In this document: in pieces, positions 1-64,000 of the stretch
Position numbering within the stretch: position 1 is the first letter of the stretch
Layout of the letters: the number at the start of each line of letters is the position of its first letter
Assembly (NCBI RefSeq): GCF_900095795.1
Contig: NZ_LT608328.1
Span: forward strand, 2,473,001-2,537,000
Origin: Petrimonas mucosa
GTDB lineage: Bacteria; Bacteroidota; Bacteroidia; Bacteroidales; Dysgonomonadaceae
Direction: 5' to 3'
DNA length: 64,000 nt
The notes under the pieces: model-generated
Databases searched by the model: none
What the model was told of the DNA's origin: nothing
What the model saw: only the letters and a program-made list of their open reading frames with translations
Position numbers and translations under genes: made by a program

Positions 1-648
1 CATCCTTCCTATCTGTCCGTTTCCATCCTGAAACGGATGCAGGGCTTCAAACTCGAGATGGATGATGGCCGTTTTCACTAGGGACGGGAGTGAGCTGTCC
101 GATATAAAGTGCATCAGTTTATCCAATCCTTCCTGCAAATGTTCGGGACTGATGGGAACATATTCAACGTTCCTACGTGTTTTATCAGCAAGGAAATTCT
201 GCGATGTTTTGAATTCCCCAGGCGATTTGCTGGCACCCCTACCGGCATAAAGCATTTGCTGGTGGAGTTGTTTGATAAAGTTCACATTGAATTGGTACCT
301 GGAATCCAGAACCTGTTGCGCGTTCTTCAATGCACGTTGATAAAGGACTATCTCAATCACATCCGATTTTGCCTGTACCGAAGCGGTTCCGTCATCATCT
401 GCCTCATACTGCATGATCTCATCCATTGTGCTGATGGTCCCTTCGATTCGCGAGGAGAGCAGAGCTTCTCTGTTACGCATCGGAGCCAGTAGAATCTCAT
501 TGTTATGCATATTTTTCAGCATCTGGTCGTAACGTGCCAGTACATCGGTGGCACTTAACAGTTCACTGATAAAGAGGGAGTAATCAATCTCCTTCGGCGG
601 AAATGCTCCATAATGATATTTGACGGAATCTTCTGTATTGTATTGCAT
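1..648 (-). CDS. Fic-family AMPylase-type protein (3' end cut by window edge)
   Basis: I translated the 216 codons present, from ATG at 648 to the left edge. Residues 65-70 (SSRIEG) match the inhibitory helix motif [S/T]xxxE[G/N] of self-inhibited class II Fic proteins. Residues 204-215 form the Fic core HPFQDGNG-Q-IGR, with catalytic H204 and D208. Fic enzymes usually transfer AMP from ATP to hydroxyl side chains of target proteins. The usual first Arg of the motif (GNGR) is Gln here, while the last Arg is kept. The N-terminal region before the Fic core is typical of long Bacteroidales Fic proteins that end in a winged helix, which would lie outside the window. It lies downstream of the defence genes in the same orientation, but 147 bp separates it from the DUF1998 fragment, so it may have its own promoter. 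Identification is firm; its target is unknown. Confidence 0.9.
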   Translation of the reverse strand, partial: MQYNTEDSVKYHYGAFPPKEIDYSLFISELLSATDVLARYDQMLKNMHNNEILLAPMRNREALLSSRIEGTISTMDEIMQYEADDDGTASVQAKSDVIEIVLYQRALKNAQQVLDSRYQFNVNFIKQLHQQMLYAGRGASKSPGEFKTSQNFLADKTRRNVEYVPISPEHLQEGLDKLMHFISDSSLPSLVKTAIIHLEFEALHPFQDGNGQIGRM

Positions 649-795
649 AACAAAGAAAATTTGCAGTTTGACAACAAAAATAGCGTTAATTATGTAACGT
701 ACGCAATTTCTTTACAAATATTACTGTTAAATTGTTGTCTAAATGTCTTGTCTCCGAAACATGTACTCAAACTTATTTGAATTATCCCAATAAGA

Positions 796-1470
796 CTATA
801 CGAATTGTTTTAAAAACTTCAGTGCATGTTCTCTGTCAAGAATTTCATGTATTTTTTGGTTTTCATAGCTACGTAAACAACGATAGCAGGAAGGAGAACA
901 TTTACAAGTATCCAGTAAATTTATTGCTCTCTTTATTACTGCTTTTAATATTTCTCCATCTTCTGTTACAAGACGTCTTGAATGTCCTGCACCACCCGGA
1001 ACAGCATCGTATATTATAATCTTATGTTCCATTTTCCCATTTGTTTTCTTATAAGTTAAGCATGCCTTAATATCTCGTCTTTCAATGCTGAACTCATGCG
1101 CAAAAGAATTAAGTAGAGCATGCATTACCGACAACATTGTTGAATAGTCTGAAGTATCACATTCAAAGGATATTTTTGCCACATCTGTTTTAAATTCATG
1201 ATGCAAGCTATATCTTATGAGTGAAGTATTACTACATTTGCCTTTTCCAAAAGGATTATTATGACTCTTATTATTCTTTTCTATTCGAGCAACACCTGGT
1301 CTGTAGTCTTCATATTCTGATAATTTACTTGCTTCGTCGCTTGCGATTGAATATCCACATTTTGGGCATACGTAAAAAAAGTCAGTAGACTTAACCACGA
1401 GAGAATCGTTCGCAGTGGATTCAACCTCTAATTTGATATTTTCAAATTCATATTCATATTTACTTTCCAT
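796..1470 (-). pseudogene. DUF1998 C-terminal fragment of the IS110-split helicase
   Basis: This 224-residue open frame carries the hallmarks of the DUF1998 domain: an early CPKCG zinc knuckle near residue 35, AVPGGAGH near residue 155, and a late cysteine cluster CKCSPSCYRC followed by LRSYENQ and an H..LDR stretch. DUF1998 normally sits at the C-terminus of large DEAD/DEAH helicases such as MrfA or DruE. Here it has no helicase of its own. The helicase at 3051-7187 ends without a DUF1998, in the same orientation, with only an IS110 element between them. A stop codon lies directly before the ATG at 1470, at the IS boundary. The simplest reading is that both were one gene of about 1600 codons. 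The ATG could still be used to make a free DUF1998 polypeptide, but I see no clear promoter for it. Confidence 0.85.
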
Positions 1471-1520
1471 TTAAAATCCCAATAAAATTGGACAATTCAT
1501 TTTAATTAACTTTTAAATTT

Positions 1521-1529
1521 TATCTTTGC
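1521..1529 (+). promoter_or_regulatory. Candidate promoter -7 box for the IS110 non-coding RNA
   Basis: TATCTTTGC matches the Bacteroidota -7 consensus TAnnTTTGC exactly. It points rightwards, and the predicted start (about 1534) falls in the first stem of the structured RNA. There is no TTG at the usual -33 distance (the nearest is 30 bp away), so support rests on the -7 box and its position. Confidence 0.45.
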
Positions 1530-1531
1530 AT

Positions 1532-1855
1532 CAGGGTGTTAAGAGGAAACAGGCTCTGCCGGGGGGCAACCTGTCAGCAATAAGCACCCTGACGGTATGC
1601 AGTAATGCTACTTTAGGAGGTGGATATTCTGCCTCCTTTTTCAGTATTACTGACACTGTCCATATGGCTAAGAAAACCCGATCCTACATCCTACGGTAAA
1701 CAATCTTTCCACAGCAGACTACCCGGCCTTGCGGCGGGAGCTGCAAATTCCTGTATCAGTTTACGATAGGCGGGGGTCACATACTAATTTAAGCAGACTT
1801 CAAAGCTGCAATAATATGACAGTGTTTCCCCCGTGGAAAAATTGCTTACACTGTA
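1532..1855 (+). ncRNA. Candidate bridge/seek RNA of the IS110 element
   Basis: The non-coding end of the element folds into successive hairpins. Hairpin 1 (1532-1591) has a 7-bp outer stem (CAGGGTG/CACCCTG), a symmetric 10/10-nt internal loop (1539-1548 and 1575-1584) and an inner stem ACAGG/CCTGT capped by TGCC/GGCA. Hairpin 2 (1600-1652) has a 7-bp outer stem (CAGTAAT/ATTACTG), a symmetric 8/8-nt internal loop (1607-1614 and 1638-1645) and an inner stem AGGAGGT/GCCTCCT. Further stems pair GTAAAC with GTTTAC (about 1695-1763) around CCCG/CGGG, and ACAGTGT 1819-1825 with ACACTGT 1848-1854. IS110-family recombinases are guided by an RNA with two internal-loop hairpins, one matching target and one matching donor DNA. 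The plus strand is preferred because of the -7 box and a G-U pair in hairpin 2, but the opposite strand is not excluded. Confidence 0.6.
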
Positions 1856-1865
1856 GGATTGTATG

Positions 1866-2951
1866 TTAATTGACAACGCACGGCACATATTCCTGTCCAT
1901 GTTTGAGCACGAAAAATATCCTGTTCACCAGTTTACGGGCTACCTTGACTATGGCCTTCTGGGCATTCATCCGTTTACGGTATCCCTCATAGGCCAATGT
2001 CATTGCCGGATCTTTCCTTATGGCTATCCATGCAGCCTCGATTATGTAACAGCGCAACATCGCGTGCTTGCGAACCGTGATGTTGCCGTCGCCCTGACTT
2101 TCCCCGCTGGAGTGGCACATGGGAATCAGTCCGATGTAGGAAGCCAGTGCGTCGGCGCTGGAAAACCGGTGGATATCGTCTATCTCGACCGCCAACGACA
2201 TGGCGGTGGTTATCCCTATTCCCGGAACCGATGCAAGCAGGCGTATCGGCTCCTTGAGTACTTCACTGCGGGATAATGCGCGCAATATCCGCGTTTGTTC
2301 GAGAAGCATGCCGCGCAGGCGTACAAACTGCTCTATGTGTATGTTCAGTGCCTGCCGCCCATATTCGGTGGAAAGCGACACTTCGCGCAGCCATGCCAAA
2401 AACCGCTTTGACCAGTTCCCCACCGAATGACGTGTAAATTCTTCCGGGATGTCTATCCCGTGAAATCGCAGGAACGACTTTATCCGGTTCTTTTCCCTCG
2501 TGGTGTCTTTTACGATCCTGTTTCTCAACCTTATCAAAGAACGCATTTCCAGGGTGGCGACATCCGGCACGTAAATGCCTTTTAATGTTCCCGACCGTAA
2601 TTCCCTGGCCAGTTTCCCGCAATCAACCGCGTCGGTCTTGCGTAATTTCTCCTTGCTCATGGTCGGCACATCAGCCGGATTGACAACGATGTTGTTGATC
2701 CCTAATCCTGTCAGATTCTCGTGTATCCAGAACCCGCAGAATCCCGCTTCGTAAACCGAATGATAATCCGCTCCCGGATAATGGGTTGTCAAAAACTTGT
2801 GCAGCGATTCCGGACTCGGATCCTGCCTGAACTTCTTCAGAACAGAATGTTGGGATAACACTGCCACCGACCAACTTTTCAAATGGGCGTCGATTCCTAC
2901 GTAAATATTTTGCCCTTTGAAATCTAATTTGTTACTTTGTCCTCTGTTCAT
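1866..2951 (-). CDS. IS110-family transposase (DEDD recombinase)
   Basis: This 361-residue protein has the two domains of IS110 recombinases. The N-terminal RuvC-like DEDD domain shows D21 in GIDAH, E68 in YEAG, and D107/D110 in KTDAVD. The C-terminal transposase_20 domain shows the helix-hairpin-helix SVPGIG near 242-246, an IGLIP stretch, and the HSSGE region near 280-284 holding the presumed catalytic serine. Length is normal for the family and the frame is intact, so the element may still be active. These enzymes excise as circles and insert using an RNA guide, without the DDE chemistry of most transposases. The gene runs in the same direction as the helicase it interrupts. Confidence 0.95.
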   Translation of the reverse strand: MNRGQSNKLDFKGQNIYVGIDAHLKSWSVAVLSQHSVLKKFRQDPSPESLHKFLTTHYPGADYHSVYEAGFCGFWIHENLTGLGINNIVVNPADVPTMSKEKLRKTDAVDCGKLARELRSGTLKGIYVPDVATLEMRSLIRLRNRIVKDTTREKNRIKSFLRFHGIDIPEEFTRHSVGNWSKRFLAWLREVSLSTEYGRQALNIHIEQFVRLRGMLLEQTRILRALSRSEVLKEPIRLLASVPGIGITTAMSLAVEIDDIHRFSSADALASYIGLIPMCHSSGESQGDGNITVRKHAMLRCYIIEAAWIAIRKDPAMTLAYEGYRKRMNAQKAIVKVARKLVNRIFFVLKHGQEYVPCVVN

Positions 2952-3050
2952 AAGCTATATTGTTTAAGTTAAGATTGTTATCTCTCAAAAACAAAGTTAA
3001 CTAAAATGATATAGCTTTTTTACTGGACTACCTATCCGTCTTTTACAATT

Positions 3051-6000
3051 TCAAACATAGGAACTAATTGGATAAGCCGTTTCGTCACCAATATAGATGG
3101 CATCTGTTCTATATTTACGTTCTTGTGAACGAAGCGGGACGTTTTTTATTTCCTCTTCTGCGATAAAACCTGCCCTTGGCTCAATACTTTTATAGAAATC
3201 TCTATTTTTTAGTATATGGCCACAAATGGCACACGGTATTCCATCTGTACCTATTGGCATTTTCGAATAATTTATTTCATCACAGATTGAGCATTTTGAA
3301 AAATATCCAGTCTCAAAGTCGCTCATTTCGCTTTTGTTTACAATAGGTTTTCTAATGTAACGACTTGTATATAAGCCACCGTCGGCAACCACTTCAGATG
3401 ACGGTGCATATTCGGCAATGGCAACTGATAAATCGCGACTTAAGTTTAATGATTTGAAACTTTTTGCAGCAATATTCTGAGTTAATTCTACAGAATCAAC
3501 AGGAAAACCATATTTTGGAAGAATATTACCTCGAACCAGAAAATCAATCAAATCGTTTTTTTGATACCTTTCTAATTTCCGACTAAATATAGTAGCAGTA
3601 TCTACATCTCTTGCTCGAATTGCCTTTTCGTATTCCCTTTTTAAATACTCGACATTCTGTTCAAACTCCTTCATGATTTTTGAAAATATTCCTTGCTCAC
3701 CAATAAATTCTTCTAACCATTCATAACTATTGATGTATTTGTTTTTCAGTTGTTTATCTGTGATTGAAATAGAATTTCTTAATAAATCGGATAATTCAAC
3801 TGGTTCAGATTTAAGCCAATCAAGAAAACCCAGATACCCCTTTTCGTTAATAAATGGTTTCGCATTATTAGCGGAATACAAATCTGGATTGATTTTTAAG
3901 TATAAACTTAAAGCCACGGCGTATATGTGACGTTTTAATATTTTCTCATTATCTAAATTGAACTTTGGTGGATAAATCACTCCATTTATCATTTCTATTG
4001 GACTATCGAAGAAAGTAAAATCATGAGAACTTAACCTTGCAAATGTCAATGCAAAAGCGGCTGCATCTATTCTTCTACCTGCACGTCCGACTCTTTGTGC
4101 ATAATTCGATGCGAGAGGTGGAATATTTCGCAAAAATACTGTTTCCAATTCTCCGACATCAACCCCCATTTCAAACGTCGTAGAACAAGAAAGAGCGTTA
4201 ATCTCTTTTCGAATAAATTGTTGCTGATAATCTAACGCATCCTTTTTTGCAAGTTGAGCAGTATGTTCCTTAACAAATAAAGGCGATACTTTTTCACTTT
4301 TATATAACATTGCATAATAATTGTCGTTGCAAAATTCTTCGGAGTTTAATCTTTCCAGTATTCCCTCACAACCAATTTGAATACAATTATTGCCTATATT
4401 AAATTGAGTTACTTTACCGCACTTTTTACATTTCCAAAGAACTGCATTATTCCCTAAATTGACTTTGAAATAATTTGCGGGAATAAAATAACCTTTACCA
4501 TCATTTGTTTGAAGTTTGAATTTGTTATTGTCTGATACCAAATAATCCCAGTAGTTACCTAAAAACTCAACTGCTTTATCACCATCTAATTGGAGAATTT
4601 TTGTTGTGAGCCATAATTTATTCGAACGATAGTATTTTTTTTCTCCGCTTTTCAATATTCTTGGAGTAGGCATGAAACCTTGAGAATTAAAAACAGAATC
4701 ATCCTTGTACTTAGTTATAAATTTCTGATATGGTGTATAATACAAGTATTCCCTGTCATTAGGATTTATATCTGTTATTTTGTCTGTAATAATTGCAGCC
4801 GATCTTACAATTTCAAACGCGAGGAAATTTAGGAAATTCTTTGCATCCTGTTTGGAAAGATTAAAATTTTTGACAACCACCTGAATAATATCATCGCTAT
4901 TTCCAAGATATTCAAAAGAGATTTTACCCAATGAAACGAGTGATGTATCTCGATTGCAATTATAAAGCTCATTAAGGACAGCAACCCATGCATTACGCCG
5001 ATTTTCGGTAATTGACGATTCTATATGGTCGGAATTGCTTTTACGAAACAAATTCAATCCTGAATAATAATTGTCAAGTACGCTTACAAAATCACTAATG
5101 TTCAGACCTTCTTTATAATTGCTTTCTTCTTGTGTAACTACATTCCAAATTCCTCGTCGACGTAAAAATTCTTTATAAGATTCACTTAAATAGCAAGCAA
5201 ATTTTGCAGCTCCCTGACGGCTGTCTGAGAAAATTAGAAATTGACTCCCTGTTCTTGATTTAATTTTTTTCTTTTCGACTTTTTGTAAAAATGGATTAGT
5301 AGTTGATTGTTCTTCAGCGTTTTCTTCAACATCAAATTTATATTCTGGTATTTGTTCGTATAAAGAGGTTGCAATAACTGCTGTGGCTGCATCATACCCC
5401 AAATTAAATCGTCTCAAATGTCCACCACAATTTAAACAATTATCTTTGGGCGATTTAAAAATCTTTATTTGTTGAATGTTTCCACAAGTACACCAACTAT
5501 TATGAGCCTCGTCCTCTTCCACTATTGCACCGCAGTTTTTGCATAAATAAAAAACTTTATCTTCATTTTTCTTCTTCGCTTTTATCTTGATTTCATTTTT
5601 ACCGTTTTCTTCCTCTTCTTCAAATAAATTTTGGTTGTATTGCACTTGATAATAACTCAGTTCATCCAAATTACTTGCTATAAGCAGTTTACCATTTGTT
5701 ACCTTTCCAAGAATAGCAATTTCTCCACAATCTTCACAAACAGCAATTTCAAACATTTTTGCTGTTTTTTCATATGCAATAGGAAAATGGTCTCTTCTTA
5801 TTAGCGACAAACTATTTTTGTAGTCAAGTGCTAAATAACAGCCATCTAATGCTTTGAGAAAATAATGATATCGGATATCAATGAGCGGTTTCCCATTTTT
5901 TCTTGCTTTCGCACACAACGCAATAAATCTTACTGCTTCCTGGCTTGTTATTTCAAGAAGTTCGGCAAAATCACTGAGTTTTAATAAACTGCCCTTGCTT

Positions 6001-7187
6001 CTCATTTTAGCATAAAAACTCGAAGAAGAAATGATATCATATAATACTTCTGCCTCTCCTTCCTCTCTTTCTTTAGAGTATTTGAAATCAAGGTTGTACT
6101 TATCTAAAATATCATTAAAGAAATTTTCCTCATTTGCTAAGTCAGTAAATAATTGAATCGGATATTGATAAATTTTAGATGACTTTTGTGAGTTATCACG
6201 ATAGGCTGTTATTATCTCATCAGTGGTATAATTACAACCTGTTAATCGTTCCGCAAATTCAACGACCCTCTCATTACTTGATGGGCTACCATCTCCTAAT
6301 GTTGCTGATGTTAGAATAAATTGAGGCTTTCTTTTACCGGTTATCCTGCCTTTTAATCTTCCCATTAGAAATGCAGTTTCAATTCCAGTCGCCCCTGCAT
6401 AAACGTGCGCCTCATCCAATACTACGAATTTGAAATTGGAATTACTGAATATTGAATCATCGCCTGGTCGAAAAAGCATGTGTTCTAACATGGCATAGTT
6501 TGTAAACAAAATATGGGGTGGGTGTTCCTTCATCCTTTCACGGGACACCTCCTCATTTGGCAACCTCTTTCTCAATTCCGGATATTTTTCGTTGGCATAC
6601 ATTGCTTCATAAAGCTTAATTGCATCCATTTCTCTATTTTCCGTACCACCATTATAAACCCCAAAACGAATATCAGGGTATGCCATCAGAATTTCACGCA
6701 GTCCTTTAATCTGGTCGTTTGCCAATGCATTCATCGGGTAAATGAAAATTGCCCTGACTCCATCATTCAGTTGCCCTTTTTCTTTTTCTCGGAGTAATTC
6801 GTTGATAACGGGAATCAAAAAACAATTTGTTTTACCACTCCCAGTACCTGTTGATACTACTAAATTTTTTCCAGAGACAATTTTCTCAACAGCCTTTTCC
6901 TGATGTAAATACAAAGGTCGGGAAATGGGAAGTTTTGGTGGGTATTTTTTTTTGCTTTCCAAATCTCTAAAAAGTGGTGACAACGTTCCATTATCAATCA
7001 ATTCTTCAATTGATTTCCCAGATTTAAAAGAATCTTTTATTTCAACGAATGGTCCGTTTGAAACAGTTTTATCTAACTCTTCAACTAATTTTTTCTGCAG
7101 ATTTTGATTGCGAAAATGAAAGGTAGTACTGATATAACCAATGTACTCTTTCTTAATTTCATCTGCTGCTTTTGCCGGATTAAACAT
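3051..7187 (-). pseudogene. Large DEAD/DEAH helicase, DruE-like, truncated by IS110
   Basis: The reading frame is open for 1378 residues. It carries superfamily 2 motifs: Walker A TGTGSGKT at 113-120, DEAH at 258-261, TSATLG near 293, and QRVGRAGRR in the C-terminal RecA lobe. Several CxxC zinc knuckles sit between and after the lobes (CEDCG, CKNCG, CLNCGG, CKKCG, CSICD). The order helicase, cysteine-rich insert, DUF1998 and the large size fit DruE of Druantia and related giant helicases. The frame stops a few residues after the IS110 junction (SSYV-stop), and the missing DUF1998 is at 796-1470. The start overlaps the end of the upstream 1108-residue gene by 8 bp, indicating translational coupling. 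A truncated product could be made, but loss of DUF1998 probably abolishes function. DrmA/DrmB of DISARM is an alternative, less likely because helicase and DUF1998 seem to have been one chain. Confidence 0.8.
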
Positions 7188-10100
7188 CTTCTTCTTCCTT
7201 AAATTTGTAAAGTATTATTTCATCATAACGATTGTCCTGCTTTTGAATGTTGCAAATACCCTTACGCAATTTATCACAGAATAAGTTACCAATATTAATT
7301 TCTCTTCCTTCCAAACCAGCTGCCAGCCATAATGTGTTATTGTCTCTTAATTCAATTCTTACAGGATTAATAATATCATAAGTCCCTTTTTCATTTATCA
7401 TGGTGTTTAACACTCTTGTATTACCATTTTGGTCAATTACATGCAATCGTCCAATATAATAGATAGTTTCAGAATCTTCTAAATACTGCAATTTGTCAAT
7501 AAAGTAATTTGGAATAAAGGGAATCCATTCGGATTTTTTGCTGTTAAAACAATTTGCGCTTAACAACCTTATCTTTTTGTACTTAAATCGAAGTTTGTCA
7601 GGTGAGCCAATCAGCAATTCCCCCTCAAAGATTAGTTGATAATTTTCTGCTTTTGAGAAGATATTTTTGTCTTTAATTTTTACCTGAATTTTACATATAT
7701 CTTCATGCAGATTCCTAATTTCACAGGTCTTACAATCGATTTTAGATCGAAAATTATTATCAGGTGATTTAATGATAAGAAAAAATTCATTGTTTTTATC
7801 TCCGATAAAAGTATCTTCCACATTCCAAAGCACTTTTCCATCAATGTATGACAATGGATTTGCAATAAAATGCTCTTTTGTGGAAACAGTAAAAATTTCA
7901 AAAATCTCTTTCCCATAAACAATACAAACAGAAATATCTGTTATGCCCTCATTGGCATAAATTGCCCTTCCGATTTCAAATTTTCCATTTTGATTTTTGA
8001 TAATTTCAAATGATTCTCCATTTACCTTGCCCAATATTGTAATGTCATCATTTTCATTGGGATTATCAATTTCTAATATATCCCCATTTGCTAAAAAATC
8101 TTTATACCATAATTTTCTGTTAATGGGTTCATTGTGCCAATCATTGTTGTTTATTCTCCATCTTAGATATGCAATTTTTATCACTAGCATGCCATCATTG
8201 ATTGGACATTTTATCTCATTATCTTGTTTGCTCCACGTTAATACTATATCTTCATCACCATTGTATACAGTTAGCTTTCGCTCAATATCACCGTAATAAA
8301 AAGGATGATTAAACTGTATTTTAAGATTCGGCATAACAATTAATGTTTCTCTTAAGATTGTTAATTCTTTTTCGTAGGAATATAAAATGATTTCGGTTGG
8401 ATTATTTTCAGGAATCAAACCCATTACTTTTAAACCAAAATGATAGCAACCGCTTTCAATTCTTTCAAAGCCAAGTTCGTGCAATTTATGAGCTTTATCA
8501 TCAATTCTCAATTCTAATGCTTTCAAATTGGTATTTTCTGGAATCAACAATTTAACACCACCAGAATAGACCATACAAGAAATATCATCAAAGAACCATT
8601 CTACATTTTGTACCTCTCCAATCAAACAAGGAGTCTTACCTATGCTTGCTGTTTTTGTCTTATCTACGAAAAAAACTTGTTTTATTTCACCCGATAAACT
8701 TTCACCTGCTTTAGGATATATATTATATAAATTAGTTCCATATGTTGTCAATTCGTTTGGTACACTTTTTAACGCATCAATGTCCTTGGAATATACGAAA
8801 TAATTATTCGGCTTATTTATTTGACTTAAAACTTCTTTTTCTCCCTCAAATAAAATAAACTCCCTATGTAATGATGTCGCTTTGTTTCTTTCTGAATCAA
8901 AAATTATCTTATGATTTTCTTTAATTTCAACTCTCAGATTAATTGCATCAGAATATTTCAACAAATCATTCAATTCCAATTCAATTTGTTTTGTCGCAAC
9001 AACTAATTCGCCACGTTTTGTTTTAATTTCTTCAGAACGAATCTGTTCTCCATTCACAAAAACCTTAAGCGACACAATGCTGTTGTCATCATCCAGTCTG
9101 ATTGAAGGAATGTAGATAAAAACAGAACTATCGTCTCTTATATATTTCGCAACAATATCTCCTTTTGAAACAGTTGGAACTCTCCTTTTCCGGTTTGTAT
9201 CACCAGATACTTTCTCAGATTCAGATTTATTTTTCCACCATTCTACGATGTAATGTTTTAATCTTGTGTCTTCGTTAATCGGCTCTTTATAGAACAATTT
9301 ATTGATATGAAAAAGCGTATCTTTTATAAACTCAACAAAATCAATGAATAAATCCTCATTCAGAGCAAAAGACCGTAAACCAATTTTAATAGAATATACA
9401 CTTGAGCCGATAGTAACTTTTTTGTCTTCACGATACCCATGACCTAAAAAATTTGCGATTTCTGAGGCAAATCTTTCACATTGCCATTCGTCATCATTAG
9501 TAAAACCAAAATCCAAATCATTTTTGAAAATATTATAACATAGGTCATAAAATGAAAAAATACTATTCTTCGGAGCAAATGAATGCATCATCAGGGTTGA
9601 ATAGTACTTTTTGCCTGTCAAAACAATAGGAATTAAGTGTTTTCTTCCCAACTGCGAGATAACATCTGTAAAAGCTTGATATAACTTTTGGTTGATATAA
9701 TCCTCATTTATTAGATGTTTGGATATATAATCCCAAAAACGACTGTTTTCTTCGGTGTCGTCTTTATTATCAAAATCCTTCCATCGTTTTGCAATTTCAA
9801 CAAGAGTGGCAAATATTAATTTATGGTAATTCTCTTCAAACACGTTACCATAAGAAAGAAGAGAACTACATAAAAGACCAACATTTTCAAGCAGTGCTGA
9901 ATACTCATCTTCAGTAAAATCATAGTTGCCTAATAATTTATTCTCTGCGAAAATTCTGTCTATTTTTTGAAGCAATTCGGATATGTCATTTTTTTGCACA
10001 TCTTTGCATGGTATTCTACGCTTTTGGGGAATTGTCCATAACTGGTCATCTTCAGCAATTTTTTCATTTGAAATAATATGAGGATTTATTTCAACTTCAA

Positions 10101-10506
10101 TATTTTCAGTACCATTATTGCTTTCAGGTTCATTAAGTAAAGTGTTAATTGTGACACTATTATCATATTCTATTTGATCATTTACATCAATTTGTGTTTT
10201 CTCATTTATATTTTCTTCTTTCACAAATGGTGTTTGTCCCGTTTCTGTTCTTGATTTATTATTTCTTCCACAATCGTTTATGTCTTCTTGAATATTTGAG
10301 TTAGTAAAATTGCTAATTTCAGGATTTTTAATCTCAATTGAAGTAACATCAAAAGTGTCTCTCTTACCTTTAGATTTGTGAAGATTTCTTTTTCGTATTA
10401 ATCGAACAATTAAAAATATAATAGTCGCACTAAATGCGATTAAACTTACCCAAATAGATGACGGATAAGTTTGTGAAAATTTAATTATTTCATTAACGTA
10501 TTCCAT
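7180..10506 (-). CDS. Membrane-anchored 1108-residue protein, DruH-like by context
   Basis: I do not recognise a named domain. One transmembrane helix lies near residues 18-38 and is followed by a basic KRNLHKSK stretch, so the bulk is probably cytoplasmic. Residues of about 50-150 are acidic and Asn-rich, likely a flexible linker. A helical region follows (about 160-430), and the rest (about 450-1100) is dominated by short alternating hydrophobic stretches typical of beta-sandwich repeats. There is no ATPase, nuclease or methylase motif. It overlaps the giant helicase gene downstream by 8 bp. In type III Druantia a large protein without recognised domains (DruH) pairs with a DruE helicase, and size and gene order fit that here. 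This assignment is an inference from context. The gene is AT-rich compared with the SNF2 gene upstream. Confidence 0.55.
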   Translation of the reverse strand: MEYVNEIIKFSQTYPSSIWVSLIAFSATIIFLIVRLIRKRNLHKSKGKRDTFDVTSIEIKNPEISNFTNSNIQEDINDCGRNNKSRTETGQTPFVKEENINEKTQIDVNDQIEYDNSVTINTLLNEPESNNGTENIEVEINPHIISNEKIAEDDQLWTIPQKRRIPCKDVQKNDISELLQKIDRIFAENKLLGNYDFTEDEYSALLENVGLLCSSLLSYGNVFEENYHKLIFATLVEIAKRWKDFDNKDDTEENSRFWDYISKHLINEDYINQKLYQAFTDVISQLGRKHLIPIVLTGKKYYSTLMMHSFAPKNSIFSFYDLCYNIFKNDLDFGFTNDDEWQCERFASEIANFLGHGYREDKKVTIGSSVYSIKIGLRSFALNEDLFIDFVEFIKDTLFHINKLFYKEPINEDTRLKHYIVEWWKNKSESEKVSGDTNRKRRVPTVSKGDIVAKYIRDDSSVFIYIPSIRLDDDNSIVSLKVFVNGEQIRSEEIKTKRGELVVATKQIELELNDLLKYSDAINLRVEIKENHKIIFDSERNKATSLHREFILFEGEKEVLSQINKPNNYFVYSKDIDALKSVPNELTTYGTNLYNIYPKAGESLSGEIKQVFFVDKTKTASIGKTPCLIGEVQNVEWFFDDISCMVYSGGVKLLIPENTNLKALELRIDDKAHKLHELGFERIESGCYHFGLKVMGLIPENNPTEIILYSYEKELTILRETLIVMPNLKIQFNHPFYYGDIERKLTVYNGDEDIVLTWSKQDNEIKCPINDGMLVIKIAYLRWRINNNDWHNEPINRKLWYKDFLANGDILEIDNPNENDDITILGKVNGESFEIIKNQNGKFEIGRAIYANEGITDISVCIVYGKEIFEIFTVSTKEHFIANPLSYIDGKVLWNVEDTFIGDKNNEFFLIIKSPDNNFRSKIDCKTCEIRNLHEDICKIQVKIKDKNIFSKAENYQLIFEGELLIGSPDKLRFKYKKIRLLSANCFNSKKSEWIPFIPNYFIDKLQYLEDSETIYYIGRLHVIDQNGNTRVLNTMINEKGTYDIINPVRIELRDNNTLWLAAGLEGREINIGNLFCDKLRKGICNIQKQDNRYDEIILYKFKEEEDV

Positions 10507-10561
10507 AATAATTGCGTTTATCAGGTTATATTAATTCTTCCAGAGTGTTGATAGAAAATCT

Positions 10562-11239
10562 TCATCGAGGCAGCGATTTCTCTTTATCGGTTGTATCTAA
10601 CAACTGTTTCTTCAGTACTTTTATTTCCATCGATATTTGAAGCTGAAGATTGAACTGTACCTCCTTTTTCAGTTTGGCTTCCAGCCGGGCAATCTTGTTT
10701 CTGATCTTCTCCGCTTCCTGTTGCTGTTCCACTGCTTTGCTAAGTTCCCTGCCGGGCTCTTTCTTCAATTTGTTGCCGGCAATCTGATAGACAAAGTTGT
10801 GGTAAATACGTTCCAGATCGAGTCCCGTAATGGAGAGGGTGACTTCCTCTTCAGGTTTCCAATCGGTGGTGTATGACTCCACAATCCGGAATTTCCCTTT
10901 CACGTTCTCGTATTCTTCCTTGTAGTGAATCAACAAACGGTACTCACTTTTAAACCTGAGGATAAAGAGGATATGCCTGGGGATGACTCTCTCAATCACC
11001 TCAAAGATCTTCTCGTTACATTCCTTTTTTTTGAGGAAAACGGTCAGCACGTCTATCTGCCGCACCTTATCGCTCCTGTTCACGTTGAGGGTTTCGGCTG
11101 TGAGGGTATGGCTCCAGACAATCTGTTCAATATCATCGATCATGGCTCTTTTTACGATGGGAGTCATCGTGGCATGGGTGTAAAAACTCTCTTTCGGCAG
11201 CCTGAGGCCTTTGTGGGTGGATGAAGGGAACTGAATCAT
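10562..11239 (-). CDS. DUF4391-type protein
   Basis: The 225-residue protein resembles DUF4391 proteins: a globular N-terminal part with a FILRFKSEYRLLIHYKE core near 90-110, a middle LDLERIYHNFVYQIAG segment, and a charged coiled-coil tail (about 160-225). No catalytic motif is evident. DUF4391 genes are commonly found beside SNF2-type or type III restriction helicases in phage-defence loci. Here it starts 2 bp after the stop of the PLD/SNF2 helicase, so the two are surely co-translated and probably act together. The base composition matches that helicase and not the AT-rich genes downstream. The biochemical role is unknown; the coiled coil suggests oligomerisation or a structural role in a complex. 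Confidence 0.7.
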   Translation of the reverse strand: MIQFPSSTHKGLRLPKESFYTHATMTPIVKRAMIDDIEQIVWSHTLTAETLNVNRSDKVRQIDVLTVFLKKKECNEKIFEVIERVIPRHILFILRFKSEYRLLIHYKEEYENVKGKFRIVESYTTDWKPEEEVTLSITGLDLERIYHNFVYQIAGNKLKKEPGRELSKAVEQQQEAEKIRNKIARLEAKLKKEVQFNLQLQISMEIKVLKKQLLDTTDKEKSLPR

Positions 11240-11241
11240 GA

Positions 11242-14200
11242 TCAGGATGATTTATGTTTCACAACCAGAAAGCAGATCAGTTCAAAATCATGCAGCCCTT
11301 TGATGGCTGCGCCCGTAGGGATGGTGTCGGCAGTCGTGAAGAAGCTTTCAATTTCCTTTTCGGTTTTCACCTGAACGATGGATCCTATCGCCGCTTCCAG
11401 GAGACGGGAGTAACGATCCAACTTCCGCCCGTCGTGTGTCTCCGAGTTAAATTCGCGGCACAGTTCCACGATCGGCTCAGACCTGCCCTTGCAGAGATGA
11501 CGCATCGTGTCCAGCAGCTTCTTCGGGGAGAGATGATTGCAGATCACCTCCTCATTGGATGAAATGTATACCATGTAGAAGGGATGCAACCGATTCTGGT
11601 TATCGATGTTCACGCCGTTGCTGATGTTCTTCAGAATGTAAAAGACGCCTTCGGGAGCATCATCACTGGCTTCCACAATGGCATGCAGCCCGAATGGAGC
11701 GTGGTTGATATCGGGATCGGATTTCATGTATTCAAGCAGGTCGAGCCGGAACTCGTTCAAGCCAAGATCCATTATTGAGATACCACTGTTCATCTCTTCA
11801 ATATCGACCACTTCATCCATCAGCCGTTGTAGTTGCTGCTTGCGGTATTCCAGATCACCCTTTTCCTCCTCGCTGATGGGATTGTCATCACCCGTGGCGG
11901 TCATCACCGAGATCTTCATCCGTGTCTCCACCCTTGCTTTCAAGTTGATGTAATCATCGAGCGAGAGGTCTGGCCAGAAGTTGACCAGTTGGATCACCTC
12001 GTTGCGACTTCCAATACGGTCGATCCGTCCGAACCGCTGGATGATGCGCACCGGGTTCCAATGGATATCATAGTTGATCAGGTAGTCACAGTCCTGCAGG
12101 TTCTGTCCCTCGGAAATACAGTCTGTGGCAATCAGGACGTCGATCACATGGTGATTCTCCGGCATAATCAATTCTTTCTGCTTGGAGATTGGGGAGAAGC
12201 AGGTAAGCACGGTGTTCATGTCGTTACGTAGCCGTGGACAGGTGGATCGGCCTTCCACCGAGCCGGAGATCAGCGCGGTGTTGAGCCCGTATTGCTGTTT
12301 AACATGGGCACTGACATGTTCGTAGAGGTATTCCGATGTGTCGGAGAAAGCGGTGAAGATTAAAATCTTCTTATTATCACCATTGATGGGGTGTGCCATC
12401 TTATCGTCGATAACCGAGAGCAGCGTCTGCAGTTTGTAGTCGTGCTCAGGGGTAATGTCATTGACAAAGAAGAGCAGTTCATGCAGGATGGCACTGTCAT
12501 GTGCCAGCTCTGCAGCCCAGGAAGCGGTATCCATATCGGCCAGGGAAATTTTCACCTTTCTTCCCACGAAGAGATCGGTATTCTGGTCATCGATCTCCAA
12601 ATCGTTTTCACTGACCAATCCTTCCACCTGAAACGATTCGGTGTAGTTCTTCGAGTTGATGGTCTCGAGGGTATCGTCGATCAGCTGCTTGATCTTGGTT
12701 ACGGTGAGACGGAACGAATGGACCGAGCTCTCGAGTCGTTTCAGCAGGTTGATGTTCATCAGCCGCTGGATGCCCTTTTCACGGTCGGACTGACGGAAAA
12801 AGGTGTTACCCATATCTCTTCCGTACTTTTTTTCATACTTCTCCTGCCTGCTGGGAAAAACATATTCCGAGGGGGTATAGATGCTCAGGTTGAGCTGGGT
12901 GAGCAACTCGTATATTTCATCGTAGTTGATGGCTCCATTCTTTTGGGTAAGCGACGGACGGATGGAGACCGGTTTCAGACGTGTAGGAAAGTTTCCAACT
13001 GCGGTAGTATCATAATATTTCTGAATGTGCTTTCTGGAGCGGGCGATGGTGACGCTGTCGAGCAGTTCGAAGAAGTCGAAGCTTAACATGTCGAGCAGCG
13101 TATTGGTGGTTCGCTCTTCCACACCCAGTTTGCTCCACCGGTTATAGGCAGCCTGCGCCTGTCGGAAAATATCGTCGATGCTCTGTTTCGTATCCAGCAG
13201 CTGCTCAATTTTTTCGGGTTCACCTTCGTAAGCAAGCGCCAGCTGGTTGCGCAGGTCGAAGAAGCGGTTGTTTACCGGTGTGGCGGAGAGCATCAGCACC
13301 TTGGTGCGAACGCCTGTACGGATCACCTTGTTGAGCAGCTTCAGGTAACGGTTCTCCTTCTTCTCCTCATCACCATAGATCTGTCCGCCGTTGCGGAAGT
13401 TGTGGCTCTCATCGATCACCACCAGGTCGTAATTGCCCCAGTTGATCCGGTCGAGCGGCAGCCCGTTGGAGTTGCCGTTGTCGCGGGACAGGTCGGTGTG
13501 ATACAGCACATCGTACCGCAGGCGATCCTTGGCAATGGGGTTGTTGGTGAGGTTGCTGCGGAAGGTGATCCAGTTGTCGCCCAGTTTCTTGGGACAGAGT
13601 ACCAGCACCGACTTGTTCCGGTTCTCGTAGTACTTTATTACCGCCAGGGCGGTAAATGTTTTGCCAAGCCCCACACTGTCGGCCAGGATACAGCCATTGA
13701 ACTTCTCCAGCTTGTTGATGATGGCCAGGGCGGCATCTTGTTGAAAATTATAGAGTTTGTTCCAAATCTCACTCGATTTGAAGCCGGTGGCCTCGTTGGG
13801 CAACACATCCTCCGAAAGATCTTCCAGAAACTCATTAAAGATATTGTAGAGGGTGATGAAATAGATATACTCAGGGGCATTCTCCCGATAAACATTTGAA
13901 ATGTGTTCCACTACCTGATCGGTCACCTCCTGCATCCGTTCTTCATCCTCCCACAGCTCGTTGAATACTTCCAGGTACTGTGCACTCAAAGGAGCAGCAA
14001 TGCGGTTGATGAGGCTGAACATCTGATTACCCTTCTCTTTTCCCAGATCCACCGTGGTAAAACCGTTCACCGGGGCATAAGCCACCTCTTCCTCCTGACG
14101 GAGATGGATAAACCCGCCCATCTGGTCGTGGGTAGTGTTGGTCTTGAAACGTACCCGCTGACGGATCCATTCGGCACACTCTCGTGCAATCGCCTTTTGA

Positions 14201-14487
14201 GACAGTTCATTCCGTAGTCGCACCTCGAACTCTGTTCCATACAGGCTCCGCTCCCGGGTTAACTGTGGAATGAAAAACTCTCGCTTCTCCTTGGGCGTTT
14301 TCTCTCTCAGAAAAGTGGGTGAGGTGAAGATAAAGCGCAGCTCATCAATCGCCTGCAACTCTTTCTTCAGTTCCTGATAAGCGAAGATTGAGAAACTGGC
14401 AGCAGCTATCGAAAGCTTACTCCCCCTGCCTATCGTTTTTTCTAACTCATCCCCGAGCTTATGGTTGATGTTGTCGATTAACTTCAT
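11242..14487 (-). CDS. PLD-like/SNF2 superfamily 2 helicase
   Basis: The protein has about 1081 residues from ATG at 14487. A TTG four codons earlier also opens the frame, but the ATG is preferred. The N-terminal 150 residues resemble phospholipase D-like modules seen in SNF2-type defence helicases (ASFSIFAYQELKK, FIFTSPTFLR), though I see no complete HxK motif. The ATPase core has Walker A ADSVGLGKT, box II DESH, motif III LSATP, and the C-lobe motifs ATDCISEGQNLQ and QRFGRIDRIGS. Such proteins translocate on double-stranded DNA and often belong to restriction-like systems. It is followed at 2 bp by a DUF4391 gene. No methyltransferase gene is present nearby, so a classical restriction-modification pair is not visible. 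The coding sequence is visibly more GC-rich than the defence genes on both sides, suggesting a separate origin. Confidence 0.88.
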   Translation of the reverse strand: MKLIDNINHKLGDELEKTIGRGSKLSIAAASFSIFAYQELKKELQAIDELRFIFTSPTFLREKTPKEKREFFIPQLTRERSLYGTEFEVRLRNELSQKAIARECAEWIRQRVRFKTNTTHDQMGGFIHLRQEEEVAYAPVNGFTTVDLGKEKGNQMFSLINRIAAPLSAQYLEVFNELWEDEERMQEVTDQVVEHISNVYRENAPEYIYFITLYNIFNEFLEDLSEDVLPNEATGFKSSEIWNKLYNFQQDAALAIINKLEKFNGCILADSVGLGKTFTALAVIKYYENRNKSVLVLCPKKLGDNWITFRSNLTNNPIAKDRLRYDVLYHTDLSRDNGNSNGLPLDRINWGNYDLVVIDESHNFRNGGQIYGDEEKKENRYLKLLNKVIRTGVRTKVLMLSATPVNNRFFDLRNQLALAYEGEPEKIEQLLDTKQSIDDIFRQAQAAYNRWSKLGVEERTTNTLLDMLSFDFFELLDSVTIARSRKHIQKYYDTTAVGNFPTRLKPVSIRPSLTQKNGAINYDEIYELLTQLNLSIYTPSEYVFPSRQEKYEKKYGRDMGNTFFRQSDREKGIQRLMNINLLKRLESSVHSFRLTVTKIKQLIDDTLETINSKNYTESFQVEGLVSENDLEIDDQNTDLFVGRKVKISLADMDTASWAAELAHDSAILHELLFFVNDITPEHDYKLQTLLSVIDDKMAHPINGDNKKILIFTAFSDTSEYLYEHVSAHVKQQYGLNTALISGSVEGRSTCPRLRNDMNTVLTCFSPISKQKELIMPENHHVIDVLIATDCISEGQNLQDCDYLINYDIHWNPVRIIQRFGRIDRIGSRNEVIQLVNFWPDLSLDDYINLKARVETRMKISVMTATGDDNPISEEEKGDLEYRKQQLQRLMDEVVDIEEMNSGISIMDLGLNEFRLDLLEYMKSDPDINHAPFGLHAIVEASDDAPEGVFYILKNISNGVNIDNQNRLHPFYMVYISSNEEVICNHLSPKKLLDTMRHLCKGRSEPIVELCREFNSETHDGRKLDRYSRLLEAAIGSIVQVKTEKEIESFFTTADTIPTGAAIKGLHDFELICFLVVKHKSS

Positions 14488-14520
14488 TGAACTTACCAAG
14501 TGTCTCTAATTGGACCAATA

Positions 14521-14967
14521 TTAAAATAATTGAATCGTCTGTATATCTTTATTTAATTCACAAAAATCATCAGACCATTCGAACTCAATATCAATCTTGC
14601 TGTAACTACTATCTTTACTCATGAAAGCTCGAATTTCGATATCAATGTTGTTTTGGGGTCGAATGTCAATGGGACAAGGATTGTTAGCAACTTGAAAGTT
14701 ACCCATCTCTGGAATAATAACGTTTACGTTTCTAGCAATTGCTTTTCCTTTGTTGTAAACTTTAATAATCCTTTTATACCTATCTCCCTTTATGATGTGT
14801 GCTTCTATAATGGCTTTCTTCTCATCTACTTTTTGTTTCTTAATTAATTCAAGTTTATATTGATTAATCTTTTCATCTTGACTTTTAATTTTTTTGTCGT
14901 GCTTGCAATACGTAAACACACCCCATAATAATGCTAAACAGGAGATAATTAAACCAGCAACTGCCAT
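14521..14967 (-). CDS. Small membrane protein with coiled coil and beta domain
   Basis: This 148-residue protein starts with a transmembrane helix (about residues 2-21, LIISCLALLWGVFTY). A charged coiled coil follows (about 24-55), then a beta-rich region (about 55-148) with GKAIARNVNVIIP, reminiscent of Ig-like folds in small membrane-anchored proteins. No catalytic motif is seen. The gene starts 2 bp after the stop of the zinc-ribbon gene, so the pair is co-translated. Its stop lies 33 bp before the SNF2 helicase start, so it may also share that transcript. Function is unknown. The AT-rich composition resembles the GmrSD-like and DruH-like genes. Confidence 0.65.
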   Translation of the reverse strand: MAVAGLIISCLALLWGVFTYCKHDKKIKSQDEKINQYKLELIKKQKVDEKKAIIEAHIIKGDRYKRIIKVYNKGKAIARNVNVIIPEMGNFQVANNPCPIDIRPQNNIDIEIRAFMSKDSSYSKIDIEFEWSDDFCELNKDIQTIQLF

Positions 14968-14969
14968 AA

Positions 14970-15242
14970 TTATTTTATTTTAAAATTTTTACTCCCTTTA
15001 AAGATTTTATTAAACGAATCATCCAACGCTTTCTGAGCATCTTTCTCAATTTCAGTCTTCATTCTCAGAATTTCATCGTCTATATAGGGTTGGTTCAACT
15101 CAACTAACTCATCATATCCACCGGGATATTCCTTTCCACACCGATTACACTTAACAGACAATTCGTTTTCAACGCAATCCAAATCAGTATCTCCACAAAC
15201 GATACATCTCAATAAAATGTTCCTATTGTAATTTTCTTTCAT
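14970..15242 (-). CDS. Small zinc-ribbon protein
   Basis: The 90-residue protein has two knuckles, CIVCG near 13-17 and CNRCG near 32-36, spaced as in a four-cysteine zinc ribbon. A helical, charged C-terminal half follows. It resembles small single-domain zinc-ribbon proteins found in bacterial defence islands, but I cannot assign a function. It lies between the GmrSD-like gene (63 bp upstream) and the small membrane protein gene (2 bp downstream). Binding of nucleic acid or a protein partner is possible. Confidence 0.65.
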   Translation of the reverse strand: MKENYNRNILLRCIVCGDTDLDCVENELSVKCNRCGKEYPGGYDELVELNQPYIDDEILRMKTEIEKDAQKALDDSFNKIFKGSKNFKIK

Positions 15243-15305
15243 GAAAAATAATTGTGGTGATCCTACTTGATATTCCTGACATTGGTTTCATTCCAAGCTG
15301 GCTGC

Positions 15306-17207
15306 TCAGTCATCTTGTGTTATATCACTGGAAGTAAGTTGATTTTCTTCATCAAGCAACATAAGCTGGGAAAAGTCAACCGTTTCATCAATAAGCTCTT
15401 CATCATTCTTATACTCACCTTCTTCAGAGATAGCCTGTTCTCGCATGATTGGTTTTCCCATGGCCTTTTCAATTTTCTGCAAGATGCGTTCCTTTCTGTC
15501 ATTGAAGAAACCTTTAAAGTCGTCCTTATACATAAATTCAGGATTGACGACATGTGACTTTAATATTTCAATAAATTCATCATCTGATACACCAACATTT
15601 TTCTTTATACGGTCCAGATATTTGCTGGGTGCATCTCCACTTACAATACGATTTGTTCTGCCCGATAAGGGTGTTTTGTTGATGATAGAATCATATTCGT
15701 CACGGGAAATGGCATTTTCTTTTTTTTCACACCACGCCACCGGGAAAATATGATGAATATCTATCGACTCAGAGAAGTAAGTACTGATATCAATCTTCGT
15801 TCCTGATAACCAGTCTCTGGTATTATCATCCATCAGTATAGCATAGATTCCCTTATATGCGGCACTATTTCGTGTTCTCAGTGTATGTAGTCGTGACGGA
15901 ACAAAATTGGCATCATAGATTGTTTTCGGTTCAGGACCATTCTTTAATATCCAATCAACAACCTGTACAATGTCGAGGGCATATCTTGTTTCGTTTGCAG
16001 AGCCATATAATTCACCGAAAACACCGCACCAGAACCACCGCATCAACTTGGTTTTGTTTCCCACATTGTCAATATCCTTTCCCAGTTGTGAGAGAATGGC
16101 TGCCATAGGCACCAATTGAGTTGTATATGGGACATCTCTTGAGTGAAAGATATGGTTTTCTACGAGAATTTTGGAGGCTTTGATAAAACCATCCACAATC
16201 TGATTTCTATACTTTTTATAATCAGACAACTCCAGATTGAGCATCTCTTTCCTCTTGGCACTTACTGCAGGAAAGTTATCTTTTTGACCCACCTGCTCAA
16301 GATCAATTTTTCTCCGATAAGTAGAAAAGAGAGTGATAGCCTGAATAAAATCAATCTCACTGGTCTTATCGAGTACTTTAAAAGATTTGAATTTCGATTT
16401 AATATGATTCCAATCTTCCTTCAGATCAAATTCTTCAGAGGCAAAAGAAGCAGTAAGCAATTCAAAAACAGAGAGCGATACACCACCCGTATTTACCTTT
16501 TCAAAAACCTGGCATACTGCTTCCTTAGGATTATCTTTAGTCATTTCAATCACAGGAAGCGAGTAATTATTAAAACCCAGAATAATTCTTCTGTGGAATT
16601 CATTCCAAAACTTAATTTTTTCCTTGTCATATTCCCAAAATTCGAAAAAAGATGGGAACCATGTATCATACTCGTCTATAAGGCTAACGGGGTACATCAT
16701 GTTCTCAAATTCCTTCTCTCGGGTTGTTAGATCCAATACTACATCGCGACCAATATTCTCAGTTACTATTTTGTTTTCGTTGATTGAAAATATTGCTTCT
16801 TCAAGATCAGTATCCGGATCCAGGGCTTTCTGCATATCAATATAATACCACCTTTTTATCTCATACCCCTTAGCATTTCTTGTTTTTACAACTTTATTGG
16901 ATATGATTGCCTGGTAAAGTGACGTGAGCCGTTGCTGTCCATCAAGAATCAACATCTCTGGTTTTTTGCCGTTTACATCAGGTGCACCCTCAATGGCTTT
17001 TGTCTTGAACCGGATGGATTCATTTCCGTTTTCAAGCAGCATCACCGCTCCTATGGGAAATGACTTCGCGACACTAGCTAATATTCCTTTTATGCGATTG
17101 TCATCCCATACCCATCCTCGTTGAAAGTCGGGCAATTGAATTTTCCCTTCATGGATACTCTTTAATATCTCATACAGACTGGTTTTTTTTGAATCAAATG
17201 TTTCCAT
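15306..17207 (-). CDS. GmrSD-type restriction enzyme (DUF262/DUF1524)
   Basis: This 633-residue protein fuses an N-terminal DUF262 domain to a C-terminal DUF1524 domain. DUF262 is recognised by LPDFQRGWVW near 25-34 and the nucleotide-binding DGQQR at 89-93, which follows a hydrophobic MLIL strand. DUF1524 has the His-Me finger nuclease signature HHIFP at 485-489 and the paired GRTNRIVSG near 516-524. The family includes GmrSD and BrxU, NTP-dependent type IV enzymes that cut phage DNA with modified cytosine. Length fits a single-chain enzyme. It is the most upstream gene of the minus-strand island and has a candidate promoter at 17270-17278. Both active-site motifs look intact, so the gene is probably functional. 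Which DNA modification it recognises cannot be read from sequence. Confidence 0.9.
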   Translation of the reverse strand: METFDSKKTSLYEILKSIHEGKIQLPDFQRGWVWDDNRIKGILASVAKSFPIGAVMLLENGNESIRFKTKAIEGAPDVNGKKPEMLILDGQQRLTSLYQAIISNKVVKTRNAKGYEIKRWYYIDMQKALDPDTDLEEAIFSINENKIVTENIGRDVVLDLTTREKEFENMMYPVSLIDEYDTWFPSFFEFWEYDKEKIKFWNEFHRRIILGFNNYSLPVIEMTKDNPKEAVCQVFEKVNTGGVSLSVFELLTASFASEEFDLKEDWNHIKSKFKSFKVLDKTSEIDFIQAITLFSTYRRKIDLEQVGQKDNFPAVSAKRKEMLNLELSDYKKYRNQIVDGFIKASKILVENHIFHSRDVPYTTQLVPMAAILSQLGKDIDNVGNKTKLMRWFWCGVFGELYGSANETRYALDIVQVVDWILKNGPEPKTIYDANFVPSRLHTLRTRNSAAYKGIYAILMDDNTRDWLSGTKIDISTYFSESIDIHHIFPVAWCEKKENAISRDEYDSIINKTPLSGRTNRIVSGDAPSKYLDRIKKNVGVSDDEFIEILKSHVVNPEFMYKDDFKGFFNDRKERILQKIEKAMGKPIMREQAISEEGEYKNDEELIDETVDFSQLMLLDEENQLTSSDITQDD

Positions 17208-17269
17208 AGCAGATCAAGCTAATTCAAATATTTAGAAAAATTATTTTGTTCTACAAGTTAAAATGATTT

Positions 17270-17278
17270 ACAAATATA
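17270..17278 (-). promoter_or_regulatory. Candidate promoter of the GmrSD-like gene
   Basis: On the minus strand TATATTTGT fits the TAnnTTTG core of the Bacteroidota -7 box, about 63 bp before the ATG at 17207. No TTG sits at the expected -33 distance. The surrounding 17208-17337 is AT-rich, with nothing else recognisable. Confidence 0.4.
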
Positions 17279-17337
17279 TAAAATTAAAACAGCAAAAGAG
17301 TTAAAAAAAGTTTTCTAAACGACCAATAATTTTTCTT

Positions 17338-18422
17338 AATGTATATCCGCAGTTATTCCTAAAGAATTTAGCGGAAAAATAGTTATAAATAAGTTCGCAA
17401 ATGCTTACACAAATCACAGATATTCATTATATTTACATTCTGAACACATGTAATATTTCAAGCTATGAATATCCTGGATTTTGCTATAAATTACCCCGAT
17501 GAGGAAACCTGTCGGGAAAAATTCAAACAACAAAGAGACCAAATGGGAGTTACCTGCCGTCGTTGTAATTGTAAGGAGCATTATTGGCTGGAAAACAAGC
17601 AGGCTTACGAATGCAAGCGTTGCCAAGCGCGCCAGACGCTGCGTTCGGGCACGGTCATGCAGCATTCCAACCTGCCATACCGTTACTGGTTCGTGGCCAT
17701 GCACCTGCTCACGGCTACCAAGGGCTCCTTTTCCGCCGCCGAGATACAGCGACAGCTGGGGCACAAGCGTTACCAGCCCATATGGGAAATGGTCAATAAA
17801 CTGCGTGACGTGATGGGCAAGCGTGACGACAAGTACACGCTCGAGGGCGCCATCGAGCTGGACGACGCCTTCTTTTCCACCGAGATATCCGTTGAAGAGA
17901 AGGAGAAACCGTTGAAACGCGGCCGTGGAAGCCAAAAAAGACCAAGGTCCTGGTGATGGCTGAAAGCAAAACGGTTGAAAACCCCAAACCGGGTAAAAAA
18001 CCCAAGAAGGCCAGATACCTGAAGATGAAAGTCATCAACGACTTGAAAGCCGATACAATTACAAAGAATGTCAAAGAGCATGTCGAAAGCACGGCGGATC
18101 TGACCACCGATGATTCAACTTCTTACACTAAATTGAAAGAGCATGTTCATTCACATACGGCATCTGTTATTCCACACCAGGATCTTTCCAAGGTGCTGCC
18201 CTGGGTGCATACCGCGATCAGCAATGCCAAACGACAGCTCCTGGGCGTGTATTACAAGATAAAACCAGAATACTTGCAATATTACCTCAACCAGTTCTGT
18301 TACAAGTTCAACAGGCGTTACTTCGGCGAGAACCAGTTTGACAGGCTGTTGATAGCCGCCGTATCGTGTGCGCCTGATTTCAAATCAAGAATTTACAATA
18401 GGAACTATTGCGGATAATCATT
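17338..18422 (+). mobile_element. IS1595-type element with imperfect terminal repeats
   Basis: Imperfect inverted repeats flank the transposase gene. TATCCGCA followed by TTCCTA at 17344-17361 matches the complement at 18399-18416 in 15 of 18 positions, and AATG outside each repeat extends the match. I see no convincing 8-bp target duplication. The right end lies 15 bp from the stop of mnmE, so the element marks the border between the defence island and core genes. Confidence 0.75.
17465..18417 (+). pseudogene. IS1595-family (ISXO2-like) transposase, frameshifted
   Basis: Two overlapping frames together make one ISXO2-like transposase of about 317 residues. The first frame (17465-17956) has the N-terminal zinc ribbon (CRRCNCKEHYW, CKRC) and the first catalytic Asp in IELDDAFF. 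The second (open at 17953-18417) carries the next acidic residues in TTDDSTSY and the C-terminal NAKRQLLGVYY region with the YL..Y..KFNRRY tail. The break falls at a run of six A (about 17934-17939); one more A would restore a continuous frame. A lost base is the simple reading. Programmed or transcriptional slippage at the A-run cannot be excluded, but the zero-frame codons do not form an ideal slippery heptamer. Confidence 0.85.
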
Positions 18423-18437
18423 TATTGTTTTGTGTGG

Positions 18438-19823
18438 TTACTTTCCGATGCAGAACTTACTGAAGATATTCCCCAGTATCTCGTCCGTGGAGATCTGGCC
18501 GGTGATCTCCCCTAGGTAGAACATGCACTCGCGGATATCCTGCGAGATGAAATCGCTGGTGATGCCGGTATCGAGTCCCTCTTTTACTCGGCGGACTGCC
18601 TCGAGTGCGTTCATCAGCGCTTCGTAATGACGCAGGTTGGTCACCACCACATCGTGCTCGCCAATCTGTGGAATATCGGCCGCCTTTAACAACAACTGCT
18701 GCAGCTGGTCGGTATTCTGCCGTTTTTTTGCAGAGATGAACAGCCGCTCTGCCTTAAGCTCTGGCAACAGATGCTGCTTCTCCTCCCGCTCTGATTCCGA
18801 CAGAAGATCTGATTTGTTAAGCAGCAGCAGCACATGCTTGTCGACAAGTTTAGGAATAATGGATTGGGCAAGTGTATTGATCTCCTCTGTGGGAGTGGTC
18901 AGATCGATCATCCAGAGTACGATGGAGGCCTGGGCAATCTTCTGGTAGGTGCGTTCGATCCCCAGCGTTTCGATGGTGTCTGTCGTATGGCGGATGCCGG
19001 CAGTATCGATGAAACGGAAGGTGACCCCGTTGATGTTGACCGTATCTTCGATCACGTCGCGTGTGGTACCGTGAATATCGGAAACAATCGCTTTCTCCTC
19101 GTTCAGAAGCAAGTTCAACAAGGTGGACTTTCCGGCGTTAGTTTCACCGATGATCGCCACAGGAATACCATTCTTGATCGCATTGCCCAACTGGAATGAA
19201 CGGGCCAGCTTGTCGATCTCCCGTTCAATCTCTTCAGTCAGCTCGTAAAGCTTCTGCCGGTTGGCAAACTCCACATCCTCTTCGGCGAAATCGAGCTCGA
19301 GTTCAACCAGCGATACGAACTGCAAAAGCTTGTCCCGAAGTTCAGCCAGCTTACTGGCAAATCCGCCACGCATCTGATTCATGGCTACTCGATGTGATGC
19401 CTGCGACGAGGAGGCGATCAGGTCGGCCACCGCTTCGGCCTGACTCAGGTCGAACTTCCCGTTTCCGAAAGCGCGGCGCGTAAACTCACCCGGCTTTGCC
19501 AGCCGGACCCCCCTGGCAATCAATGCCTCAATGATCTTCTGCTGGATATATACCGAACCATGGCACGAAATCTCCACACTCTCCTCACCCGTGAACGAAC
19601 GGGGGGCGTGAAAAACGGTGACGAGCACCTCATCCGTAACTTCGTTATTGAAGCGGATCTCACCGAAAAGAACAGAGTTGGCCTTTGCATCGGCCAAACG
19701 CTTACCCGAAGGCGAGACAAAGAGGGTATCGGCCACAGCAATGGATCCCTTGCCTGAAAGGCGGATAACGGCAATTGCTCCCATTCCGGGCGGAGTGGAG
19801 ATGGCACAGATAATATCGTTCAT
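18438..19823 (-). CDS. mnmE: tRNA uridine-5-carboxymethylaminomethyl GTPase MnmE
   Basis: This is a full-length MnmE of 461 residues. The N-terminal formyl-THF binding domain starts IICAISTPPG and contains GEFTRRAF. The central helical domain holds a G domain with Walker A GETNAGKST, switch DTAG and NKSD. The C-terminus ends in CIGK, the conserved MnmE tail with its functional cysteine. With MnmG it modifies U34 of several tRNAs in the cytoplasm. It starts 15 bp after the nucleoside kinase stop, so the two are probably one transcript. The stop lies just outside an IS1595-type element, which has not damaged the gene. Confidence 0.97.
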   Translation of the reverse strand: MNDIICAISTPPGMGAIAVIRLSGKGSIAVADTLFVSPSGKRLADAKANSVLFGEIRFNNEVTDEVLVTVFHAPRSFTGEESVEISCHGSVYIQQKIIEALIARGVRLAKPGEFTRRAFGNGKFDLSQAEAVADLIASSSQASHRVAMNQMRGGFASKLAELRDKLLQFVSLVELELDFAEEDVEFANRQKLYELTEEIEREIDKLARSFQLGNAIKNGIPVAIIGETNAGKSTLLNLLLNEEKAIVSDIHGTTRDVIEDTVNINGVTFRFIDTAGIRHTTDTIETLGIERTYQKIAQASIVLWMIDLTTPTEEINTLAQSIIPKLVDKHVLLLLNKSDLLSESEREEKQHLLPELKAERLFISAKKRQNTDQLQQLLLKAADIPQIGEHDVVVTNLRHYEALMNALEAVRRVKEGLDTGITSDFISQDIRECMFYLGEITGQISTDEILGNIFSKFCIGK

Positions 19824-19838
19824 ATATATAACTGTGGT

Positions 19839-21509
19839 TTAATACCGGAAACTACTACCTCCTAGAAACTCCCTCAGCAACGAAGTGGGCGGCAGCTCCT
19901 TGTCCCCAATATAATTGAAGTAGCGCAAGAATTTCAGCAGACGGTATGCTTCGGAATACTCTTTAGCCACACGGGGAACCTGTTGCAAAACCGGTTCCGC
20001 ATGGCGACGGATGGCCGCCAGCTCATAGATCATGGCCGAATTGAACATCACGTCGGCATTCTCCTGAAACGGGAAGATCCACTTCTCTTCACCGCGTCGC
20101 ACGCTGTCCCACCTGGAGATGGTCTCCTGTGCGGAATATCCGCGGTAACGGCTGTCACGGACAATCCTTCGCAACAGACGGTTGTCTGCTGGCGGGATCC
20201 AGTTGTGGTTGTCCAGCGAGATGGAGGTCAATGCCGAAACATAAACCATAAACTTCTGATTACGTGAGATGTGCTCCGTCAGTTTGGGATTGAGTGCATG
20301 AATCCCCTCAACGATCAACACGCTCTTATTGTCCATGACGAGACGGTGATTGCGAAACTCCCTTTGACCCGTCACGAAATTGTAAGACGGCAGTTCAATC
20401 TCCTCCCCGTTAAGCAGAGCGATCACATGCTTTTCAAACAGGTCGAGATCTATGGCGTAAAGCGATTCGTAGTCTTTCTCGCCAAACTCGTCGAGTGGAG
20501 TATGTTCGCGGTCGATAAAGTAATCGTCAAGCGAGATACCAACCGGCTTTAACCGATTCACATACAGTTGCACCTCCAGCCGTTTTCGGAATGTAGTCTT
20601 GCCCGACGACGACGGACCTGAGATCAGTACAACCCTCAAACCGTCGTTGTACCTGTCGGTAATTTCCTTGGCAATATCGGCAATCTCATTCGCCTGATAG
20701 GCTTCGGAAATCTGGATGATCTCCGAAATCTTATTCGATCGGATAGCCTTGTTCAGGTCGCCCACATTATCCAGCTTGCTGATCTTCAAAAACTCGATAT
20801 GTTCGCGATAGACCTTCAGCAGCTTCTGTTGCGGGATGACCGGCTCAAGTTCAACCGGGTTCTGTCTGTTGGGAATCACAAGCAGATAGCCGCCATTATA
20901 GGGAACCACGTCGAACAGATTGAGGTAGCCGGTCGAAGGCAACAGGCAGCCGTAATAGTAATCGATATAATTGTCCAATTTGGAATAACGTGCATACAAC
21001 AGTTCGTCAGAAGTTTCAAGCAACAGGGCCTTGTCATCCATTCCGTTCTCGCGGAAGAGTTTCACTACCTGGTCGATCTCCTCCTCCACCTGAACAAACG
21101 GTATATTGGCATCGATAATCTCCTGCATCCGCTTTTTGATTGCCATCAACTCCTTTTCTCCAACGGCCTCCTCACTTTCGATGTAGAAATAGTAACCCCT
21201 CGAAACTGCATGTTCGATAAAGACCTTTGCGTTATGGAGCGTATCATCAACCGCTTTCGAGAGGACAAAGCACAACGAACGCACGTAGGTGCGCATGGCC
21301 GACGAATCGGAAAGGTCGTTGAACTCCACTCTTCTTGGGTGATAGACTTTATAGGTCAATGCTTCCGTCTTGTTGTTCACCCTCGCGTTTGCAATCAGGT
21401 ATGGTTTTTTCACTCCAAAAATGTCAATCAGCTCTTCCAACGAAGAGCCTACTGGAACATCCTTGTATTCTCCTGTGTTAAGGCAGTGAATACGAACAGT
21501 ATCAATCAT
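19839..21509 (-). CDS. Nucleoside kinase with TGS/ThrRS-like N-terminal domains
   Basis: The 556-residue protein combines three parts. Residues 1-60 look like a TGS domain (IHCLNTGEYKDVPVG). About 60-180 resemble the second additional domain of threonyl-tRNA synthetase (VEFNDLSDSSAMRTY, HAVSRGYYFY). The C-terminal half is a phosphoribulokinase/uridine kinase domain with Walker A GPSSSGKTTF and a DDYF segment. This architecture is known in Bacteroidota and Firmicutes as nucleoside or uridine kinase. Likely reaction: ATP-dependent phosphorylation of uridine or a related nucleoside. It is first of a two-gene unit with mnmE and is transcribed divergently from the Na/Pi cotransporter. Confidence 0.9.
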   Translation of the reverse strand: MIDTVRIHCLNTGEYKDVPVGSSLEELIDIFGVKKPYLIANARVNNKTEALTYKVYHPRRVEFNDLSDSSAMRTYVRSLCFVLSKAVDDTLHNAKVFIEHAVSRGYYFYIESEEAVGEKELMAIKKRMQEIIDANIPFVQVEEEIDQVVKLFRENGMDDKALLLETSDELLYARYSKLDNYIDYYYGCLLPSTGYLNLFDVVPYNGGYLLVIPNRQNPVELEPVIPQQKLLKVYREHIEFLKISKLDNVGDLNKAIRSNKISEIIQISEAYQANEIADIAKEITDRYNDGLRVVLISGPSSSGKTTFRKRLEVQLYVNRLKPVGISLDDYFIDREHTPLDEFGEKDYESLYAIDLDLFEKHVIALLNGEEIELPSYNFVTGQREFRNHRLVMDNKSVLIVEGIHALNPKLTEHISRNQKFMVYVSALTSISLDNHNWIPPADNRLLRRIVRDSRYRGYSAQETISRWDSVRRGEEKWIFPFQENADVMFNSAMIYELAAIRRHAEPVLQQVPRVAKEYSEAYRLLKFLRYFNYIGDKELPPTSLLREFLGGSSFRY

Positions 21510-21537
21510 TTTTACTTCAATTAATATTTACAAACAT

Positions 21538-21568
21538 TTGCAATAAAGCTTATTTTAGCTATATTTGC
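21538..21568 (+). promoter_or_regulatory. Promoter of the Na/Pi cotransporter gene
   Basis: TTG at 21538-21540, a 19-bp spacer and TATATTTGC at 21560-21568 match the Bacteroidota sigma-ABfr consensus very well. It overlaps an upstream ATG at 21569, so transcription must start after that codon and translation begins at 21596. Confidence 0.85.
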
Positions 21569-21595
21569 ATGCTAATATACGCTATTTTTTCAATA

Positions 21596-23413
21596 ATGGA
21601 CTACAGTTTCTTCGACTTTTTAAAGCTCATCGGTTCCTTAGCCCTTTTCCTTTATGGTATGAAGATAATGAGCGAAGGACTGCAAAAACTTGCAGGAGAT
21701 AAGCTCAGGACGATCTTGTCGGCAATGACCAAAAACCGTGTCATGGGTGTATTGACAGGTGTGCTGATCACCGCACTCATACAATCCTCGTCGGCTACCA
21801 CAGTTATGGTAGTGAGTTTTGTGAATGCGGGACTGTTGAGCCTGGTCCAATCGATCGGTGTTATCATGGGAGCCAACATCGGGACAACGGTTACGGCGTG
21901 GATAATTTCTCTGTTTGGATTCGGGAAATTTTCCATCAGCGCTTTATCCATCCCGCTGATGGGTATTGCGATTCCACTGATCTTTTCATCCAGAAGCAGA
22001 AACAAGTCCATCGGCGAATTCATTTTCGGATTTGCCTTTCTTTTTATGGGGCTGGACTTCCTCAAGGGCGCAATGCCAGATCTGCAGAACAATCCCGAAG
22101 TGCTGTCGTTCGTACAAAACTTCTCTGATATGGGAATCGGGTCGGTTCTGATTTTTCTGCTGATAGGAACCGTTTTGACCATTATTGTACAGTCATCGAG
22201 TGCTACCGTAGCCCTCACACTGATCATGGCCACAAAAGGGTGGATCGATTTTCCAGCCGCAGCAGCAATGATTATGGGCGAAAATATCGGCACCACCATA
22301 ACTGCAAATCTGGCCGCTATCCCTGCAAACCTGTCGGCTAAACGTGCAGCCTTTGCCCATTTCATGTTCAATGTATTGGGAGTTATCTGGATGTTATTCG
22401 TTTTCAAGTTTTTCGTGAATATGGTAGAAAATCTGGTGGCAACTTTCGGACCTGCCAATCCGGCCGATATTTCTACATTTTTTGCATCACTCTCCCCCGA
22501 AGAGTATAAGCAGATAACAACACTCTCAAGGTCGGAACTTCCTGCCGACCTAATCTCCAAACAGGAGATTTATCTCAATTATCAGAGTGCAACCTCATTT
22601 GGTCTCTCATTGTTCCACTCACTGTTCAATATCTGCAATGTGATGATAATGATATGGTTCGTTAAGATTTACGAGAAAATATGCATCACTGTTATACGTC
22701 CTAAAGCAGGTGAGGAGGAAGACGAGGAATTTGTTCTCCAATATATCTCGACGGGAATCCTCTCTACGGCCGAGTTGTCTATCCTGCAAGCCGAAAAGGA
22801 GACCGAAGTGTATGCCAAGCGGGCAAAGAAGATGTTTGGGTTTGTCAAGAAGATGACCAATATGGATCACAACGACAAGAAATTCCTGAAGCTCTACAAC
22901 CGGTTGGAGAAGTACGAGGATATCTGCGACCGGATGGAGGTGGAGATAGGATCCTACCTGGGTAAAGTCTCCGAAGGAAGATTGAGTCACAGGAGTAAAG
23001 AGCATATTCGTGCCATCCTTCGTGCAGTAACGGAAATTGAGAGTATAGCCGACTCCTGTTGCAATATCGGACGGCACTTGAAACGGAAGATGGATGCAAA
23101 TGTTGTATTTGATGAGAAGATCATCACCAATATCAATTCGATGTACGCGCTGCTGGATAAAGCTTTCGAGAATATGCAACTGCTGTTGAAGAACCAGCAG
23201 ATTACCGAAATTGAATTACTTGAAAGTCAAGGCCTGGAAAAGAAGATCAACAGCAAGCGGAACGAACTGAAACTGAAGAATGTGGAAGATCTGAACGAAA
23301 ACCTGTACTCATACCAGAATGGGGTCTTCTATATGGACATTATTTCGGAATCGGAACGGATGGGCGACTATATCATCAACGTAATTGAATCATTGAAAGT
23401 GAAACCGGAATGA
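21596..23413 (+). CDS. Na/Pi cotransporter family protein with PhoU-like domain
   Basis: About 605 residues from ATG 21596; an in-frame ATG at 21569 lies inside the promoter and is rejected. The N-terminal two-thirds hold eight or more transmembrane helices and two copies of the signature QSSSAT (ALIQSSSATTV and IVQSSSATVAL), the inverted-repeat motif of NptA/SLC34 transporters. The last 200 residues are cytoplasmic and helical, resembling PhoU. Expected role: sodium-coupled phosphate movement across the inner membrane, with the PhoU-like tail sensing or gating. The gene is divergent from the nucleoside kinase and followed 55 bp later by a SUI1-like gene. Confidence 0.92.
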   Translation: MDYSFFDFLKLIGSLALFLYGMKIMSEGLQKLAGDKLRTILSAMTKNRVMGVLTGVLITALIQSSSATTVMVVSFVNAGLLSLVQSIGVIMGANIGTTVTAWIISLFGFGKFSISALSIPLMGIAIPLIFSSRSRNKSIGEFIFGFAFLFMGLDFLKGAMPDLQNNPEVLSFVQNFSDMGIGSVLIFLLIGTVLTIIVQSSSATVALTLIMATKGWIDFPAAAAMIMGENIGTTITANLAAIPANLSAKRAAFAHFMFNVLGVIWMLFVFKFFVNMVENLVATFGPANPADISTFFASLSPEEYKQITTLSRSELPADLISKQEIYLNYQSATSFGLSLFHSLFNICNVMIMIWFVKIYEKICITVIRPKAGEEEDEEFVLQYISTGILSTAELSILQAEKETEVYAKRAKKMFGFVKKMTNMDHNDKKFLKLYNRLEKYEDICDRMEVEIGSYLGKVSEGRLSHRSKEHIRAILRAVTEIESIADSCCNIGRHLKRKMDANVVFDEKIITNINSMYALLDKAFENMQLLLKNQQITEIELLESQGLEKKINSKRNELKLKNVEDLNENLYSYQNGVFYMDIISESERMGDYIINVIESLKVKPE

Positions 23414-23468
23414 TTTCCGGGGCATCTACCGAGAAAATTTCCTACCTTCGTGGTTAAAACAAGGAACA

Positions 23469-23816
23469 ATGAAGGATAATGACTGGAAAAAAAGGTTGAA
23501 CATCGTCTACTCTACCAATCCAGACTACCACTACCAGGAAGAGGATACGGAAGAAGAGGTTGTCACTCTTCCAAAGGAGAAACAGCAGTTGCGCGTAAGT
23601 CTAGATAAACGGAACCGGAACGGAAAGGCCGTCACGCTTATTACCGGATTTACCGGGTCGGATGAGGCGTTGGAGACGTTGGGAAAACTGCTGAAGAGCA
23701 AATGCGGTGTAGGCGGCTCGGTAAAGAATGGCGATATTATCGTACAAGGTGACCACCGGCAAAGGGTACTCGAGATACTGCAAAAAGAGGGATATGCAAA
23801 GTCGCGCATCATCTGA
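23469..23816 (+). CDS. SUI1/YciH-family translation factor homologue
   Basis: The 115-residue protein has a charged N-terminal tail (about 1-45) and a SUI1 fold with RNRNGKAVTLITGF, LLKSKCGVGGSVK and IVQGDHR, matching bacterial YciH and eukaryotic eIF1. The family binds the small ribosomal subunit and affects start-codon selection. The last 23 bases overlap the start of the UvrD-like gene in another frame. The ribosome-binding site of that gene (AAAGAGGG near 23785) therefore lies inside this coding region, so the two are translationally coupled. Confidence 0.93.
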   Translation: MKDNDWKKRLNIVYSTNPDYHYQEEDTEEEVVTLPKEKQQLRVSLDKRNRNGKAVTLITGFTGSDEALETLGKLLKSKCGVGGSVKNGDIIVQGDHRQRVLEILQKEGYAKSRII

Positions 23817-26800
23817 CTTCAATCACCTGCTACTGATAAAAGCTTCCGCCGGATCGGGAAAAACCCACCGGCTGACGGGGGAGTACCTGCGCCTGCTCTT
23901 CTCTGCCGAAAACCAGTACCGGCATATTCTGGCCGTCACCTTTACCAACAAGGCCACCGACGAGATGAAGTCGCGCGTGGTCAAAGAGCTCTACAAACTC
24001 TCGACCGGTGAAGAGTCGGGGTATGTAAAGGAGCTGACCGAAACATTCCAGATACCGGAAAGCCGCATCCGGGAAAAGGCCAAATCGATACTCGAAAGCA
24101 TACTCCACGACTACTCGGCATTCTACATCAGCACCATCGACAAGTTCTTCCAGCAGACATTGCGCGCCTTTACCCGCGAGATGGGTTTGTCGGGAGGATT
24201 CAAACTGGAGCTCGACAACAATTTCGTACTGACCCAGGTTATCGATCTGATGATCTTTGAGCTCGATAAACCGCAGAACAGCGAACTGGCAGGATGGATT
24301 CTCGATTATATGAAAACCCAGATCGAGGAGGGAAAGAGCTGGAACATCAGGCAAAATATCGGCAAGCTGGGAAACCAACTTTTTAACGAAAAGTATAAAC
24401 TGCTGACCAGAGACGACAAGCAGAAGATCGGGGACAAAAAAGAGCTGAACGATTACCGGCAGGAACTGCTGAAGATTATCCGTTCGTGGGAGGGGGAACT
24501 GAAATCGACAGGTACCCGTGCCCACGACCTGATGAATCGATTCGGATTGAGTTATACCGATTTCAAACATGGTAAAAATTCCGGGTTCCTGACTTTTGTC
24601 AAGTTGGCCAATGGCGATTTCAAAGAGCCATCGGATCGTTTCAAGAACCGGGCCGACAATCTGGAAGAGTGGATCCCCAATAAGAGCGACAAGAGAGAAG
24701 CCATCACCTCCGCCTACTACGAGGGATTGAACGACTGCGTGAAACAGGTTGTACATCTGTTTGAAAACAACCTTCACTACAATACGGCAGTGAGCATCCT
24801 TCAAAACTACCACACCCTGGGTATTCTCACCGACATACGCCAGCGACTGCAGGAGTACCAGCAGGAGAACAACACCCTTTTCCTATCCGACACCACCGAA
24901 CTGCTGAACAAGATTGTATCCGACAGCGAGTCGCCCTTTGTATACGAAAAAACCGGCACACGCATAGACCATTACATGATCGACGAGTTCCAGGACACCT
25001 CATCCATGCAATGGCAAAACTTCAGACCGCTAATCAAGGAGAGTCTCGACAGTGGACATTTCAACCTGATTGTGGGCGACGTGAAGCAGAGTATCTACCG
25101 TTGGCGAAACTCCGACTGGGAGTTGCTGGAAAGCCGCATATTGCAGGACTTCCAGAACAATACCATCCGAAACAGCATACTCGATACAAATTGGCGAAGC
25201 GACAGTAACATTGTACATTTCAACAATGCTCTCTTCGCCACTGCAGCCAATAAACTACAGGAGAAATTCAACTCATCCGAAGAGTTGCAAACAAACCCCA
25301 ATCGGAAGATAACGGAGGCATATCAACATGTCAGACAAGCGGTGCCGCCGGGAAGAGATCGGGAAGATGGGTACGTCAAGATTACCTTTCTGGATGCTTC
25401 CGATAAAGAGAACGACTGGAAATCGAAGGCGTTGGAGCAACTGCCACTGGAAATCGAACGGTTGCAGGATCAGGGATTTTCCTTGAAAGAGATTGCCATT
25501 CTGGTAAGGAAGAATGACGAGGCGGTTGAGGTAGCCGAGACGTTGTTGCACTACAAAGAGCAAAATCCCCAGTCACCTTACCGGTACGATATCATATCCA
25601 ACGATGCGCTTGTTATCGGCAATGCACAAAGCGTAAAGGCTGTCATCGCCATGCTGCGCCATTTCCAGAACCGCAACGACGAGACCCGTCGCATGCTTGC
25701 CGTATATGAATTCTACAGGTTTCACCGGAAGTTGCAGCCAGATAGAGCCATCGGCACCTATTTTGACGAAGAGCAGGATTTTCCCGTTGAGATCAAGACG
25801 GAACTTTATCGTATCTCTACCCTGCCCTTCTACGAGATGATCGAGGCATTCTTTGCCATGAGCAGCGATGCACTCGACGAAAAAGAGAATGCCTATGTTC
25901 AGGCATTCCTGGATATTGTACTGAAGTTCAGCGCGGATGCTTCATCAGATATCAACGACTTCCTCGAATGGTGGGACGAGAAAGGATGCGGCAAGACACT
26001 CTTTTCACCGGACGACCAGGATGCGATCCGGTTGATAACCATACACAAATCGAAAGGATTGGGATTCGGAGCAGTCATTATGCCGTTCCTGAAATGGGAG
26101 ATCGATCATACCGGGAACATGGGACCGATTTTATGGTGCAAACCTAAAGTAGAGCCATTCAACATGCTGGGAACAATTCCCCTGCAGTACAAAAGTTCAC
26201 TTGAAAACACCCTTTTCAAGGAGGAATACCTGCAGGAGAAACTCTATACCTACATCGACAACCTGAATCTGCTCTACGTGGCATTCACCCGTGCCAAAAA
26301 CCGGATCGTGGCTTACGCTCCCAAGCCGGCAGCAGACAAGGTAACCGACATATCCTCCCTGTTGTGGTGTTCATTGAGTGCAGAAGGGAGTGCAGAAGGA
26401 CAACTTTTGTTACGTGACTACCTCACTGAGGAGGATAACCGTGCAATTTTCGAAATGGGAAGACCCGTCAAGCTCCGCCACAAACCCGAAGGGGAGAGTG
26501 AAGCTCCGTCAACGCTCGGTTCGGGCAAATGGCAGTCGGTTCCGTTCAACAAGCGGTTGAAGCTCCGGTTGAACTCCGCCGGCTTCTTCTCCGAGGAGGG
26601 CAGCCGCGCCTACGGCACATTGATGCACGAAATCATCAGCAGCATACATACCTTGGACGATCTGAAAGGTGCCATTGAGGCTAGGTACATCTCCGGCGAG
26701 ATTAACTCGGACGAGAGGAGAGAGATCACCGGACTGTTGACTTCGGCCCTGTCGCAACCTGAGGTTTCTGGCTGGTACTCCGGAAAGTATCATGTGATCA

Positions 26801-27033
26801 ACGAAACGGAGGTTTTACATCCGGTATTTGGTTTTAGTCGTCCCGACAGGATAATGATCGGCGACAAGGAGACAATCGTCGTCGATTACAAGTTCGGTGA
26901 AAGAGAGGAGGAGAAGTACAAGCGCCAAGTGAAGCACTACCTGCGACTGATCAGGGAGATGGGATACGATAATGTGAAAGGTTTTATCTTTTATGTCAAG
27001 CTCGGGAAGGTTGTCGAAGTAAATAAAATCTGA
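23794..27033 (+). CDS. UvrD/Rep helicase fused to RecB-like nuclease
   Basis: About 1079 residues from ATG 23794, preceded by a good purine-rich site; the frame is open further upstream, but that part overlaps the SUI1 gene. Superfamily 1 motifs are clear: Walker A KASAGSGKTHRL near 15-26, TFTNKATDEMK, DEFQDTS, VGDVKQSIYRWR, TIHKSKGL and VAFTRAKNR. The C-terminal 160 residues look like a PD-(D/E)XK nuclease (GTLMHEI, RPDRIMIG, VDYKFG). This AddA/RecB-like layout suggests processing of DNA ends for recombination repair. A partner AddB-type nuclease is not in the window. crcB follows after 5 bp. Confidence 0.92.
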   Translation: MQSRASSDFNHLLLIKASAGSGKTHRLTGEYLRLLFSAENQYRHILAVTFTNKATDEMKSRVVKELYKLSTGEESGYVKELTETFQIPESRIREKAKSILESILHDYSAFYISTIDKFFQQTLRAFTREMGLSGGFKLELDNNFVLTQVIDLMIFELDKPQNSELAGWILDYMKTQIEEGKSWNIRQNIGKLGNQLFNEKYKLLTRDDKQKIGDKKELNDYRQELLKIIRSWEGELKSTGTRAHDLMNRFGLSYTDFKHGKNSGFLTFVKLANGDFKEPSDRFKNRADNLEEWIPNKSDKREAITSAYYEGLNDCVKQVVHLFENNLHYNTAVSILQNYHTLGILTDIRQRLQEYQQENNTLFLSDTTELLNKIVSDSESPFVYEKTGTRIDHYMIDEFQDTSSMQWQNFRPLIKESLDSGHFNLIVGDVKQSIYRWRNSDWELLESRILQDFQNNTIRNSILDTNWRSDSNIVHFNNALFATAANKLQEKFNSSEELQTNPNRKITEAYQHVRQAVPPGRDREDGYVKITFLDASDKENDWKSKALEQLPLEIERLQDQGFSLKEIAILVRKNDEAVEVAETLLHYKEQNPQSPYRYDIISNDALVIGNAQSVKAVIAMLRHFQNRNDETRRMLAVYEFYRFHRKLQPDRAIGTYFDEEQDFPVEIKTELYRISTLPFYEMIEAFFAMSSDALDEKENAYVQAFLDIVLKFSADASSDINDFLEWWDEKGCGKTLFSPDDQDAIRLITIHKSKGLGFGAVIMPFLKWEIDHTGNMGPILWCKPKVEPFNMLGTIPLQYKSSLENTLFKEEYLQEKLYTYIDNLNLLYVAFTRAKNRIVAYAPKPAADKVTDISSLLWCSLSAEGSAEGQLLLRDYLTEEDNRAIFEMGRPVKLRHKPEGESEAPSTLGSGKWQSVPFNKRLKLRLNSAGFFSEEGSRAYGTLMHEIISSIHTLDDLKGAIEARYISGEINSDERREITGLLTSALSQPEVSGWYSGKYHVINETEVLHPVFGFSRPDRIMIGDKETIVVDYKFGEREEEKYKRQVKHYLRLIREMGYDNVKGFIFYVKLGKVVEVNKI

Positions 27034-27038
27034 ACATC

Positions 27039-27419
27039 ATGCTTAAAGAGATCATATATGTAGGGCTGGGAGGAGGAATTGGCAGCATACTGCGATTTCT
27101 CGCGTCAAAGATCGCGGCAAGGTACATCCATGGCTATTTCCTGTTTTTGGGGACCTTTACCGTAAACCTCACAGGATCTCTCCTGATTGGACTATTCTCC
27201 GGCTGGATGCTCGCCAACCAGCCCGATAATCAACCGTTCAGGTTGCTTTTTATCGTAGGATTCTGCGGCGGATACACTACATTTTCGACGTTTGCGTTTG
27301 AGAACCTCCGGTTACTGGAACTCGGCCAGTGGACGCTGTTGACGGGATACACCCTCTGCAGCGTCGTACTGGGTATTGCTGCAGTCTGGATTGGAATGAA
27401 GATAGGAATGGCTGCATAG
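27039..27419 (+). CDS. crcB: Fluoride exporter CrcB/Fluc
   Basis: The 126-residue protein has four predicted transmembrane helices. Family signatures are GGGIGSILRFL at the start, TFTVNLTGSLLIG in helix 2 and FCGGYTTFSTF in helix 3, which contains the residues lining the fluoride path. Fluc channels work as antiparallel dimers in the inner membrane and let fluoride leak out. It begins 5 bp after the helicase stop and probably rides on that transcript. I see no fluoride riboswitch in front of it. Confidence 0.95.
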   Translation: MLKEIIYVGLGGGIGSILRFLASKIAARYIHGYFLFLGTFTVNLTGSLLIGLFSGWMLANQPDNQPFRLLFIVGFCGGYTTFSTFAFENLRLLELGQWTLLTGYTLCSVVLGIAAVWIGMKIGMAA

Positions 27420-27444
27420 GGTATCAAGAAAAGTGAGAGCGGAC

Positions 27445-27609
27445 TTACTCCTTCAACCTCCCGCTCTTCTTCAACGCCTGATCCAGGATCCACTGGATTT
27501 GGCCATTGACGCTGCGGAACTCGTCTGCCGCCCATTTTTCAATAGCCTCCATCGTCTCCGAGTCCAGCCGCAGCGCGAAATTTCTGGTTGTTTTCTCTTT
27601 TTTTGCCAT
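27445..27609 (-). CDS. Small ribbon-helix-helix (Arc-type) protein
   Basis: A 54-residue protein, translated by hand from ATG 27609 to TAA 27447-27445. The first half, TTRNFALRLDSETMEAIEKW, is a ribbon-helix-helix signature: a basic beta strand followed by two helices, with FRSVNGQIQWILDQAL as the second. Arc/MetJ-type proteins bind DNA as dimers. It begins just 2 bp after the stop of the membrane-protein gene and forms the last gene of an SPFH operon. It could autoregulate that operon or be an antitoxin-like remnant, but there is no toxin-like neighbour. Confidence 0.85.
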   Translation of the reverse strand: MAKKEKTTRNFALRLDSETMEAIEKWAADEFRSVNGQIQWILDQALKKSGRLKE

Positions 27610-27611
27610 TT

Positions 27612-28127
27612 TCACTCCTTCATTTTACCCAGCTTGACCAAGATATCTGCCAGCTGTTCAGGCTGTCTTGTTCCGACAAGTACTCTTCTGCCGTTCATCA
27701 GAACAAGCTGCAACCCCTGGTTTCCGGACATGTTGTAGGCTCTCCCCGATTTCAGTGACACCCTGAAACCCCAGCCCCCATATTCCCTCAAGGGGCTGTA
27801 TCTCCTTAAATAGACACTGCTGATATTGTTCCAGTCGTAACGTTTATACCTGAGATGAAACGGAAAGTACTTCACGTAAACTCCTTCGGCATCGATATAA
27901 GTAATCAGTTTCGAACGCAGGAGTGCGATGCTCAGCGCAATGATTACCACGGCAGTGATCACCAGGGCAATATCGCTTGTGGGGTCGGTTCCCCAAGGTT
28001 TCCCAAACAGGAGCTGCTGGATCACTCCCCAAAGCATCAACGCATCTACCCCCAGCAACAGCACCCATCCCCACCAATGACGAAACCGCTGTACTTCGTA
28101 AAATTCAACCGGTCCTTGTTTCATCAT
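27612..28127 (-). CDS. Two-helix membrane protein with PH-like domain
   Basis: A 171-residue protein with two transmembrane helices (about 19-40 and 52-72) and a C-terminal beta-rich domain (about 75-165). It resembles short bacterial PH-like membrane proteins (YIDAEGVYVKYFPF, YDWNNISSVYLRRYSP, RRVLVGTRQPEQL). No catalytic residues are evident. It lies 30 bp after the SPFH gene and 2 bp before the ribbon-helix-helix gene, so it is the middle gene of a probable three-gene operon. A membrane scaffold or stress role with the SPFH protein is plausible from context only. Confidence 0.7.
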   Translation of the reverse strand: MMKQGPVEFYEVQRFRHWWGWVLLLGVDALMLWGVIQQLLFGKPWGTDPTSDIALVITAVVIIALSIALLRSKLITYIDAEGVYVKYFPFHLRYKRYDWNNISSVYLRRYSPLREYGGWGFRVSLKSGRAYNMSGNQGLQLVLMNGRRVLVGTRQPEQLADILVKLGKMKE

Positions 28128-28157
28128 TCTTGACTTTATCCTTTAACCCTGGCTCGC

Positions 28158-29099
28158 TTACTGATACAATGTTCCTGTATTCAATACCGGCTGCGCCGAT
28201 TCATCAGCGCAAAGTACCACCAGCAGGTTGCTGACCATGGCCGCCTTCTTGTCACTATCCATCTCTATGATATTCTCATCTTCGATACGCTCGAGTGCCA
28301 TCTTCACCATGGAGACTGCCCCCTCCACAATCTTCTCACGGGCCGAGATAATGGCTTCGGCCTGTTGACGGCGAAGCATCACGGCAGCGATCTCCGGAGC
28401 ATATGCAAGGTAGTTGATGCGTGCCTCCACGATCTCTATCCCGGCCATCTCCAATCTGTTGTTCAGTTCATTGAGCAGATCAACGTTCACCTCATCACCA
28501 CCCGAACGCAGTGTTATCTCGGAATCAGAAACCAGGTTGTTGTCGTAGGCATACTGTCCGGCTACCTGACGCAAGGCAGCGTCGCTCTGGACCGCAACGA
28601 AATTTTCAAATGCATCCATCTGCTTGCTTACCGAATAGGTTACCGACCCATCCTTACCCGGTTTTGAGGCGGCCATCGTCTGTGCATCAATCTCAAACAT
28701 CGCCTTGTAAGTATCCTTCAGCTTCCAGACCAGCACCAAACCGATCAGGATGGGGTTTCCCACCTTATCATTCACCTTTATCGGATTCACGTTCAGATTT
28801 CTGGCACGCATAGAGAGTTTCTTCTTCGACATGAAGGGGTTGACCCAGAAGAATCCCGTCTCTCTCAATACTCCTTTGTATTTGCCGAAAAAGATCATCA
28901 CAACCGCTTCATTGGGTTCAAGTTTTACAAACCCGCAAAGCAGAATGATCCAGACCAATGTCAAAAAACTACCGGTTATGATTCCGGCAACACCCAGAAA
29001 GAAAGAGAAAACCACTCCACACAACATCAACAGCAGCAAGAAGAGCATAAGAAAACCATTGACCTTAAAGCTCTTAAACGCAAATTCTTTTGTTCCCAT
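28158..29099 (-). CDS. SPFH (band 7) domain membrane protein
   Basis: The 313-residue protein begins with a hydrophobic hairpin of two transmembrane segments (about 13-55). A band-7/SPFH domain follows (LEPNEAVVMIFFGKYKGVLRETGFF is its entry), then a helical, Ala/Glu-rich part (RRQQAEAIISAREKIVEGAV) typical of oligomerising SPFH proteins. These proteins assemble cage-like complexes on the membrane. It has a strong promoter at 29134-29166 and leads an operon with a PH-like membrane protein and an Arc-type regulator. Confidence 0.9.
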   Translation of the reverse strand: MGTKEFAFKSFKVNGFLMLFLLLLMLCGVVFSFFLGVAGIITGSFLTLVWIILLCGFVKLEPNEAVVMIFFGKYKGVLRETGFFWVNPFMSKKKLSMRARNLNVNPIKVNDKVGNPILIGLVLVWKLKDTYKAMFEIDAQTMAASKPGKDGSVTYSVSKQMDAFENFVAVQSDAALRQVAGQYAYDNNLVSDSEITLRSGGDEVNVDLLNELNNRLEMAGIEIVEARINYLAYAPEIAAVMLRRQQAEAIISAREKIVEGAVSMVKMALERIEDENIIEMDSDKKAAMVSNLLVVLCADESAQPVLNTGTLYQ

Positions 29100-29133
29100 A
29101 CCGATAAATTTACAATGATATTATTTTGATATC

Positions 29134-29166
29134 GCAAATATATCAATTATTTTCCTTTTTTACCAA
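29134..29166 (-). promoter_or_regulatory. Promoter of the SPFH operon
   Basis: On the minus strand TTG (29164-29166), a 21-bp spacer and TATATTTGC (29134-29142) match the Bacteroidota consensus, giving a leader of about 30 nt. Confidence 0.8.
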
Positions 29167-29282
29167 ATTTTTCTGTCATTTTTTTCTTGTATTTAATTCT
29201 TCAGGGTATAATAGCATATAACATGAGTCGCCACAACAGTCAAAAGAGACAGTTAATTCCTTAATTATTAAGCAAAAAGTTA

Positions 29283-29291
29283 TACCTTTGC
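29283..29291 (+). promoter_or_regulatory. Promoter -7 box of the M3 peptidase gene
   Basis: TACCTTTGC matches TAnnTTTGC and lies 66 bp before the ATG. The -33 region is AT-rich and lacks a clear TTG. Confidence 0.6.
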
Positions 29292-29357
29292 AGCAGTTTT
29301 CAGAAAAAAGAGGATGATTTTTCATAATCGTTTAAATAACAATCAATTAGCAGTCGA

Positions 29358-31478
29358 ATGAAAAAATTAGTTTTAACCGCGTTAGCAACTATGACTTTAC
29401 TTGCTTGCAACAACACAAAAAATGGGCAAGAGACCCGGGAGAACGGGGCAATTTTCTACACCGAGTTTGAGACACCTTTCGGAATGCCTCCATTTGACCA
29501 GATCACTTTTGCCGATTTCAAACCTGCATTTCTCAGAGGGATGGAGGAGGAGGCCAGGGAGATTGATTCCATCGCAAACAATCCGGAGGCACCCACATTT
29601 GAAAATACCATCGTGGCATTGGACAACAGCGGACGCATACTGGAGAGGGTTTCAAGCGTCTTCTACGGTTTGAAGAGTGCCGAAACCAACGATTCCATCC
29701 AGGCACTGGCAGAGGAATTGTCACCGCTGATGTCTGAGCACCGCGACAACATTAATTTCAACGACAAGCTGTTCGCCCGCATCAAAACACTTCACGACTA
29801 CACGACCGGCATGAATCTAACTACCGAACAGTACCGCTTGCTGGACAACTACTACAAGGGGTTTGTCCGCTCTGGAAGCATGTTGGGCGAGGCCGAGAAG
29901 AACAGACTTCGCGAGATCAACAAGGAGCTTTCTGCCTTGACGCTCAAGTTTGGCAGCAACCTGCTGAAGGAGACAAACGATTTCAAACTGGTTATTGAGA
30001 ACCGGGAGGATCTGGCCGGACTTCCTGAAGGAGTTATCGCGGCGGCTGCCGAAACTGCCAGCAAGGAGGGAGAGGAAGGAAAATGGATCTTCACACTTCA
30101 GAAACCGAGTTGGTTGCCGTTCCTGCAGTACAGCGAAAAACGGGAGCTGAGGGAGAAACTCTACAAGGCGATGTTTAACCGTGGCGACAACGACAACGAG
30201 AACGACAATAAAAAGATTATCAACGATATTGTGAACCTTCGCATCGAGAAGGCACAAATGCTCGGATACAAAACCCACGCCGATTTTGTCCTCGAACAGA
30301 ATATGGCTAAAACACCCGAAAACGTTTATAAACTGCTCAACGATGTATGGAAATATGCATTGCCTCAGGCTAAAAAGGAGGCAGCCGAACTTCAGGCGAT
30401 GATCGACGCCGAGGGTGGCAATTTCAAACTGGAGTCGTGGGATTGGTGGTACTACACCGAGAAACTCCGTCAACAGAAGTATGCGCTCAATGAAGAGGAG
30501 ATTAAACCCTACTTCAAGATGGAGAATGTACGCGAAGGGGTTTTCGAGGTGGCCAATCGCCTCTACGGTCTCAATTTCAAAAAAATGGAGAATGTACCGG
30601 TCTATCATCCCGAAGTGGAAGCCTATGAAGTGCTGGATGCGGATGGGTCTCATGTAGCGGTCTTCTATACCGATTATTTCCCGCGGGCAGGGAAAAATGC
30701 CGGGGCATGGATGAGCAGTTTCCGTGGTCAGCAGATCCTCGACGGCGAAAATATCCGTCCCCTCGTCTACAACGTGGGCAACTTTACCCGTCCCACCGAA
30801 ACTACGCCCTCACTGCTCACCCTGGATGAGGTTGAGACACTGTTCCACGAGTTCGGACACGCCCTGCACGGCATGTTGTCTAACGTGACCTACTCAGGCG
30901 TTTCAGGCACGAGTGTATCCCGCGACTTTGTGGAACTCCCCTCCCAGATCATGGAGCACTGGGCATTCCATCCCGAGGTGTTGAAGCTCTACGCCAAACA
31001 TTACCAGACGGGCGAGGTGATTCCCGATTCACTGATTGCGAAAATCGACGCTGCATCCAAGTTCAACATGGGATTCATCACTACCGAATTTGTGGCTGCT
31101 GCACTGCTCGACATGGATTACCATACACAGAGCGAAAAGAAGGATATCGACGTACGCAGTTTTGAGAAGAGATCGATGGAGAAGATCGGACTGATCAACG
31201 AAATCATCCCCCGTTACCGCAGCACCTACTTCTCGCATATCTTTAGCGGAGGCTATTCTGCCGGGTATTACGCATACCTGTGGGCAGAGGTGCTCGACGC
31301 CGATGCGTTCCAGCCATTCGTCGAAAAAGGGGTATTCGATAAGGCTACAGCCGCATCGTTCCGTGAAAATGTCCTGTCAAAAGGTAACTCGGATGATCCG
31401 ATGACGCTTTACAAGCGGTATCGTGGTGCAGAACCAGATCCGGTCTATCTCTTGAAGAACAGGGGATTTGTTGAATAA
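29358..31478 (+). CDS. M3-family zinc peptidase lipoprotein (Dcp-like)
   Basis: This 706-residue protein has a lipoprotein signal: a short basic start, a hydrophobic stretch, and lipobox LLAC with Cys17 as the lipidated residue. The body matches the M3 family of oligopeptidases and dipeptidyl carboxypeptidases. The zinc site HEFGH is in ETLFHEFGHALHG, with the downstream metal-binding Glu in the VELPSQIMEHW helix. The size is the usual one. As a lipoprotein it should act in the periplasm or at the outer membrane, cutting short peptides. It is monocistronic and probably ends at the hairpin at 31550-31580. Confidence 0.95.
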   Translation: MKKLVLTALATMTLLACNNTKNGQETRENGAIFYTEFETPFGMPPFDQITFADFKPAFLRGMEEEAREIDSIANNPEAPTFENTIVALDNSGRILERVSSVFYGLKSAETNDSIQALAEELSPLMSEHRDNINFNDKLFARIKTLHDYTTGMNLTTEQYRLLDNYYKGFVRSGSMLGEAEKNRLREINKELSALTLKFGSNLLKETNDFKLVIENREDLAGLPEGVIAAAAETASKEGEEGKWIFTLQKPSWLPFLQYSEKRELREKLYKAMFNRGDNDNENDNKKIINDIVNLRIEKAQMLGYKTHADFVLEQNMAKTPENVYKLLNDVWKYALPQAKKEAAELQAMIDAEGGNFKLESWDWWYYTEKLRQQKYALNEEEIKPYFKMENVREGVFEVANRLYGLNFKKMENVPVYHPEVEAYEVLDADGSHVAVFYTDYFPRAGKNAGAWMSSFRGQQILDGENIRPLVYNVGNFTRPTETTPSLLTLDEVETLFHEFGHALHGMLSNVTYSGVSGTSVSRDFVELPSQIMEHWAFHPEVLKLYAKHYQTGEVIPDSLIAKIDAASKFNMGFITTEFVAAALLDMDYHTQSEKKDIDVRSFEKRSMEKIGLINEIIPRYRSTYFSHIFSGGYSAGYYAYLWAEVLDADAFQPFVEKGVFDKATAASFRENVLSKGNSDDPMTLYKRYRGAEPDPVYLLKNRGFVE

Positions 31479-31533
31479 CTGCTGTTGCACAAAATAAACC
31501 TATGATATTGTTCTTAAAAAGACAAAAAAAGTG

Positions 31534-31542
31534 TATATTTGC
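31534..31542 (+). promoter_or_regulatory. Candidate secDF promoter -7 box
   Basis: TATATTTGC matches the consensus. A TTG lies 23 bp upstream (31508-31510), which is slightly long. Transcription from here would begin directly in front of the 13-bp hairpin at 31550-31580. Confidence 0.6.
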
Positions 31543-31549
31543 AGGCTTG

Positions 31550-31610
31550 AAAATAAAGGCATTCCAAATGCCTTTATTTTTGGGATGTTTTTCGGACGAA
31601 TACCCAAAAA
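31550..31610 (+). terminator. Terminator-like hairpin with competing antiterminator in secDF leader
   Basis: A perfect 13-bp stem (31550-31562 with 31568-31580, loop of 5 nt) ends in a run of T. The T-run and following GGG (31577-31584, TTTTTGGG) can instead pair with CCCAAAAA at 31603-31610, which would break the first stem. The first hairpin may simply end the M3 peptidase transcript. It also lies between the secDF promoter box and secDF, so it could act as an attenuator. Confidence 0.55.
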
Positions 31611-31646
31611 ATAGATTAATACACACATAATTAACGTAATATCGAA

Positions 31647-34535
31647 ATGCAAAACAAAGGATTTATTAAAGTTTTCGCAGTCATACTCACGCTAATTTGT
31701 CTCTTTTACCTATCCTTTACCTTGGTAGGTAGACAATATGATAAAAAAGCCGAAGCGTATGCCAAAGGAGACTTGGAGCTAAAGAATCAGTATCTCGATT
31801 CACTTTCTACCGAGAAAGTCTATTTAGGATACACATTAAAACAGATTCGTGAAAAAGAGATCGGTTTAGGACTCGACCTGAAAGGCGGGATGAACGTAAT
31901 TGTGGAGATGGATGTGGCCCAGGTGCTCAGGGCACTGGCAAACACCGATGACCCGCAGTTCAACCAGGCCCTGCAGGAGACCATTGTTCAGAACAGGAAG
32001 GGTAGCTCGTCCGACTTCGTTACTCTTTTCCGACAAAACTACGAAAGAATAAATCCCAACGGTAAACTGGCCAATATTTTCAGCATTACCATGAGCGACA
32101 GGGTAGCTCCTACAGCCACCAACGATCAGGTGGTGGCTGTCCTCCGCCAGGAAGTGAAAAGTGCTGCCGACAACTCGTTCAATGTGCTTCGTACACGTAT
32201 CGACCGTTTCGGGGTGGTTGCACCCAATATCCAACGTCTCGATCAGGCCGAACGTATCCTTATCGAGATGCCGGGCATCACTGAACCCGAACGTGTCCGC
32301 AACCTCCTGCAGGGAAGCGCCAACCTGGAGTTCTGGAAAACCTACAATGTAAATGAACTTGGATCCTTCTTCAACGAAATAAATACCCGTTCTGCCGAAT
32401 ATGCTCAGGCTCTGCGTGGAGCTGCAACCACCACCGATTCCACTGTAGTGGCAGAGACAACAGAAGCTGAAGAAAGAAAAACTGTAATCGAAAAAAGTTT
32501 TATTGAATACTTTGCACAGCCCTATTTTGCCATGAGCGGAGCCACTGGTCCCATCGTTGGAACGGCTGCAAAAAACGACACTGCCGCAGTGAACTTCCTG
32601 CTTCAACGTTACAAGGATCTTTTCCCGGCCGATGTACGTTTCAAGTGGGGTTTCAAGCCGATCGACCAGCGCGAAACCTATTTCGAACTCTATGCGCTGA
32701 AAGGTGACGGAACCCGTCGCGGACCGGCTCTCGAGGGTGATGTGGTGACCAATGCCAAGGCCGACCAGAGCCAGCAGGGTTCAGCATGGGAAGTGAACAT
32801 GACCATGAACTCTGCCGGTGCCAGTCGTTGGGCAACCATCACTGGAGCAGAGAAGGGCAAGTGCATCGCCATCGTGCTGGATGGTTATGTATACTCGGCA
32901 CCTGTCGTGAAGGACCGTATTGAGGGGGGACGTTCATCGATCTCCGGGCGTTTCTCCGCAGAAGAGGCGGGAGACTTGGAGAACGTGCTGAAGTCGGGCA
33001 AAATGAAAGCGGGTGTACGCATCGTCCAGGAAGACGTTGTAGGTCCCTCGCTGGGTAAGGAGGCCATCCACGACGGTTTTGTCTCGTTCGTCATCGCATT
33101 GATCGTGCTCTTCATCTTCACCTGCCTGTTGTACGGATTCATCCCGGGCATGGTAATCAACGGAGCATTGCTCGTCAACTTCTTCTTTACGCTGGGAATC
33201 TTGGCAGCTTTCCAGGCAGTGTTGACGCTGCCCGGTATCGCGGGTATGATCCTCTCACTCGCCATGGCTGTGGATGCCAACGTACTTATCAACGAACGTA
33301 TCAAGGAGGAGCTTGCCAATGGAAAATCGCTGCGTAAAGCATTGGAAGATGGTTACAAGAACGCATTCTCTGCCATTCTCGACTCCAACCTGACCACCAT
33401 CATCACCGGTATCATCCTGGCGATCTTCGGAACAGGTCCGATCAAAGGGTTTGCCGTTACGCTGATCATCGGTATCGCCGTATCGTTCCTCACCGCTGTC
33501 TTCCTCACCCGTCTGATTTACGAGTATCAGTTCGACCGGAACAGGTGGCAGAAGCTCACCTTCAACACTGCATTCTCGAAAGCTATCTTTAATGTATATA
33601 ATTTCGACTTCATCCACAACAGCAAGAAGGTATTGTTGGGAGTTGCAATTTTTGTTGTAGTTAGCATCATCTCGCTCTTCACCCTGAAACTGAATTCGGG
33701 TATCGACTTTACCGGTGGACGCAACTACATCGTTCGGTTCGATCAGCCGGTGAAGACTGGAGATATCGAAGAGGTACTGCAACCGGTTTTAGGTGGATCG
33801 GCACAAGTTATCACGATCGGATCAAGCAATCAGGTGCGTATCTCAACCAACTACATGATCGACTCCGAAAGTGCGACAGTGGAAGAGGATCTGGTTTCGC
33901 TGCTGGGACAAGGCTTGAAAGAGTATATCACCCCGGGCAACAGCATCAGCGACCATATATTGAGTTCGCAGAAGGTGGGACCAAGTGTTGCAGAGGACAC
34001 GATGAAGAACGCATTCCTTGCGCTTACCATCGCGCTGATCTGTATGGGTATCTACATCTTTGCCCGATTCCGTAACTGGGCATTCTCAGTAGGTACGGTT
34101 GCCGCACTCGCAGTAGACACGTTTGCCGTTATCGGACTCTATTCACTTCTCTGGAAGGTGATGCCGTTCTCCATGGAGATCGACCAGACGTTTGTTGCGG
34201 CAATACTGACCATCGTGGGTTACTCTATCAACGACAAGGTGGTTGTATTTGACCGTTTCCGCGAGGTACACCAGCTCTATCCGAAACGTGAATTGCGTGC
34301 AATATTCAACGACTCGATGAACGCTGTTTTGGCGCGTACCATCAATACCGGTTTGAGTACGATCCTGGTGATCTTCTGTATACTTTTCCTTGGAGGTGAC
34401 GCTGTAAGAAGTTTCGTCTTCGCCATGCTGATTGGTGTGGTTGTAGGAACTGTAACCAGTCTCTTCGTCGCTTCACCTGTGGCCTACTCGATCATGAAGA
34501 GGCAGCGCGAGAAACAGGCAGAATTGAAAAGATAA
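31647..34535 (+). CDS. secDF: Protein translocase subunit SecDF (fused)
   Basis: The 962-residue protein is the fused SecD-SecF form usual in Bacteroidota. The SecD half (about 1-620) starts with a transmembrane helix. It has the GLDLKGGMNVIVEMD signature, a long periplasmic P1 region, and the helix motif AMAVDANVLINERIKEEL. The SecF half (about 640-962) has SGIDFTGGRNYIVRF and the equivalent SINDKVVVFDRFRE motif. SecDF uses the proton-motive force to help pull proteins through SecYEG at the inner membrane. The periplasmic part carries a Thr/Glu-rich insertion near residues 255-275. The gene is monocistronic, with a structured leader and a strong terminator at 34563-34598. Confidence 0.97.
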   Translation: MQNKGFIKVFAVILTLICLFYLSFTLVGRQYDKKAEAYAKGDLELKNQYLDSLSTEKVYLGYTLKQIREKEIGLGLDLKGGMNVIVEMDVAQVLRALANTDDPQFNQALQETIVQNRKGSSSDFVTLFRQNYERINPNGKLANIFSITMSDRVAPTATNDQVVAVLRQEVKSAADNSFNVLRTRIDRFGVVAPNIQRLDQAERILIEMPGITEPERVRNLLQGSANLEFWKTYNVNELGSFFNEINTRSAEYAQALRGAATTTDSTVVAETTEAEERKTVIEKSFIEYFAQPYFAMSGATGPIVGTAAKNDTAAVNFLLQRYKDLFPADVRFKWGFKPIDQRETYFELYALKGDGTRRGPALEGDVVTNAKADQSQQGSAWEVNMTMNSAGASRWATITGAEKGKCIAIVLDGYVYSAPVVKDRIEGGRSSISGRFSAEEAGDLENVLKSGKMKAGVRIVQEDVVGPSLGKEAIHDGFVSFVIALIVLFIFTCLLYGFIPGMVINGALLVNFFFTLGILAAFQAVLTLPGIAGMILSLAMAVDANVLINERIKEELANGKSLRKALEDGYKNAFSAILDSNLTTIITGIILAIFGTGPIKGFAVTLIIGIAVSFLTAVFLTRLIYEYQFDRNRWQKLTFNTAFSKAIFNVYNFDFIHNSKKVLLGVAIFVVVSIISLFTLKLNSGIDFTGGRNYIVRFDQPVKTGDIEEVLQPVLGGSAQVITIGSSNQVRISTNYMIDSESATVEEDLVSLLGQGLKEYITPGNSISDHILSSQKVGPSVAEDTMKNAFLALTIALICMGIYIFARFRNWAFSVGTVAALAVDTFAVIGLYSLLWKVMPFSMEIDQTFVAAILTIVGYSINDKVVVFDRFREVHQLYPKRELRAIFNDSMNAVLARTINTGLSTILVIFCILFLGGDAVRSFVFAMLIGVVVGTVTSLFVASPVAYSIMKRQREKQAELKR

Positions 34536-34562
34536 TCACCTAGATCAATCACAATAAATATG

Positions 34563-34598
34563 AAAGAACGGGCTGCATTGCTGCAACCCGTTCTTTTT
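34563..34598 (+). terminator. Intrinsic terminator after secDF
   Basis: AAAGAACGGG at 34563-34572 pairs with CCCGTTCTTT at 34587-34596 (10 bp), with an inner CTGCA/TGCA pairing and a T tail. Confidence 0.9.
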
Positions 34599-34789
34599 GT
34601 ATTTTGTATTCAAGTAGATTTGTGCAACCTTACTCCAGATGATTTAACGATTCAAGATGATCATCTTTTTGTGCATTGCGACACCATCGTGGGCAAAACC
34701 TAGCTCACCGTTACCAGCTGCAGAAGCAGATTCAACAATGGCATCGGCTGAATATCGGTGTAGGCTATCCCGTGTAGTGTAGGTCAACC

Positions 34790-35187
34790 CGGCTCTCGGG
34801 GATCGGACTGACTAACGGGAACATGCTATGGGAAAGTCCTTTGGAGTTGACCAGCAACTGGAACGATACCTGAATGCTGGCCGATTTTATCCTGCCGATA
34901 ACTACCGATGTAGGCGTTCATGCCATGGAACTGCCCATAGGAAAACAGTGGAATAGATCCGCAACGTCCAGGTGGTGGACGATCTGCTCTTTCTGGTTTT
35001 TAAAGAGAAGATTGTAACCTACTCTCTTGCCGATGGAAGCCTGAGGATATTGTTGTCAGCAACAGCCCAAGAAGTATCTTGATGCAGATTCCGCCAAATA
35101 GCGGGTAACTTTTTGACGGGGAATCTGCTCTACTATTTCAAAAACAATCTCTTTTGGGAATTGGATCTCTCCCCATACGTTCAATAA
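34790..35187 (+). pseudogene. Decayed gene remnant, possibly PQQ-like beta-propeller
   Basis: Between the secDF terminator and the tRNA there is no intact gene. Broken plus-strand frames give protein-like pieces: GLTNGNMLWESPLELTSNWN near 34806-34865, VQVVDDLLFLVFKEKIVTYSL near 34967-35030, and YYFKNNLFWELDLSPYVQ near 35131-35184. The pattern (NGxxLWE..., VDDxLFxV...YSLADG) resembles successive blades of PQQ-like beta-propeller proteins. Stops and frame changes separate the pieces. It is a remnant; I cannot name the parent gene. The stretch 34599-34790 shows nothing clear. Confidence 0.4.
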
Positions 35188-35226
35188 AAAGTTGGGGAAA
35201 ATGGTTCGGGTTTCGGTAATTTTTTT

Positions 35227-35235
35227 TAATTTTGC
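35227..35235 (+). promoter_or_regulatory. Promoter -7 box of tRNA-Thr
   Basis: TAATTTTGC matches TAnnTTTGC, 13 bp before the tRNA 5' end. The -33 region has no clear TTG. Confidence 0.6.
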
Positions 35236-35248
35236 AACCCGAAAGATT

Positions 35249-35321
35249 GCCACAATAGCTCAGTTGGTAGAGTAACGCATTCGTAACGCGTCGGTCGCGA
35301 GTTCGAATCTCGCTTGTGGCT
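35249..35321 (+). tRNA. tRNA-Thr (CGU)
   Basis: The 73 nt fold as a cloverleaf. The acceptor stem is GCCACAA/TTGTGGC, the D stem is GCTC/GAGT, and the anticodon loop TTCGTAA gives CGU, which reads ACG. The T arm is GCGAG/CTCGC with loop TTCGAAT. Position 31-39 is an A-C mismatch. CCA is not encoded. It has its own promoter and terminator. Confidence 0.95.
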
Positions 35322-35332
35322 CTCGAAGAAAT

Positions 35333-35362
35333 GCCTTTGGTGCGATGCACCGGAGGCTTTTT
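35333..35362 (+). terminator. Intrinsic terminator after tRNA-Thr
   Basis: GCC..GGTGC pairs with GCACC..GGC around a GAT loop, followed by five T. It also lies next to the convergent glycosyltransferase stop at 35368. Confidence 0.85.
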
Positions 35363-35367
35363 CAGTT

Positions 35368-36447
35368 TTAGGGACAGATCTCCCGGATAAAACGGTCTTC
35401 CGCCTGGTGCACCCACTCTCTAAAACACTCATCGGGACGATAATTCGGTATAAAGTTGAGCAGTTTGTTGAGCTTGAACTTGGAGCTGCTGATACCTGCT
35501 CCGGAGAGACTGGCATCATAAGCGTTAAACTCCTGTTCTACATGGACGGGAATCATCAGGATCGGTTTTCTGTAATAGAGCGCCTCGCAGATCGATTCGA
35601 ATCCCGAAGTGGTGGCATATGCCATACAGCCCGCCATGCTTTTCAGGAAGAGATCGTCGTTGATCCTGTATAACATCAGGTTCTCATCAATCACCGTCAC
35701 ATCATCGGCATCCTTCTTGTCCCAAAAGAAACGGAGCGGTACCTGGGGATTCTTGGTATGCCAGTCGAGCACCTCCTCATAGTAACCGGTATTGATCATA
35801 TAGCCGTGGATATAATTCCCTTCGGCGGGTTCATAGCTAAATACCTCCGGTCTGAGTAGCGGCGGCACCACCACCAGGTTCTTCTCTTCACACCCGGGCA
35901 TTTCGCGGAGCGAGAGTGCCAGGATCTTGGAAGAGCACTGGCAGGTGACCCGCGTGATCATCCGGAGAAAATAGTACTTGATATCCTGTTCGCTGGTGGT
36001 CCTGAGGTTGGGGTTGAGCAGCATGTACTGGTGTGCGATGCTGATCAGCTTCACATTCAGTTTCTTGTCGAACCGGTAGGTCCTGAAGGCCAGTCCGGTA
36101 ATCATCTCGTAGAAATTGACCACTACATCGGGACGATATTCCAGAATCTTCGATTTGACAAAGAGTATGCTCCTTCTGAAGATAAACGACTGCAGAAAGT
36201 TTCCGATGACACTCAACACCAGGTTCGGTCGCTTCTGCTTGTATAGCGCAGTGAAATTGGGACTTCTGAAATCAAAAACGGGAGCTTCGATCTTTTCGAG
36301 ATAAAACCGGGGAATCTGCCGTGAGTCGTCTTTCCCCACCAGCACGGCTACCACTTCATGTCCATGCTTTCTCAACATGGACGCCAATGCAAGCGATTGC
36401 GTAAAGTGTCCCCTACCCTCGCCTTGTACAGTAAATAGGAATCTCAC
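35368..36447 (-). CDS. GT-B glycosyltransferase-like protein
   Basis: The 359-residue protein starts at GTG 36447; the first residues, MRFLFTVQGEGRGHFTQS, match the family start exactly, so no later start is credible. GEGRGH is the N-terminal glycine-rich loop of UDP-sugar GT-B enzymes related to MurG/MGT. The C-terminal half has a CMAYATTSGFESICEALYY segment, the usual nucleotide-sugar binding region, and MIPVHVEQEFNA. Donor and acceptor are unknown; a role in surface glycan or glycolipid synthesis is likely. A promoter box lies at 36470-36478, and it is separate from the dihydroorotase gene upstream. Confidence 0.85.
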   Translation of the reverse strand: MRFLFTVQGEGRGHFTQSLALASMLRKHGHEVVAVLVGKDDSRQIPRFYLEKIEAPVFDFRSPNFTALYKQKRPNLVLSVIGNFLQSFIFRRSILFVKSKILEYRPDVVVNFYEMITGLAFRTYRFDKKLNVKLISIAHQYMLLNPNLRTTSEQDIKYYFLRMITRVTCQCSSKILALSLREMPGCEEKNLVVVPPLLRPEVFSYEPAEGNYIHGYMINTGYYEEVLDWHTKNPQVPLRFFWDKKDADDVTVIDENLMLYRINDDLFLKSMAGCMAYATTSGFESICEALYYRKPILMIPVHVEQEFNAYDASLSGAGISSSKFKLNKLLNFIPNYRPDECFREWVHQAEDRFIREICP

Positions 36448-36469
36448 AGTTGTTACTTCTTGATTTGGC

Positions 36470-36478
36470 GCAAAGGTA
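36470..36478 (-). promoter_or_regulatory. Promoter -7 box of the GT-B gene
   Basis: TACCTTTGC on the minus strand, 22 bp before the GTG start. The -33 element is not clear. Confidence 0.55.
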
Positions 36479-36518
36479 TAAAATTATTGCCATATCGGGA
36501 CCATAAGCGGCGGCCGAT

Positions 36519-37859
36519 TTACCGGTCGAATGTCAATGCCTTCCCAAATGCCGATTCAATCACACTACCGTTGTCATATACCAGGTTTCCGTTGACAAAG
36601 GTCTTCTCTACAGTGTGCCGGAATGTATCTCCTTCGAATGGCGACCAGCCACACTTGTAGAGGATATTCTCCTTCTCTACGGTATAAGGTTTATCGGGGT
36701 TCACCAGTACCAGATCGGCAAAATAGCCCTCCCGGACATATCCACGCTCCATTACCTGAAATAGGTCGGCCGGTGCATGTGACATCTTTTCAACCACAAA
36801 CTCCTTCGTGAATACTCCCTGAGAGGCCAACTCCAGCATGGCCTGAAGCGAATGCTGTACCAACGGGCCACCGGATGCAGCCTTCAGGCATCCGCCACTC
36901 TTCTCGCTCAACAGATGTGGAGCATGATCGGTGGCGACAACATCAAGCTTTCCCGATCTCAGGGCGGCACGCAACGCATCACGGTCGGTCTCTCCCTTCA
37001 CCGCAGGATTCCACTTTATCCGTGCACCCAACCGCGCATAATCGGCGTCGGTAAACCAGAGGTGGTGTACACACACCTCTGCCGTTATCTTCTTTCCTGC
37101 CAAAGGGGAGTTGCTGAACAGGGTCATTTCACGGGCGGTGGAGAGATGCAGCACATGCAAACGGGAACCATATTTGTCGGCAAGTTCAACCGCCTCGCCC
37201 GAGGAGCGGTAACAGGCCTCCTCGCTGCGAATGGCCGGATGGTACTCAACTGGAATATCTTCTCCAAATTTTTTCCTAAAACTATCCATATTGTCACGGA
37301 TAATCTCCTCCTTCTCGCAGTGTGTGGCGATAAGCGTATCGACTTCGGCAAATATCCGCTGCAGTGTCTTGTGGTTATCCACCAACATGTTCCCGGTAGA
37401 GGCCCCCATAAATACCTTTACGCCGCAGACATTTTTTTTGTCGACTCTTATTAGCTCCCTGATATTGTCGTTTGTAGCACCCAGGTAGAACGAGAAATTT
37501 GCAACAGAGCGCTGGCTGGCCAGATCGAACTTTTCATGCAGGGCGTCAATCGTTGTGGTCTGTGGCTGGGTATTGGGCATCTCCATGTATGAGGTTACTC
37601 CCCCCGCTACGGCCGCCCGGCTCTCAGAATGGATATCTCCCTTGTGTGTAAGTCCCGGATCGCGGAAATGAACCTGGTCATCGATGACGCCGGGAATCAG
37701 ATATAGCCCCCTGGCATCGATAATCTCGTCGCACTGCTGAAGAATGCTTTCGGGAACCCCGTTCTCAAACAGTTTCGAGATCCGCTCACCCTCAATGAGC
37801 ACCGATCCGGTAAAAGACCGGCCTTCGTTGATAATAAGTGCCTGATGAATGAGTATCAT
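36519..37859 (-). CDS. pyrC: Dihydroorotase
   Basis: 446 residues from ATG 37859, which overlaps the TGA of the upstream gene as ATGA; an ATG at 37898 is in frame but inside that gene. Amidohydrolase signatures are present: DQVHFRDPG (metal-binding His pair), the GVKVFMGAS region supplying the carboxylated lysine, [12 protein letters not shown] and VATDHAPH with the catalytic Asp. Type I dihydroorotases of this length form dihydroorotate from carbamoyl aspartate in pyrimidine synthesis. It is tightly coupled to a polyprenol-phosphate glycosyltransferase, an arrangement common in Bacteroidales. Confidence 0.95.
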
Positions 37860-38599
37860 TGTTGTCTCGGTTTGATTTTTCCAGTAATCTTTCTCCACCG
37901 CAGGTTCATGACGCCAAAAAAGGCCTCACCAAAGATGCTGCTGTTCATTTTGGATACTCCCAACTGTCGGTTGACAAATATGACCGATACCTCCTTTATC
38001 TTGAATCCCAATGTACAAGTCGTATATTTCATCTCGATCTGGAAAGCATACCCCTTGAACCTGATTTCGTCAAGATTGATAGTTTCCAGCACCTTCCGCC
38101 TGTAGCATACAAATCCGGCAGTGGTATCCTTGATGGCGACTCCCGTTATCAACTGAACATACTTCGAGGCGAAATAGGACATGAGCACACGTCCAATGGG
38201 CCAGTTCACCACGTTTACTCCGGTGCAGTAGCGCGAGCCTATCGACATGTCGAATCCCTCATCGTGACATGCGGCATAGAGTCTGGGCAGGTCGTCGGGA
38301 TTGTGGGAAAAATCGGCATCCATCTCGAAAATATAGTCGTATGTACGGCGAAGGGCCCATTTGAAGCCGTGAATATAGGCTGTCCCGAGACCCAATTTCC
38401 CGGTTCGCTCCTCAATGAAAAGCCGGTCGGAAAATTCCGTTTCGGCCAGCCGGTGCACAATGGCTGCAGTTCCATCGGGTGACCCGTCGTCGATGACAAG
38501 TATATCAAATGGTTTTGATAAACCGAAAACAGCCCGGATTATGTTCTCGATATTCTCTTTCTCGTTGTAGGTTGGTATAATTACAAGACTGTCGGACAT
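37856..38599 (-). CDS. Polyprenol-phosphate glycosyltransferase (GT2, Dpm1-like)
   Basis: 247 residues from ATG 38599 (start [17 protein letters not shown]). The open frame reaches further, to 38698, but that part runs into the tRNA promoter. GT2 hallmarks are VIIPTYNE, the DDGSPDGT loop, and [10 protein letters not shown] with the metal-binding DxD. The length and SIGSRYCTG segment fit dolichyl/polyprenyl-phosphate mannose synthases. The product would be a polyprenol-phosphate hexose at the inner face of the membrane, used for protein or glycan mannosylation. The stop overlaps the start of pyrC by 4 bases. Confidence 0.9.
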
Positions 38600-38660
38600 G
38601 AAATTAAAATTTATATCAAAAGTATACATTTTATCGCAGAAAAAAAAGAGGCAAAAAAAT

Positions 38661-38692
38661 TTGTTTTGTATAAAAAAATGGCGTATCTTTGC
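38661..38692 (+). promoter_or_regulatory. Promoter of initiator tRNA
   Basis: TTG at 38661-38663, a 20-bp spacer and TATCTTTGC at 38684-38692 give a near-perfect Bacteroidota promoter. Confidence 0.85.
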
Positions 38693-38713
38693 ACCCACTT
38701 AATGAAAACAGAT

Positions 38714-38789
<76 letters not shown>

Positions 38790-38796
38790 AAAGGTA

Positions 38797-38824
38797 GCCG
38801 TCTCAAATTTGAGACGGCTTTTTT
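38797..38824 (+). terminator. Terminator after tRNA-fMet
   Basis: A perfect stem, GCCGTCTCAAA with TTTGAGACGGC, is followed by six T. Confidence 0.92.
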
Positions 38825-38912
38825 ATTTGTCTCCCTGGTTGTGGGAGTGGAGAGTAACTTTCACATGGAGCGAAGAAATGAGGGGAAATGGCTATGAATA
38901 ACTTTTTTTTTA

Positions 38913-38921
38913 TACATTTGC
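38913..38921 (+). promoter_or_regulatory. Promoter -7 box of the RlpA-like gene
   Basis: TACATTTGC matches TAnnTTTGC, 25 bp before the ATG at 38947. No clear -33 TTG. Confidence 0.6.
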
Positions 38922-38946
38922 AGTGTGAAAATCAAAACAAGGGAGA

Positions 38947-39411
38947 ATGAAAAAGTTATTCTTTTTTATTATCATTCTGTTTACAATAACGTTAAATGGC
39001 TATACCTTTGCACAGCAAACAGGAAATGCGACCTATTATGCCGACAAATTCCACGGTCGCAAAACATCCAGTGGCGTGCCCTATCACAGAGACAGCATGA
39101 CCTGCGCACACAGGACCTATCCTTTCGGAACCATCCTGGAAGTACTTAACCCCGAAAACGGGAAGAAGGTTTTGGTAGAGGTAACCGATCGCGGCCCCTT
39201 TTCACGCAACAAGATCATCGACCTGTCGTACGCCGCCGCAAAGCAGCTCGACATTCTCCATAAGGGTGTCAACACGGTAGAGCTTCGCGAATGGGTCTGG
39301 GATATGTCGAGATTCATGCCGTTTGTTTTTGATTTCAGGAGTATATCGATAAATGTTCCACCTCCTACCGGCAAATGCTTGAAGATAGAGAAACAAAAAG
39401 TGCTGAAGTAA
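38947..39411 (+). CDS. RlpA-like double-psi beta-barrel protein
   Basis: The 154-residue protein has a signal peptide (hydrophobic segment to about residue 21, cleavage near YTFAQ). A double-psi beta-barrel domain follows, with the RlpA signatures [31 protein letters not shown] and [20 protein letters not shown]. RlpA proteins are periplasmic lytic transglycosylases or glycan-binding proteins acting on peptidoglycan. There is no lipobox and no SPOR domain, so this is the minimal secreted form. The stop codon lies within the terminator hairpin. Confidence 0.92.
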
Positions 39412-39427
39412 CCCTCCGCACTTTTTG
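39394..39427. terminator. Bidirectional terminator between rlpA-like gene and GH92
   Basis: CAAAAAGTGC (39394-39403) pairs with GCACTTTTTG (39418-39427). The A/T arms give a T tail on both strands, fitting the convergent genes on either side. The rlpA-like stop lies in the loop. Confidence 0.7.
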
Positions 39428-39446
39428 TTTATTTCTCTTGCCAAAC

Positions 39447-41735
39447 TCACCTCTTCTCGTTGGAGAATGAGTATGGAAAATCGGATGACTTCGTTCCCCT
39501 TGTCGTATTGGGTTTGTCGGACATGCGAAGATTGATGCGGGCACCATCCATCAAATCCTGATGCCGCAGATAGTTTCGGGTATAGTTCTTTCCGTTCAGT
39601 CTGAACTCCTCGATATAGCGGGTCGACTTACTGTTTCCGGGCGCATTTATCTGCATGCTTTTCCCGTTTTCAAGGTGTACGGTCATCTTCTCAAACAGCG
39701 GCGAGCCGAGGATATATTCATCGCTTCCGGGGCAGACAGGATAAAAGCCCATGGCCGAGAAGACAAACCAGGCCGATGTCTGTCCATTGTCCTCATCCCC
39801 GCAATAACCGTCGGGTGCCGAAGTGTAGAGCTTATCCATCACCTCACGGGCCCAGTATTGCGTCTTCCAGGGTTCGCCGGCGTAGTTGTAGAGATATACC
39901 ATATGTTGAATGGGCTGGTTTCCATGAGCATACTGTCCCATGTTCATGATCTGCATCTCCCGGATCTCATGTATTGGAAAACCGTAATAGCTGTCGTCGA
40001 AAACCGGCGGCATCTTGAATACCGAATCGAGCATGTTTACAAACACCCGTTTCCCCCCCATCAGGTCAATCAGCCCCTGCGGGTCGTGGAAAACCGACCA
40101 GGTGTAGTGCCAGCTGTTGCCCTCGGTAAAGGCGTCACCCCATTTGGTGGGACTGAAGGGCGACTGGAACGTGCCATCCTTGTTCTTTCCCCTCATCAGG
40201 TTGTACTCGGGTGAGAAGAGATTTCTGTAGTTCTGGCTCCGTTTTGCAAAGAGGTCGATCTCTTCCTTGGGACGGTTCAACGCTTTGGCCAGACGATATA
40301 TGGTCCAGTCGGCATAGGCATACTCCAAGGTTCGCGCCGCATTCTCATTGATCTTTACATCGTAAGGGACATAACCGAGGGTATTGTAATATTCGTGACC
40401 TAGCCTACCGGTAGAAGAGACTTCGGGATGAACGTTCTTCGTTCCGTGAATCATTGCCTCATAGAGCGTCTCGATATCGTAACCCCGTAATCCTTTCAGG
40501 TAAGCGTCAGCCACGATCGAAGCCGAGTTGTTTCCGATCATGCACCCCCGGTGTCCGGGGCTGGCCCATTCGGGCAGAAAGCCGCTCTCCTTGTAGGTGT
40601 TGACCAGCCCCTCCTGTATCTCCCGGTTTACCGACGGATAGATCAGGTTGAGCAGCGGAAAGAGGGAGCGGAAGGTATCCCAGAAGCCTGTATCGGTATA
40701 CATGTATCCGGGAAGCACCTGACCGTTGTAGGGACTATAGTGAACCACTTTCCCCTGGGCATCGATCTCGTAGAACTTGCGGGGAAAGAGTGTGGAACGG
40801 TAGAGGGTGGAATAGAAGGTCCGTTTATTGTCGATATTGCTGTCCTCGATCTCGATCCTGCCCAGCACATCGTTCCATGCTTGGCGTCCTTCTTCCACAA
40901 CCGATTCGAAACTTTTCGATTCCACCTCTTTCAAGTTTTGCCATGCCTGGTCGTAACTGATAAATGATGATGCAACACGTGCAACAATCTGTTCACCGCG
41001 CTTTGTCTGGAACTTGACAATCGCTCCGGAATGATTGCTGTGCGATTGATCCGCTTTTCCTTTCAATACGGCGCCATCCCTTACGTCGAAAGATGTCTGG
41101 AACGGCTTATCGAAAACAATTACGAAGTAGTTTTTGAAATTTTCGGGAACCCCGCCGCTATTTCGGGTAGTATAGCCGATAACTGCATTCTTTTCTGGAA
41201 TAATCTCCACCGAAGATCCTTTATCGAAAGCATCGATAATCAGGTTTGCATCCGCGGTTTCAGGGTAGGTGAAACGGAAAATGGCCGCACGTTCAGTGGG
41301 TGTGATTTCGGTGGTCACATCATGATCGGCCAGATAGACGCTGTAGTAGTAGGGCCTGGCAATCTCAGCCTTGTGCGAAAACCAGCTGGCACGCTCATCT
41401 TCGGCAAAAACTGTCTTGCCGACAACCGGCATGATCGAGAACTGTCCGTAATCGTTTATCCAGGGACTCGGCTGATGCGTTTGCTTGAATCCTCGAATCT
41501 TGTCGGCATCGTAACGGTAGACCCAGCCATCACCCATCTTTCCGGTCTGTGGTGTCCAGAAATTCATTCCCCAGGGGCGGGCGATGGCAGGATAGGTGTT
41601 GCCATTGGAAAGTTCAAACTTGGACTGGGTTCCAACCAGGATACTTACATAATCAACCGGCTCGGACCTGTCCTGAGCGACTGCTAGACAAACACTCAAT
41701 AACAGGAAGAAAAACAGTGATTTGATTTTCATCAT
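39447..41735 (-). CDS. GH92 family alpha-mannosidase
   Basis: The 762-residue protein starts with a signal peptide (to about residue 20, LAVAQ). The remainder matches GH92: VSILVGTQSKFELSNGNTYP, IRGFKQTHQPSPWINDYGQF, GYMYTDTGFWDTFRSLFPL, the central EWASPGHRGCMIGNNS segment and the C-terminal GYCGDEDNGQTSAWFVFSAMG. These are calcium-dependent exo-acting alpha-mannosidases that remove alpha-1,2-, 1,3-, 1,4- or 1,6-linked mannose in the periplasm. It is last in a run Lrp-GH76-GH125-GH92, with 15 bp to the GH125 gene, so it is part of a mannan-degrading operon. There are two adjacent ATG codons at the start; either could be used. Confidence 0.95.
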   Translation of the reverse strand: MMKIKSLFFFLLLSVCLAVAQDRSEPVDYVSILVGTQSKFELSNGNTYPAIARPWGMNFWTPQTGKMGDGWVYRYDADKIRGFKQTHQPSPWINDYGQFSIMPVVGKTVFAEDERASWFSHKAEIARPYYYSVYLADHDVTTEITPTERAAIFRFTYPETADANLIIDAFDKGSSVEIIPEKNAVIGYTTRNSGGVPENFKNYFVIVFDKPFQTSFDVRDGAVLKGKADQSHSNHSGAIVKFQTKRGEQIVARVASSFISYDQAWQNLKEVESKSFESVVEEGRQAWNDVLGRIEIEDSNIDNKRTFYSTLYRSTLFPRKFYEIDAQGKVVHYSPYNGQVLPGYMYTDTGFWDTFRSLFPLLNLIYPSVNREIQEGLVNTYKESGFLPEWASPGHRGCMIGNNSASIVADAYLKGLRGYDIETLYEAMIHGTKNVHPEVSSTGRLGHEYYNTLGYVPYDVKINENAARTLEYAYADWTIYRLAKALNRPKEEIDLFAKRSQNYRNLFSPEYNLMRGKNKDGTFQSPFSPTKWGDAFTEGNSWHYTWSVFHDPQGLIDLMGGKRVFVNMLDSVFKMPPVFDDSYYGFPIHEIREMQIMNMGQYAHGNQPIQHMVYLYNYAGEPWKTQYWAREVMDKLYTSAPDGYCGDEDNGQTSAWFVFSAMGFYPVCPGSDEYILGSPLFEKMTVHLENGKSMQINAPGNSKSTRYIEEFRLNGKNYTRNYLRHQDLMDGARINLRMSDKPNTTRGTKSSDFPYSFSNEKR

Positions 41736-41750
41736 TCTCTCTTTTTTAGG

Positions 41751-43196
41751 TTAGCAGATTAATAAATCCATCTTATTCTCTTTCTCCAACTTGAGGATCA
41801 ATTCACCAAATAGCGTGTTTACCCACGCAAACCACGATCGTGTAAATTTGGCGGGATTGTTCTTGTGAAAAGATTCATGCATAAATCCGGTGTCGGCATC
41901 GGTATCTCGCAGCATCCGGATACAATGCCGGATTTCATCGTCACTACGGCTTGTCATCGCCCTCAGGATAATACTCATGGGCCAGATCATATCGTAACCT
42001 ACATGCGGTCCCCCTATCCCCTCGCCAGCCGTTCCGCTGAAGAAATAGGGATTGTCCTTGCTCAGGACATAGTTTCGGGTGTTGCGGTAGATTGCATCAT
42101 CGGCAGAAGCTCCACACAGGTAAGGGATAGCCAGCAAACTGGGAACATTGGCATCGTCCATCAGGTAATAATTCCCAAATCCATCCACCTCAAAAGCGTA
42201 GATCTCCCCATGATTGGGATGATGAGTAACTGCATATTTTCTGATCGCTGCCTCCACTTCATCGGCGAGCGACTTGCACTCCTGGGCAAATCGGGTATCA
42301 GCGGTTACCAGACCGGAGATCTCCTCCAACTGTCTCAGTGAGGTTACGGCAAACATATTGGATGGGATAAGGAACCCGAATGTCGTGGCATCATCCGAAG
42401 GACGGAACGAAGATACGATCAGTCCTACGGGGTTCACCGGATTTCCCATCCCACCGTTGTTGAGGGTATCCAGTTGACGGTCCGTAACGCGCAGAAAACT
42501 GTATGGCCCGTGATTCTCTTTTCGCTGTTGCTCCTTGAAGGTTTTCAGCACGGAAACCATGGCCTTCTGCCAATCGCCGTCGAAAACTGAGCGGTCGTTG
42601 GTCAGCTTCCAGTAGTGATACGCCAGCCGAATAGGATAGCAGAGCGAGTCGATCTCCCATTTGCGTTCATGTACCTCCGGTTTCATATCGGTCTTATCCG
42701 TTATCCATTCACCTTTGGGATTGGGCTCCGGGTAAAAGGCATTCGCATAGGGGTCGATCAGGATGCATTGTGTCTGACGACGGATAACACCGGCAATCAT
42801 CTGCCTGAGCCGGTCATCATCCTTCATCAGTGGAAGGTATGGCCAGACCTGTGCAGAGGAGTCACGAAGCCACATGGCATCGATATCACCTGTAATCACA
42901 AAGGTATCCGGCATCCCATCTCTCACCGAGAAGTTGACGGTAGTGTCCAACGTATTGGGAAAACAGTTTTCGAACATCCAGGCCAGTTTCTCATCCTTGA
43001 TCTTCGGTTTAACCCTTGCTATGGTAGCCTCCACTGCCTTGGAAACAAATTTCCTTTCGGAGACAGGTGGTCGTTTCGACACATATTTTGCCGACCGGAC
43101 CGTTCTGTCATTTCTCTCCACTGCCCACGAGGGAGTTACAGCCATTGCCGTGAACCCAAGGGCACTCTTCTTTATAAATTCTCTTCTTGATGTCAT
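41751..43196 (-). CDS. GH125 exo-alpha-1,6-mannosidase
   Basis: The 481-residue protein begins SRREFIKKSALGF, a twin-arginine-like signal, followed by a hydrophobic stretch ending near AVERND. GH125 signatures are clear: FPNTLDTTV, GDIDAMWLRDSSAQVWPYL, YANAFYPEPNPKGEWITD and GPHVGYDMIWPMSIILRAMT. These metal-independent inverting enzymes release mannose from alpha-1,6-linked mannans. It sits 9 bp after the GH76 gene and 15 bp before the GH92 gene. The last residues, KENKMDLLIC, are unusual for the family but not obviously damaging. Confidence 0.94.
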   Translation of the reverse strand: MTSRREFIKKSALGFTAMAVTPSWAVERNDRTVRSAKYVSKRPPVSERKFVSKAVEATIARVKPKIKDEKLAWMFENCFPNTLDTTVNFSVRDGMPDTFVITGDIDAMWLRDSSAQVWPYLPLMKDDDRLRQMIAGVIRRQTQCILIDPYANAFYPEPNPKGEWITDKTDMKPEVHERKWEIDSLCYPIRLAYHYWKLTNDRSVFDGDWQKAMVSVLKTFKEQQRKENHGPYSFLRVTDRQLDTLNNGGMGNPVNPVGLIVSSFRPSDDATTFGFLIPSNMFAVTSLRQLEEISGLVTADTRFAQECKSLADEVEAAIRKYAVTHHPNHGEIYAFEVDGFGNYYLMDDANVPSLLAIPYLCGASADDAIYRNTRNYVLSKDNPYFFSGTAGEGIGGPHVGYDMIWPMSIILRAMTSRSDDEIRHCIRMLRDTDADTGFMHESFHKNNPAKFTRSWFAWVNTLFGELILKLEKENKMDLLIC

Positions 43197-43205
43197 CTCT
43201 ATATT

Positions 43206-44414
43206 TTAATTGGTTGTTACAATATCGGCTATCTCCGCAAACAGTTCAATCATGCATGCATTATCGAGCAACCATTTATGGCGTTGATCCGAACGTCTAT
43301 TCCACTCTTTTCCAAGCAGATTATTCTCATCTAAGGAATGGGCCCATGCGAAATGGGCATTATCAATCATCAACTGGACATACCGCTTCTCCCCATCCTC
43401 AAGGTAAAGCGCCTTCAATCCCCTGAAAAGTATCACGTTAAACCAAGGAGAATCTGGGTAGAAGAGCTGATCACCTTTTACGGTGGGCTCCATTGTTGTA
43501 AAGTGACGGTAAACTCCCGATGCTGTCTTCCGGGCATCTTCCAGATAGGTGCTGTTGCCGGTTATCCGGTAGAGCAGCACTCCCGCCTCAATCATCTCCC
43601 CACTGTTGTAGGTATACTTCCGCTTATCGGTCTTCCCGTCAAGTGAAACATTATCCCAGTAAACATGGTCGGAAGGATCGAGCAGGTTCTTTTTTGTCCA
43701 ACGGTAGGTCTCCACTGCACGTAACAGGAACTCCTCCTTACCGGTCAAGCTGTACAACCTGGCGCAAAGTACTGCCGACGGTGCATTGGAACATGTATTC
43801 TTGCTTCCTCTGTTTTGCTCGCACCAGTAGATTCCACCACCGAGGTTATCGTCCCATCCGCTGTATACAAACTCATATATCTCCAGCGCCTTGTCGAGAT
43901 ATTTCCTGTTTTGGGTGGCACCATATAGCGTACAGAAGTCGAGAGCCAGCCATACATTATCGTCATAGAAGCGGTCACTATGTCCCGCAAATAGGGGATA
44001 GGACTGATACCCTACGGGTTGTCTCGTTGTATCGCGGTACTTCTCCAACCCGGGCAGCAGTCGCTCTTCCAGCAGATCGAGGTATCTCTTCTCCTGCGTA
44101 TTGGCATAGAGTGCAACCACTCCGGAGAGGAGGCCCGAATAGGGCCAAAGGAAGGAGACCTCCTGATGCTGTCTCTGCACGCTTCCTTCCGCCAGATAAT
44201 TCACTTTATGGTCGGGATTTACCGGATAGGTTTCCGATAACAGTCCATGTTCGGGCACATCATAAAGGTGCAATATATTGTCGAGGATATTGCCGGCTAT
44301 CTCCATTTCATTTCCTATCCCCAAAACACGCCCTCCTTGGGGAGAGGCATGGGTTGTGAAGAGTAACAGGGTAGATAAGACAAGGAGAGAGAGCGGCGTA
44401 CTTTTGCCAACCAT
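43206..44414 (-). CDS. GH76 family endo-alpha-1,6-mannanase or related enzyme
   Basis: The 402-residue protein has a signal peptide (LLVLSTLLLFTTHAS). The rest is an (alpha/alpha)6 barrel with GH76 features: FLWPYSGLLSGV, the acidic pair in DRFYDDNVWLALDF (the usual catalytic Asp-Asp), and GGGIYWCEQNRGSKNTCSNAPSA. GH76 enzymes cut the alpha-1,6 backbone of fungal mannan and related glycans. With GH125 and GH92 downstream it makes an endo/exo set for stripping alpha-mannan. No SusC/SusD pair or outer-membrane binding protein accompanies it here. The gene follows the Lrp-type regulator by 39 bp, with no promoter of its own that I can see. Confidence 0.9.
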   Translation of the reverse strand: MVGKSTPLSLLVLSTLLLFTTHASPQGGRVLGIGNEMEIAGNILDNILHLYDVPEHGLLSETYPVNPDHKVNYLAEGSVQRQHQEVSFLWPYSGLLSGVVALYANTQEKRYLDLLEERLLPGLEKYRDTTRQPVGYQSYPLFAGHSDRFYDDNVWLALDFCTLYGATQNRKYLDKALEIYEFVYSGWDDNLGGGIYWCEQNRGSKNTCSNAPSAVLCARLYSLTGKEEFLLRAVETYRWTKKNLLDPSDHVYWDNVSLDGKTDKRKYTYNSGEMIEAGVLLYRITGNSTYLEDARKTASGVYRHFTTMEPTVKGDQLFYPDSPWFNVILFRGLKALYLEDGEKRYVQLMIDNAHFAWAHSLDENNLLGKEWNRRSDQRHKWLLDNACMIELFAEIADIVTTN

Positions 44415-44453
44415 CAGATATTGAATTTGAAATAAAGTTGTTGGAAACAGTTA

Positions 44454-44915
44454 CTAAAAATCGATAGGGAGTTTCTTGCGAAAAGCCTCTTTAAAACACA
44501 TCAGCGTTTCGGTTCTGGCCAGTCCCAACGGTTGAAGCTGATTGTGAATAATGCGGAGCAGGTCCTTGTTGTTCTTTGCAAAAACCTTGATCAACAGGTC
44601 GTACTGACCAGTGGTATAATAGCACTCCACCACTTCGGGAATCTTCTCCAGCTCTTTCACTACACCATCGAAGGAGGAGGGAGAGACCAGAAATAATCCT
44701 ACATAAGCACAAGTTTCGTAACCGATCTTCTCCGAATCGAGAATAAATTCCGACCCTTTGATAACGCCCAGGTTGATCAGTTTCTGTACACGTTGGTGAA
44801 TAGCTGCTCCGGAAACGCCACACTCGCGGGCAACTTCAAGGAAAGGGGTTCGCGCATTGTTTACAATCAGTTTCAGGATCTTTGCATCCAGCTCGTCTAA
44901 ATCGTGATAAGCCAT
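44454..44915 (-). CDS. Lrp/AsnC-family transcriptional regulator
   Basis: The 153-residue protein has the N-terminal helix-turn-helix (LDAKILKLIVNNARTPFLEVARECGVSGAAIHQRV) and the C-terminal ligand-binding RAM domain (AYVGLFLV, YYTTGQYDLLIKVFA). Such regulators respond to amino acids or other small effectors and control nearby or global genes. Its start is now only 40 bp from the end of an ISL3 element. The probable native promoter lies on the far side of that insertion. The mannan genes follow 39 bp downstream, so the regulator may be first gene of that operon. Confidence 0.93.
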   Translation of the reverse strand: MAYHDLDELDAKILKLIVNNARTPFLEVARECGVSGAAIHQRVQKLINLGVIKGSEFILDSEKIGYETCAYVGLFLVSPSSFDGVVKELEKIPEVVECYYTTGQYDLLIKVFAKNNKDLLRIIHNQLQPLGLARTETLMCFKEAFRKKLPIDF

Positions 44916-44954
44916 TGGTTTACTTTTAATTTATTATAAAAAGGGATATTTTTT

Positions 44955-46224
44955 GGTTCTATATGATATTGTATGGGTAAATTAAAATTGAATTAACTTT
45001 GTGGAATGAATTCAATAGCACTTTTCACTTTAGCATTAGGTTTGGAAAAACCGTGGATCATTACCAAAATAGATATTGATCCAAGCATATCACAGTTGGA
45101 TATCCACATAGACTTTGAGCGAGGCTCAAAGTTTTTAATGCCCGACGGAGCTTATTATACAGCTTATGACAGTAGCGATCATACATGGCAACATCTGAAT
45201 TTTTTCCAGTATCGCTGCTATTTGCATGCGCGCATACCCCGGGTAAAACAATCTGACGGCAAGACGGAGGTTCAAAGTGTACCTTGGGCACGAAAAGGAA
45301 GTGGTTTCACTTTATTGTTTGAAGCGTTCTCTATGTTGCTGATAGAGAAAGAAATGCCTGTAAGCAGCGTTGCTTCCACGTTAAAGGTTTACGCACAACG
45401 TATCTGGGGAATTTTCAATTATTGGGTAGAACGTGCACATAAAAAAGATATCCCTGAAAACTTAACTCAAATCGGTTTTGATGAAACTTCACAGAAGAAG
45501 GGGCATAACTACATCACACATTTGGTCGATTTGAACGAACGGCGTGTACTTTACGCCTGTCAGGGCAAAGGTTCTGATTGTATCGAAGAGAGCGTAAAGT
45601 ATTTAGAAAGCAAACATGTAGATACCACTCAAATCGAAGATGTTTGTATAGATATGTCACCCTCTTTTATCGCGGGTTGCACAGCGTATCTTCCAGAGAG
45701 TCAAATAACATTTGATAAGTTTCACGTGGTAAAAGAGGTCAATAAGGCGATGGATGAACTCCGTAAATTAGAACGAACAGGAAATGAGCTGCTGAAAGGA
45801 CATAAGTATACTTTTCTGAAAAAGAAATTGAGCGACAAACTACAAACAGAGAAGGATATACTACTCGAGATGTATCCAAAGCTAGGGCAGGGATATTGGC
45901 TTAAAGAAATGTTTGAGGACTTTTGGCAGATAAAGGACACGGAAGAAGCAGAAAGCTATTTGGCCTTTTGGTGTGACTTTGCCATGGAATCTAAAATACA
46001 ACCTTTTATCCGATTGGTAAATACCATTAAAGCCCACTGGAGAGGCATTGTGAGATATATAAAGAGTAAAATCTCAAATGGCATACTCGAAGGAATAAAC
46101 TCAAAAATTCAATTGGCTAAAAAAAGAGCAAGGGGTTATAGAAACTCCCGGAATTTTATTAACATGATTTACTTTACCTGTGGCAAACTCAAATTTGACT
46201 ACCCACAGTATTTCATATAGAACC
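44955..46224 (+). mobile_element. ISL3-family insertion with 8-bp target duplication
   Basis: The 1270-bp element has terminal repeats starting GGTTCTATATGA at 44955 and ending in the complement at 46224. The repeats continue imperfectly to GGGTA. The flanks at 44947-44954 and 46225-46232 are identical, TATTTTTT, a perfect 8-bp duplication as expected for ISL3. This indicates a fairly recent insertion. Confidence 0.95.
45006..46220 (+). CDS. ISL3-family transposase
   Basis: The 404-residue protein is intact. The DDE core shows the first Asp in IGFDETSQKKGH, the second in VCIDMSPSFI, and TFDKFHVVKEVNKAMD, the typical ISL3 central motif. Near the C-terminus SNGILEGINSKIQLAKKRARGY holds the catalytic Glu, and the RNSRNFINMIYF tail is typical. 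N-terminal zinc-finger cysteines usual in longer ISL3 transposases are not evident, so this is the shorter Bacteroidota form. It is transcribed opposite to the regulator gene it displaces from its promoter. Confidence 0.95.
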   Translation: MNSIALFTLALGLEKPWIITKIDIDPSISQLDIHIDFERGSKFLMPDGAYYTAYDSSDHTWQHLNFFQYRCYLHARIPRVKQSDGKTEVQSVPWARKGSGFTLLFEAFSMLLIEKEMPVSSVASTLKVYAQRIWGIFNYWVERAHKKDIPENLTQIGFDETSQKKGHNYITHLVDLNERRVLYACQGKGSDCIEESVKYLESKHVDTTQIEDVCIDMSPSFIAGCTAYLPESQITFDKFHVVKEVNKAMDELRKLERTGNELLKGHKYTFLKKKLSDKLQTEKDILLEMYPKLGQGYWLKEMFEDFWQIKDTEEAESYLAFWCDFAMESKIQPFIRLVNTIKAHWRGIVRYIKSKISNGILEGINSKIQLAKKRARGYRNSRNFINMIYFTCGKLKFDYPQYFI

Positions 46225-46234
46225 TATTTTTTCT

Positions 46235-46268
46235 ACAAATATATAAAAAAACAGCATTCTGTTAGCAA
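46235..46268 (-). promoter_or_regulatory. Probable native promoter of the Lrp regulator, cut off by ISL3
   Basis: On the minus strand TTG (46266-46268), a 22-bp spacer and TATATTTGT (46235-46243) point towards the regulator. The target duplication of ISL3 begins 2 bp after the -7 box, so the element is inserted at or just after the transcription start. Removing the element would put this promoter about 50 bp before the ATG at 44915. Confidence 0.55.
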
Positions 46269-46286
46269 TAAACGTACAAATTATTA

Positions 46287-47477
46287 CTATTTAAGGGTGT
46301 CAATAACAATAAATGCGAATAGCGACGAGCTGGTCAGCAGCGCCTTGTCGTCAATGAGAAAGGTGGAGGAGTGGAGCTTCCCGCAGAGACCGTTTGCCGG
46401 GGCCACACCGAACCGGTAGAAGCAACAGGGAAACCGTTGCGAGAAAAAGCCGAAATCTTCTGCGGTCATGCGGACCGGATATGTTGCAACGGCGGCTTCA
46501 CCCAAAAAGTCGACAGCCTGCAGACGAACCTTTTCCGTGATGTCGGGATGGCTCACCGTACACGGGTAACCTCCAGGTATGACAACCTCGGAGGTGCATC
46601 CGTAAGCGGCGGCAACCGAATCGATAATTTGCGGAATGGCACCGAGCATCCGTCGACGCTCGTTTTCGTCCATGCATCTGAGCGAACCGGCAAGTATGAC
46701 CTCCGAGGGGATAACGTTGGTTGCGCCGTCGGCAATGAACTTTCCGAAGGAGAGTGTCATCGGCTGGAAAGGATCCCTGCGCCGGCTCACCACCTGCTGC
46801 AGGGCAATAATGACATTCGACGCCGCCAGCACGGTGTCGTTCAGTTCGTGCGGCAACGCACCATGCCCTCCCTGCCCTTTTATCCTGATGTGAACCTCAT
46901 CGGCCGAAGCCATCACGGTTCCGGTCTGGAAGGCAACCATGCCTGCAGGCAGATCCACATAGGCGTGTTGCTTCACCACGAGGTCGGGTTTAAAGTCACA
47001 AAACAGGCCATCATCCAGCATCAGTGATGCTCCGCCTGGCGACCGCTCCTCTCCGGGTTGAAACACAAAGAGTGCAGTGCCGGAGAACTCGCCGCGCAGC
47101 CGGTGTACCATCTTGACTGTTCCCATCAGCGATGCGGTGTGGGAGTCGTGACCGCAGGCATGCATTACCCCTTCGGTAAGCGACCGGTATGGCACATCGT
47201 TTCTCTCATGCACCGGCAGTGCGTCCATATCGGCAACCAGGGCGATGCAGCCTCCGCCGTCTCCTGATTTTTCACCGGTAACCCAGGCCAGAATCCCGTT
47301 CCCGCCGATATGACTCCGGTAGGGAATCTTTTCGGCATCGAGGAACTCCATTATATATCTTGCCGTATTCTCTTCGTGGAACGAGAGCTCGGGGTGTTGG
47401 TGCAGATAACGGTAGTGACGGACGATCTCGGGGAAGAGACCATCGACAAGCTGACGGATGTTCTGATGGATATTCAC
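46287..47477 (-). CDS. M20-family amidohydrolase/aminoacylase
   Basis: The 396-residue protein starts at GTG 47477. It matches the M20D group of metal-dependent amidohydrolases (hippurate hydrolase/HipO-like). Metal-site motifs are visible in order: LVADMDALPVHE, MHACGHDSHTA, FVFQPGEERSPGGA, GGHGALPHE, and the late MTAEDFGFFSQRF. It should remove acyl groups from N-acyl amino acids or peptides in the cytoplasm; there is no signal peptide. It lies 4 bp after the DUF1015 gene and shares its transcript. The stop is close to the displaced Lrp promoter. Confidence 0.93.
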   Translation of the reverse strand: MNIHQNIRQLVDGLFPEIVRHYRYLHQHPELSFHEENTARYIMEFLDAEKIPYRSHIGGNGILAWVTGEKSGDGGGCIALVADMDALPVHERNDVPYRSLTEGVMHACGHDSHTASLMGTVKMVHRLRGEFSGTALFVFQPGEERSPGGASLMLDDGLFCDFKPDLVVKQHAYVDLPAGMVAFQTGTVMASADEVHIRIKGQGGHGALPHELNDTVLAASNVIIALQQVVSRRRDPFQPMTLSFGKFIADGATNVIPSEVILAGSLRCMDENERRRMLGAIPQIIDSVAAAYGCTSEVVIPGGYPCTVSHPDITEKVRLQAVDFLGEAAVATYPVRMTAEDFGFFSQRFPCCFYRFGVAPANGLCGKLHSSTFLIDDKALLTSSSLFAFIVIDTLK

Positions 47478-47481
47478 TAAA

Positions 47482-48726
47482 CTACGATAATTTATGGATC
47501 ACGAGTCCCGACCTCAATTTCGGTTCGAACCAGGTGGTTTTGGGTGGCATGATGTTTCCGGAGTCGGCAATATCCATCAACTGTTTCATTGAGACAGGAT
47601 AGAGTGCAATGGCCAGGGCCATCTCTCCACTATCGACCCGCCTTTTCAATTCTCCCAGACCACGGATACCACCCACAAAATCGATCCGCTTATCGGAACG
47701 TAGATCCTTGATTCCCAAGATATCATCTAGAATCAGTTGCGAGGTGACCGTCACATCCAGCGCCCCGATGGGATCGTTGTCGTTGTACGTTCCCGGTTTT
47801 GCTGTTACACTGAACGAACGGCCGTCGAGGTAGATGGAGAGGTTGTGCAGATGACGGGGTTTAGGTATTTCGGTTCCGGCAGGCTCGACAACAAAATTCT
47901 TCTCCAGCTTACGGAGAAACTCGTCGGGCGACAATCCGTTTAGATCCTTCACCACCCGGTTGTAGTCGATAATGGTCAGTTGATTGTCGGGAAAACATAC
48001 CGCCATGAAGTAGTTGTACTCCTCATCACCCCGGTGATCGGGGTTGTTCCGCGCCTTCTCGGCACCCACCAGCGCTGCGGCGGCAGAGCGGTGGTGACCG
48101 TCTGCAATATAGAGGTAGGGAATCGTGGCAAAGATCCCGGTAATCCGGTTGATCTCCTCATCCCCGCCGATCAGCCAGAAATGGTGTCCCACCCCATCCG
48201 CCGAAACAAAATCGTACTCCGGCTCCTGAAGGATGATACGGGAAACGATGGCGTCAATCTCCGGATTGTAGGGATAGGCAAAGAAAACCGGCTCGATGTT
48301 GGCATCGGTCACACGAACATGCTTCATCCGGTCCTCCTCCTTATCTCGTCGCGTAAGTTCATGTTTTTTGATCCGGCCGTTGATGTAGTCTTCGACGCTT
48401 GCTCCCACTACCAGACCGTATTGTGTTTTGCCATTCATGGTCTGCGCGTAGAGGTAATAGATCTCCTTATCGTCCTGAACCAACCAGCCCTTTTCCTGAA
48501 ACAGCCTGAAGTTTTCGGCTGCTTTCTCATAAACGTCTGCGTCGTGTTCATCTTTTCCGGCAGGAAACTCAATCTCCGGCTTGATGATGCGGTAGAGCGA
48601 CTTCTCGTTTCCTTCGGCTTCCAGGCGAGCTTCATCGGAGTTCAGCACATCGTACGGACGAGATGCAACCTCCTTTACGAACTGTTTGGGTGGGCGAACC
48701 CCCTTGAACGGTTTTATTATTGCCAT
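47482..48726 (-). CDS. DUF1015 family protein
   Basis: The 414-residue protein matches DUF1015: the start AIIKPFKGVRPPKQ, VASRPYDVLNSDEA, YADGHHRSAAALVGAEKAR (here as IADGHHRSAAA) and YNYFMAVCFPDNQLTIIDYNRVV. The family is widespread and has a conserved DGHHR core, but its chemistry is not established; in many bacteria it lies near serine or amino-acid metabolism genes. It heads a unit with the M20 amidohydrolase (4-bp gap). A -7 box lies at 48756-48764, 29 bp upstream. Confidence 0.9.
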   Translation of the reverse strand: MAIIKPFKGVRPPKQFVKEVASRPYDVLNSDEARLEAEGNEKSLYRIIKPEIEFPAGKDEHDADVYEKAAENFRLFQEKGWLVQDDKEIYYLYAQTMNGKTQYGLVVGASVEDYINGRIKKHELTRRDKEEDRMKHVRVTDANIEPVFFAYPYNPEIDAIVSRIILQEPEYDFVSADGVGHHFWLIGGDEEINRITGIFATIPYLYIADGHHRSAAAALVGAEKARNNPDHRGDEEYNYFMAVCFPDNQLTIIDYNRVVKDLNGLSPDEFLRKLEKNFVVEPAGTEIPKPRHLHNLSIYLDGRSFSVTAKPGTYNDNDPIGALDVTVTSQLILDDILGIKDLRSDKRIDFVGGIRGLGELKRRVDSGEMALAIALYPVSMKQLMDIADSGNIMPPKTTWFEPKLRSGLVIHKLS

Positions 48727-48755
48727 AATTCAATGAATGAAATTTCGTTTACAGT

Positions 48756-48764
48756 GCAAAAGTA
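48756..48764 (-). promoter_or_regulatory. Promoter -7 box of the DUF1015-M20 unit
   Basis: TACTTTTGC on the minus strand matches TAnnTTTGC; no clear -33 TTG. It lies back to back with the DMP19 promoter at 48821. Confidence 0.55.
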
Positions 48765-48820
48765 AAGTTTTTTTACCTACAATGCCATCCGACACGCGGT
48801 TAATTTCGAATAAAAGTGGC

Positions 48821-48829
48821 TATATTTGC
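48821..48829 (+). promoter_or_regulatory. Promoter -7 box of the DMP19-like gene
   Basis: TATATTTGC is a perfect -7 box. A possible alternative TTG start at 48826 lies inside it and is therefore rejected in favour of ATG 48856. Confidence 0.65.
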
Positions 48830-48855
48830 GCAGTCAAATCCAACACATTTCCAAC

Positions 48856-49356
48856 ATGATTCAAATTCAAGAACAAGCTATCATCGAAGCTGCCGGCAAA
48901 GGCATGGATGCTTTCCTTAACCTGTTCACCGATGCCTATCTGGCGGCACTGGACGGCAATGTCACTGCTGAAAACATGGAAAAACTGAACGGTTATCAGC
49001 ATACACTTCTTGCTTTCCGGTTCTTTACGGATGAAGTGCGTGAAGGTGGGTTTGTGCAGTTGATCCAGAATGGATACGGGGGGTATGTTTTTGATAATCC
49101 CACTGCAAAGGCCTTGAAACTGATGGGGGCCAAAAGGCTGTCGAAAATCCTGTACAAGGCCAAGGAGATCTACGACGGGCACCGGAGCGAACTGGAACGC
49201 GACACCACCGAAGAGGAATTCATGGCGATGTACGAACAGTTTGAACAGTTCGACGAACTGGAGGAGAAATATATGGAGATCGAGGAAGAAGAGACTTCCA
49301 TCATCGCCTCATATGTGGATGAGCATATAGAGGATTTTGCCCAGGTTGTAAAGTAA
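48856..49356 (+). CDS. DMP19/DUF4375-like protein
   Basis: 166 residues from ATG 48856. The middle segment (LLAFRFFTDEVREGGFVQLIQNGYGGYVFDN, residues about 45-75) is characteristic of DMP19-like proteins, where GGF.Q...N.YG is conserved. The C-terminal third is very acidic (EEEFMAMYEQFEQFDELEEKYMEIEEEE by pieces), like the DNA-mimic member. DMP19 of Neisseria mimics DNA and binds a regulator; most homologues have no known role. Convergent with the DUF3109 gene. Confidence 0.75.
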   Translation: MIQIQEQAIIEAAGKGMDAFLNLFTDAYLAALDGNVTAENMEKLNGYQHTLLAFRFFTDEVREGGFVQLIQNGYGGYVFDNPTAKALKLMGAKRLSKILYKAKEIYDGHRSELERDTTEEEFMAMYEQFEQFDELEEKYMEIEEEETSIIASYVDEHIEDFAQVVK

Positions 49357-49368
49357 TCGGCCCCTGTT

Positions 49369-49977
49369 TCAAGGCTCTCCACACGTGGCGTTTTTCTCCT
49401 CCTCCAGCAACTTTGCAGCTTCACACACCTCGTTGTACCACTCCTCGCCAAACCGGCGGATCAGCGGTTCACGAAGGAATTCATAGATTTTCACCCCTTC
49501 ACTTCTGCCCAGTTTGACTGCTGGCTTGCATATCGACCAGCGGTTGTAGTTCAAGGCGGTATATTCACCGAGCTTCTGCAGGCGGATGGGATATAGGTGA
49601 CACGAAACCGGCTTCTGTACCCGAATGCGCCCTTCCCGCCAAGCTCTCTCGATGGAGCATTTGCATGTTCCGTCCGCATCGAAATAGGTAAAGACGCACT
49701 CCCTGCCGTTAATGATGGAGGTCACCAGCTCACCGTCGTAGTCGGTATAGGCAATTCCCTGCTCCTCGATAAGGGCTTTGGCCGCAGGCGACAAATCGTC
49801 CCAGATCTCCGGCAGTATCGATTGTATCTGTTCAAATTCCTTCCGTTCGAGCGGCGCACCGGAATCACCCTCTACACAACAGGCTCCCTTGCATTTGGTT
49901 AGGTTGCAAATAAAATGCTCTTCGAAAATATCGTCCGATAATATAGTGTCTCTAATCTGAATCATGCTTTTGGTCAT
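49369..49977 (-). CDS. DUF3109 cysteine-rich protein
   Basis: 202 residues from ATG 49977; a second in-frame ATG at 49965 is equally possible. The conserved cysteines of DUF3109 are present: CNLTKCKGACCVEG near 25-38, GRECVFTYFDADGTCKCSIERA, PVSCHLYPIRL and SICKP. The pattern resembles YkgJ-type zinc/iron-cluster proteins, suggesting a metal or Fe-S site; function is not established. It overlaps the 3' end of the CPBP protease gene by 26 bp, indicating coupling. Confidence 0.88.
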   Translation of the reverse strand: MTKSMIQIRDTILSDDIFEEHFICNLTKCKGACCVEGDSGAPLERKEFEQIQSILPEIWDDLSPAAKALIEEQGIAYTDYDGELVTSIINGRECVFTYFDADGTCKCSIERAWREGRIRVQKPVSCHLYPIRLQKLGEYTALNYNRWSICKPAVKLGRSEGVKIYEFLREPLIRRFGEEWYNEVCEAAKLLEEEKNATCGEP

Positions 49978-50845
49978 CTATAAGTCTCTTGAAGCGTAAA
50001 AAAATGAAATATGTCAGCACCCCACTTGCAATCATCACCGGAATAGCTCCCCACGTCAGGGGCTTCTTCTCCAGTTGTTCCAGGAAATTGTTCTCTCCAC
50101 AGAAAAAGGTGATGACGACAACAGAGGCATTGTTAACAAAGTGATAGAGCATGGGCAACCACAGGTTACCCGAATAGAGGAAGAGGTACCCCAAAACCGC
50201 CCCCATCAGCAACCGGGGAAAAAAACCGAAAAACTGCAGGTGAATGGCACTGAAAATAAAAGCTGTAACCCATACCGCCAAGTGACCCTTTCTGAACCAC
50301 CTCTCGAGCAGTTGTTGCAGGGCTCCCCTGAAAAAGATCTCCTCTACAAACGCGGCGGTGGCGGCGACGAGAAACAGGTTCATCAGCAGGTCGATCCAGC
50401 TCTCTCCCGACAGAAAAAGGTCGGTAAGCTGCCTGAGGGCATCCTCCATCTGGCGCATCCAGTTCTCCACCCCCCTTAACGCATCGGGAAGCACCATCTG
50501 TTCGTTCCAACGGGCTACAACTGCGATGCCGGGATATGAAACCGCAAAAACCAACAATGTGACAAGAAGGGCCAGCGGCAGTTTCCCCGTCCGCTTCAAC
50601 CCCATCCTCTTCATCGGAGTGCCTCCAATCCACCGGTAGAGAGTATATGCCGGAAGGAACATCACAAGGAGATCCTGAAGAAGAATGGTTAGCCGGTAAT
50701 ACCAGATGGTTCCGGTAAATGCAGGGTATGACATACCGATCATATGGAGGAGCGCTCCCGCCAGAAACGAACCCATCAGGGAGAACAGAAGCAGATAGGC
50801 AACCTTTGTCCGCTGCGCACTATGCTCGAGCATTTTTGACATCAT
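49952..50845 (-). CDS. CPBP intramembrane metalloprotease
   Basis: The 297-residue membrane protein has about eight hydrophobic helices. The CPBP/Abi (type II CAAX protease-like) motifs are present: EEIFFRG with the paired Glu and Arg, FSAIHLQFFGFFPR with the first His, and LYHFVNN with the second His. These glutamate proteases cut within membranes; roles include prenyl-protein processing or bacteriocin immunity, and none can be assigned here. A promoter box lies at 50861-50869. Confidence 0.92.
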   Translation of the reverse strand: MMSKMLEHSAQRTKVAYLLLFSLMGSFLAGALLHMIGMSYPAFTGTIWYYRLTILLQDLLVMFLPAYTLYRWIGGTPMKRMGLKRTGKLPLALLVTLLVFAVSYPGIAVVARWNEQMVLPDALRGVENWMRQMEDALRQLTDLFLSGESWIDLLMNLFLVAATAAFVEEIFFRGALQQLLERWFRKGHLAVWVTAFIFSAIHLQFFGFFPRLLMGAVLGYLFLYSGNLWLPMLYHFVNNASVVVITFFCGENNFLEQLEKKPLTWGAIPVMIASGVLTYFIFLRFKRLIDDQKHDSD

Positions 50846-50860
50846 TCTAGTTTTCTGGCT

Positions 50861-50869
50861 GCAAAGATA
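50861..50869 (-). promoter_or_regulatory. Promoter -7 box of the CPBP-DUF3109 unit
   Basis: TATCTTTGC on the minus strand matches the -7 consensus, 15 bp before the ATG at 50845; -33 unclear. Confidence 0.55.
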
Positions 50870-50935
50870 GTTAAAATTGGGTGAATGCGATGGAGTTATT
50901 TTACATTGTTTAAATAATTAACCCTCAAATATTTT

Positions 50936-50966
50936 TTGCAGTTACCAATATAAAACGTATTTTTGC
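50936..50966 (+). promoter_or_regulatory. Promoter of tig
   Basis: TTG at 50936-50938, a 19-bp spacer and TATTTTTGC at 50958-50966 match the consensus. The leader to the ATG at 51055 is about 80 nt. Confidence 0.8.
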
Positions 50967-51054
50967 ATCCAATTTCTAAAATTGGTTTTTCTATTTAAAC
51001 CAATTGATTTTCAAATCGCAACAAACTTTATTAAGCGTAAAACAAACAGTTCAA

Positions 51055-52428
51055 ATGAAGGTAACACTCAACAAAACAGACAATGTAAACGGCATCATAG
51101 CCATAGAATTGGAAAAAAACGATTATCAGGAAAACGTTGACAAGTCGCTGAACCAATTCCGTCAAAGAGCCAACATTCCGGGTTTCCGTCCAGGGAGAGT
51201 TCCCAAGGGAATCATTCAAAAGATGTACGGGAAATCGATCCTTGCCGACGAGATCAACAAACTGGTAAGCAACGAACTATACAACTATATCAAAGATAAC
51301 GGACTGAATATTCTGGGTGAGCCGCTGCCAAACGAAGAGGAACAGAAAACGATCGATTTCGACAAGGATGAAAACTTCGAATTCAAGTTCGATATTGCTT
51401 TGGCTCCTGAATTTGAACTCCCGCTCAACAAAAGGGACTCGCTGACCTACTACAACGTCAAGGTTGAAGATGATCTGCTCGACAAGCAGATCGATGCCTA
51501 CAAGCAAAACTACGGCACATACAAGCAGGTAGAGAGCGAGGTGGCCGACACCGACCTGATCAAGGGAAAAATTACTGAAATCGATAACGGTGAACCCAAG
51601 GAGAACCTGATCGAGGTTGAAAACGGGATGATCATGCCTTCATACATTAAGGACGAAGAGATCAGGAAGCAGTTTGTAGGTGCCAAGGTTGGCGACACAA
51701 TCGTTTTCAGCCCCGCGAAAGCCTACGATAACAACGCCGTTGAGATAGCTTCACTGTTGCAGATATCCGAAGAGGATGTGGCCCACGTCAACTCCGACTT
51801 CTCCTTCGAGATTCGTGAAGTAACCCGATACGAAGAGGCTACGATGAATCAGGAACTGTTTGACAAGGTGTTGGGTGAAGGGGTGGTTTCAACTGAAGAG
51901 GAGTTCAGGACAAAGATCGCCGAACTGTTGAGCAGCCAGTTCAAGCCGGCAGCCGATAGCCTCTTTATGAAAGCCGCACGTGAGCTGGTCCTGAAAAAGA
52001 TGAAGGGCGTTGAATTTCCCGATGCCTTTTTGAAACGTTGGTTGCTGGTCGCCAACGAGAAAAACAGCCCCGAGACAATCGAGGAGGATTATCCGAAGAT
52101 CTGCGACGACCTGAAGTTCCACCTGTCGAAGGAAAAGATTGTAAAAGATCAGCAGATCAAGGTCGAGAAGGAGGAGATGGAAGCCTTTGCAGCTGAAGTG
52201 GCCCGTTCACAATTTGCACAATACGGGATGAGCAATGTTCCCGCCGATGTACTGGAGAACTATGTAAAGCGGATGCTTGAGGACCAGAACACGGTGAGAA
52301 ACATGTACGACCAGCTGATCGAGAACAAGGTAATGGAGTGGCTCAAGCAGACCGTAAAGGTAAACGAGAAGGAGATCCTGTCTAAAGATTTTGAGAAACT
52401 CTTTTCAGAAGAGAAGGAAGAAAAATAA
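51055..52428 (+). CDS. tig: Trigger factor
   Basis: 457 residues from ATG 51055; the frame extends upstream into the leader, but MKVTLNKTDNVNG is the family start. The ribosome-binding loop GFRPGRVPKGIIQKMYG lies near residues 41-57, the usual signature of the N-terminal domain. The middle FKBP-like domain is diverged, as in other Bacteroidota, and a long helical C-terminal arm follows. It is a ribosome-associated folding chaperone. It heads the conserved order tig-clpP-clpX. Confidence 0.95.
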   Translation: MKVTLNKTDNVNGIIAIELEKNDYQENVDKSLNQFRQRANIPGFRPGRVPKGIIQKMYGKSILADEINKLVSNELYNYIKDNGLNILGEPLPNEEEQKTIDFDKDENFEFKFDIALAPEFELPLNKRDSLTYYNVKVEDDLLDKQIDAYKQNYGTYKQVESEVADTDLIKGKITEIDNGEPKENLIEVENGMIMPSYIKDEEIRKQFVGAKVGDTIVFSPAKAYDNNAVEIASLLQISEEDVAHVNSDFSFEIREVTRYEEATMNQELFDKVLGEGVVSTEEEFRTKIAELLSSQFKPAADSLFMKAARELVLKKMKGVEFPDAFLKRWLLVANEKNSPETIEEDYPKICDDLKFHLSKEKIVKDQQIKVEKEEMEAFAAEVARSQFAQYGMSNVPADVLENYVKRMLEDQNTVRNMYDQLIENKVMEWLKQTVKVNEKEILSKDFEKLFSEEKEEK

Positions 52429-52561
52429 ATTCTTCAGTTGAAACAGGGAGTTTATCTCCAAAAATAGATATCTTTGTTTCTGTAACAATGCTGCAGCAAA
52501 CGGTAAAGCCGGCTGCGGCATTTCCCATCGGATGTAAACCGTTGATAAAAACCAGAAGAGT

Positions 52562-53236
52562 ATGCAAAACGATTTCAGAAAATATGCCGTCAAACATTTA
52601 GGTATGAGCAGTGCCCGACTTGACGGCTATGCAAAAGTTATAAGCGCCAGCGGCGGATATATCTCACCGACCATTATCGAGGAACGTCAGCTGAATGTCG
52701 CACAGATGGATGTATTCTCGCGCCTGATGATGGACCGGATCATTTTTCTGGGGACCCAGATCGATGATTATACGGCCAATGTCATCCAGGCACAACTACT
52801 CTATCTAGACTCTGCCGACCAGGGAAAAGATATCTCCATCTATATCAACTCTCCCGGTGGTTCGGTCTACGCCGGGTACGGGATCTACGACACCATGCAG
52901 TTCATCTCCAGCGATGTAACTACCATCTGTACCGGGATGGCAGCATCGATGGCAGCAGTTCTGCTTGTTGCAGGAACACCCAAGAAGCGCTTCGCCCTGA
53001 CCCATTCACGCGTCATGATCCACCAACCGTTGGGCGGTGTACAGGGACAGGCATCTGACATCGAGATTACCGCGCGTGAGATTGCCAAGGTAAAACAGGA
53101 GTTGAACACCATCATTTCAAAACATACCGGAAAGTCCATCGAAGAGGTATCGCGCGACTCCGACAGGGATTTCTGGATGAGTGCCTCAGAAGCAAAGGAG
53201 TATGGCATGATCGACGAGGTCTTGATAAAAAAGTAA
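52562..53236 (+). CDS. clpP: ATP-dependent Clp protease proteolytic subunit
   Basis: The 224-residue protein has the catalytic Ser in GMAASMAAVLL, the His in SRVMIHQPLGG and the Asp in SRDSDRDFWMSA. The N-terminal 35 residues (up to SGGYISPTIIEERQ) are longer than in E. coli and probably processed. It forms a tetradecameric protease chamber fed by ClpX, encoded 68 bp downstream. A weak -7-like box (TATCTTTGT, 52469-52477) may give an extra promoter between tig and clpP. Confidence 0.97.
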   Translation: MQNDFRKYAVKHLGMSSARLDGYAKVISASGGYISPTIIEERQLNVAQMDVFSRLMMDRIIFLGTQIDDYTANVIQAQLLYLDSADQGKDISIYINSPGGSVYAGYGIYDTMQFISSDVTTICTGMAASMAAVLLVAGTPKKRFALTHSRVMIHQPLGGVQGQASDIEITAREIAKVKQELNTIISKHTGKSIEEVSRDSDRDFWMSASEAKEYGMIDEVLIKK

Positions 53237-53304
53237 ACGGAAAACCGACTACGGCCAAACGTCAACCATTGAATAGCTAATAGTCAATTATATTCTTAAG
53301 AAGA

Positions 53305-54546
53305 ATGGCAAAAAAAGCAAACAGCAGCAATCATTGCAGTTTCTGCGGAAGAAGTGAGAACGATGTAAACTTGCTGATTTCGGGAATATCGGGTTATATT
53401 TGTGACATGTGCTCGGAACAGGCACACGAGATCGTGAACGAGACGTTCAAGAGCAACGGAAAATCTGCTCTAGACATTTCACTCAACTCATTACCCAAAC
53501 CCAAACAGATCAAGGAGTTTCTCGACCAGTACGTGATCGGTCAGGACAATGCCAAACGGTTTCTCTCTGTCTCCGTTTACAACCATTACAAGCGAATCCT
53601 GCAAAAGACCATGAAGGATGATGTGGAGATCGAAAAATCCAACATCATCATGGTCGGTGCCACCGGCACGGGAAAGACTTTGCTGGCAAGAACGATTGCC
53701 AAGTTGCTGCGTGTTCCTTTTACCATTGTGGACGCTACCGTACTTACCGAGGCCGGATATGTGGGTGAAGATATCGAGAGCATCCTTACCCGGTTGCTGC
53801 AGGTTGCCGATTATGACGTTGCAGCTGCGGAACGGGGGATCGTCTTTATCGATGAGATCGACAAGATTGCAAGAAAAGGCGACAACCCGTCAATTACCCG
53901 TGACGTTAGCGGGGAGGGTGTTCAACAAGGTTTGCTGAAACTGCTCGAAGGGTCGGTAGTCAACGTACCCCCGCAGGGTGGAAGAAAACACCCGGAGCAA
54001 CGCATGATTGCGGTAAATACCAAGAATATCCTCTTTATTTGCGGGGGAGCATTCGATGGGATCGAGAAGAAGATTGCCAGCCGGCTGAATACCCGCGTGG
54101 TGGGTTATGCAGCCAGCGGAAGGAATAGCGACATCGACCGCAACAACCTGCTCAAGTATGTCACCCCGATGGACCTGAAGGCATTCGGTCTAATTCCCGA
54201 AATCATCGGCCGGTTACCGATACTGACCTACCTGGATCCACTCGACAGGGATGCCCTGTTAAGAATCCTTACCGAACCCAAGAACTCCATCATCAAGCAG
54301 TACGAAAAACTCTTCCAGATGGATGGTGTTACACTCACAATTGAGAAGGAGGTTTACGAGTACATTGTAGACAAGGCCATCGAGTTCAAACTCGGTGCAC
54401 GCGGATTACGCTCCATTGTGGAGGCGATAATGATAGATGCGATGTTCAATTTGCCATCCGAGGAGAAGAAAAAACTGCACGTGACGCTTGAATATGCAGT
54501 GAAGCATTTTGAAAAATCGGATTTCCGTCACCTGAGAGTAGCCTGA
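53305..54546 (+). CDS. clpX: ATP-dependent Clp protease ATP-binding subunit ClpX
   Basis: The 413-residue AAA+ unfoldase has an N-terminal zinc-binding domain (CSFCG and CDMCSEQ), Walker A GATGTGKT, Walker B FIDEIDK, and the pore loop in EAGYVGED. The IGRLP region used for ClpP docking is present ([11 protein letters not shown]). Full length and intact. It delivers substrates to ClpP. Confidence 0.97.
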
Positions 54547-54570
54547 TTCTCACAACTTTCCTAATATCTT

Positions 54571-54597
54571 CCTTCCGGGTTCCAGGAAGGGGTTTTA
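54571..54597 (+). terminator. Weak terminator after clpX
   Basis: CCTTCC (54571-54576) pairs with GGAAGG (54585-54590), extended by G-U pairs and followed by TTTT. Confidence 0.45.
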
Positions 54598-54711
54598 TAG
54601 TTTCTGTTTGTCCCGTAAAGATTGACAGCAGTATTTGTCTGTTTGGTTATTATTCCTGAATTTAGTGCTTATTTTTGAATTGGATTTGTTTTTAAATATA
54701 AAATACTTTCT

Positions 54712-54720
54712 TACATTTGC
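54712..54720 (+). promoter_or_regulatory. Promoter -7 box of recQ
   Basis: TACATTTGC fits the consensus. A TTG lies 23 bp upstream (54686-54688), slightly long. The leader to the ATG is about 55 nt. Confidence 0.6.
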
Positions 54721-54780
54721 ATTATTCCATTGGTACGATTAGTACGAGAATGTTTTAAGTTTGTGGCGTAATTTGCTCTT

Positions 54781-56982
54781 ATGGAAAAACAAAAAACTCT
54801 GCACGAAGAACTAAAGAGATATTTCGGATTCGACACTTTTAAGGGAAATCAAAAAGCCATTATCGAAAGTGTCTTGTCTGAAAAGGATACTTTTGTACTG
54901 ATGCCTACCGGTGGGGGAAAATCGCTCTGTTACCAGTTACCGGCACTGCTTTCCAAGGGCACTGCGATCATCATTTCGCCACTTATCGCCCTGATGAAAA
55001 ATCAGGTTGACGCCATGCGTAATTTCAGTGAGGACGATGGCATTGCCCATTTTCTGAACTCCTCACTCAACAAACAGGAAATTGAGAAGGTTAAACAGGA
55101 TATTGTTTCGGGAAAAACCAAACTGCTCTACGTTGCTCCCGAATCACTTACCAAGATGGAGAACATCGATTTTCTCCGAAATGTACCCATCTCGTTTTAT
55201 GCCGTGGATGAAGCACACTGCATATCGGAATGGGGACACGACTTTCGTCCCGAGTACCGTAGAATTAGACCGATCATCAATGAAATCGGCCCCAGGCCGA
55301 TAATCGCGCTGACGGCAACGGCCACTCCGAAAGTGCAACACGATATTCAGAAAACATTGGGGATGCTCGACGCGGAGGTATTCAAGTCGTCGTTCAACCG
55401 CCCCAACCTATATTACGAAGTAAGAAGGAAGAGCGACAATGTGGACAAGGAGATCATCAAGTATATCCTGTCCCAGGGCAACAAATCGGGCATTGTCTAC
55501 TGCCTGAGCCGTAAAAAAGTGGACGACTTTACGCTGATATTGCAAGCCAACGACATCCGTGCCCTCCCCTATCATGCCGGCATGGATGCAGCTACCCGGA
55601 GCGCCAACCAGGATGCCTTCCTGATGGAGCAGGCCAACGTAATTGTCGCTACCATTGCATTCGGCATGGGTATTGATAAACCCGACGTGCGATATGTAAT
55701 CCATTACGACATACCTAAAAGTCTCGAGGGCTACTATCAGGAGACAGGCCGTTCGGGACGTGACGGAGGCGAGGGTAAATGCATCGCTTTCTACTCCAGT
55801 AAGGATCTGCAGAAGCTTGAGCGGTTCATGCAGGGTAAACCGGTGTCTGAACAGGAGATCGGAAAGCAGTTGCTGCTGGAAACAGCCGCTTATGCCGAAA
55901 CATCGGTATGTCGCAGGAAAATGCTCCTACATTACTTCGGCGAAGAGTATAACGAAGCCAATTGTGGAAATTGTGATAATTGTTTAAATCCAAAAGTTAA
56001 AGTGGAAGCTAAAGAGTTACTTGTCACCGTTTTAGAGGCTATTTCTGTGCTGAAGGAAAAGCATAAGGCCGATTATCTGATCAACTTTTTACTGGGTAAG
56101 GAGACGTCCGAGATAGAGACATTCGGACACAACGAGCTTGAGGAGTTCGGATCAGGATCGGATGAAGAGGAAAGTACTTGGGAAACGGTTATCCGTCAGG
56201 CACTGCTTGACAATTACTTAAAGAAAGACATTGAAAATTACGGAATTCTGAAAATCACAAAGAAAGGAAAGGAATTCCTGAAAAAACCTGTTTCATTTAA
56301 AATCACAAAAGAAGACGAGGAAGATGAACCCGATATCGAAGAACTCGAATCAGAAGAGGGCTTAATCTCATCGGGTGGAGGAAACTCCGGCGCCGCAGAT
56401 CCCGCTCTGTACGCAATGATGAAAGATTTGCGGAAGAAAATTTCAAAAAAACTCAACGTGCCGCCGTATGTCATATTCCAGCCAGTCTCATTGGAAGCTA
56501 TGGCAACCTCCTATCCAATCACGCTGGAAGAACTTCAAAATATACCGGGCGTTGGAGCCGGCAAAGCAAAACGATACGGTCAGGAGTTTATCGAACTCAT
56601 CAAGAAACATGTGGAGGAGAATGAGATTATCCGTCCCGAAGATCTGCGGGTAAAGACTGTAGCCAACAAATCAAAGCTCAAGGTATCGATTGTACAGGCG
56701 ATCGACAGGAAGGTTGCCCTCGACGATCTGGCCGAATCCAAGGGTATCGATTTCAACGAAATGCTTTCGGAAGTGGAAGCAATTGTCTACTCGGGTACAA
56801 AAATAAATATCAACTATTTCCTCGAAGAGGTGATGGACGCCGACACAATCAACGAGATTTACGACTATTTCCGTGAAGCTGAAACCGATAACCTGGAGAA
56901 AGCGATGGACGAGCTTCCCGATTACTCCGAGACCGAGATCAGGTTGGTCCGTATCAAGTTCTTCTCGGAAATGGCGAATTAA
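54781..56982 (+). CDS. recQ: ATP-dependent DNA helicase RecQ
   Basis: The 733-residue protein has the RecQ core: FKGNQKAIIESVL (motif 0), MPTGGGKSLCYQLPA, the DEAH box in AVDEAHCISEWGHDFRP with the aromatic-rich loop, and QETGRSGRDG. The RQC zinc site shows C...CGNCDNC, and an HRDC domain is present (QNIPGVGAGKAKRYG). An acidic linker separates RQC and HRDC, and about 130 residues follow HRDC, as in longer Bacteroidota RecQ proteins. It unwinds DNA in recombination and fork repair. Confidence 0.96.
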   Translation: MEKQKTLHEELKRYFGFDTFKGNQKAIIESVLSEKDTFVLMPTGGGKSLCYQLPALLSKGTAIIISPLIALMKNQVDAMRNFSEDDGIAHFLNSSLNKQEIEKVKQDIVSGKTKLLYVAPESLTKMENIDFLRNVPISFYAVDEAHCISEWGHDFRPEYRRIRPIINEIGPRPIIALTATATPKVQHDIQKTLGMLDAEVFKSSFNRPNLYYEVRRKSDNVDKEIIKYILSQGNKSGIVYCLSRKKVDDFTLILQANDIRALPYHAGMDAATRSANQDAFLMEQANVIVATIAFGMGIDKPDVRYVIHYDIPKSLEGYYQETGRSGRDGGEGKCIAFYSSKDLQKLERFMQGKPVSEQEIGKQLLLETAAYAETSVCRRKMLLHYFGEEYNEANCGNCDNCLNPKVKVEAKELLVTVLEAISVLKEKHKADYLINFLLGKETSEIETFGHNELEEFGSGSDEEESTWETVIRQALLDNYLKKDIENYGILKITKKGKEFLKKPVSFKITKEDEEDEPDIEELESEEGLISSGGGNSGAADPALYAMMKDLRKKISKKLNVPPYVIFQPVSLEAMATSYPITLEELQNIPGVGAGKAKRYGQEFIELIKKHVEENEIIRPEDLRVKTVANKSKLKVSIVQAIDRKVALDDLAESKGIDFNEMLSEVEAIVYSGTKININYFLEEVMDADTINEIYDYFREAETDNLEKAMDELPDYSETEIRLVRIKFFSEMAN

Positions 56983-57046
56983 CACTAACCGGTGAACTAT
57001 CAATCTCGATTCTTCGTTTATCAAAAACGAGGAAAAAAAAACAGGA

Positions 57047-58969
57047 ATGACATATTTACAAGACATAAATAGTCCTGCAGATCTGAAGAAGCTCGACATT
57101 GAACAACTGAAGCAGGTTTGTAAAGACTTAAGGGAGTTCATCATTGAGCAACTTTCGCACAATCCGGGACATTTTGCATCGAGTCTGGGCACCGTTGAAC
57201 TGACGGTCGCTCTCCATTACCTATACAACACCCCCTACGACAAGCTGGTATGGGATGTCGGTCATCAGGCTTACGGTCATAAGATCCTCACGGGACGTCG
57301 GGATCTTTTTCATACGAACCGGAAACTGGGAGGTCTCTCAGGATTTACCAATCCGAAGGAGAGCGAATACGACACCTTTGTGGCGGGACACGCATCCACC
57401 TCTATCTCGGCAGCTTTGGGAATGGCTGTGGCCGCCTCGCTCAACGGCGAGGAGAACCGCCGTGTTGTTGCAATCATCGGCGACGGAGCCATGACCGGGG
57501 GAATGGCATACGAAGGACTGAACAATGTTTGTTCCCAACCGAATAACCTGTTGATCATCCTCAACAACAACGACATGTCGATCGACAGCAACGTGGGAGG
57601 AATCCAGGATTATCTGGTCAAGATGACCACGTCGGCCAAGTACAACAAGATGAGGAGCAAGGTTTACCAGTCTTTCAAGAGCAAGAACCTCATCTCGGAA
57701 GAGAAGAAAAATATAGTTCTGCGATTCAACAACAGTGTGAAATCGCTTATCACCCAACAGCAGAACCTGTTTGAAGGGTTTAATATCCGCTACTTCGGTC
57801 CCGTTGACGGGCACGACCTGCCCGGGCTAATCCGTGTATTGCGCAATATCATGGACATGAAGGGGCCCAAGTTGCTTCATATCAAGACCGTCAAGGGAAA
57901 AGGGTTCAAGCCGGCAGAGAAGGCTGCCACCATCTGGCACGCTCCAGGCCTGTTCGACAAGGAGACGGGCGAGCGGATCGTAAAAAAAAGGATCGACCAG
58001 CCTCAGCTCTACCAGGATGTTTTCGGACACACGTTGGTTGAACTTGCTGAAAAGGACCGAAAAATAGTCGGGATCACGCCAGCCATGCCCACCGGCTGTT
58101 CCATGACCTACATGATGCAGAAGTTCCCTGACAGGGCATTTGATGTCGGTATCGCCGAAGCACATGCAGTTACCTTCTCGGCAGGACTGGCCAAAGAGGG
58201 GTTCATCCCTTTCTGCAACATCTACTCCTCTTTCATGCAACGTGCATATGACCAGGTCATACACGATGTGGCACTGCAGAAATTGAAAGTCATCATGTGT
58301 CTCGACAGGGCCGGTCTGGTAGGCGAAGATGGACCAACTCACCACGGGGTATTCGACCTTGCATACCTCCGCCCCATTCCCAACCTGGTGATCTCGGCGC
58401 CATACAATGAACATGATCTGCGCAACCTGATGTATACTGCAGCTTATGGTAACGAGGGCCCATTTGTGATCAGGTACCCTCGTGGTCAGGGCGAGAAGGT
58501 AGATTGGAGAAACCAGCCACAGCTCATCCCTATCGGGAAAGGGAAAAGGCTTAAAAGCGGGAGCGACATGGCCCTGCTCTCGATCGGAACAATCGGCAAC
58601 AGTGCCGCGAAAGCCATCGCACGGGCAGAAGAGATGGGCATCAGTGTGGCGCACTACGACATGCTCTTCCTGAAACCGATAGATGAGGAGCTGCTGCACG
58701 AGGTCGCAAAAAATTTCAAACATATCATCACACTGGAAAACGGAGTCATAAAAGGTGGTATGGGAAGCGCCGTGGTTGAGTTTCTGGCAGACAACGGCTA
58801 TATCGATAACCGGGTTTTCAGAATCGGCATAGAGGATCAGTTTGTCACCCATGGAACAATTGCAGAACTGCAGCGGATAACCGGAATTGACGCGGAGAGC
58901 ATTCTTCGGAAGATCAAGGAGGTATACGAACTGACAAAAGCTGAAGCAAGGGAAGTTCAGATGCAATAG
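57047..58969 (+). CDS. dxs: 1-deoxy-D-xylulose-5-phosphate synthase
   Basis: The 640-residue TPP enzyme catalyses the first step of the MEP isoprenoid pathway from pyruvate and glyceraldehyde 3-phosphate. Visible motifs: [14 protein letters not shown] with the family His, the TPP/Mg site [16 protein letters not shown]...NNNDMSI, and the transketolase-like C-half with [14 protein letters not shown] and the [15 protein letters not shown] segment. It starts 64 bp after recQ and lies 16 bp before trkA. Confidence 0.97.
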
Positions 58970-58985
58970 TAATTACCCGTAACTG

Positions 58986-60323
58986 ATGAAAATATTAATA
59001 GCCGGAGCAGGAGAAGTGGGCACCCATCTTGCCAAATTGCTTGGGCAGGAAAATCACGATATTACCTTGATGGACAGCAGCAAGGAGAGATTGATGGCTG
59101 TCCGCGACAACGCTGAATTATTGACATTCATCGGGAACTGCACTTCACTGAAAGACCTGACCGAGGCCGGGGTGGCAGATTCCGACCTCTTTATCGGTGT
59201 TACCCCCGAAGAGTCCAGAAATATCAACGCCTGCATGCTTGCAGCCAACCTGGGGGTAAAGAAGACGTTGGCGAGAATCGACAATTATGAGTACCTGTTG
59301 CCGAAGAATGTTGAGTTTTTCGAAAAACTGGGCATTCACTCCATGATCTACCCCGAAATGATGGCGGCCCGTGAGATAGTCTCCGCACTCAAGACACCGT
59401 GGACAAGGGTCTGGTGGGAGTTGTCGAACGGATCTATCATCCTCACTGCGGCCAAGGTCAGGGCCAACGCACCGATTGTTAACCGGTACCTGCGAGAACT
59501 GCCGAGTGTGGGGAAGATGTTTCACATTGTAGTGATTAAACGGAGAAACCATACGCTGATCCCGAGAGGAAACGATCAGATCCTGCCCGACGATATCATC
59601 TACTTCACCACGTTAAGAAAAAACCTTGACGAAATGCCCGCCCTGATGGGAAAGACGTCATTCGAGACCAGGAATGTGATGTTTATGGGAGGAAGCCGCA
59701 TTACCATGCGAACTGTACAGTATCTGCCATCCAATATCAACATCAAGATTATCGAGCAAAACAGGGAAAGGGCTGAAAAACTTGTGGAGATTGCACCATC
59801 CAATGTAACCATCTTCCTGGGCGATGCCCGCGACACGGAACTATTGCTCAGCGAGGGAATCACCGAGATGGATGCATTTGTCGCCCTCACCGGAAACTCC
59901 GAAGCCAACATGCTGGGCTGCATGATGGCCAAACAGTACGGGGTGAAAAAAACTGTTGCCGAAGTGGAGAATATCGATTACATCCCCATGGCAGAGCGTT
60001 TCGATATCGGTACCGTGATCAACAAAAAGCTGTTGGCGGCGAGCAAGATATATGAACTGCTTCTCAAGGCCGACGCATCCAACATAAAATGTCTTACCAT
60101 TTCCAATGCAAACGTTGGGGAAGTAGTTGCAAAGCCCAACTCAAAAGTAACCAAAAAACTGATCAAGAACCTCAACCTGCCCTCGGATATGACTCTTGGG
60201 GCACTCATACGGAACGGGGAGCCCATGCTCATTGACGGCGATACGCTTATTGAGCCGTACGATCAGGTAGTGGTGTTCTTTACGAACACATCGTTAAAAA
60301 GCATCGAGAGTTACTTCAATTGA
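58986..60323 (+). CDS. trkA: Trk potassium uptake regulatory subunit TrkA
   Basis: The 445-residue cytoplasmic protein has two RCK units. The first starts MKILIAGAGEVGTHLA with a Rossmann GxGxxG and ends with a TrkA-C domain near 140-220. The second starts NVMFMGGSRITMRTVQYL, where the glycine motif is degenerate, as is common. It gates TrkH in response to nucleotides. The trkH ATG lies 2 bp after its stop, so the subunits are made together. Confidence 0.95.
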   Translation: MKILIAGAGEVGTHLAKLLGQENHDITLMDSSKERLMAVRDNAELLTFIGNCTSLKDLTEAGVADSDLFIGVTPEESRNINACMLAANLGVKKTLARIDNYEYLLPKNVEFFEKLGIHSMIYPEMMAAREIVSALKTPWTRVWWELSNGSIILTAAKVRANAPIVNRYLRELPSVGKMFHIVVIKRRNHTLIPRGNDQILPDDIIYFTTLRKNLDEMPALMGKTSFETRNVMFMGGSRITMRTVQYLPSNINIKIIEQNRERAEKLVEIAPSNVTIFLGDARDTELLLSEGITEMDAFVALTGNSEANMLGCMMAKQYGVKKTVAEVENIDYIPMAERFDIGTVINKKLLAASKIYELLLKADASNIKCLTISNANVGEVVAKPNSKVTKKLIKNLNLPSDMTLGALIRNGEPMLIDGDTLIEPYDQVVVFFTNTSLKSIESYFN

Positions 60324-60325
60324 CT

Positions 60326-61792
60326 ATGCGAAACTTCAATTACTGGTTTGTATTCAGCAGCATAGGGCTCATTCTGATGATAGAGTCGTCTTTCATGCTG
60401 ATATCTGCGTTTGTAGGTGAAATCTACAATGAGAGTGCCGTTACCAGCCTCTACCTCTCGGCATTGGCAACCTTCATATCCGGACTTACCCTCTCATTGA
60501 TCGGAAGAAAGCGACGCAAGGAGAAGCGGATTTCGCAACGGGAAGTCTACCTGACGGTCACCCTGGTCTGGGTTTTGATGGCACTCTATGGAGCCCTTCC
60601 CTTTTTATTGGGTGGAGCCATTCCATCGTTTACTGACGCCTTTTTTGAGAGTGTGTGCGGATTTACCACCACCGGAAGCTCCACGCTGATCAACTTGGAG
60701 GCTTTTCCAAAGTCGCTCCACTTCTGGCGAAGTTTCACACAATGGATCGGCGGAATCGGCATCATCATTTTCGTGATGTCTTTCCTGCCTCTTTTTGGTG
60801 GGGGCTCCTCCCAGTTTTACAATGCCGAAGCAACCGGAATTACGAAAGAACAACTCCGCCCACGCATCAGCGATATCACCCGGAACATGTCGATTACCTA
60901 TCTTGGACTGACAGTAGTGGGGTTTCTGTTATTCTGGGCCGGCCCGATGGATGCCTTCGATGCTGCCTGCCACACCTTCACCAGCATCTCAACCGGTGGA
61001 TTCTCCACCAAGCAGGCCAGTATTGCCCATTTTAACTCTGCCTATACTGAGTACGTTGCTATTTCCCTCATGTTTTGTGGAGGTACAAGGTTCTTGTTAT
61101 TGTTCAACCTCTTCCGCCATCTTTCGGGAAAAATCTTCAAGGATGAGGAGTTCCGCTGGTATGCTTTTATGATTCTCGGTTTTACCTGTGTCATCACCCT
61201 CTCCCTCTACCTGGATGGAAATGTTTTCAGTTCTATCGAAAAGACGTTCCGGACAGTCCTTTTTCAGGTAGTTGCTGCCATCACCACCACCGGGTATGCT
61301 ACAACCGACTTCCTGCGCTGGGGTCAGTTCTACTGGTTTCTTTTCCTCGCCATGGTACTCTTTTGCGGAAGTGAGGGATCTACATCGGGTGGCATGAAGA
61401 TCTCCCGGCTGGTCATTCTGGTAAAGAATACGAGGGTGGTATTCCGCCGGCAGGTCCACCCCCAGGCACTCTATATGGTCAAGATCAACGGACAGGTGTA
61501 TGCCAATGCTGTCGTAGAGAAAGTGCTTGCATTTGTCTTTCTTTACCTCACCATTGTCGGCATTGGCGCCATTGTATTGAGCTTTACCGGCATGTCGTTC
61601 AACGAATCAATCGGCACGGCTGTCTCGAGCATGAGCAGTTACGGTTTTGGGTTGGGCAGGTTCGGTCCATCGGGCAACTTCTCATCCGCCACCGTTTTTG
61701 CCAAGTATGTACTCTGCTTTCTGATGATTGTAGGCCGTCTTGAGGTGTTCACCGTGCTGTCGCTCTTCACGAAAAGTCTATGGAAAAGGTGA
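60326..61792 (+). CDS. trkH: Trk potassium uptake channel subunit TrkH
   Basis: 488 residues from ATG 60326; a TTG two codons earlier overlaps the trkA stop and is less likely. It has about ten membrane segments with four pore-loop units. Selectivity-filter-like glycines are seen in CGFTTTGSST, STGGFSTK, ITTTGYAT and SSYGFGLG. TrkH forms the K+ pore at the inner membrane, gated by TrkA. It is last of the tig-to-trkH block. Confidence 0.95.
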   Translation: MRNFNYWFVFSSIGLILMIESSFMLISAFVGEIYNESAVTSLYLSALATFISGLTLSLIGRKRRKEKRISQREVYLTVTLVWVLMALYGALPFLLGGAIPSFTDAFFESVCGFTTTGSSTLINLEAFPKSLHFWRSFTQWIGGIGIIIFVMSFLPLFGGGSSQFYNAEATGITKEQLRPRISDITRNMSITYLGLTVVGFLLFWAGPMDAFDAACHTFTSISTGGFSTKQASIAHFNSAYTEYVAISLMFCGGTRFLLLFNLFRHLSGKIFKDEEFRWYAFMILGFTCVITLSLYLDGNVFSSIEKTFRTVLFQVVAAITTTGYATTDFLRWGQFYWFLFLAMVLFCGSEGSTSGGMKISRLVILVKNTRVVFRRQVHPQALYMVKINGQVYANAVVEKVLAFVFLYLTIVGIGAIVLSFTGMSFNESIGTAVSSMSSYGFGLGRFGPSGNFSSATVFAKYVLCFLMIVGRLEVFTVLSLFTKSLWKR

Positions 61793-61796
61793 TAAA

Positions 61797-61833
61797 GGAA
61801 AAAGGCTATCTCATGTTGTTCACGAGACAGCCT
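61797..61833 (-). terminator. Terminator of the ferredoxin gene
   Basis: On the minus strand AGGCTGTCTC pairs with GAGATAGCCT (one G-U pair), followed by five T. It also lies just after the trkH stop on the other strand. Confidence 0.75.
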
Positions 61834-61857
61834 CTTATACCTCATTTCCGGAATATG

Positions 61858-62025
61858 TTAAGCCGGATGAATTGCTTCGGTCGGGCAAACTTCTGCACAG
61901 GTACCGCAGTCGGTACAAACATCGGGATCAATCGAGTAGATATCACCTTCAGAGATTGCCTGAACAGGGCACTCATCTATACAGGTTCCACAAGCAATAC
62001 AATCTTCACTGATTACGTAAGCCAT
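61858..62025 (-). CDS. 2[4Fe-4S] ferredoxin
   Basis: A 55-residue protein, translated from ATG 62025 to TAA at 61858. It has two typical cluster motifs, CIACGTCIDECP and CTDCGTCAEVCP, each CxxCxxCxxxCP, arranged as in clostridial-type ferredoxins. It carries electrons at low potential in anaerobic metabolism, for example with pyruvate:ferredoxin oxidoreductase. It stands alone, with a -7 box at 62083-62091 and its own terminator. Confidence 0.96.
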   Translation of the reverse strand: MAYVISEDCIACGTCIDECPVQAISEGDIYSIDPDVCTDCGTCAEVCPTEAIHPA

Positions 62026-62082
62026 AATAAATAATTTATGAGTTAATGTTGCGTGATTATTAGTATTTTCACTAAACTACCG

Positions 62083-62091
62083 GCAAAGATA
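62083..62091 (-). promoter_or_regulatory. Promoter -7 box of the ferredoxin gene
   Basis: TATCTTTGC on the minus strand matches the consensus exactly, 57 bp before the ATG; -33 unclear. Confidence 0.65.
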
Positions 62092-62111
62092 CACAGTTTT
62101 TTAAAAAGAAG

Positions 62112-62152
62112 AAAGGTTGTTGTGGAGTTAGTTTCCGGAGAACAACCTTTTT
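62112..62152. other. Orphan hairpin with T-rich ends on both strands
   Basis: AAAGGTTGTT (62112-62121) pairs perfectly with AACAACCTTT (62141-62150), and both strands continue into T-rich sequence. It looks like a bidirectional terminator, but no plus-strand gene ends before it and the ferredoxin promoter points away. It lies in the 264-bp gap before the PorT-like gene. Confidence 0.5.
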
Positions 62153-62289
62153 CCCCCGCAACCTGGAGACAAAACAAGCATATATTTCTGTATACAAACA
62201 TTTTAATACTACTTGGAAGTCTATTATTTTTACAATTTCTAAATAAGAGCACCAGATACTAATTCTGCCTCTAAACCGTTTAGGATATT

Positions 62290-62970
62290 ATGAGAAAGAT
62301 GATATTTCTTGCCATGCTGTTGTCACTCCTGCCGGTCACGGCAAGCGGACAACAACAGAAACTGCAGAAACGCCCTTATGCCGACCAGAAGCTGTTTCAT
62401 CTCGGATTTACGGTCGGGATCAACATGCAAGACCTGATACTGCGACAATCGGGATATGTGAACGAAAACGGTGAAGTGTGGTTTTCCGAGATTCCGGGCT
62501 ATACACCGGGATTCAGTGCAGGAATCATCGCCGATCTCTACCTGAACAGTTTCATGAACCTCCGCATTATCCCCACGCTGCATCTGGGAAGCAAGGAGCC
62601 GGTTTTTAAGGAGCAAGCCTCTGGTGAAACTTTCGAGACCGCCGTGAGAAACAATTACATCACCCTGCCCCTGCAACTGAAACTGAGGGCTGTCCGTATC
62701 AACAATTACCGACCCTACCTGCTGACCGGACCCTATGGCAGTATCGAGCTGGCTCCAAGAAAAAATCAGCCGGTCATGCTTACCCCCTACGACTACGGGG
62801 TCGAGATTGGCGTTGGGTGTGATCTCTATTTACCCTATTTCACCCTTTCTCCTGAACTCAAATTTTGTTTCGGGCTGAACCAAATGGTAAAAGCTAACCA
62901 GTCCAAATATTCTCAATCACTCGCTGGTGCCACTCACCGCATGATCATACTGAGCTTCAATTTCGAGTGA
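62290..62970 (+). CDS. PorT-like outer-membrane beta-barrel protein
   Basis: 226 residues with a signal peptide (to about residue 20, PVTASGQ). The remainder alternates in short beta strands ending SFNFE, whose final aromatic residue is typical of outer-membrane barrels. Phrases such as LFHLGFTVGINMQDL and RPYLLTGPYGSIEL match the PorT family (T9SS-associated in Porphyromonas). PorT helps type IX secretion or gliding in some Bacteroidota, but barrels of this group also occur without T9SS. Convergent with the GT2 gene (9-bp gap). Confidence 0.8.
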   Translation: MRKMIFLAMLLSLLPVTASGQQQKLQKRPYADQKLFHLGFTVGINMQDLILRQSGYVNENGEVWFSEIPGYTPGFSAGIIADLYLNSFMNLRIIPTLHLGSKEPVFKEQASGETFETAVRNNYITLPLQLKLRAVRINNYRPYLLTGPYGSIELAPRKNQPVMLTPYDYGVEIGVGCDLYLPYFTLSPELKFCFGLNQMVKANQSKYSQSLAGATHRMIILSFNFE

Positions 62971-62979
62971 CCTGATCTT

Positions 62980-64000
62980 TCAAGGAAAGTGTGGCAACTT
63001 GCTGAATGTCCGCTTGCCTTTCAGGTAGAAATTCCACAATATACTGCCCTTAAACTTTGTCGGGATCTGCGCAACACTTCTTGACCCTATATTTTCGCGA
63101 CGATCATGCCTGAAGTTTGGCACCATCCTGTAGAAATCACGATGTGCCTTGATAACCGAAAGTGCATTACCCAGCTTTCCCTCAAGCAACAGGTGAAGAA
63201 AAGCCAGCAGGTCGAGCAGTGACCTGACGGCAAAGACCGGTATAAGGCTTCTTATCCGGCTGTTCTTATATAACATCAGCAGGTTGTTTCGAAAATTTAG
63301 ATAGGTTTTCCAGGGATTCTCCTTGGCCAGTGAGGCTGCACCGACATGATAGACCACCGACTGCGGCAGGCAGGCGATCTCTTTTCCCCGGGCATTCAAC
63401 CTCCAACAAAGATCGATCTCCTCCATGTGGGCAAAAAAACGGCCATCGAGACCACCCGCATCGAAGTAATCCCTCCTCCGGATACATAGGGCTGCGCCGG
63501 TGGCCCAGAATATCGGAATCACCGTGTCGTATTGGCCCAAGTCGCGCTCCACATTATCCAATATCCGTCCCCTGCAAAAGGGATAACCAAACATGTCGAG
63601 GAAGCCTCCACAGGCACCGGCATACTCAAAACGATCCCTCTCCCTTTGTGCCAGAATTTTGGGCTGAACGGCAGCCACACCGGGGTGTTCATCCAGGTAG
63701 GCAATCAGTGGAGAAAGCCAATTTTCGGTCGTCTCGATATCGGAATTCAGTAATACTACATATTCAGCATCAACCTGTTGAAGTGCCTTATTGTAACCAT
63801 CTGCAAAACCGTAGTTCTTGTCGAGAAGGATCAGCCGTACCTGAGGGAAACAGGTACTTAGGAAATCAACCGAATCGTCCGTCGATCCATTGTCGGCAAC
63901 AACCACTTCGGTCTGCTGATTCTCCGTATGCTGCAATACCAGCGGCAGGAATCTCTCCAGCAACTGGCGCCCGTTCCAGTTTAATATTACTACCGATGTC
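62980..64000 (-). CDS. GT2-family glycosyltransferase (5' end outside window)
   Basis: The frame runs from stop at 62980 to the right edge, and the part read near the edge, TSVVILNWNGRQLLERF, is the classic N-terminus of a GT2 enzyme, so only a few codons are missing. It has ADNGSTDDSVDFL, the DxD-type VLLNSDIETTENWL and the downstream GALCIRRRDYFDAGG...EIDLCWR segment. It resembles rhamnosyl- or other sugar transferases that extend surface polysaccharides, and ends in an amphipathic membrane-associated tail. Acceptor and sugar are unknown. Confidence 0.92.
   Translation of the reverse strand, partial: TSVVILNWNGRQLLERFLPLVLQHTENQQTEVVVADNGSTDDSVDFLSTCFPQVRLILLDKNYGFADGYNKALQQVDAEYVVLLNSDIETTENWLSPLIAYLDEHPGVAAVQPKILAQRERDRFEYAGACGGFLDMFGYPFCRGRILDNVERDLGQYDTVIPIFWATGAALCIRRRDYFDAGGLDGRFFAHMEEIDLCWRLNARGKEIACLPQSVVYHVGAASLAKENPWKTYLNFRNNLLMLYKNSRIRSLIPVFAVRSLLDLLAFLHLLLEGKLGNALSVIKAHRDFYRMVPNFRHDRRENIGSRSVAQIPTKFKGSILWNFYLKGKRTFSKLPHFP

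What the first reader, a model, noticed from the sequence alone, without database searches (positions are those of the whole stretch)
1532..1855. Candidate bridge RNA with two symmetric guide-like loops
The non-coding end of the IS110 element forms two hairpins, each with a stem, an equal-sided internal loop (10/10 and 8/8 nt) and an inner stem. This is the geometry of IS110 target- and donor-binding loops. Additional stems follow. It is visible by eye in the sequence and gives a defined guide RNA for a new element.
Basis: partly seen in the sequence, partly recalled or inferred. Interest (0 to 1): 0.75.

Follow-up and report, generated by a model that had tools for sequence, protein, structure and literature searches.

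The report
Two opposing RNAs in one IS110
The end of this jumping gene does appear to encode the guide RNA that picks its landing site, but on the opposite strand from the two hairpins that were noticed; those hairpins belong to a second structured RNA that unrelated kinds of jumping genes in the same group of bacteria also carry.

Summary
The two hairpins are real (10/10 and 8/8 loops; hairpin A has compensatory changes in 14 of 17 pairs), but they are not the guide loops. The 3' non-coding end of this IS110-family element holds two convergent RNA candidates. (1) The bridge/seek RNA lies at ~1684-1862 on the minus strand, sense with the transposase. Its target arms (1810-1819, 1784-1792) match flanks of the element's insertions and change with the flanks in relatives (0 of 20,000 permutations for either arm). 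Its donor arms match the element's ends. The arm order is that reported for IS1111-type seekRNAs. (2) Hairpins A and B belong to a plus-strand RNA (~1529-1679) behind a TAnnTTTG promoter-like site. Its loops are nearly invariant and do not track targets. It also lies in elements with MULE/Mutator-like or rve transposases and in tnp-less derivatives; hairpin A occurs in two Microviridae. Rfam 15 has no match. Function unknown; a trans-acting, element-borne sRNA is the leading guess.

The parts
1463..3065 (-). IS110-family (IS1111-like) insertion sequence including the core dinucleotide at both ends (AG in tnp orientation: 3064-3065 and 1463-1464); the right-hand copy of the core may come from the target
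   Evidence: flanks of 4 complete identical copies and 2 partial ones diverge here
1866..2951 (-). DEDD transposase/recombinase, 361 aa
   Evidence: Pfam PF01548 8.4e-16, PF02371 4e-23
1684..1862 (-). bridge/seek RNA candidate, sense with and 3' of tnp; ends approximate
   Evidence: A4, 15 elements: 96.4% of cells paired vs 89.1% shuffled, 9 of 30 pairs with double changes; G-T 44 vs A-C 3 cells on this strand
1810..1819 (-). right target guide arm TCATATTATT, complementary to the top strand right of the insertion point
   Evidence: permutation test, 15 guides and 23 sites, 0/20,000
1793..1809 (-). apical hairpin of the target loop, GCAG...CTGC
1784..1792 (-). left target guide arm TTAAATTAG, same as the left target plus core AG
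   Evidence: permutation test, 11 guides and 20 sites, 0/20,000
1746..1752 (-). donor guide arm AGGAATT, can pair with core+left end AGTTCCT (one G-T wobble)
   Evidence: comparison by eye; no permutation test
1705..1711 (-). donor guide arm TGGAAAG, same as right end + core; 14 of 15 elements in A4 have it
   Evidence: comparison by eye; no permutation test
1470..1479 (+). right subterminal inverted repeat TTTAAAATCC
   Evidence: 7 of 10 with the left copy at 3046-3055; 9 of 10 in relative L014 (read)
3046..3055 (-). left subterminal inverted repeat TTTGAAATTG
1521..1528 (+). TATCTTTG, resembles the Bacteroidota -7 promoter element (consensus recalled) of the second RNA
   Evidence: TAnnTTTG just upstream in 37 of 81 distinct loci, 2.1 expected from shuffled letters, 0 on the other strand (loci not independent)
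1529..1679 (+). second structured RNA ('ncA'), antisense to and convergent with tnp/bridge RNA; ends approximate
   Evidence: 14 of 17 pairs compensatory; controls
   Evidence: similar folds in many other contexts
1664..1679 (+). conserved 3' motif ATGGCTAAGAAAACCC of ncA (missing from some loci)
   Evidence: A1

Best explanation
The 3' non-coding end of this IS110-family element is a convergent two-RNA region. The RNA read with the transposase (minus strand, ~1862 to ~1684) is the bridge/seek RNA: a long closing stem and two similar hairpins with GCAG/CTGC apical stems; the first carries a target-binding pair of arms, the second a donor-binding pair, and with the recombinase it would join the circular element to target sites of roughly the form AAATTAG followed within a few bases by ATATGA (shown: structure, strand, co-variation of target arms and flanks; inferred: donor pairing, binding and catalysis). 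The two hairpins noticed belong to a separate RNA on the plus strand (promoter-like site, hairpin A, hairpin B, conserved 3' motif) that elements with unrelated transposases also carry; it most likely acts as an element-borne small RNA on a host factor rather than as a guide (inferred).
For: Own insertions and relatives: right arm vs right flank mean longest match 6.12 with own against 3.97 with other elements' flanks, left arm 5.26 against 3.41, 0 of 20,000 permutations each; two negative controls p 0.52 and 0.25. Examples: L017 AATAGTTATG and GTGGAG, L019 AGATCGTCA, L107 AACATTATG, L109 CATTATGA. Strand: G-T 44 vs A-C 3 for the bridge RNA on the tnp strand, G-T 34 vs A-C 9 for ncA on the plus strand; TAnnTTTG 37 of 81 vs 2.1 expected. 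ncA outside IS110: rve and MULE/Mutator-like transposases beside it, tnp-less derivatives that keep it, hairpin A in two Microviridae. IS110 relatives without an ncA hit keep the bridge RNA (L016, L019, L020, L029).
Against: No transcript was seen for either RNA. Four guides match their right flank poorly (L011 3, L042 3, L016 4, L027 4 bases), and L016's arm matches its right flank better unreversed (8 bases) than as complement. Arms were taken with text patterns, so elements that did not fit were left out; related guides are not independent. Hairpin B holds a terminator-like stem, so the conserved 3' motif may not be in the main ncA transcript. 'Further pair types' of the bridge RNA and hairpin B did not exceed shuffles (273/500, 317/500). 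The weaker promoter pattern TAnnTTT is also found by chance often (55 of 81, 19.7 expected, 12 on the other strand).
Confidence: 0.87

Rival explanations
1. One reading: hairpins A and B are the target- and donor-binding loops of the bridge RNA, read on the plus strand.
For: Real hairpins with symmetric internal loops and strong covariation of hairpin A; position at the IS end; a second copy of the end in L012 joins the first inside a CTACTTT stretch of the hairpin B 5' loop.
Against: Hairpin A loops nearly invariant between elements with different targets (A2); no significant match to flanks in 16 comparisons after correction; the same RNA in elements with DDE-type transposases, hairpin A in phages; no hit in eight IS110 relatives with 48-70% similar tnp; another RNA fits the guide role.
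Confidence: 0.03
2. ncA is a cis-acting boundary module (promoter plus terminator) that blocks or dampens transcription through the element end, rather than a trans-acting RNA.
For: Promoter-like site followed by a terminator-like stem with T-run; lies between the element end and the tnp 3' end in IS110 and MULE-like elements, convergent with tnp.
Against: Hairpin A internal-loop sequence is conserved far beyond what a terminator needs; beside several rve transposases it runs in the same direction as tnp; kept in tnp-less derivatives.
Confidence: 0.25
3. The conservation is of a protein: hairpin A encodes a peptide (EKETGSAxEQPxSD) in some elements.
For: Open in that frame in the IS481-like tnp of L008 and L220/L221 and at the end of a Microviridae hypothetical CDS (frame read by hand from the sequence and the CDS ends).
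Against: Compensatory changes in 14 of 17 pairs; a stop codon precedes this frame in the window (read); in the MULE-like elements only the RNA 3' end overlaps tnp, antisense.
Confidence: 0.03
4. ncA is an antisense regulator specific to the bridge RNA or transposase of its element.
For: ncA and bridge RNA converge and abut near 1679-1684 (parts).
Against: Beside several rve transposases ncA is sense with tnp, and in tnp-less derivatives there is no tnp to be antisense to.
Confidence: 0.12

Closest known systems
IS1111-type seekRNA (ISEc11, ISKpn4, ISPa11; Siddiquee et al. 2024, PMC11187229, abstract and passages seen)
   Same: DEDD transposase; long non-coding region downstream of tnp; RNA in tnp sense; complement of the top strand comes first, match to the top strand second
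   Different: subterminal repeats short and imperfect in this copy; terminal extensions 8 and 5 outside the core instead of 7 and 3; A/T-rich targets; a second, opposing RNA in the same region
IS621 bridge RNA (Durrant et al. 2024, PMC11208160, passages seen)
   Same: two loops, one for target and one for donor, with the core dinucleotide included
   Different: IS621 RNA lies in the left end upstream of tnp with the left guide named first; here the RNA is downstream and the complement of the right side comes first
Rfam 15 families
   Same: none found
   Different: no family reaches its gathering score in the window apart from two tRNAs elsewhere, or in 13 loci chosen for hairpin A matches apart from tRNA and rRNA; an E<=10 search of the IS gave only matches far below gathering scores
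Weinberg et al. 2010 motifs listed without an Rfam number (GUCCY-hairpin, Transposase-resistance, Bacteroides-2; PMC2864571, table passages seen)
   Same: Bacteroidetes or transposase in name or range
   Different: structures are in a supplement not held; identity cannot be tested

Membership tests
IS110 family | DEDD and Transposase_20 domains | tested here: met
   PF01548 and PF02371 above cut-off
IS1111 group with seekRNA | long non-coding region downstream of tnp | tested here: met
   about 400 nt 3' of tnp, about 110 nt 5' (read)
IS1111 group with seekRNA | RNA with target-matching arms, top-strand complement first | tested here: met
IS1111 group with seekRNA | subterminal inverted repeats, usually 11-13 bp, near perfect | tested here: inconclusive
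   7 of 10 in this element, 9 of 10 in L014 (read)
IS1111 group with seekRNA | terminal extensions 7 and 3 bp | tested here: not met
   8 and 5 bp outside the core (read); depends on how the core is counted
IS1111 group with seekRNA | RNA co-purifies with transposase and directs insertion | not testable with these tools
   needs bench work
bridge RNA as hairpins A and B (reader) | loops complementary to target and donor, changing with them | tested here: not met
   target side: loops near-invariant; donor side not tested statistically
known Rfam family (ncA) | score above gathering threshold | tested here: not met

The most novel reading that the evidence does not exclude
ncA is a portable, transposon-borne structured RNA that unrelated mobile elements of Bacteroidota (DEDD IS110, DDE rve and Mutator-type IS, tnp-less derivatives, and in part Microviridae) have each acquired, because it acts on a conserved host factor to the benefit of the element, whatever its transposition chemistry.
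Probability: 0.45. Interest if true: 0.8.

Novelty: new variant of a known kind. Interest (0 to 1): 0.62.

Why it matters
The minus-strand RNA gives a natural series of re-targeted IS1111-type guide RNAs in Bacteroidota, with guide arms and insertion sites readable from genomes; 9 of 24 sites lie just before an ATG that opens a frame of 40 or more codons. The plus-strand RNA would be a rare case of one structured RNA shared by mobile elements with unrelated transposases, which raises a testable question: what does it do for them? It also warns that bridge RNAs cannot be called from symmetric hairpin loops alone: flank matching is needed.

Tried and rejected
Folding energy alone: both strands fold significantly, so it cannot choose the strand.

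The lowest value (p 0.007, hairpin B 5' side against the left flank) does not survive correction for 16 tests; the next are 0.053 and 0.058.

Rfam at gathering and at E<=10: no family. Plasmid collection by distant blastn: no match. Paper searches (listings only, apart from passages of four papers) showed no description of the second RNA; this is not proof of absence, and many papers are not held.

Covariance-model search of 395 phylum genomes gave 11 with a hit, own genome included, but it scored only 13 candidates per genome, so it is a lower bound; the pattern search (36 of 393 genomes of the order, own genome included; reversed pattern 0 in the genomes listed) is preferred.

Rows dropped: L019, L020 and L029 were skipped because they match only the bridge-RNA part; elements whose ends or loops did not fit the text patterns were left out of the guide test; A4 was built from 15 chosen elements. 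Counting slip: the script files L223 under its opposite-strand rve ORF although one search also shows a sense one overlapping the RNA.

Full report
The observation. The interval folds better than 100 of 100 shuffles on both strands. Hairpin A is a conserved RNA structure: in 27 sequences 14 of 17 pairs show changes on both sides with the pair kept, 93.4% of cells pair against 74.1% in shuffles and at most 48.0% when slid. Hairpin B is supported more weakly among 13 IS110 relatives (95.5% against 92.6% shuffled and at most 69.0% slid, 5 of 19 pairs with double changes) and by a similar fold in many unrelated contexts.

The element. The transposase at 1866-2951 (minus) is a DEDD IS110-family protein. 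The genome holds four complete identical copies, one with an internal deletion and a 5' stump. Comparing flanks places the ends at 3064-3065 and 1463-1464 with core AG in tnp orientation; the base after A at the right end varies between copies and relatives (G, A, T or C). The host family appears to be Dysgonomonadaceae: a hit in same-family genome G078 has the same coordinates as a Dysgonomonadaceae record (inference). The window copy splits a helicase gene whose two parts match Druantia DruE models; the flanks read in one frame across AG.

Where the guide is. In IS110 relatives without a hit to the hairpin A model (L016, L019, L020, L029) the stretch next to tnp is still conserved. Read with tnp, it folds into a long closing stem with two hairpins that share GCAG/CTGC-type apical stems (A4, 15 elements: 96.4% of cells paired, 89.1% shuffled, at most 53.2% slid, 9 of 30 pairs with double changes; further pair types no more than in shuffles, 273/500). 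G-T cells outnumber A-C cells 44 to 3 on this strand, which marks it as the likely transcribed one.

Target arms. The arm 5' of the first apical stem is the complement of the target to the right of the insertion, and the 3' arm repeats the target to the left plus AG. For 15 distinct guides and 23 sites the mean longest common stretch of right arm and own right flank is 6.12 bases against 3.97 for other elements' flanks; for 11 guides and 20 sites the left values are 5.26 and 3.41; none of 20,000 permutations reached either. Two controls (left arm against right flank; right arm unreversed) gave p 0.52 and 0.25. Poor matches: L011 and L042 (3 bases), L016 and L027 (4); L016's arm even matches its flank by 8 bases unreversed. 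Good ones: L019 (9), the G049-type guide (mean 8.33 over 3 sites), L122 (8), L017/L018 (mean 7.5). Donor arms (by eye, not tested by permutation): TGGAAAG, present in 14 of 15 elements of A4, repeats the right end plus core, and AGGAATT (AGGAACT in 8 of 15) can pair with core plus left end, with one G-T wobble in the window (read). The order (top-strand complement first) is what Siddiquee et al. report for IS1111-type seekRNAs (PMC11187229, passages), as is the downstream position; Durrant et al. also place IS1111 bridge RNAs in the right end (PMC11208160, passages).

Sites. Of 24 right flanks, 18 have ATG within the first 14 bases and 9 of the 24 have one that opens a frame of 40 or more codons, against 20.9% and 6.6% at random positions of some of the same loci (sites of one element are not independent). 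So this guide series tends to place the element a few bases before start codons; the window copy is an exception inside a gene.

The second RNA. TAnnTTTG, the Bacteroidota -7 promoter element (recalled), stands just upstream in 37 of 81 distinct loci against 2.1 expected from shuffled letters and 0 on the reverse strand; the looser TAnnTTT gives 55, 19.7 and 12 (many loci are related). In hairpin A, G-T cells outnumber A-C cells 34 to 9 on the plus strand. After hairpin A come hairpin B, with a terminator-like inner stem and T-run, and in most loci with enough sequence a conserved motif like ATGGCTAAGAAAACC; it is missing for example from L180, L184 and the two Microviridae. The internal loops of hairpin A are almost invariant, and none of 16 tests linked stretches holding the loops to flanks after correction.

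Its distribution. A 30-base pattern from hairpin A, up to one mismatch, is found in 36 of 393 genomes of the order, own genome included; the reversed pattern in none listed. Of 63 hits in fetched loci (most IS110 relatives found earlier were not in this set) 28 have a transposase ORF nearby by the script: MULE-like 11 (all opposite strand), rve 13 (9 same strand, 4 opposite; with L223 counted by its overlapping sense ORF 10 and 3), IS110 4 (all opposite); 35 have none, some because the contig ends there. Of ten representatives the five rve-cluster proteins have rve-type domains above cut-off; of five MULE-cluster proteins three pass Transposase_mut, L199 is just below the cut-off and L195 shows only helix-turn-helix-type hits. 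The labels IS481 and IS3 are recalled. Comparisons show that the RNA lies inside the mobile units: L195 holds two copies of a unit of about 1.29 kb with RNA and tnp (99.9%), L220 and L221 share 1.36 kb (99.7%), and L196 and L091 from different genomes share 1.2 kb (90.6%); tnp-less derivatives keep the RNA (L197/L198, 387 aligned columns, 99.0%; L170 against L182). Two Microviridae carry hairpin A at the end of a hypothetical gene. Eight IS110 loci had no hit (L015, L016, L019, L020, L022, L023, L025, L029), nor had seven more distant ones (L032-L037, L057) (L015 is cut by its contig end).

What it does is open. It is not a guide by the tests above. A boundary or read-through module explains promoter and terminator but not the conserved loops or the sense orientation beside several rve transposases. 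Antisense control of tnp or bridge RNA fits IS110 and MULE-like elements but not the sense cases or tnp-less derivatives. A trans-acting RNA on a host factor fits the spread over unrelated elements best, without direct evidence.

Verdict. There is a bridge/seek RNA candidate here, of the IS1111 arrangement, new as a member; the finding's hairpins are a different RNA, without a match in Rfam 15 and not seen in the listings of the paper searches made, shared by unrelated mobile elements. I cannot exclude that it equals a 2010 motif listed without an Rfam number (PMC2864571, table passages).

Noticed in passing
window 796-1470 and 3051-7187 (-): The IS110 copy splits a gene whose two parts match Druantia DruE models (best E 3.1e-27 and 1.5e-143); the neighbouring 1108-aa protein (7180-10506) has no Pfam or PADLOC match.
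   Followed up: partly
L012 2851-3064: A second, partial copy of the element's right end with hairpin A joins the first inside the hairpin B 5' loop sequence CTACTTT, as if the element had inserted into its own non-coding end.
   Followed up: no
L010: An element with a 100% identical transposase sits in a contig filed as a Clostridiales MAG; recent transfer or a misbinned contig.
   Followed up: no
L197, L198 (genome G123): Elements of about 385 bp, 99.0% identical, keep the second RNA and both ends of a MULE-type IS (L091) without its transposase; the hairpin pattern occurs eight times in that genome.
   Followed up: partly
L167 2972-3037, L168 2980-3045: Hairpin A occurs at the 3' end of a hypothetical gene in two Microviridae, followed by a terminator-like hairpin.
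   Followed up: partly
right flanks of IS110 copies: 9 of 24 insertions have, 5-8 bases after the element's GGAA end, an ATG that opens a frame of 40 or more codons, against 6.6% at random positions.
   Followed up: partly
window 1664-1679 (+): The conserved 3' motif reads ATG GCT AAG AAA ACC in many loci, like a start codon, but early stops or lost ATGs in others argue against a peptide.
   Followed up: partly
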